A DNA stretch of 19,318 bases from a bacterium (GCA_024278215.1 JAJRTR010000061.1:1-19318), one strand, 5' to 3'. Numbered from the stretch's first letter, positions 1 to 19,318 are shown. The notes: generated from the sequence alone by a model not told the origin. Numbers and translations: made by a program.

Positions 1-32
1 ACCCCCAGTAAAGTAATTCTTTAAATACAGAC

Positions 33-219
33 CGTGGAGCCAATTGCAAAATTATGATTCTGCTGCGGTCGGCTGCTGTTGCCCATAGCTGCGTTGTCGG
101 TGTAAAATCGTCCTCGACGTACTCTACAAGTACGCCTGCGGGGATTTCGCATCTCCGCCTTGCTTCGGAACAATTTCGCTCGACCTCGCTACGAACATAA
201 TTTTGCAATTGGCTCCGTG
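33..219. repeat. Palindromic element with 21-bp perfect inverted ends
   Basis: The arms at 36-56 and 196-216 are exact reverse complements over 21 bp, and GT wobble plus one further pair extend them slightly to 33/219. The 139-bp interior has no plausible gene. It contains an inner hairpin, CGTACT (118-123) with a CTACA loop and AGTACG (129-134), plus a short GGTCG/CGACC pair nested outside it. Size, terminal inverted repeats and lack of coding capacity fit a small non-autonomous element, either MITE-like or a REP/BIME-like dispersed palindrome. I see no clear target-site duplication. The interior resembles dispersed palindromes I associate with other bacterial genomes, but I cannot verify that here. 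Confidence 0.7.
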
Positions 220-231
220 ATGTGTTAAAAT
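203..231 (+). promoter_or_regulatory. Candidate sigma-70 promoter for the small gene at 312
   Basis: TTGCAA (203-208) and TAAAAT (226-231) are separated by 17 nt. The -35 box lies inside the right arm of the inverted-repeat element, so the element could supply the promoter of the downstream small gene. A start near 238 would give a leader of about 75 nt. This is sequence match only. Confidence 0.35.
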
Positions 232-311
232 AAGAGTGGACGCAGCTTCAACTCACCGTTTCACTAATATATTAAATGCGTCCGGAATAACAACTCCAGG
301 GGGTTGCGACT

Positions 312-554
312 ATGCCAGTCAGTCCTATTCATGCAACAGATTATGTCAGCCTCGCCCAGCTTAACGGAGCAGGCAAACTCGACATCACAAAACTCAGCAA
401 CAATCCGGCAAGATTCCCGACATCCAAAGAAGTTATGAGTGCGAATCCCGCTAAGATTGCAAAGATCTCGGCGAAGATTCCCGGCAACGTACCCACCATT
501 CAGGATTTATCGAATGCTGTAGGTATAAAAAGGTCTTTCGACATCAAAGGCTGA
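312..554 (+). CDS. Small hypothetical protein, 80 aa
   Basis: I do not recognise this 80-residue protein. The start is supported by a strong Shine-Dalgarno (AGGGGG, 298-303) eight bases before the ATG. The protein has no signal peptide, no membrane segment and no cysteine. It is rich in Asn, Pro, Lys and Ile, and its middle part shows short alternating motifs (SANPAKIAKISAKIPGN, residues about 44-60). It is the only gene at this end on the plus strand and converges on the aldehyde oxidoreductase gene 138 bp away. The window start, with the inverted-repeat element, lies just upstream. It could be a real small orphan protein or a chance frame; the ribosome site is the main argument for reality. 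Confidence 0.5.
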   Translation: MPVSPIHATDYVSLAQLNGAGKLDITKLSNNPARFPTSKEVMSANPAKIAKISAKIPGNVPTIQDLSNAVGIKRSFDIKG

Positions 555-692
555 AGAGTTCCGGTCTTTGAGATAGAGAAAACGCACCTTGCCGGGTAAG
601 GTGTGGAACTGGTTTTGTTCGCGGCATCTTGCTGAAGTGTTTCAAAAAACCAGATGTAAGAGCCAATTGCGACATTCCGGACCGACACGGCT

Positions 693-2750
693 CTACTTCG
701 ATGCGGTGGATTCTTCGGGATACATCGCTTGCAGGACTTCCGTAAGTTTCAGGCTTTTCAGTTTGTTGGGCCGGGGTCTGCCTTCACGGTCGATCTCGCG
801 CACAGTGTAGTACTCGCGGATCATGTGTTCATGGTCGGGAGTGAGTTTTTTCGCCATACGTTTCTTGTTAAGTTTTTTACCCGGCATGATCTTTCCCATA
901 CCAAGGAAAACTTTTTTCTGATGAGGAATAATCCTGTTCATTACACTTATGGAGACATCTTTTATGAACGGGAGGTCGGGCGGTTTGAATTTAGTCGTGC
1001 TGTAAACGATGTCGTCGAGGCCGGTCGGCACGCCCTCCTCGTGGGCATGTAAAAGCCTCGCGGGAAGTTTGTCGTCATCTGCTGTAAAACCGCATAAATT
1101 ATTGAACGCTCTTTGTATGAACCATGTGCGCTCGCCTATGGCGGTCAGTTCGCTTATTGACCATTCTATACCTGTAATATGTTTAAGGGCGGGCAGCAGG
1201 TTGTCTTTTACCGAGAGCGGCCAGGAGACGAACATGCACATGTTAAGCGAAGACACGAGCATGCCGAGGTCTTCGCTTCGTGCCACCATTTCCGCTTTGC
1301 CGTCTTTCGTGAGCGGCGGGTAGGAACCGTCGAGCCCGAACTCCGGATATTTGTAGACGCCCATTTCCACGACAAGATCATTGTGTGAAATGTGGCAGGC
1401 GCCGCGCGGCGCGGTGGTGTAGGCGAGGGCGAGTCCGTGATAGGCGCGCGGGTCGTGCATCGGAACTTCCATGCCTTTCGAGTGTATAGCGAACCGCGCT
1501 GATTCATGTCCGATTTTTTCGCTCATTCGCTTGACGCCTTCAGCCAGCATATCGCCTATCCCTTCGCGTTTCGCAATCATTTCGAGAAGTTGCAGAAGAG
1601 TTTCCGACCGGCCCCAGTCGAGCTCCATGCCGCCTGTGTCATCTTTGGAGATCAGCCCTTTTTCATAAGCTTCGGTAATGAACGCGATGCTGCTGCCTGC
1701 CGATATAGTGTCCATACCCATATCGTTGCACAGTACATTTGCGGCGCACAGGGCTTCCAGGTCGTCGATCATGTTCATAGCGCCCATGGCGGCAACCGTT
1801 TCATATTCCGGGCCGGGCGCTTTATCCATTTTATATTTACCGTCGGGTATCGTCACCACGCGCTTGCACTTCACCGGGCATCCGAAACAGCCCGACGTTT
1901 TATCGAGTATCGTGTCGGCCATTGTGATGCCGTTTATTCGGTCTGAGCCGGTGCTCCAGTCCGCCACGCGCCAGTTTTTTGTGGGCACATCGCCGACCAG
2001 CATACCCAGTTGCATCGTTCCGGCTGTTCCGAAGCGGGAGTAAGCGGTCATTGTGACATCGTCCTTGAGCGCTTTTGATATTTTTTCGCGCAACGCGGTG
2101 AATTCGCCCTTATCGAAAAGTTCGGGTCTCTTCTTGCCGTGAACAGCCACAGCTTTTAATTTTTTTGAGCCCATCACAGCGCCGAGCCCGGTACGGCCTG
2201 CGGCGTTATGAGGCGAGTCCATGATGCACGAATAAAGAACCCTGTTTTCACCGGCCGGGCCGATGCTCATCGTATAAACTTTCTTGACTTTCTGTTCTTC
2301 CGCTATGAGTGCGGAGACTTCAGATGTCGGCTTACCCCATACAATACCCGCAGGTACTATCGAGGGTTTGCCGTCATTTATGAAAAGGTAAACAGGTTCC
2401 TGCGCCGCGCCGGTGATAACGATGCCGTCGTAACCGGCGTATTTCATATAGGGCGCGAAATAGCCGCCGCAACTCGAGGAACCGAATCCGCCGGTGAGCG
2501 GCGACCTTGCGGCAACCTGTATGCGGCTCGAACCCGGCATCGGGGTTCCCACATAGGGACCGGTCATGAAGATTATCGGATTATCCGGGCCGAGTGGGTC
2601 CGCCTCATAAGCTTTCAGGTCGAACAGGAGTTTCGAAGCAAGCGCGACGCCGCCCAGATATTCGCGGGCGACTTCAGGTGTCAGTTCGCGGTCTTCGATC
2701 TTTCCGCCTGTCAGATCGACATATAATATTCTGCCGCAATATCCATACAT
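693..2750 (-). CDS. Aldehyde:ferredoxin oxidoreductase family protein (tungsten/molybdopterin)
   Basis: Members of this family oxidise aldehydes to acids, or run in reverse, with ferredoxin as electron partner in the cytoplasm. They bind a bis-pterin tungsten or molybdenum cofactor and one [4Fe-4S] cluster. The 685-residue protein opens with the typical GYCGRILYVDLTGG start. It has the pterin-binding region GSSRIQVAARSPLTGGFG (73-90), PGPEYETVAAMGAMNM (312-327), and cluster cysteines C288-x2-C291-x3-C295 with C505. It is about 70 residues longer than classical AOR, with a basic C-terminal tail. An ATG 15 codons upstream is in frame, but I chose 2750 because GAGAGGGG lies just before it and the family N-terminus begins there. 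A BamB-like or WOR-like substrate cannot be excluded. It lies 114 bp downstream of the broken acyl-CoA ligase on the same strand. Confidence 0.93.
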   Translation of the reverse strand: MYGYCGRILYVDLTGGKIEDRELTPEVAREYLGGVALASKLLFDLKAYEADPLGPDNPIIFMTGPYVGTPMPGSSRIQVAARSPLTGGFGSSSCGGYFAPYMKYAGYDGIVITGAAQEPVYLFINDGKPSIVPAGIVWGKPTSEVSALIAEEQKVKKVYTMSIGPAGENRVLYSCIMDSPHNAAGRTGLGAVMGSKKLKAVAVHGKKRPELFDKGEFTALREKISKALKDDVTMTAYSRFGTAGTMQLGMLVGDVPTKNWRVADWSTGSDRINGITMADTILDKTSGCFGCPVKCKRVVTIPDGKYKMDKAPGPEYETVAAMGAMNMIDDLEALCAANVLCNDMGMDTISAGSSIAFITEAYEKGLISKDDTGGMELDWGRSETLLQLLEMIAKREGIGDMLAEGVKRMSEKIGHESARFAIHSKGMEVPMHDPRAYHGLALAYTTAPRGACHISHNDLVVEMGVYKYPEFGLDGSYPPLTKDGKAEMVARSEDLGMLVSSLNMCMFVSWPLSVKDNLLPALKHITGIEWSISELTAIGERTWFIQRAFNNLCGFTADDDKLPARLLHAHEEGVPTGLDDIVYSTTKFKPPDLPFIKDVSISVMNRIIPHQKKVFLGMGKIMPGKKLNKKRMAKKLTPDHEHMIREYYTVREIDREGRPRPNKLKSLKLTEVLQAMYPEESTASK

Positions 2751-2774
2751 AACCGTGTTTCCCCTCTCAGCAAG

Positions 2775-2789
2775 CAGTTTGAAAAACTG
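2775..2789. promoter_or_regulatory. Small hairpin in the AOR leader
   Basis: CAGTTT (2775-2780), loop GAA, AAACTG (2784-2789) form a perfect 6-bp stem, 24 bases before the AOR start codon and upstream of its ribosome site. A role in regulating or protecting the AOR message is a guess. Confidence 0.25.
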
Positions 2790-2864
2790 TAACACTTCAA
2801 ACGGGTAAAGAATGTTGTTGAAAAGAGCAGGAGCGTATCGCTATAAAACATTGCCGGGCCGGTT

Positions 2865-4685
2865 CTATTCCCGCGTTCCTATCCTTAGAACAACAAAATC
2901 AGCATCTTCATTCTTATAGAGTTTCTCTATTTCGTCTTTGTATCTGTTTGTGATTTTCTTCAGCCTTGCCTGTCCGTTAGCCGTGGCTTCTTGATTCTTC
3001 GGAGAGAAAGGTCTTACATATAAAGCCTTATGAATCCGTTCGAGAGGGTGATTGTCTTCCTGTTTGCTTTTGACTTCGAAAAATTCATGTTCAACAGCTT
3101 CCAGCATTTGCTCGTTGTAGACAAGATCGTATGGATGCGCGTAGGAGATCCCCATCGAGTCTGCATACCTGACAGGCACATCGAGGTCCTCTGCCATCGA
3201 GATCACAGCAACCGGAAAGTCCATTTGTTCGCCCGCCACGGCTATCTGTCCGATGAGGCTGCAATGATCAAGGAATTTCTCGCCGATTTCCTCCAGGTCG
3301 TAATATTCGCCGTTTGCGAATTTTACACGGCTTCCTTGCCTGCCGATAATTTTCAGATACCCTTAGTGATCCAGTATACCCATATCTCCTGTGTGGAAAA
3401 AGCCGTCTTTAGAAAGCACCGAAATATTTATTGCGGGGAGATTGAGGTAGCCGGAGAAAACGCTGTCGCCCCTGACCGTGATCTCGCCGGGTTGCCCCGG
3501 AAGCACCTGTCTGCCTTCCTCGTCCAATATTTTAACTTCGAGGCCCGGTATAACCTTGCCGACAGTGCCCTGTTTCTTCCCGCCCGGCATATTTATTGAT
3601 ATTACAGGTGATGTTTCGCTCATTCCGTAGCCTTCGACAATTGCGAGCCCGAGTTTATTTTCAAATATATTTTCGACACAGGCCGCAAGTTTTGCCGCTC
3701 CGGAAATGCAGGTTCTTGTGTGGTCGAGGCCTGCTGCCGCCAGCGCTTTCGGGATATATTTTTCGTCGACATTCATGTCCAGCTCGACGTATTCGCCGTT
3801 TGAAATCTGGAAGATTTTACCGCTGATAAGATCGAGAAGATTCGAGAAAGTGCGAGGCACGCCGGGCAGTATCGTCGGCCTCACAGCAGCGAGATCGAAT
3901 GCGAACGTTCCTTTGCGGCAGTAGGCGAGCGTACCCCCGCTGAAAAGAACCAGATATGAGATGATTGTCTGCAATATATGCGCGGTAGGCAGGTATGCCA
4001 GGCAGATGTCGTCCCGGCGAATGTCCAATAATTCGGCACATGTTCTTGCGTTTGCCATAATATTGTTATGGCTGAGCACAGCGCCTTTAGGCTGACCGCT
4101 CATGCCGGAAGTATAAACGATTCGTGCGGGAGTATCGCCGATGATTCCCTGGATGCGCTCATCAACGGCTTCGCGGTTTATCGCCGTTTTTATAAGGGTA
4201 TCGTAACGCACTATGCGCTCGTCATCTATCTCATCAGGGATTCTTCCGAACGCTACAATCCATTTAAGAGACGGCATCATTCCCGGAGGTATCATCGAGA
4301 TGGTTTCGAGCCTCTGCCGGCGGTCCACGAATATAACACTTATCTCCGAGTCGTTGATTTTATGAATGATATTATCTTCATTATCGTTGCTGTAAATTCC
4401 TACCGTCGCACCGCCGCACGCCTGCACGGCGAAATCCGCAATATTCCATTCTTCTCTCGTCGAGGACAGGATGCCGGCTTTGTCTCCTGCTACAAAACCA
4501 CATTCCATAAGCCCGGTTGCAAGTGAAAAAGTATCTTCAATAAGGCTGCGATACGACTTCACTATCGAATATTCACCTCTTTCGTCTTTCGACGACATCG
4601 CCGGTGCGTCACTATACAGTAATGCAGCGTTTCTTATCGCTTCTACAATGCTGACGGACTCGCACACTTTTTGAGGTAATCCCAT
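2865..4685 (-). pseudogene. Long-chain-type acyl-CoA ligase (AMP-forming), interrupted by in-frame TAA
   Basis: The intact enzyme would activate a carboxylic acid to its acyl-CoA using ATP. The first 440 codons carry the ATP motif YTSGMSGQPKG (191-201), GYGMSETSP (352-360) and TGD (432-434). Translation then meets TAA at 3363-3365. The same frame continues without shift as GYLKIIGRQGSRVKFANGEYY (motif GYL-I-GR expected directly after TGD-x5) to a normal C-terminal domain ending at 2865. The full reading frame is 607 codons, the usual family length. So one base change separates it from an intact gene. Alternatives are a sequencing or assembly error or stop readthrough. The C-terminal segment ATANGQARLKK has Gln where the catalytic lysine is normally expected, if my alignment is right. 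The start has a good site (GAGGGGAAG) and an upstream promoter match. Confidence 0.85.
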
Positions 4686-4735
4686 AATACTTCCCCTCTA
4701 AACGGTACCGGCTGAGAATGTTTTGTTATGCGTAA

Positions 4736-4764
4736 ATTCTATCATCAACATATTATTATTACAA
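4736..4764 (-). promoter_or_regulatory. Candidate sigma-70 promoter for the acyl-CoA ligase
   Basis: Read on the minus strand: TTGTAA (4764-4759), 17 nt, TAGAAT (4741-4736). The implied transcription start is about 44 bases before the ligase ATG at 4685. The surrounding stretch is locally AT-rich. Confidence 0.5.
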
Positions 4765-4819
4765 TCCGAATCTACACGTCATGCAGCAGCCGGAAACAAT
4801 TTCGAAAAGATATTCAGAC

Positions 4820-4844
4820 GCAGATAGAGCAGATTTACGCAGAT
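4820..4844. repeat. Three GCAGAT units at 9-10 bp spacing
   Basis: GCAGAT occurs at 4820-4825, 4829-4834 and 4839-4844. On the minus strand this reads as ATCTGCGTAA, ATCTGCTCT, ATCTGCGTCT. Similar ATCTGCGT runs are, in my experience, common intergenic debris in many bacterial assemblies; I cannot check this here. Confidence 0.55.
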
Positions 4845-4882
4845 AAATGCTTCATGATTTTCATCGTTCCACATCTGCATTT

Positions 4883-4920
4883 GTGAAATATACGGGTTAA
4901 GCCTAACCCGGCAAAGCCGG
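4883..4920. repeat. GTGAAATAT repeat, copy 1, with following hairpins
   Basis: The motif GTGAAATATACGGGTTA occupies 4883-4899. It runs into a perfect hairpin, CGGGTTA (4893-4899), loop AGCC, TAACCCG (4904-4910), which overlaps a second one, CCGGC (4908-4912), loop AAA, GCCGG (4916-4920). The motif recurs near 6964-6980 and 9552-9568 at the ends of genes. Confidence 0.6.
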
Positions 4921-4931
4921 AACCAAACAGG

Positions 4932-4959
4932 CCGCATTTTCGTGCCCAGACAAATGCGG
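4932..4959. repeat. Perfect 8-bp hairpin
   Basis: CCGCATTT (4932-4939) and AAATGCGG (4952-4959) are exact reverse complements around a 12-nt loop. There is no T-run on either side, so it is not a standard terminator. The GCAT-containing stem resembles the CCCGCAT/ATGCGGG hairpin at 9543-9565. Confidence 0.55.
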
Positions 4960-4998
4960 TTTGAGCACGTCACACGCACGGTCTACGGTTTGAGCACG
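4957..4998. repeat. Direct repeat, 13 bp exact, 29-bp period
   Basis: CGGTTTGAGCACG occurs at 4957-4969 and 4986-4998. Identity continues imperfectly after the first copy (TCACAC against GCACAC). With only two copies this is not a CRISPR array. Confidence 0.6.
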
Positions 4999-5016
4999 GC
5001 ACACAGAGTTTCATCG

Positions 5017-5065
5017 TTCCAAAGGTCTACCTTGGAAACGACTGTAACTGGAAGCTCCAGCTTTC
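5017..5065. repeat. Two adjacent hairpins (CGTTCC-type intergenic repeat)
   Basis: TTCCAA and GG (5017-5025, with one bulged A) pair with CC and TTGGAA (5030-5037) around a TCTA loop. A second palindrome follows, with AAGCT (5052-5056) and AGCTT (5059-5063). Two hairpins in a row beginning with CGTTCC look like a decayed dispersed repeat. CATCGTTCC also occurs at 4862-4870, and its reverse complement GGAACGATG starts at 9519. Confidence 0.5.
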
Positions 5066-5190
5066 ACCGATCTCTTTTCAGCATTTCTTTACCATCCTGC
5101 GTAGCATTTCAGTCGCAAGATACTGTAGTGTGCACAAGGTGTAGTGGATAATGAAGACACATCGACACAAGATGTCGTGTCAACTTGAGT

Positions 5191-5250
5191 GAAGGGAATC
5201 CCTCCCTTCAGATATTTTGAAGGAATTTCGAGGACATGACAGGAATTTCG
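5191..5250. repeat. Overlapping hairpins and 10-bp direct repeat
   Basis: GAAGGGA (5191-5197) pairs with TCCCTTC (5203-5209). The alternative stem CCTTCA (5205-5210) with TGAAGG (5218-5223) uses the same bases, so the two are mutually exclusive. AGGAATTTCG is repeated exactly at 5221-5230 and 5241-5250. I see no gene that this would control: on the minus strand it lies downstream of the NfnB-like gene, and on the plus strand nothing starts here. Confidence 0.5.
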
Positions 5251-5362
5251 CCCTTTAATTCCGGATAGTGTACCCGGGGAATTCTGCGCATGTTTCAAAA
5301 ACGCACAAGTTTCTTATTGCATTACATGCGCTTTTCAGTGTTGCGGCACCTCCTGTGGCCGG

Positions 5363-6808
5363 TTACTTCTTTTTCTTTTTGTCATCTTCGGGTTCGGGTT
5401 TTGTCACTTTGCCGGTCATGACGAATTCATGGATGCTGCGCGCGGCGACTTTGCCCTGTCCCATAGCGGAGATAACGGTGGCTGCGCCTGTGACGATGTC
5501 GCCGCCCGCAAAAACACCTTTTTTCGATGTTTCCAGTGTGTCCGGGTCTGCAACTATTGTGCCCCAGCGTGTTGTCTTGATGTCGGGAGTAGTCATGGGA
5601 ATCAGCGGGTTTGACCTGTTGCCGAGCGCCGGTATGACAGTATCGCATTCGATGACAAATTCGCTTCCTTTTATCGGTATGGGCCTGCGGCTGCCGGAAT
5701 CGTCCGGCTCGCCAAGCTCCATCCTTATGCACTCGACGCCGACAACATGGCCTTCGTCGTTGCCGAGTATACGCACAGGGTTTGTGAGCAGTTCGAGTTT
5801 GACGCCTTCCTGCTCGGCATGATGAATTTCTTCATTACGCGCGGGCATCTCGTCGCGGCTGCGCCTGTAGACGATAGTCGACTCCGAACCCATGCGCAAA
5901 GCCGTGCGCGCCGAGTCCATGGCGACATTTCCGCCGCCTACGGTGATGACTTTTTTACTGATAATCGGCGCGGTGGCATATTCGGGGAACTTGTATGCTT
6001 TCATGAGGTTCGAGCGTGTCAGGTATTCATTTGCCGAGTAGACGCCGACGAGGTTTTCGCCGGGAATGCGCATAAAGATGGGGAGTCCCGCGCCTGTGGC
6101 TACGAATATCGCGTCGTAGCCGTTATTCAGCAAGTCGTCGACGGTGCCGGATTTGCCGACGACGAAGTCTTTGCGTATTTCCACACCGAGCTTTTCGAGG
6201 CCGCCTATTTCGTATTTCACGATTTCTTTTGGGAGCCTGAACTCGGGGATGCCGTACACGAGAACGCCGCCGGTCACGTGGAAGGCTTCGAATATCGTGA
6301 CATCGTGGCCGAGTTTGACGAGGTCTCCGGCAACAGTCACACCGGCAGGCCCGGAACCCACGACACCGATCTTCTTACCTGTGGGGGGCGGCATGTCGGG
6401 GATGACCATATCGCCCGCGCGGCGCGCGTAATCGGCAGCGAAGCGTTCGAGTCTGCCTATTGCAACGGGATCGCCTTTCTTGCCGAGAATGCAACGCGCC
6501 TCGCACTGCATTTCCTGCGGGCACACTCTGCCTGTTACCGCCGGCAGCGTATTCTGTTCTTTCAGCGACCATGCGGCTTCGATGAACTTGCCCTCTTCGA
6601 TAAGCAGTATGAATTTAGGGATGTTGATATTGACGGGACACCCTTTCACACAATTGGGCTTTTTACATTTCAGGCAGCGCTGTGCTTCCTGCACAGCAGT
6701 TTCCTCGTCGTAGCCGTAAGGGACTTCATCGAAGTTGTGTCTCCTGCGGCGCGGGTCCTGCTCGGGCATTTTATGCCTTGGAATCTTTTTGCGTTCTTTC
6801 ACATCCAT
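5363..6808 (-). CDS. nfnB: NfnB/GltA-type NADPH-dependent flavoprotein subunit
   Basis: This 481-residue protein has the full layout of the NfnB / glutamate synthase small-subunit family. A cysteine-rich iron-sulfur domain comes first (C45, C48, C53, C57; C96, C102, C106). An FAD-binding GSGPAG (151-156), an NADPH-binding GGGNVAMDSA (291-300) and the second FAD motif GGDIVTG (435-441) follow. The C-terminus is a charged lysine tail. In Nfn enzymes this subunit holds the bifurcating FAD, binds NADP(H) and exchanges electrons with ferredoxin. The annotation glutamate synthase is less likely because no large subunit is nearby, while the next gene upstream ends in an NfnA module, the natural partner. 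The start at 6808 has only a weak ribosome site (GGA), so coupling to the upstream gene is possible across the 169-bp gap. Confidence 0.92.
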   Translation of the reverse strand: MDVKERKKIPRHKMPEQDPRRRRHNFDEVPYGYDEETAVQEAQRCLKCKKPNCVKGCPVNINIPKFILLIEEGKFIEAAWSLKEQNTLPAVTGRVCPQEMQCEARCILGKKGDPVAIGRLERFAADYARRAGDMVIPDMPPPTGKKIGVVGSGPAGVTVAGDLVKLGHDVTIFEAFHVTGGVLVYGIPEFRLPKEIVKYEIGGLEKLGVEIRKDFVVGKSGTVDDLLNNGYDAIFVATGAGLPIFMRIPGENLVGVYSANEYLTRSNLMKAYKFPEYATAPIISKKVITVGGGNVAMDSARTALRMGSESTIVYRRSRDEMPARNEEIHHAEQEGVKLELLTNPVRILGNDEGHVVGVECIRMELGEPDDSGSRRPIPIKGSEFVIECDTVIPALGNRSNPLIPMTTPDIKTTRWGTIVADPDTLETSKKGVFAGGDIVTGAATVISAMGQGKVAARSIHEFVMTGKVTKPEPEDDKKKKK

Positions 6809-6963
6809 TGCTTTTTTCCGTCTCTCTTTTGCCGCTCTGACCGGCGCGGCTTGATATTTTTTGATTCTGCTGCTTTCTTTTGCCGGTGTTATTCAACAAT
6901 ATACACAAAACGGGTTTGCGCAGGGCACACATCGTTGTTGTAAGTGTGTGCTAACCGGCATCT

Positions 6964-6980
6964 GTGAAATATGTGTGCTA
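6964..6980. repeat. GTGAAATAT repeat, copy 2, overlapping a stop codon
   Basis: GTGAAATATGTGTGCTA matches copy 3 at 13 of 17 positions by eye. Its last three bases, CTA at 6978-6980, are the TAG stop of the minus-strand NuoG-NfnA fusion gene. Confidence 0.5.
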
Positions 6981-9470
6981 ATGGGCATCACATCTGCACT
7001 GGTGGCCGCTTCCGTGCAACTCGGCGTCCTGTGGCAGAGCGTCCACTTCTTCCTTTTTAAAGGACGCCTGGCGCTGCACCACCTCGAGCCAGTTGATCTT
7101 GTGTCCGTCGAGGAACGGGCCGTCGACACATGCAAATTTCGTCTCGTCGCCGAGCGAAACCCTGCACGCGCCGCACATTCCGGTGCCGTCGAGCATCAGC
7201 GGGTTCATCGCTGTCTGAGTCGGCACGCCGAGTTCTTTTGTGACATCCGAAACGAGCATCATCATGAACGTGCAGCCGATGATGTATGACTGGTCGATCT
7301 TCTCTCCGCGACCGTCCAGCATTGAAATCACTTCCTGGATGCCGCCTTTCATCCCGACCGAGCCGTCCTTGGTGACAATAATGAATTCGTCGGAAACTTC
7401 ACGCAGTTTATCTTCCCAGTGGAGCAGGTAGTGGGCAGCGGCCTCTTCGATGCAGATAACTTTGTTGCCCGCTTCCTTCATGGCGCGGGCGATGGGCAGC
7501 ATCGCGCCTACCCCGTAGCAGCCGCCGGCGCATACAACTGTGCCGTACTTTTTAACTTCCACTGGTTCGCCGAGTGGTCCGGCGAAGTGAGCCAGGTGGT
7601 CGCCGGTCCTGAGTTTTGCAAGTTCGCGGCTGGACCTGCCTACCTCGAGTGTCACGAGTGTTACTGTACCCTTTTCCGGATCAAAGTCTGATATTGTATA
7701 TGGTATTCTTTCGGATTTTTCGTTTGCCATCGCGATGACGAACTGCCCGGGTTTGCATGTGGTCGCGATCTCGGGCGCGAGCACAGTCGTCATGAATGTG
7801 TTGGGGACGATCTCGACTTTTTCGAGAATTCTGAACGGTTTATCGTCGTCTGGTTCGACAGTCGATTTATCCGCCTCGGATGTTTTTCCCTTCGTACCGA
7901 TTGCGCTTAGCCCGCACACTATTCCGGAAAGTTTGTGGCCTCTGTAATACTTCGGCAGCGCGTCCACGTCGTCGCAGGGCGACGGTTCGGGAGCGGCGGG
8001 TTTTTCGACTTTAAAGTTATTGTCTGCCAGCTCTTTTGTGATGGCCGCCGCATTGTCGAAACTGAAACCGTCCGCGCCCATCTTCTTCGCCAGTTCGCAG
8101 ACGAGTTGCCAGTCGGCAAGTTGTCCGCGCGGGGGGCGGGCAGCGGCCTTCACTGCCTTTACTTCACCTGCGGTATTAAGGAACGTGCCGTCGACTTCCG
8201 TAAGCGCCGCCGCGGGCAGGAACACGTCGGCGGCGAGTTTTGCTTTCGAATCATACAGGTCGGCTACAATCAGGGCGTCGAGCGCGTCAAGTGCCGTGTC
8301 GGCTATGAATGCGCCGGTCGTGTAGACGGCCTTCGCGCCGCCCGTGCCGACCGGTTCGCCGTCGGCTTTCGCGACGATGAAGTTATCCGACTTCATGACA
8401 TCTGTCGTAAATTTTCTTAATATGTAAAGTTCCTCGCGCGTCGCCTGTTCGTGAGCGATCATGGCGAATTGCGAGCCGGAGAAGGCCTTAAGTTTCGCGG
8501 CGGCCTGTTCGAGCGCGTCGTCGAGGCCGGTTTTGATAAGACCGTCTTCCACACGTATCAAGCAGGACATTTCCCTTGCGGGATTGTCGAGCAGTTGCGC
8601 GGTCGCGAAACGACCGACAGCACATATACGTGCTTCACGCGCCGGTTCGGTCATACTCGTGGCGACAGCCTGTCCGTCTTTGATTTTGAGTTTCAGCGAA
8701 CAGCCCTGAGCGCAGAGGATGCAGGTTGAGAGTTCTTCGGAATCCGGCGCGCCGTGCCATTTAGCGAACCGGTCGGTTAATGTGCCTGTGGGGCATATAT
8801 CGATGCAGGCGCCGCAGAACTTGCAGTTGGTTTCCACATGCAGTCGGTCGAAAGCAGTGCCGATGCGGGCGTCTTTGCCGCGGTTCTGGAAGTCGATGGC
8901 GGCCTTGCCGTGTATCTTTTTGCAAATTCGGGCGCAACGACCGCAGAGCACGCAGAGGTTATAATCGCGGTCCATGAACGGGTCGTCGCGCTCAATATCC
9001 ATATTCTTATATATGATAGGCAGATCGAATTCAGTGATGTTGTGTTCAAAGGAAAGTTCGCGCAATTCACAGTCGTCGCGGTTGCTGCAGAAAGTGCAGC
9101 GGGTGGCTTTGCCGGTTTTGAACGGGCGGGGGCGGTACTTCTCGCACAGGTCCCTGTGGTAGCATACGAGGCAGGGACTGGTGTGTCCGCTGAGCATTAG
9201 TTTAAGGATTTCCCGGCGTGTTTCGATTATCTCATCGGTTTTAGTGTTGACGACCATGCCGTCGTCGGCGGGCGTAGTGCAGGAAGTGGGGTTGCCGCGC
9301 ACGCCTTCGATGTTGACGATGCAAAGCCGGCAGGCGCCGTATGGTTCGAGTGCGGGGTGGGCGCAAAGCGTAGGGATTCTTATCCCGGCTCTCTGTGCCG
9401 CTTCGAGGACGGTGTCGCCCTGTTGCGCCCTTACTTCCTGTCCGTCTATAGTAAGTGTGATTTCGCTCAT
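6978..9470 (-). CDS. NuoG-like iron-sulfur subunit fused to NfnA-like FAD/[2Fe-2S] module
   Basis: This 830-residue fusion reads in order as follows. A plant-type [2Fe-2S] domain has C36, C47, C50, C64. A NuoG-type His-Cys region has H96-x3-C100-x2-C103-x5-C109, followed by a second C125-x2-C128-x5-C134. Two [4Fe-4S] clusters have C173/176/179/183 and C216/219/222/226. A further FdhA/NuoG-type [4Fe-4S] has C250, C253, C257, C283. A shortened molybdopterin-domain remnant covers about 285-465. From about 545 it is NfnA: FAD motif RIPYTISD (588-595), NAD-binding VCAGGCYGVGAMLP (646-659) and the terminal [2Fe-2S] DGTGMCGACR with D761, C766, C769, C781. NfnA is normally a separate protein of about 280 residues. 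The ATG has AGGAAGGA six bases upstream. The gene follows the NuoF fusion by 95 bp. It probably conducts electrons between the NADH site of the NuoF part and the Nfn flavins. Confidence 0.93.
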   Translation of the reverse strand: MSEITLTIDGQEVRAQQGDTVLEAAQRAGIRIPTLCAHPALEPYGACRLCIVNIEGVRGNPTSCTTPADDGMVVNTKTDEIIETRREILKLMLSGHTSPCLVCYHRDLCEKYRPRPFKTGKATRCTFCSNRDDCELRELSFEHNITEFDLPIIYKNMDIERDDPFMDRDYNLCVLCGRCARICKKIHGKAAIDFQNRGKDARIGTAFDRLHVETNCKFCGACIDICPTGTLTDRFAKWHGAPDSEELSTCILCAQGCSLKLKIKDGQAVATSMTEPAREARICAVGRFATAQLLDNPAREMSCLIRVEDGLIKTGLDDALEQAAAKLKAFSGSQFAMIAHEQATREELYILRKFTTDVMKSDNFIVAKADGEPVGTGGAKAVYTTGAFIADTALDALDALIVADLYDSKAKLAADVFLPAAALTEVDGTFLNTAGEVKAVKAAARPPRGQLADWQLVCELAKKMGADGFSFDNAAAITKELADNNFKVEKPAAPEPSPCDDVDALPKYYRGHKLSGIVCGLSAIGTKGKTSEADKSTVEPDDDKPFRILEKVEIVPNTFMTTVLAPEIATTCKPGQFVIAMANEKSERIPYTISDFDPEKGTVTLVTLEVGRSSRELAKLRTGDHLAHFAGPLGEPVEVKKYGTVVCAGGCYGVGAMLPIARAMKEAGNKVICIEEAAAHYLLHWEDKLREVSDEFIIVTKDGSVGMKGGIQEVISMLDGRGEKIDQSYIIGCTFMMMLVSDVTKELGVPTQTAMNPLMLDGTGMCGACRVSLGDETKFACVDGPFLDGHKINWLEVVQRQASFKKEEVDALPQDAELHGSGHQCRCDAH

Positions 9471-9507
9471 TGCAATCCTTCCTTATTTAAAAGCTTTCCG
9501 CGTCACA

Positions 9508-9568
9508 TTCCGAAATTCGGAACGATGGTTCAAAATATTAGGCCCGCATTGGTGAAATATGCGGGTTA
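9508..9568. repeat. GTGAAATAT repeat, copy 3, with two hairpins at a gene end
   Basis: A near-perfect palindrome, TTCCGAA (9508-9514), A, TTCGGAA (9516-9522), is followed by CCCGCAT (9543-9549) pairing with ATGCGGG (9559-9565) around a 9-nt loop. GTGAAATATGCGGGTTA spans 9552-9568 and its TTA is the TAA stop of the NuoF-GltD fusion gene. On the minus-strand RNA a hairpin therefore begins directly after that stop, ahead of the next gene in the operon. There is no long T-run, so an RNA-stability or attenuation role is as likely as termination. Confidence 0.6.
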
Positions 9569-12500
9569 GTGTCCTTTCGGCTGTTTCGACGAATGCTCCA
9601 GCGCTTCGAGGTCGCATCTCAGGCAGCGTTTCGCTTCGAGAACGGCGGCTGCGGTGGTGATTCTTTCCTCGACTTCATCAAATGTTATTTTCCTGATGCC
9701 GCCCGGCACATGTGGTATAGCCGGGCGTGCTAGTCTCTCGATCTCTTCGTCGGTAAGTTCGACCGGCGGCACATATTCACAAGGTTTCAGCGACCGGTAT
9801 TTGCGTTTAACGACTCTGCCCGAGAGGAACCTGCGGATACTGCGTGCCGCAATTTTTCCGTGACTTATGGCAGTCACGACGTTCAACGGTCCCGTTACCA
9901 TATCGCCGCCCGCGAAAACGCCTTCGATGTCGCCGAGATTCGTTTCCCTGTCGACAATAAGCGTACCCTTACGGGATGTTTCAAGTCGTTTTTCCAGTTT
10001 ACCATTTTCAAGGAACTCGAGGCTGGAAGTCTGCCCGATAGCGACAATGACTGTGTCGCATTCGATGACATAATCCGAGCCATCGACCGGAATCGGGCGG
10101 GGCCTTCCGCCTTCTTTCCGGGGTGGACCCAGTTCCATTTTGACACATTCGAGTCCAATGATCCTGTCTTCTTTGACGACGACCTTTTTCGGGCCGGCGA
10201 GGAACTTTATTTCGATGCCTTCTTCCTGAAGTTGTTCGATTTCCTCTTCGAGCGCCGGCATCTGTTCCATAGCGCGGCGGTAAACGATGAACACTTCCTT
10301 TGCGCCGAGCCTCAGCGCGGTGCGTGCCGAGTCGACAGCGACGTTCCCTCCGCCGATGACAGCGACGGTATCTCCGATATTAACATCGCGCCTGCGGTTT
10401 ACATCCGCCAGGAATTTGACGCCGTACAAGACACTTTCATGTTCTGCGCCTTCGATCGGGAGATCGAACGGTTTGTGTGCTCCGACCGCCAGGAACACCG
10501 CGTCGTAGCCGTCACGTTTGAGTTGGCCTATTGTGAAATCCTTGCCGAGTTCCTGTCTGGTTTTTATCTCGACGCCGAGAGCCTTGATGTAATTGATGTC
10601 ATAATCGAGTACACGCCACGGCAGCCTGTATTCAGGAATGCCGACCGCGAGCATACCGCCGGGCACGCCGAGTTTCTCGAATATCGTGCATTGATAGCCC
10701 CACTGCTGAAGATAATAGGCCGCCGCGAGACCCGCCGGTCCCGAGCCGACGATGGCGATTTTCTGTTCCTGCGTAACTTCCGCTTTCTCCGGCATAAGCC
10801 GGTTGCGCCGTTCGTAGCTCGACGCGAATCGTTTCAGCGCGCGGATAGCGATGGGGTCACCCTCTTTTCCGGCTTCGCAGTTCCTTTCGCACGGATGGGG
10901 ACATACGCGACCGCATATTCCGGGCAGCGGATTTTCGACGCGCACAACGCGAATGGCGTCCTCGAAATGTCCACGCGCGATATGCCCGATATACACAGGT
11001 ACGTCCTGGTTTATCGGACATGTGTACTGGCAGGGTGATGAAATAAGGCTCTTGCAGACCATCGCGTCGCAACGTTTGCGTCTTATGTGGTCGACGAATT
11101 CATCCTTAAAAAAGCGGAGCGCGCTCAGAACAGGATTCGGCATCGTCTGCCCGAGCCCGCAGAGCGAGCCGTTTTTGACTGTTTTCGCGAGTTTTTCGAG
11201 CTTGTCGAGATAGCTCATGTCCGCCCGGCCTTCGATTATATCTGTGAGAAGTCTCAGCAGATGTTGCGAACCCATCCGGCACGGCACACACTTTCCGCAA
11301 GATTCACTATGCGTGAAGTCCAGGAAGTATCTTGTAACATCGACCATGCAGGAGGTGTTGTCCATAACGATCATGCCGCCGGAGCCCATTATCGAACCGA
11401 CTTTCGCCAGTTCGTCGTAATCGACTTTCAGGTCCGCGAGTCTTGCCGGTACGCTTCCGCCGGACGGCCCGCCGGTCTGGACCGCCTTGAACTTTTTGCC
11501 CTTCGGTATGCCGCCGCCGATGTCGAAAATAATTTCATGTATTGTTATACCCATCGGCACTTCGATAAGGCCGGTGCGCTTGATCTTGCCCGCCAGCGCG
11601 AATGTCTTTGTCCCCCTGCTTTTCTCGGTTCCATAGCCGGCGAACCACTCGGCGCCCCTGTACAATATCGCGGAAACATTCGCGAGTGTTTCAACATTAT
11701 TTATATTTGTCGGCTTGCCGTGCAGACCCGCCTGTGCCGGGAACGGCGGCCTGGGCCGCGGCATCCCGCGCTTGCCCTCGATGGATGCCATAAGCGACGT
11801 TTCTTCGCCGCAGACGAACGCGCCGGCACCCATTTTTATTTTTATATCCAGATTGAAACCGGTTCCCATGATATTTTCGCCGAGGAAACCGAGTTCCTTC
11901 ATCTGCCGTATAGCGTTTTCGATCCGCGCGATGGCCAGCGGGTACTCCGCGCGTGCGTATACTATCGCCTTCGTCGCACCGATGGCGTAAGCGCCGATGG
12001 CGAGTCCTTCGAGCACCGCGTGGGGGTCGCTCTCGAGCACCGCGCGGTCCATGAACGCGCCGGGGTCACCCTCGTCCGCATTGCAGATCATATACTTCTG
12101 GTCCGACTCTGACCTCAGCGCGAAACCCCATTTGACACCTGTGGGGAAACCCGCCCCGCCGCGCCCGCGCAGTCCCGAGGCTTTCACTTCGTCGCAGACT
12201 TCCTGCTGCGTCATGCCGAGAGCGCGTACGAGTCCTTTATAGCCGTCGCGCGCCAGGTAGTGGTTCACATTCGTCGGGTCGGTGTGGCCTGCGTTTCTGA
12301 GTACGACACGCACCTGCGGCTTGATCATCGGCAGTTCCTCGAACTTCGGAATGTCGTCGACCGCCACATCGCCGAACGTACACATAGCTTTTTCGCTGAC
12401 CACCTCGCCACCGACAATAAGTTTGCCGACAAGTTTCGAGACAAGCTCGGGCGATACGTCGCGGTACATGATACGCCTGCCGTCGCTCAATCCGATTTCG

Positions 12501-12718
12501 ACGAGCGGTTCGGCGTAGCACATGCCGAGACAGCCGACCTCGACGATGTCGGCGTCGACGGATTTTTCCGCCAGTTCTTTTTCGAACTCGGCACGCACGG
12601 CATCGGCGCCGGCGGCGCGTCCGCAGGTAGCCGCGCCTATCAATATTCTCGGTTTTTCAAGCCGATTGAAATCTTCCCATTCGGTTACAGCCTGCTTCCT
12701 GATATCATCGAACTTCAT
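9566..12718 (-). CDS. NuoF-like NADH/FMN subunit fused to GltD/NfnB-like flavoprotein
   Basis: This is one 1050-residue frame. Residues 20-110 are a thioredoxin-like domain with only three candidate ligands (C32, C63, C67). Residues 130-545 are NuoF: GLRGRGGAGFPTG (182-194), CNADEGDPGAF (212-222), GAGAFVCGEETSL (297-309) and the cluster SCGKCVPCR with C474, C477, C480 and C520. Residues 550-630 are a GltD-type iron-sulfur domain (C550, C555, C563, C567, C602, C606, C610, C614). The FAD/NADPH module follows: GSGPAG (658-663), GGGNVAVDSA (789-798), GGDMVTG (937-943). The C-terminus ends with AKRCLRCD (C1032, C1035), a motif usually near the start of GltD. HydB-type subunits carry a 2[4Fe-4S] ferredoxin at this place, so the GltD part replaces it. 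The ATG overlaps the NuoE-like stop by four bases (ATGA), a sign of translational coupling. Confidence 0.94.
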   Translation of the reverse strand: MKFDDIRKQAVTEWEDFNRLEKPRILIGAATCGRAAGADAVRAEFEKELAEKSVDADIVEVGCLGMCYAEPLVEIGLSDGRRIMYRDVSPELVSKLVGKLIVGGEVVSEKAMCTFGDVAVDDIPKFEELPMIKPQVRVVLRNAGHTDPTNVNHYLARDGYKGLVRALGMTQQEVCDEVKASGLRGRGGAGFPTGVKWGFALRSESDQKYMICNADEGDPGAFMDRAVLESDPHAVLEGLAIGAYAIGATKAIVYARAEYPLAIARIENAIRQMKELGFLGENIMGTGFNLDIKIKMGAGAFVCGEETSLMASIEGKRGMPRPRPPFPAQAGLHGKPTNINNVETLANVSAILYRGAEWFAGYGTEKSRGTKTFALAGKIKRTGLIEVPMGITIHEIIFDIGGGIPKGKKFKAVQTGGPSGGSVPARLADLKVDYDELAKVGSIMGSGGMIVMDNTSCMVDVTRYFLDFTHSESCGKCVPCRMGSQHLLRLLTDIIEGRADMSYLDKLEKLAKTVKNGSLCGLGQTMPNPVLSALRFFKDEFVDHIRRKRCDAMVCKSLISSPCQYTCPINQDVPVYIGHIARGHFEDAIRVVRVENPLPGICGRVCPHPCERNCEAGKEGDPIAIRALKRFASSYERRNRLMPEKAEVTQEQKIAIVGSGPAGLAAAYYLQQWGYQCTIFEKLGVPGGMLAVGIPEYRLPWRVLDYDINYIKALGVEIKTRQELGKDFTIGQLKRDGYDAVFLAVGAHKPFDLPIEGAEHESVLYGVKFLADVNRRRDVNIGDTVAVIGGGNVAVDSARTALRLGAKEVFIVYRRAMEQMPALEEEIEQLQEEGIEIKFLAGPKKVVVKEDRIIGLECVKMELGPPRKEGGRPRPIPVDGSDYVIECDTVIVAIGQTSSLEFLENGKLEKRLETSRKGTLIVDRETNLGDIEGVFAGGDMVTGPLNVVTAISHGKIAARSIRRFLSGRVVKRKYRSLKPCEYVPPVELTDEEIERLARPAIPHVPGGIRKITFDEVEERITTAAAVLEAKRCLRCDLEALEHSSKQPKGH

Positions 12719-13185
12719 TCTATCTCCTTAAGAATCTGCTTTGCCTTCTGAGGTGTCATGCGCCCGTATACTGTCTTGTCGATAACCATGACCGGGGCGA
12801 GTGCGCAGGAACCGAAACACGCCACGCGGTCGATACTGAACTTGTAGTCCGGTGTCGTCTCGCCGGGTCCGATACCCAGTTGTTTGCATACTTCGCTCAT
12901 TATCCGCTTCCCGCCGCGCACATGGCAGGCCGTACCCTGGCACACCCGCACGATGTGGTCGCCGGGCCGGGTGAAACGGAACTGGGCGTAAAATGTCGCC
13001 ACCCCGTATATTTCATTTTCGGAAACGCCAAGGTATTCCGATATTTCCTTCACCGCAGCCTCGGATATGTAACTATTCTTTGATTGTACTTCCTGGAGGA
13101 TGGGTATCAAGCTTGAACGCTCGATTTCATACTTCTCGAAAATCGGTTTCAATTCATTTGAAATATTCTTTTCTGCCGTTGGCAA
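12715..13185 (-). CDS. nuoE: NuoE/HydC-like [2Fe-2S] subunit
   Basis: This is a 156-residue thioredoxin-like subunit of the NuoE/HydC/HndA family, which passes electrons to or from the NADH-FMN subunit. The [2Fe-2S] ligands are C82-x4-C87 (VCQGTACHVRGG) and C123-x3-C127 (CFGSC). The motif GVATFYAQFRF (61-71) is typical. The length matches the family. The frame has no ATG near the family N-terminus, so I take TTG at 13185, preceded by AGGTGGTAGGA. It overlaps the NuoF fusion by four bases, so the two are translated together. Upstream there is a small palindrome, TGCAG-TC-CTGCA (13233-13244), which might be an operator. It is 141 bp from the NifU-like gene on the same strand. Confidence 0.93.
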   Translation of the reverse strand: MPTAEKNISNELKPIFEKYEIERSSLIPILQEVQSKNSYISEAAVKEISEYLGVSENEIYGVATFYAQFRFTRPGDHIVRVCQGTACHVRGGKRIMSEVCKQLGIGPGETTPDYKFSIDRVACFGSCALAPVMVIDKTVYGRMTPQKAKQILKEIE

Positions 13186-13326
13186 GTTGTCCTACCACCT
13201 TCCTGTCGCATTATCATATTGATTCATATCCGTGCAGTCCTGCAATACACAATAACAGCAGACGATACAATACACCGATAGTAATGATTCAAAAAAGTTA
13301 AAAAAGATTCGTGCCGCGAAAAAAAA

Positions 13327-13953
13327 TCAGTCGCCGTAATATTGGACTACAAGTTCCGCTACAAGTTGCGTGATGTCTTCTTCGCAGCCGCCGCATTCCG
13401 TGCCGCACTTTGTGCGCTCCTGCACAGCCTCGAACGTTTTCGCGCCGTGCTCGACAGCTTCCTCGATCTCTCCCCTTGTGACAGCCAGGCACTCGCAAAG
13501 GATGTCTTCCTTGCGCCGCGCGTCAATCCTGTCTTCCTGGCCGGACTTTCTGAAATACTCCTCGACCGCCGCTCTCAGCGCCTTATCGCCGAGCACCGAG
13601 CAGTGTATCTTCTGATCGGGAAGCCCGTCCAGTTCATTTATAATATCCTGCGGTGTCAGCCGCATCGCCTCGTCCAGCTTCATACCGACAACCATCGTCG
13701 AAAGCATGGATGTGCTGCCGATGGCGCTGGCACAGCCGAATGTTTTCCACTTGCAATCCGCAATAGTATCATTCTCTTTGTCGACCTTGATCCAGACTTT
13801 CATCATGTCGCCGCAGGACATGCTGCCGACCTCGCCGACCCCGTCCGCGGCATAAGTCTCTTCGTCCTCGGTCATTATATTCCGAGGATTGAAAAAGTGA
13901 TCCTTAACTTTTTCGGAATATACCCAACCCTGTCCATCCTGTGATTCCGCCAT
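13327..13953 (-). CDS. nifU: NifU-like Fe-S scaffold with BFD-type [2Fe-2S] domain
   Basis: The 208-residue protein begins with an IscU/NifU scaffold domain, with the three expected cluster-assembly cysteines C47 (SCGDMM), C74 (FGCASAIGS) and C118 (KIHCSVLG). A BFD-like [2Fe-2S] domain follows: C153-x-C155 and C183-x3-C187-x2-C190. The C-terminal Nfu domain of classical NifU is absent. The protein assembles Fe-S clusters in the cytoplasm. No cysteine desulfurase lies beside it. As the first gene before a set of very cluster-rich subunits, it probably serves their maturation. The frame stays open to 14100, but the family start (YSEKVKDHFFNPRN) and a GGGTGA site favour ATG at 13953; ATGs at 13959 and 13989 are alternatives. 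Confidence 0.88.
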   Translation of the reverse strand: MAESQDGQGWVYSEKVKDHFFNPRNIMTEDEETYAADGVGEVGSMSCGDMMKVWIKVDKENDTIADCKWKTFGCASAIGSTSMLSTMVVGMKLDEAMRLTPQDIINELDGLPDQKIHCSVLGDKALRAAVEEYFRKSGQEDRIDARRKEDILCECLAVTRGEIEEAVEHGAKTFEAVQERTKCGTECGGCEEDITQLVAELVVQYYGD

Positions 13954-14006
13954 GTTCATCACCCGCTTCTTTGCAGTATACTTTTGCATGTCCGGGCCAC
14001 CGCGGA

Positions 14007-14016
14007 CGGACGTCCG
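14007..14016. promoter_or_regulatory. Perfect palindrome in the nifU-like leader
   Basis: CGGACGTCCG is a 10-bp perfect palindrome placed about 20 bases downstream of the candidate -10 box of the redox operon, where a repressor could bind. Position and symmetry are the only evidence. Confidence 0.25.
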
Positions 14017-14042
14017 AGAGGGCGCGTACAATACAAGCGTAA

Positions 14043-14051
14043 AGTATAGCA
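14043..14051 (-). promoter_or_regulatory. Extended -10 promoter candidate for the nifU/redox operon
   Basis: On the minus strand TGCTATACT is an extended -10 (TGn plus TATACT). No good -35 lies 17 bases upstream (TTTCGG). Initiation would be near 14036, leaving a leader of about 80 nt to the start at 13953. Confidence 0.4.
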
Positions 14052-14193
14052 TCGGTTTTTTCAATCCGAAAGTGGTATAAAAAAGTCGGGCGCGCGACAT
14101 GTTTAATCTGTCATGCCGAAGAGCCGACCGGATTTTATGCTGCGGCGTTATACCGGCGCAGGCACATCACATCCGGCAGGCAATGAAAAAATC

Positions 14194-14221
14194 TTGAAAT
14201 CTTTTCAATACTGCCTAAAGA
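14194..14221 (+). promoter_or_regulatory. Weak promoter / palindrome upstream of ilvE
   Basis: TTGAAA (14194-14199) is a possible -35 with TAAAGA (14216-14221) 16 bases on. TTGAAA also forms a perfect inverted repeat with TTTCAA (14203-14208). A later hairpin, CCGGG (14256-14260) with CCCGG (14268-14272), lies in the leader before the ribosome site. Confidence 0.3.
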
Positions 14222-14302
14222 TAGTAAAGTTAAAGTATGTGTTTCACCATAAATGCCGGGACTCCGCCCCGGAACATGAATAAATAAAAGGAACAAGGAA
14301 CA

Positions 14303-15334
14303 ATGGAAAAAGCAGACCTTAACTTCTCGGAACTGCCTTTCAGTTACCAGAAAACCGACTTCAACATACGTTACCGTTTCAAAGACGGACAATGGGACAA
14401 AGGCGAACTCACCGGATCAACGGACATCTCACTGCATATTGCCGCGCAGTGCCTCCACTACGGTCAGCTCGTATTTGAAGGCCTGAAAGTATTCGAGCGG
14501 CCCGATGGCCAGGCCCAGACTTTCAGACTCGAGGAAAACGCAAAGCGTATGGCGCACTCTGCGGAAAAACTCCTCATGGAACCCGTCCCGATCGAGTTGT
14601 TTAAGGAAGCTGTCCATCGAGTCGTAGACGCAAACAGGAAATACATACCGCCCTACGGAAGTGGCGCGAGCCTCTATGTGAGACCCTATCTTATCGGCAG
14701 CGGAATCCAGCTCGGCGTCAACCCGTCATCTGAATATCTCTTCATCGTATTCGTGTCGCCCGTGGGCCCCTATTATAAAGGTTCCGGGCTTTCCTGCGTG
14801 CATCTTCTCGTCGAGGAGGAAGTGGACCGCGCCGCACCCATGGGCACAGGTGACATCAAGGCCGCCGGAAACTACGCCGCCGGCCTGCGCGCCTCGATCG
14901 GCGCAAAGAGGAAAGGCTTCAGCGAGTGTCTGTACCTCGACGCGAAAGAAAATAAGTACATCGACGAGTCCGGCACATCCAACTTCATCGGCATCACCGC
15001 CGACAACAAGTATGTCACGCCGAAATCGCCTTCAATCCTGCCCAGCATCACAAACAAGAGCATCATTCAGATAGCGAAGGACGATGGAATAACAGTCGAG
15101 CGGCGTCCCATCGCAGTCGACGAACTCGAAAGTTTCGTCGAATGCGGCTGCGTCGGCACGGCAGCGGTTATCTCACCAGTAGGCAGCATTACATGGAGAG
15201 ATAAAAAGATCGTATATGGCGACGGCGAAAACGCCGGTCCCGTCACAATAAAGCTATACAACAAGCTTTCGGGCATCCAGTCGGGCAAAGACGAAGACCC
15301 CTACGGCTGGACGGAAATCGTACCGGCAGGCTGA
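14303..15334 (+). CDS. ilvE: Branched-chain amino acid aminotransferase
   Basis: This PLP enzyme (class IV fold) moves the amino group between glutamate and the keto acids of valine, leucine and isoleucine in the cytoplasm. The 343-residue length and layout match the type II BCAT subgroup. The PLP lysine is K186 in GTGDIKAAGNYA, the glutamate that contacts the PLP ring is E222 in YIDESGTSNF, and the conserved motifs QCLHYGQLVFEGLK (49-62) and GSGASLYVRPYL (119-130) are present. The ATG has AAAGGAAC about ten bases and AAGGAA two bases upstream. It is transcribed divergently from the nifU-like gene across a 349-bp gap holding both promoter candidates, and followed by tRNA-His on the same strand. 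Its role is housekeeping; nothing links it to the redox cluster. Confidence 0.96.
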   Translation: MEKADLNFSELPFSYQKTDFNIRYRFKDGQWDKGELTGSTDISLHIAAQCLHYGQLVFEGLKVFERPDGQAQTFRLEENAKRMAHSAEKLLMEPVPIELFKEAVHRVVDANRKYIPPYGSGASLYVRPYLIGSGIQLGVNPSSEYLFIVFVSPVGPYYKGSGLSCVHLLVEEEVDRAAPMGTGDIKAAGNYAAGLRASIGAKRKGFSECLYLDAKENKYIDESGTSNFIGITADNKYVTPKSPSILPSITNKSIIQIAKDDGITVERRPIAVDELESFVECGCVGTAAVISPVGSITWRDKKIVYGDGENAGPVTIKLYNKLSGIQSGKDEDPYGWTEIVPAG

Positions 15335-15397
15335 GTCGCGACAGTGTCTTTCGAGCCGCCTGCAATAATCGTTGTATACCTGCGAACCGTTGCTGTC

Positions 15398-15425
15398 TTG
15401 ACATTGAATTTAAGAGTCTTAAAAT
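15398..15425 (+). promoter_or_regulatory. Promoter of tRNA-His
   Basis: A consensus TTGACA (15398-15403) is followed after 16 nt by TAAAAT (15420-15425), about 20 bases before the tRNA. This is the best promoter match in the window and fits a stable RNA gene. Confidence 0.75.
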
Positions 15426-15444
15426 ATATTCCGGTTTATGAGAT

Positions 15445-15519
15445 GGTGAGTGTAGCTTAGTCGGTTAAAGCGCCAGATTGTGGATCTGGAGATCGGGGGT
15501 TCGAGTCCCCTCATTCACC
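15445..15519 (+). tRNA. trnH: tRNA-His (anticodon GTG)
   Basis: A full cloverleaf can be drawn. The acceptor GTGAGTG (15446-15452) pairs with CATTCAC (15512-15518). The anticodon stem CCAGA/TCTGG encloses TTGTGGA with GTG at 15480-15482. The T-arm GGGGG-TTCGAGT-CCCCT occupies 15495-15511. The extra 5' base G-1 (15445) faces C73 (15519), the histidine-specific signature. The 3' CCA is not fully encoded (the next bases are CAT), so it would be added by CCA transferase. Confidence 0.96.
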
Positions 15520-15525
15520 CATAGC

Positions 15526-15555
15526 AAAAAGCCCGGTCGAGGCCGGGCTTTTTTT
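15526..15555. terminator. Bidirectional rho-independent terminator
   Basis: GCCCGG (15531-15536), loop TCGAGG, CCGGGC (15543-15548), with seven T after it (15549-15555) and five A before it (15526-15530). It ends tRNA-His transcription on the plus strand and can also end the convergent protease gene, whose stop is 60 bases away. Confidence 0.9.
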
Positions 15556-15615
15556 ACTATTTTCCTGTTGAAGAGTACTCGCGCAGGAAGTTATCCGCAT
15601 GTTTCGCTGATGCGG

Positions 15616-18600
15616 TTATCTGGTGATCCTGAATTTCCTTGCTGTAATAGTGCCGCGTACGGCACCGCCCGCACCGGCTGATTCGATGAAGTCGTCGATC
15701 AGTGTGAAATCTATCCCTTCTGTGAATTGCGTGCCCTGAACCGTGACGATGTCGGGTTCGTGCGAGACCGGGTACATGCCGCATTTGTCGACTTCTTCGT
15801 CGCATATATAGGAGTCGCCGTTGCAGTCTGTGCCTGCAACCACGTAGTGCTCGCCCGCCTCGACCTCGAACATGCTGTATGCGCCGCCCTCCGCGCCGAG
15901 CTGCGTCTGTGACACTGTGTCGCAAGTATCCGATGTGCATGTGTCGGGCGCGATGGCGAGGATATAAATTTCGTCGTTATCACAAGTCGCGGGCGGCTGT
16001 GAGCCTTCTACCCGCATCGCAACCTGTATGGTCGCGTTGCCGCCGTTGGACGTGATGTCGATTGTGCCTGTGTACGAGCCCGCGTCGAGCCCGCTCCTGT
16101 TTACATTTACTGTGAGTATGAAATTGTCGCCGCTCGATGTGTAGGAAGTCGACATCCAGTTGCCGCCGCTGTTCTCCGTGTTGGTGATACTATTTATAAC
16201 GAGGTCGCCGCCGCCCGTGTTGGTGATAGTCACCTGCATGGAGATGCTCGAAGCGCTGAAGTCGAGGGAAGTCGCTGAAAGCTGCAAGGCGGGGTCCTGA
16301 GGCTGCGAGCCGTCGCCCAGTTCGATAGCGGCCCGGACAGCCGCGTAGGCGTTGATGAGGCCCGCGCCGTACTGGTTGTCTGTGCCTGCCGCGCCGAGGT
16401 CGGTTGCGGTCTGCTCGAGTATGGATACGAGCTGGTCGGGCGTGATGTCCGGGTTTGCGGCTTTCACGAGCGCCGCGACGCCCGCCGCATGCGGTGTCGC
16501 CATCGATGTGCCGTCATAATAGGCATAACCCGTATCGTTGTTATTGACATCGTCGCGGATGGTGCTGAGGATGCCGTCGGCCTGGCTGCCGCCCATCGAG
16601 TCGCCGCCCGGGGCCATTATGTCGAGTCCGGGGCCCGCGTTCGAGTAGCTGGTCTTCACGCTGTTTCTGTCCACCGCTCCGACCGCCACCGCGTGGTTGC
16701 AGATAGCGAGCGGGTTGAGAGCGTTGTTGCTGGATTCGTTGCCCGAAGCGACGAACACAGTGACGCCCGCGGCATAGAGTTGATCGAAGAGATCGTTATA
16801 CTGCGCCGGGCAGCTTTCTCCGGGTTCGCCGCCGAGGCTGATGTTGATGATGTCGGCGCGGCGCTGGGGCAGGGTGCCGGAATCGTTAGGCAATCCGCCC
16901 GCGTAGAGCATTCCCTGCATGATGTCGTAGTCTGTGCCGTAGCCCGCGCCGAGCACGCGCACCGGCATGATGGACACGTTCCAGTTTATGCCCGCCACTC
17001 CTTTGCCGTTATTGGTTTCAGCACCGATTGTTCCCGCGACATGTGTGCCGTGGTAGCCGTTGTGGTCGTAGCTCGTGACCGGTATTGCGCCGCTTGCACA
17101 TCTCGAATCCGCGACATCTTCGGGGTCGCTGTCGATCCCGCCCGTACCGTCACATTCAATGTCCGTCTGACTTACAAAGTCGTAGCCCGCTATGAGATTG
17201 GCTTTAAGATCAGCATGATTCTTCACGATGCCCGTGTCGACTACCGCCACCACCACGTCCGACGATCCTGTCGTAAGTCCCCATGCCTGCGGGAGTTGTA
17301 TCAGCGGATAATGCCACTGCTTGCCGTACTGCGGATCATTCGGTATCGTCTTTTTCCTGTGGATGCTGTTGAGCGACGCGTATTCAACGCCGGGCAGTTC
17401 GTTAAGTCGCTCGCATTTGGCGACGGTATACTGCTTCGCTTCGTCCGCGTTCATGCCGGATATATTGCCTCTGAGCAACGCTATGCCGCTCTGGCTCTGC
17501 CTCGCCACCGTCAATCCGCTGTCGCCCGCGATTGCCGCCGCGTCGCTGCCGGGCCGGACTTTCACAAGCACTTCGCCGTTTATGTAATTTGCTGATTCGC
17601 AATAAGATATCCGCGCGCTCTTATTGCCGTAGCGCACACGTCTGCCCGTGTCGCGGAGCGGCATCGGGCGGATCATCACCGGCGCGGCGAGCATGTTCGC
17701 CGACCTCGTCGGTCCCGCCGCTCTGGATGTCGCCGCCGCCGGGAGGTCCACCGTTCCTTTTATGCCGCCCTGCGAGGCCGTCGAGCCGAAGCTGTCGATC
17801 CCCAGCGTCTTCGTATCCGTACCGCCGCGTACGTCTGTGACTGTGAGTGTGACGGAGTATTCACCCGGCGCGTCGGCATAGAATTTATACTTCTTATCAT
17901 TGACCTTCTTCAACCTGCCGCCATCGCTCGAAAAACTGTACGTAAGCGTATCGCCGTCGGGATCGCTCGCCGAGGCGTTCAGGAGCGAATAGTCGTTTCC
18001 AGTGAGTACAACGGATTTAGATTTTGTGAAGCTCGTGATCGACGGCTCGCTGTTGGCCGCATCGTCGACGCTTACGGGCGTATCGGTGTTGTCGACAACA
18101 TCTTCGTCCACTCTGCATCCGGGTGTGTAGGTGCCGGGTTCCATATAGAAGCAGGTTCCCGTGTTGCCGCTATCGACGATGAACCAGTAGTCCGAGTCGT
18201 CGCAGCGGACTTCGAGCCAGCTGTATGTGCCGCCCGACACAGCGCACGTCACCACATATTCGTCGTCTACAGTTCCCGACGTCGGCGACACGGAAACGAC
18301 GACCGTAAGGGGCGTGGGTTCGCCGACCGTCACCGGCGCGTCAACATTATCTATGGACATCCGGTTTATCCTGCAACCCGGTGTGTATGAGCCTGCCGCG
18401 GAGTATTCGCACGCTTTTGTCCCGTTGCTGAGAAGCGACCACGAATCCGAAGTGCGGCAGCGGCCTTCCATCGAGTTGTAGCTCGTGTTTGTCGTGCCGC
18501 ATGTAAGTGTGTATGTATCGTTTATGGTGCCGGACGTCGGCGTGACCGATGCTGAAATGGAATAGGGAAGCGCGATATGCACCTGCTCCTGCATCGTCAT

Positions 18601-19236
18601 TTTTACCGTTTCGTCGTTGTCGAGCTGTTGTACCGCCTCGGCGATAGTCGTGCAGGCGGAGAAGTTTATATTCCCGCCGGCCGCCGCAGTCTGCACCTTT
18701 GTATATGCCGCCGCGAGTTTATCAATGCTGAAAGATTCGAGGCTGTTCTGATCTTTCGTAAATGAATAAACGACATACTCGGAAATCGGGTTGACATCGA
18801 GCCCGGATGTGCCGGTCACGAAAGACCTTATCTTTCCGGCCTCCGTCGAAACCACAACCGCCATGTTCGATGTGATTGTAGAGGCATTCGAGGGGAGCGT
18901 TATAACAAAGTTGCCGTTTACGATGTCGGCAGTTGCAATCGCCCGCCCCTTCAGATTCCCATTGTCGTCGAGGTAATAAAGTCCCGCAAGACCGTTTGCG
19001 ATAGCGTCGAGGCCGCTGACCGCGGCAGTCGTTCGCGCACTCGCTTTTGCCGCGCTCGAGCCCGAAGGCACGCGCGCTGTGCCTGTGATTCTCGTTGCCG
19101 TCTCGCCGGGCGACGGTGCCGGCGCAATACCGCCGGGCGACGTCGAGCCGCCACCACCGCCGCCGCATCCGTACAGCATCGTCGCCAGCAGCATCAGTAC
19201 TGCCGGAAGTGTTAGTCCTTTTTTCGTCATTTTCAT
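15616..19236 (-). CDS. Subtilisin-family (S8) lipoprotein protease with PKD-like and BACON-like domains
   Basis: The 1206-residue protein has a lipoprotein signal peptide with lipobox LYGC (C24) followed by a glycine run, so it is predicted to be anchored outside the cytoplasm. A spacer region comes first, then two tandem domains with four cysteines each (about 228-304 and 310-391), then a PKD-like domain (about 398-480). The protease propeptide-like segment (INGEVLVKVRPGS, 552-564) leads to the S8 domain with catalytic D667 (VVDTG), H732 (HGTHVAGT), S911 (GTSMATPHAAG) and oxyanion N833. A BACON-like domain (about 981-1077) and a cysteine-rich tail follow. The frame opens 11 codons earlier, but GGAGG six bases before 19236 and the signal peptide fix this start. 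It probably degrades external protein; the substrate is unknown. Confidence 0.93.
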   Translation of the reverse strand: MKMTKKGLTLPAVLMLLATMLYGCGGGGGGSTSPGGIAPAPSPGETATRITGTARVPSGSSAAKASARTTAAVSGLDAIANGLAGLYYLDDNGNLKGRAIATADIVNGNFVITLPSNASTITSNMAVVVSTEAGKIRSFVTGTSGLDVNPISEYVVYSFTKDQNSLESFSIDKLAAAYTKVQTAAAGGNINFSACTTIAEAVQQLDNDETVKMTMQEQVHIALPYSISASVTPTSGTINDTYTLTCGTTNTSYNSMEGRCRTSDSWSLLSNGTKACEYSAAGSYTPGCRINRMSIDNVDAPVTVGEPTPLTVVVSVSPTSGTVDDEYVVTCAVSGGTYSWLEVRCDDSDYWFIVDSGNTGTCFYMEPGTYTPGCRVDEDVVDNTDTPVSVDDAANSEPSITSFTKSKSVVLTGNDYSLLNASASDPDGDTLTYSFSSDGGRLKKVNDKKYKFYADAPGEYSVTLTVTDVRGGTDTKTLGIDSFGSTASQGGIKGTVDLPAAATSRAAGPTRSANMLAAPVMIRPMPLRDTGRRVRYGNKSARISYCESANYINGEVLVKVRPGSDAAAIAGDSGLTVARQSQSGIALLRGNISGMNADEAKQYTVAKCERLNELPGVEYASLNSIHRKKTIPNDPQYGKQWHYPLIQLPQAWGLTTGSSDVVVAVVDTGIVKNHADLKANLIAGYDFVSQTDIECDGTGGIDSDPEDVADSRCASGAIPVTSYDHNGYHGTHVAGTIGAETNNGKGVAGINWNVSIMPVRVLGAGYGTDYDIMQGMLYAGGLPNDSGTLPQRRADIINISLGGEPGESCPAQYNDLFDQLYAAGVTVFVASGNESSNNALNPLAICNHAVAVGAVDRNSVKTSYSNAGPGLDIMAPGGDSMGGSQADGILSTIRDDVNNNDTGYAYYDGTSMATPHAAGVAALVKAANPDITPDQLVSILEQTATDLGAAGTDNQYGAGLINAYAAVRAAIELGDGSQPQDPALQLSATSLDFSASSISMQVTITNTGGGDLVINSITNTENSGGNWMSTSYTSSGDNFILTVNVNRSGLDAGSYTGTIDITSNGGNATIQVAMRVEGSQPPATCDNDEIYILAIAPDTCTSDTCDTVSQTQLGAEGGAYSMFEVEAGEHYVVAGTDCNGDSYICDEEVDKCGMYPVSHEPDIVTVQGTQFTEGIDFTLIDDFIESAGAGGAVRGTITARKFRITR

Positions 19237-19318
19237 CTCTGACCTCCGCTTTTTCAAGTGTTTTTTCATACGCAGAACCCGGGGGGGCTTAAAACTGCTG
19301 TTATTTATGGAAAGGATA

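Follow-up and report, generated by a model that had tools for sequence, protein, structure and literature searches.

A four-gene cluster combining NuoEFG-type and Nfn-type redox modules, predicted to couple NAD(H), NADP(H) and ferredoxin

The stretch of bacterial DNA analysed here, called the window, is 19,318 nucleotides long. On its minus strand, between positions 5363 and 13185, four collinear open reading frames (ORFs) encode a NuoE, a NuoF+GltD fusion, a NuoG+NfnA fusion and an NfnB (Table 1). NuoE and NuoF+GltD share 4 bases (12715-12718), while gaps of 95 and 169 bases separate NuoF+GltD from NuoG+NfnA, and NuoG+NfnA from NfnB, respectively. Every domain of the four ORFs is backed by both Pfam and PDB comparisons. 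The Pfam matches are 2Fe-2S_thioredx in NuoE (PF01257, 2.1e-52, so that a thioredoxin-like [2Fe-2S] subunit of the BfuC type is present), Complex1_51K, NADH_4Fe-4S, Fer4_20 and Pyr_redox_2 in NuoF+GltD, Fer2_4, Fer4_Nqo3, a partial Molybdopterin and DHODB_Fe-S_bind in NuoG+NfnA, and Fer4_20 with Pyr_redox_2 in NfnB. ORFs and Pfam thus agree with a preliminary description of this DNA as to the four collinear genes, the two fusions and the four-base overlap. Counted by motif, a tally that reflects ligands and not measured clusters, the four genes hold one FMN, three FAD and about 13 Fe-S clusters, in line with the up to four flavins and at least ten clusters announced in that description. No H-cluster domain was found by Pfam in the four ORFs. 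Scans for promoters and terminators returned counts close to the shuffled expectation.

Table 1. Position of the genes, domains and key residues of the cluster in the window
Feature	Position	Strand	Remarks
NuoE/HydC/StnA/BfuC-like subunit, thioredoxin-fold [2Fe-2S]	12715..13185	-	156 aa, TTG start
NuoF (BfuB/HydB/StnB-like) + GltD fusion	9566..12718	-	1050 aa
NuoF part, residues 1-548	11075..12718	-	N-terminal [2Fe-2S] thioredoxin domain C32, C63, C67; FMN site
GltD domain, residues 549-1036 of NuoF+GltD	9611..11074	-	FAD, NADP(H) fold
Lys629 of GltD domain (ALKRF)	10832..10834	-	equivalent of StnC K170
NuoG + NfnA fusion	6978..9470	-	830 aa
NuoG part, residues 1-375	8346..9470	-	[2Fe-2S] C36/47/50/64; H96/C100/C103/C109; C125/C128/C134
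Truncated molybdopterin-oxidoreductase-like domain, residues 243-490	8001..8744	-	folded in model, short of complete cofactor site
NfnA-like domain, residues 546-825 of NuoG+NfnA	6996..7835	-	altered nucleotide pocket
Cys651 in GG[C]YG	7518..7520	-	GGG in ordinary NfnA
Cys733 in G[C]TFMM	7272..7274	-	GP in ordinary NfnA
NfnB, bifurcating-FAD subunit	5363..6808	-	481 aa; all hallmarks
Glu121 of NfnB (RLERF)	6446..6448	-	equivalent of Glu ligand, proximal [4Fe-4S] in NfnB
Arg191 of NfnB	6236..6238	-	equivalent of P. furiosus NfnB R201 at bifurcating flavin N5

Relatives were scanned with one genome per species. Ten contigs carry a full or nearly full NuoG-NfnA fusion, with 57-65% identity to the window, and a shorter one (L010) carries the same fusion and ends inside it. 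A further fused protein, at 49% identity, was found in the phylum of L001; with 3 of the 297 genomes of that phylum encoding such a protein, the fusion is rare. Its hosts are Desulfobacterota and other 'Deltaproteobacteria', one Neomarinimicrobiota and two Omnitrophota MAGs. NfnB lies next to the fused gene on all of these approximately 11 contigs, and NuoE-NuoF lie ahead of it wherever the contig is long enough. Since the order and the NuoG-NfnA fusion both recur in other genomes, they are not due to chance, and a chance fusion or an assembly error is ruled out. The fused group forms one clade in the NfnA tree (100/99) as well as in the NfnB tree (100/100). The same parts are also found unfused: in Desulfobacterota, Aminicenantes and Thermoplasmatota they are encoded by five separate genes. 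The two halves are therefore not confined to separate genomes. In Methanothrix, NuoE-F-G-NfnA stand without an adjoining NfnB, which is encoded elsewhere in those genomes, so that the pairing of NfnA with NfnB lacks gene-order support there; this cluster may be the published F420-Bfu.

In the genome of the window, which is 95% complete, no second NfnA was found beside the fused protein. Its fused relatives likewise show one NfnA each, with the exception of L009, where a second, distant match is present in a 735-aa frame. Within the taxonomic order to which the window belongs, the genomes that have an NfnA carry the ordinary type, mostly within a 775-826 aa frame shared with NfnB. As the NfnA and NfnB of the window group in the trees with those of Deltaproteobacteria, and its own order carries ordinary NfnA, the four genes may have arrived by transfer.

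The NuoF part aligns end to end with StnB and HydB as far as their ferredoxin tail (7t2r_B, 8oh5_B), and has the ligands of an N3-type [4Fe-4S] cluster (C474, C477, C480 and C520). The 51K FMN and NADH_4Fe-4S domains of BfuB are both present (PF01512, 6.8e-47; PF10589, 8.7e-31), and the SLBB profile (PF10531) scores 20.8 bits, below its cut-off of 27, in a region that aligns to HydB/StnB throughout. In the NuoF tree, the fused group is one supported group (100/100), and the closest of the solved references are the B subunits of Nfn-Bfu. By analogy with these enzymes, the NuoEF part would be of the bifurcating Bfu/HydBC kind, and not the simple NADH-FMN diaphorase that had been proposed for it.

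The tail of NuoF departs from this model. BfuB and HydB end in a ferredoxin-like domain (IPR017896; PMC9304861) with two [4Fe-4S] clusters, the putative ferredoxin site. This domain is missing from the NuoF of the window, and GltD begins there. The GltD domain has the ligands of two [4Fe-4S] clusters (C563, C567, C606, C610 and C614, plus the C-terminal C1032 and C1035), its first CxxC being found at the C-terminal end, a permutation shared with StnC-type proteins and with the Nfn-ABC structure 9bov. All fused GltD domains have a lysine at the position of K629, and its counterpart in StnC, K170, is part of a non-bifurcating flavin site according to the Stn authors. Judged from its sequence, the GltD on NuoF is of this non-bifurcating Stn type. 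Within the fused clade, NuoF ends in GltD in the window and in L001, L002, L004, L007 and L079, and in ferredoxin in L003, L005, L006 and L009, as it also does in most unfused relatives. No NuoF of this clade has both tails, and the supported branches of the NuoF tree force at least 4 changes of the GltD label. We conclude that the GltD and ferredoxin modules are alternatives at one position of NuoF. GltD is ruled out as a fixed part of the system, which is how it had been presented; the gene order and the NuoG-NfnA fusion recur in other genomes, but the NuoF-GltD fusion does so only in part of the clade.

Besides the clusters listed in Table 1, the NuoG part has two [4Fe-4S] clusters across C173-C226 and an N7-type [4Fe-4S] cluster at C250/253/257/283. 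All NuoG cysteines are invariant, in fused and unfused relatives alike. The molybdopterin-oxidoreductase-like domain covers only positions 257-353 of the 353 of profile PF00384, and in the structural model its 248 residues align with an FdhF-type chain of 549 residues. The absence of a complete molybdopterin site, which the preliminary description had asserted along with that of an H-cluster, is borne out. No GltD was detected by Pfam within NuoG, GltD being on NuoF. The model of the entire 830-aa NuoG-NfnA protein (pLDDT 63, pTM 0.42, from an alignment of 10 sequences) is too weak for the placement of NfnA relative to NuoG.

NfnB has all the hallmarks of its family, namely RCx2Cx4Cx3CPV, GRVCPQE, the Glu of RLERF and the Arg of GIPEFR, and the cysteine motifs, the Glu and the Arg are kept in nearly all the NfnB examined, among fused and unfused relatives. 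This conservation bears on whether the cluster could encode an ordinary transhydrogenase of the Stn (Nfn-Bfu) type whose domains have been rearranged, the Nfn part being a structural relic. Such an enzyme would fit the position of NuoF next to the Nfn-Bfu B subunits and the Stn lysine of GltD. We nevertheless consider it very improbable: the catalytic motifs of NfnB are kept among the relatives, several relatives devoid of GltD still keep NfnA and NfnB, and in Stn itself GltD is held inside NuoG, in StnC, without any NfnA homologue (PMC10482914).

The NfnA-like domain retains the FAD motif (ERIPYT at 587, of the ERxPxT type) and the [2Fe-2S] motif (DGTGMCGACR..CV, with DGTGMC at 761). Modelled in isolation (pLDDT 87), it best matches 5jca_S, the small subunit of P. 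furiosus NfnI (Z 37.4, rmsd 1.9 over 269 residues). In NfnA fused or adjacent to NuoG, GGC(Y/F)G replaces GGGxG in the Rossmann loop, and GCxxM replaces GPxxM in a loop further on. In the FNR fold, the nucleotide pocket is made up of the two loops on which these cysteines sit. Over distinct loci, both cysteines are present in 39 cases, neither in 64, and a single one in none. The 39 loci, which come from bacteria and archaea, comprise 11 where NfnA is fused to NuoG and 19 where it adjoins NuoG; the remaining nine are mostly at contig ends, and the NuoG frame is broken in L024. Conversely, only 1 of the 64 Gly/Pro loci adjoins NuoG (L012, the single cluster where NuoG pairs with an ordinary NfnA). 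The NAD_binding_1 profile (PF00175) matches none of 26 Cys/Cys NfnA (the window and 25 relatives), compared with 21 of 23 ordinary ones. In the NfnA tree the two kinds part at a single branch (100/97), which means that the perfect correlation stands for few events.

A precedent exists in the NfnII of P. furiosus, whose first loop reads GAYTG (5vj7_B), changed where the Cys/Cys NfnA is changed, and which is reported to have no NAD+-dependent activity (PMC6405883). From the cysteine loops, the missing PF00175 match and this precedent, the NuoG-linked NfnA has probably lost its NAD site, NAD(H) being handled by NuoEF instead; the preliminary description had treated NfnA as an ordinary NAD(H) site. 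Alternatively, C651 and C733 may serve a new function. They could be a redox-active pair, or ligands of a metal or cluster, with NfnA passing electrons to a thiol, a persulfide or another acceptor and NuoEFG supplying NADH. Their invariance, their all-or-none occurrence in the 39 sequences and their position at both nucleotide-pocket loops speak for such a role, as does the fact that no further NfnA-specific cysteine is conserved alongside C651 and C733 in the aligned relatives. Yet no conserved acceptor gene adjoins the cluster, and the single split from ordinary NfnA reduces the co-occurrence to few events, so that we hold this explanation to be unlikely.

Our preferred reading, to which we give a probability of about 0.55, is that the cluster encodes a single soluble complex in which a Bfu/HydBC-type NAD(H) module (NuoEFG) is combined with an Nfn transhydrogenase, and which would reversibly couple NAD(H), NADP(H) and ferredoxin. 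Joint action of the Nuo and Nfn parts, as had been proposed from the window alone, is supported by the conservation of the fusion and of the order across phyla, by the co-occurrence of the parts where they are unfused, and by the lack of an ordinary NfnA in the genomes that have the fusion (L009 being a possible exception). The operon could also encode two enzymes, tethered and working apart: on the one hand NuoEFG-GltD as a Stn-like transhydrogenase, on the other an NfnAB whose NfnA still uses NAD(H). NuoEF(G) with GltD is indeed the part list of Stn, NfnA with NfnB is that of Nfn, and the spacers of 95 and 169 bases between the genes point the same way. Its odds are nonetheless rather low, given that the fused clade is of old origin and has persisted in several phyla, that the NfnA adjacent to NuoG has no NAD-binding signature, and that GltD is not constant among relatives.

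In the single-complex reading, NADPH would reduce the bifurcating FAD of NfnB, from which one electron would go to ferredoxin through the [4Fe-4S] clusters of NfnB; the other would pass to the [2Fe-2S] cluster and the FAD of the NfnA part, no longer NAD-binding, then along the Fe-S chain of NuoG to the FMN of NuoF, the site of NAD+ reduction. In the form found in the window, GltD would bring a second NADP(H) site to the position at which ferredoxin docks in relatives. Overall, the complex would catalyse the reaction known from Nfn and Stn and could run it both ways: NADH + reduced ferredoxin + 2 NADP+ = 2 NADPH + NAD+ + oxidised ferredoxin. If NuoEF is of the bifurcating Bfu/HydBC kind, the complex may hold two bifurcation sites. 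More tentatively, these would be in series, the Fe-S-assisted FMN of Bfu and the bifurcating FAD of NfnB, with the NfnA-derived, NAD-less flavin as a relay between them, and with the ferredoxin exit swapped in the window for an NADP(H) site.

The closest known system is StnABC (Nfn-Bfu) of Sporomusa ovata (8oh5; PMC10482914, PMC7483475), which has NuoE-, NuoF- and NuoG-like subunits and a GltD with a lysine at the proximal cluster. StnABC links NAD(H), NADP(H) and ferredoxin, an activity that is here predicted from the genes. In Stn, GltD is part of StnC (NuoG) and StnB still has the ferredoxin tail, whereas in the window GltD takes the place of that tail; Stn has neither NfnA nor a separate NfnB, whereas the window encodes a NuoG-NfnA fusion as well as an NfnB. 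Stn is thus a HydBC-type core with a GltD/NuoG protein and no NfnA, and Nfn has no HydBC (PMC10482914). With NfnAB (Thermotoga maritima, 4ylf; Pyrococcus furiosus NfnI, 5jca) the cluster shares the Glu-ligated cluster and the Arg at the bifurcating FAD of NfnB, and the fold, the FAD motif and the Asp-ligated [2Fe-2S] motif of NfnA; it differs by the fusion of NfnA to NuoG, the GGG to GGC and GP to GC changes and the lost NAD_binding_1 match. NfnII (Xfn, 5vj7), which is homologous to NfnAB and likewise changed in its NAD loop, has GAYTG and GP rather than two cysteines, and no known link to NuoEFG. The Bfu family shares the NuoE/NuoF/NuoG-type core, and for one member, Bam-Bfu, the part of the family survey considered here proposes a BfuABC module joined to a second bifurcating module, HdrA (PMC9304861); in our case the second module is Nfn, and in the window form BfuB has no ferredoxin-type domain. 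That part of the survey reports many third-substrate modules and names no NfnA-containing member (PMC9304861). Likewise, the portion of an Nfn review considered here gives four fusion patterns, none with Nuo subunits. No NuoEFG-Nfn or NuoF-GltD/NuoG-NfnA system was found in searches of the open-access literature, in line with the earlier statement that no characterised enzyme with this combination is known.

Nfn and Stn have been described as separate, almost mutually exclusive solutions to a shared redox problem, and those who discovered Stn raised the question of a third complex (PMC7483475). The cluster unites parts of both, two systems known to keep NADH, NADPH and ferredoxin in balance in anaerobes. 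The apparent move of the NAD site from NfnA to NuoEF, together with the alternating tail of NuoF, makes it a natural test of which cofactor bifurcates when the modules are joined, and also of module exchange in evolution.

Compared with NuoG of complex I, where a single CxxCx5C motif is present, the NuoG part of the NuoG+NfnA protein carries two of them in succession. All six cysteines of the pair were found to be invariant across every relative, which makes an additional cluster possible at this site. An Fe-S assembly gene, encoding a fused NifU/BFD-like protein, adjoins the gene cluster, whose products require about 13 Fe-S clusters by motif-based ligand count; it lies upstream of the NuoE gene on the same strand, 141 bases away.

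Parts of this set also occur elsewhere. In the window's own genome, the GltD domain of a 1531-aa frame, which also holds more ferredoxin-type domains, is 48% identical to the GltD domain on NuoF. At the Chloroflexota locus L012 the same parts seem to have been brought together separately, and the Methanothrix NuoE-F-G-NfnA cluster may be the published F420-Bfu, a candidate identity.

An acyl-CoA synthetase frame is split by a TAA at 3363-3365. The reading frame is unchanged on either side, and the TAA therefore reflects either a nonsense mutation or an error in the sequence. An aldehyde ferredoxin oxidoreductase homologue is located downstream of the Nuo-Nfn cluster, and is a possible supplier of reduced ferredoxin.

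Features in the window, in its genome and in relatives
Feature	Location	Strand	Remarks
Tandem CxxCx5C motifs, NuoG part	residues 96-134; gene, window 6978-9470		
NifU N-terminal domain fused to BFD-like [2Fe-2S] domain	window 13327-14100	-	
Large predicted lipoprotein	window 15616-19269	-	PKD/Big and subtilase (S8) domains
Acyl-CoA synthetase frame	window 2865-4685	-	606 codons, single in-frame TAA
Aldehyde ferredoxin oxidoreductase homologue	window 693-2795	-	AFOR_N and AFOR_C domains
1531-aa frame with GltD domain	G000:C152 (L161 3167-7759)		window's own genome
NuoE, NuoF-GltD, NuoG, ordinary NfnA (GGF/GP), consecutive	L012 5364-12558		Chloroflexota MAG
NuoE-F-G, then two-cysteine NfnA	L018, L028, L033, L063		Methanothrix; no adjacent NfnB
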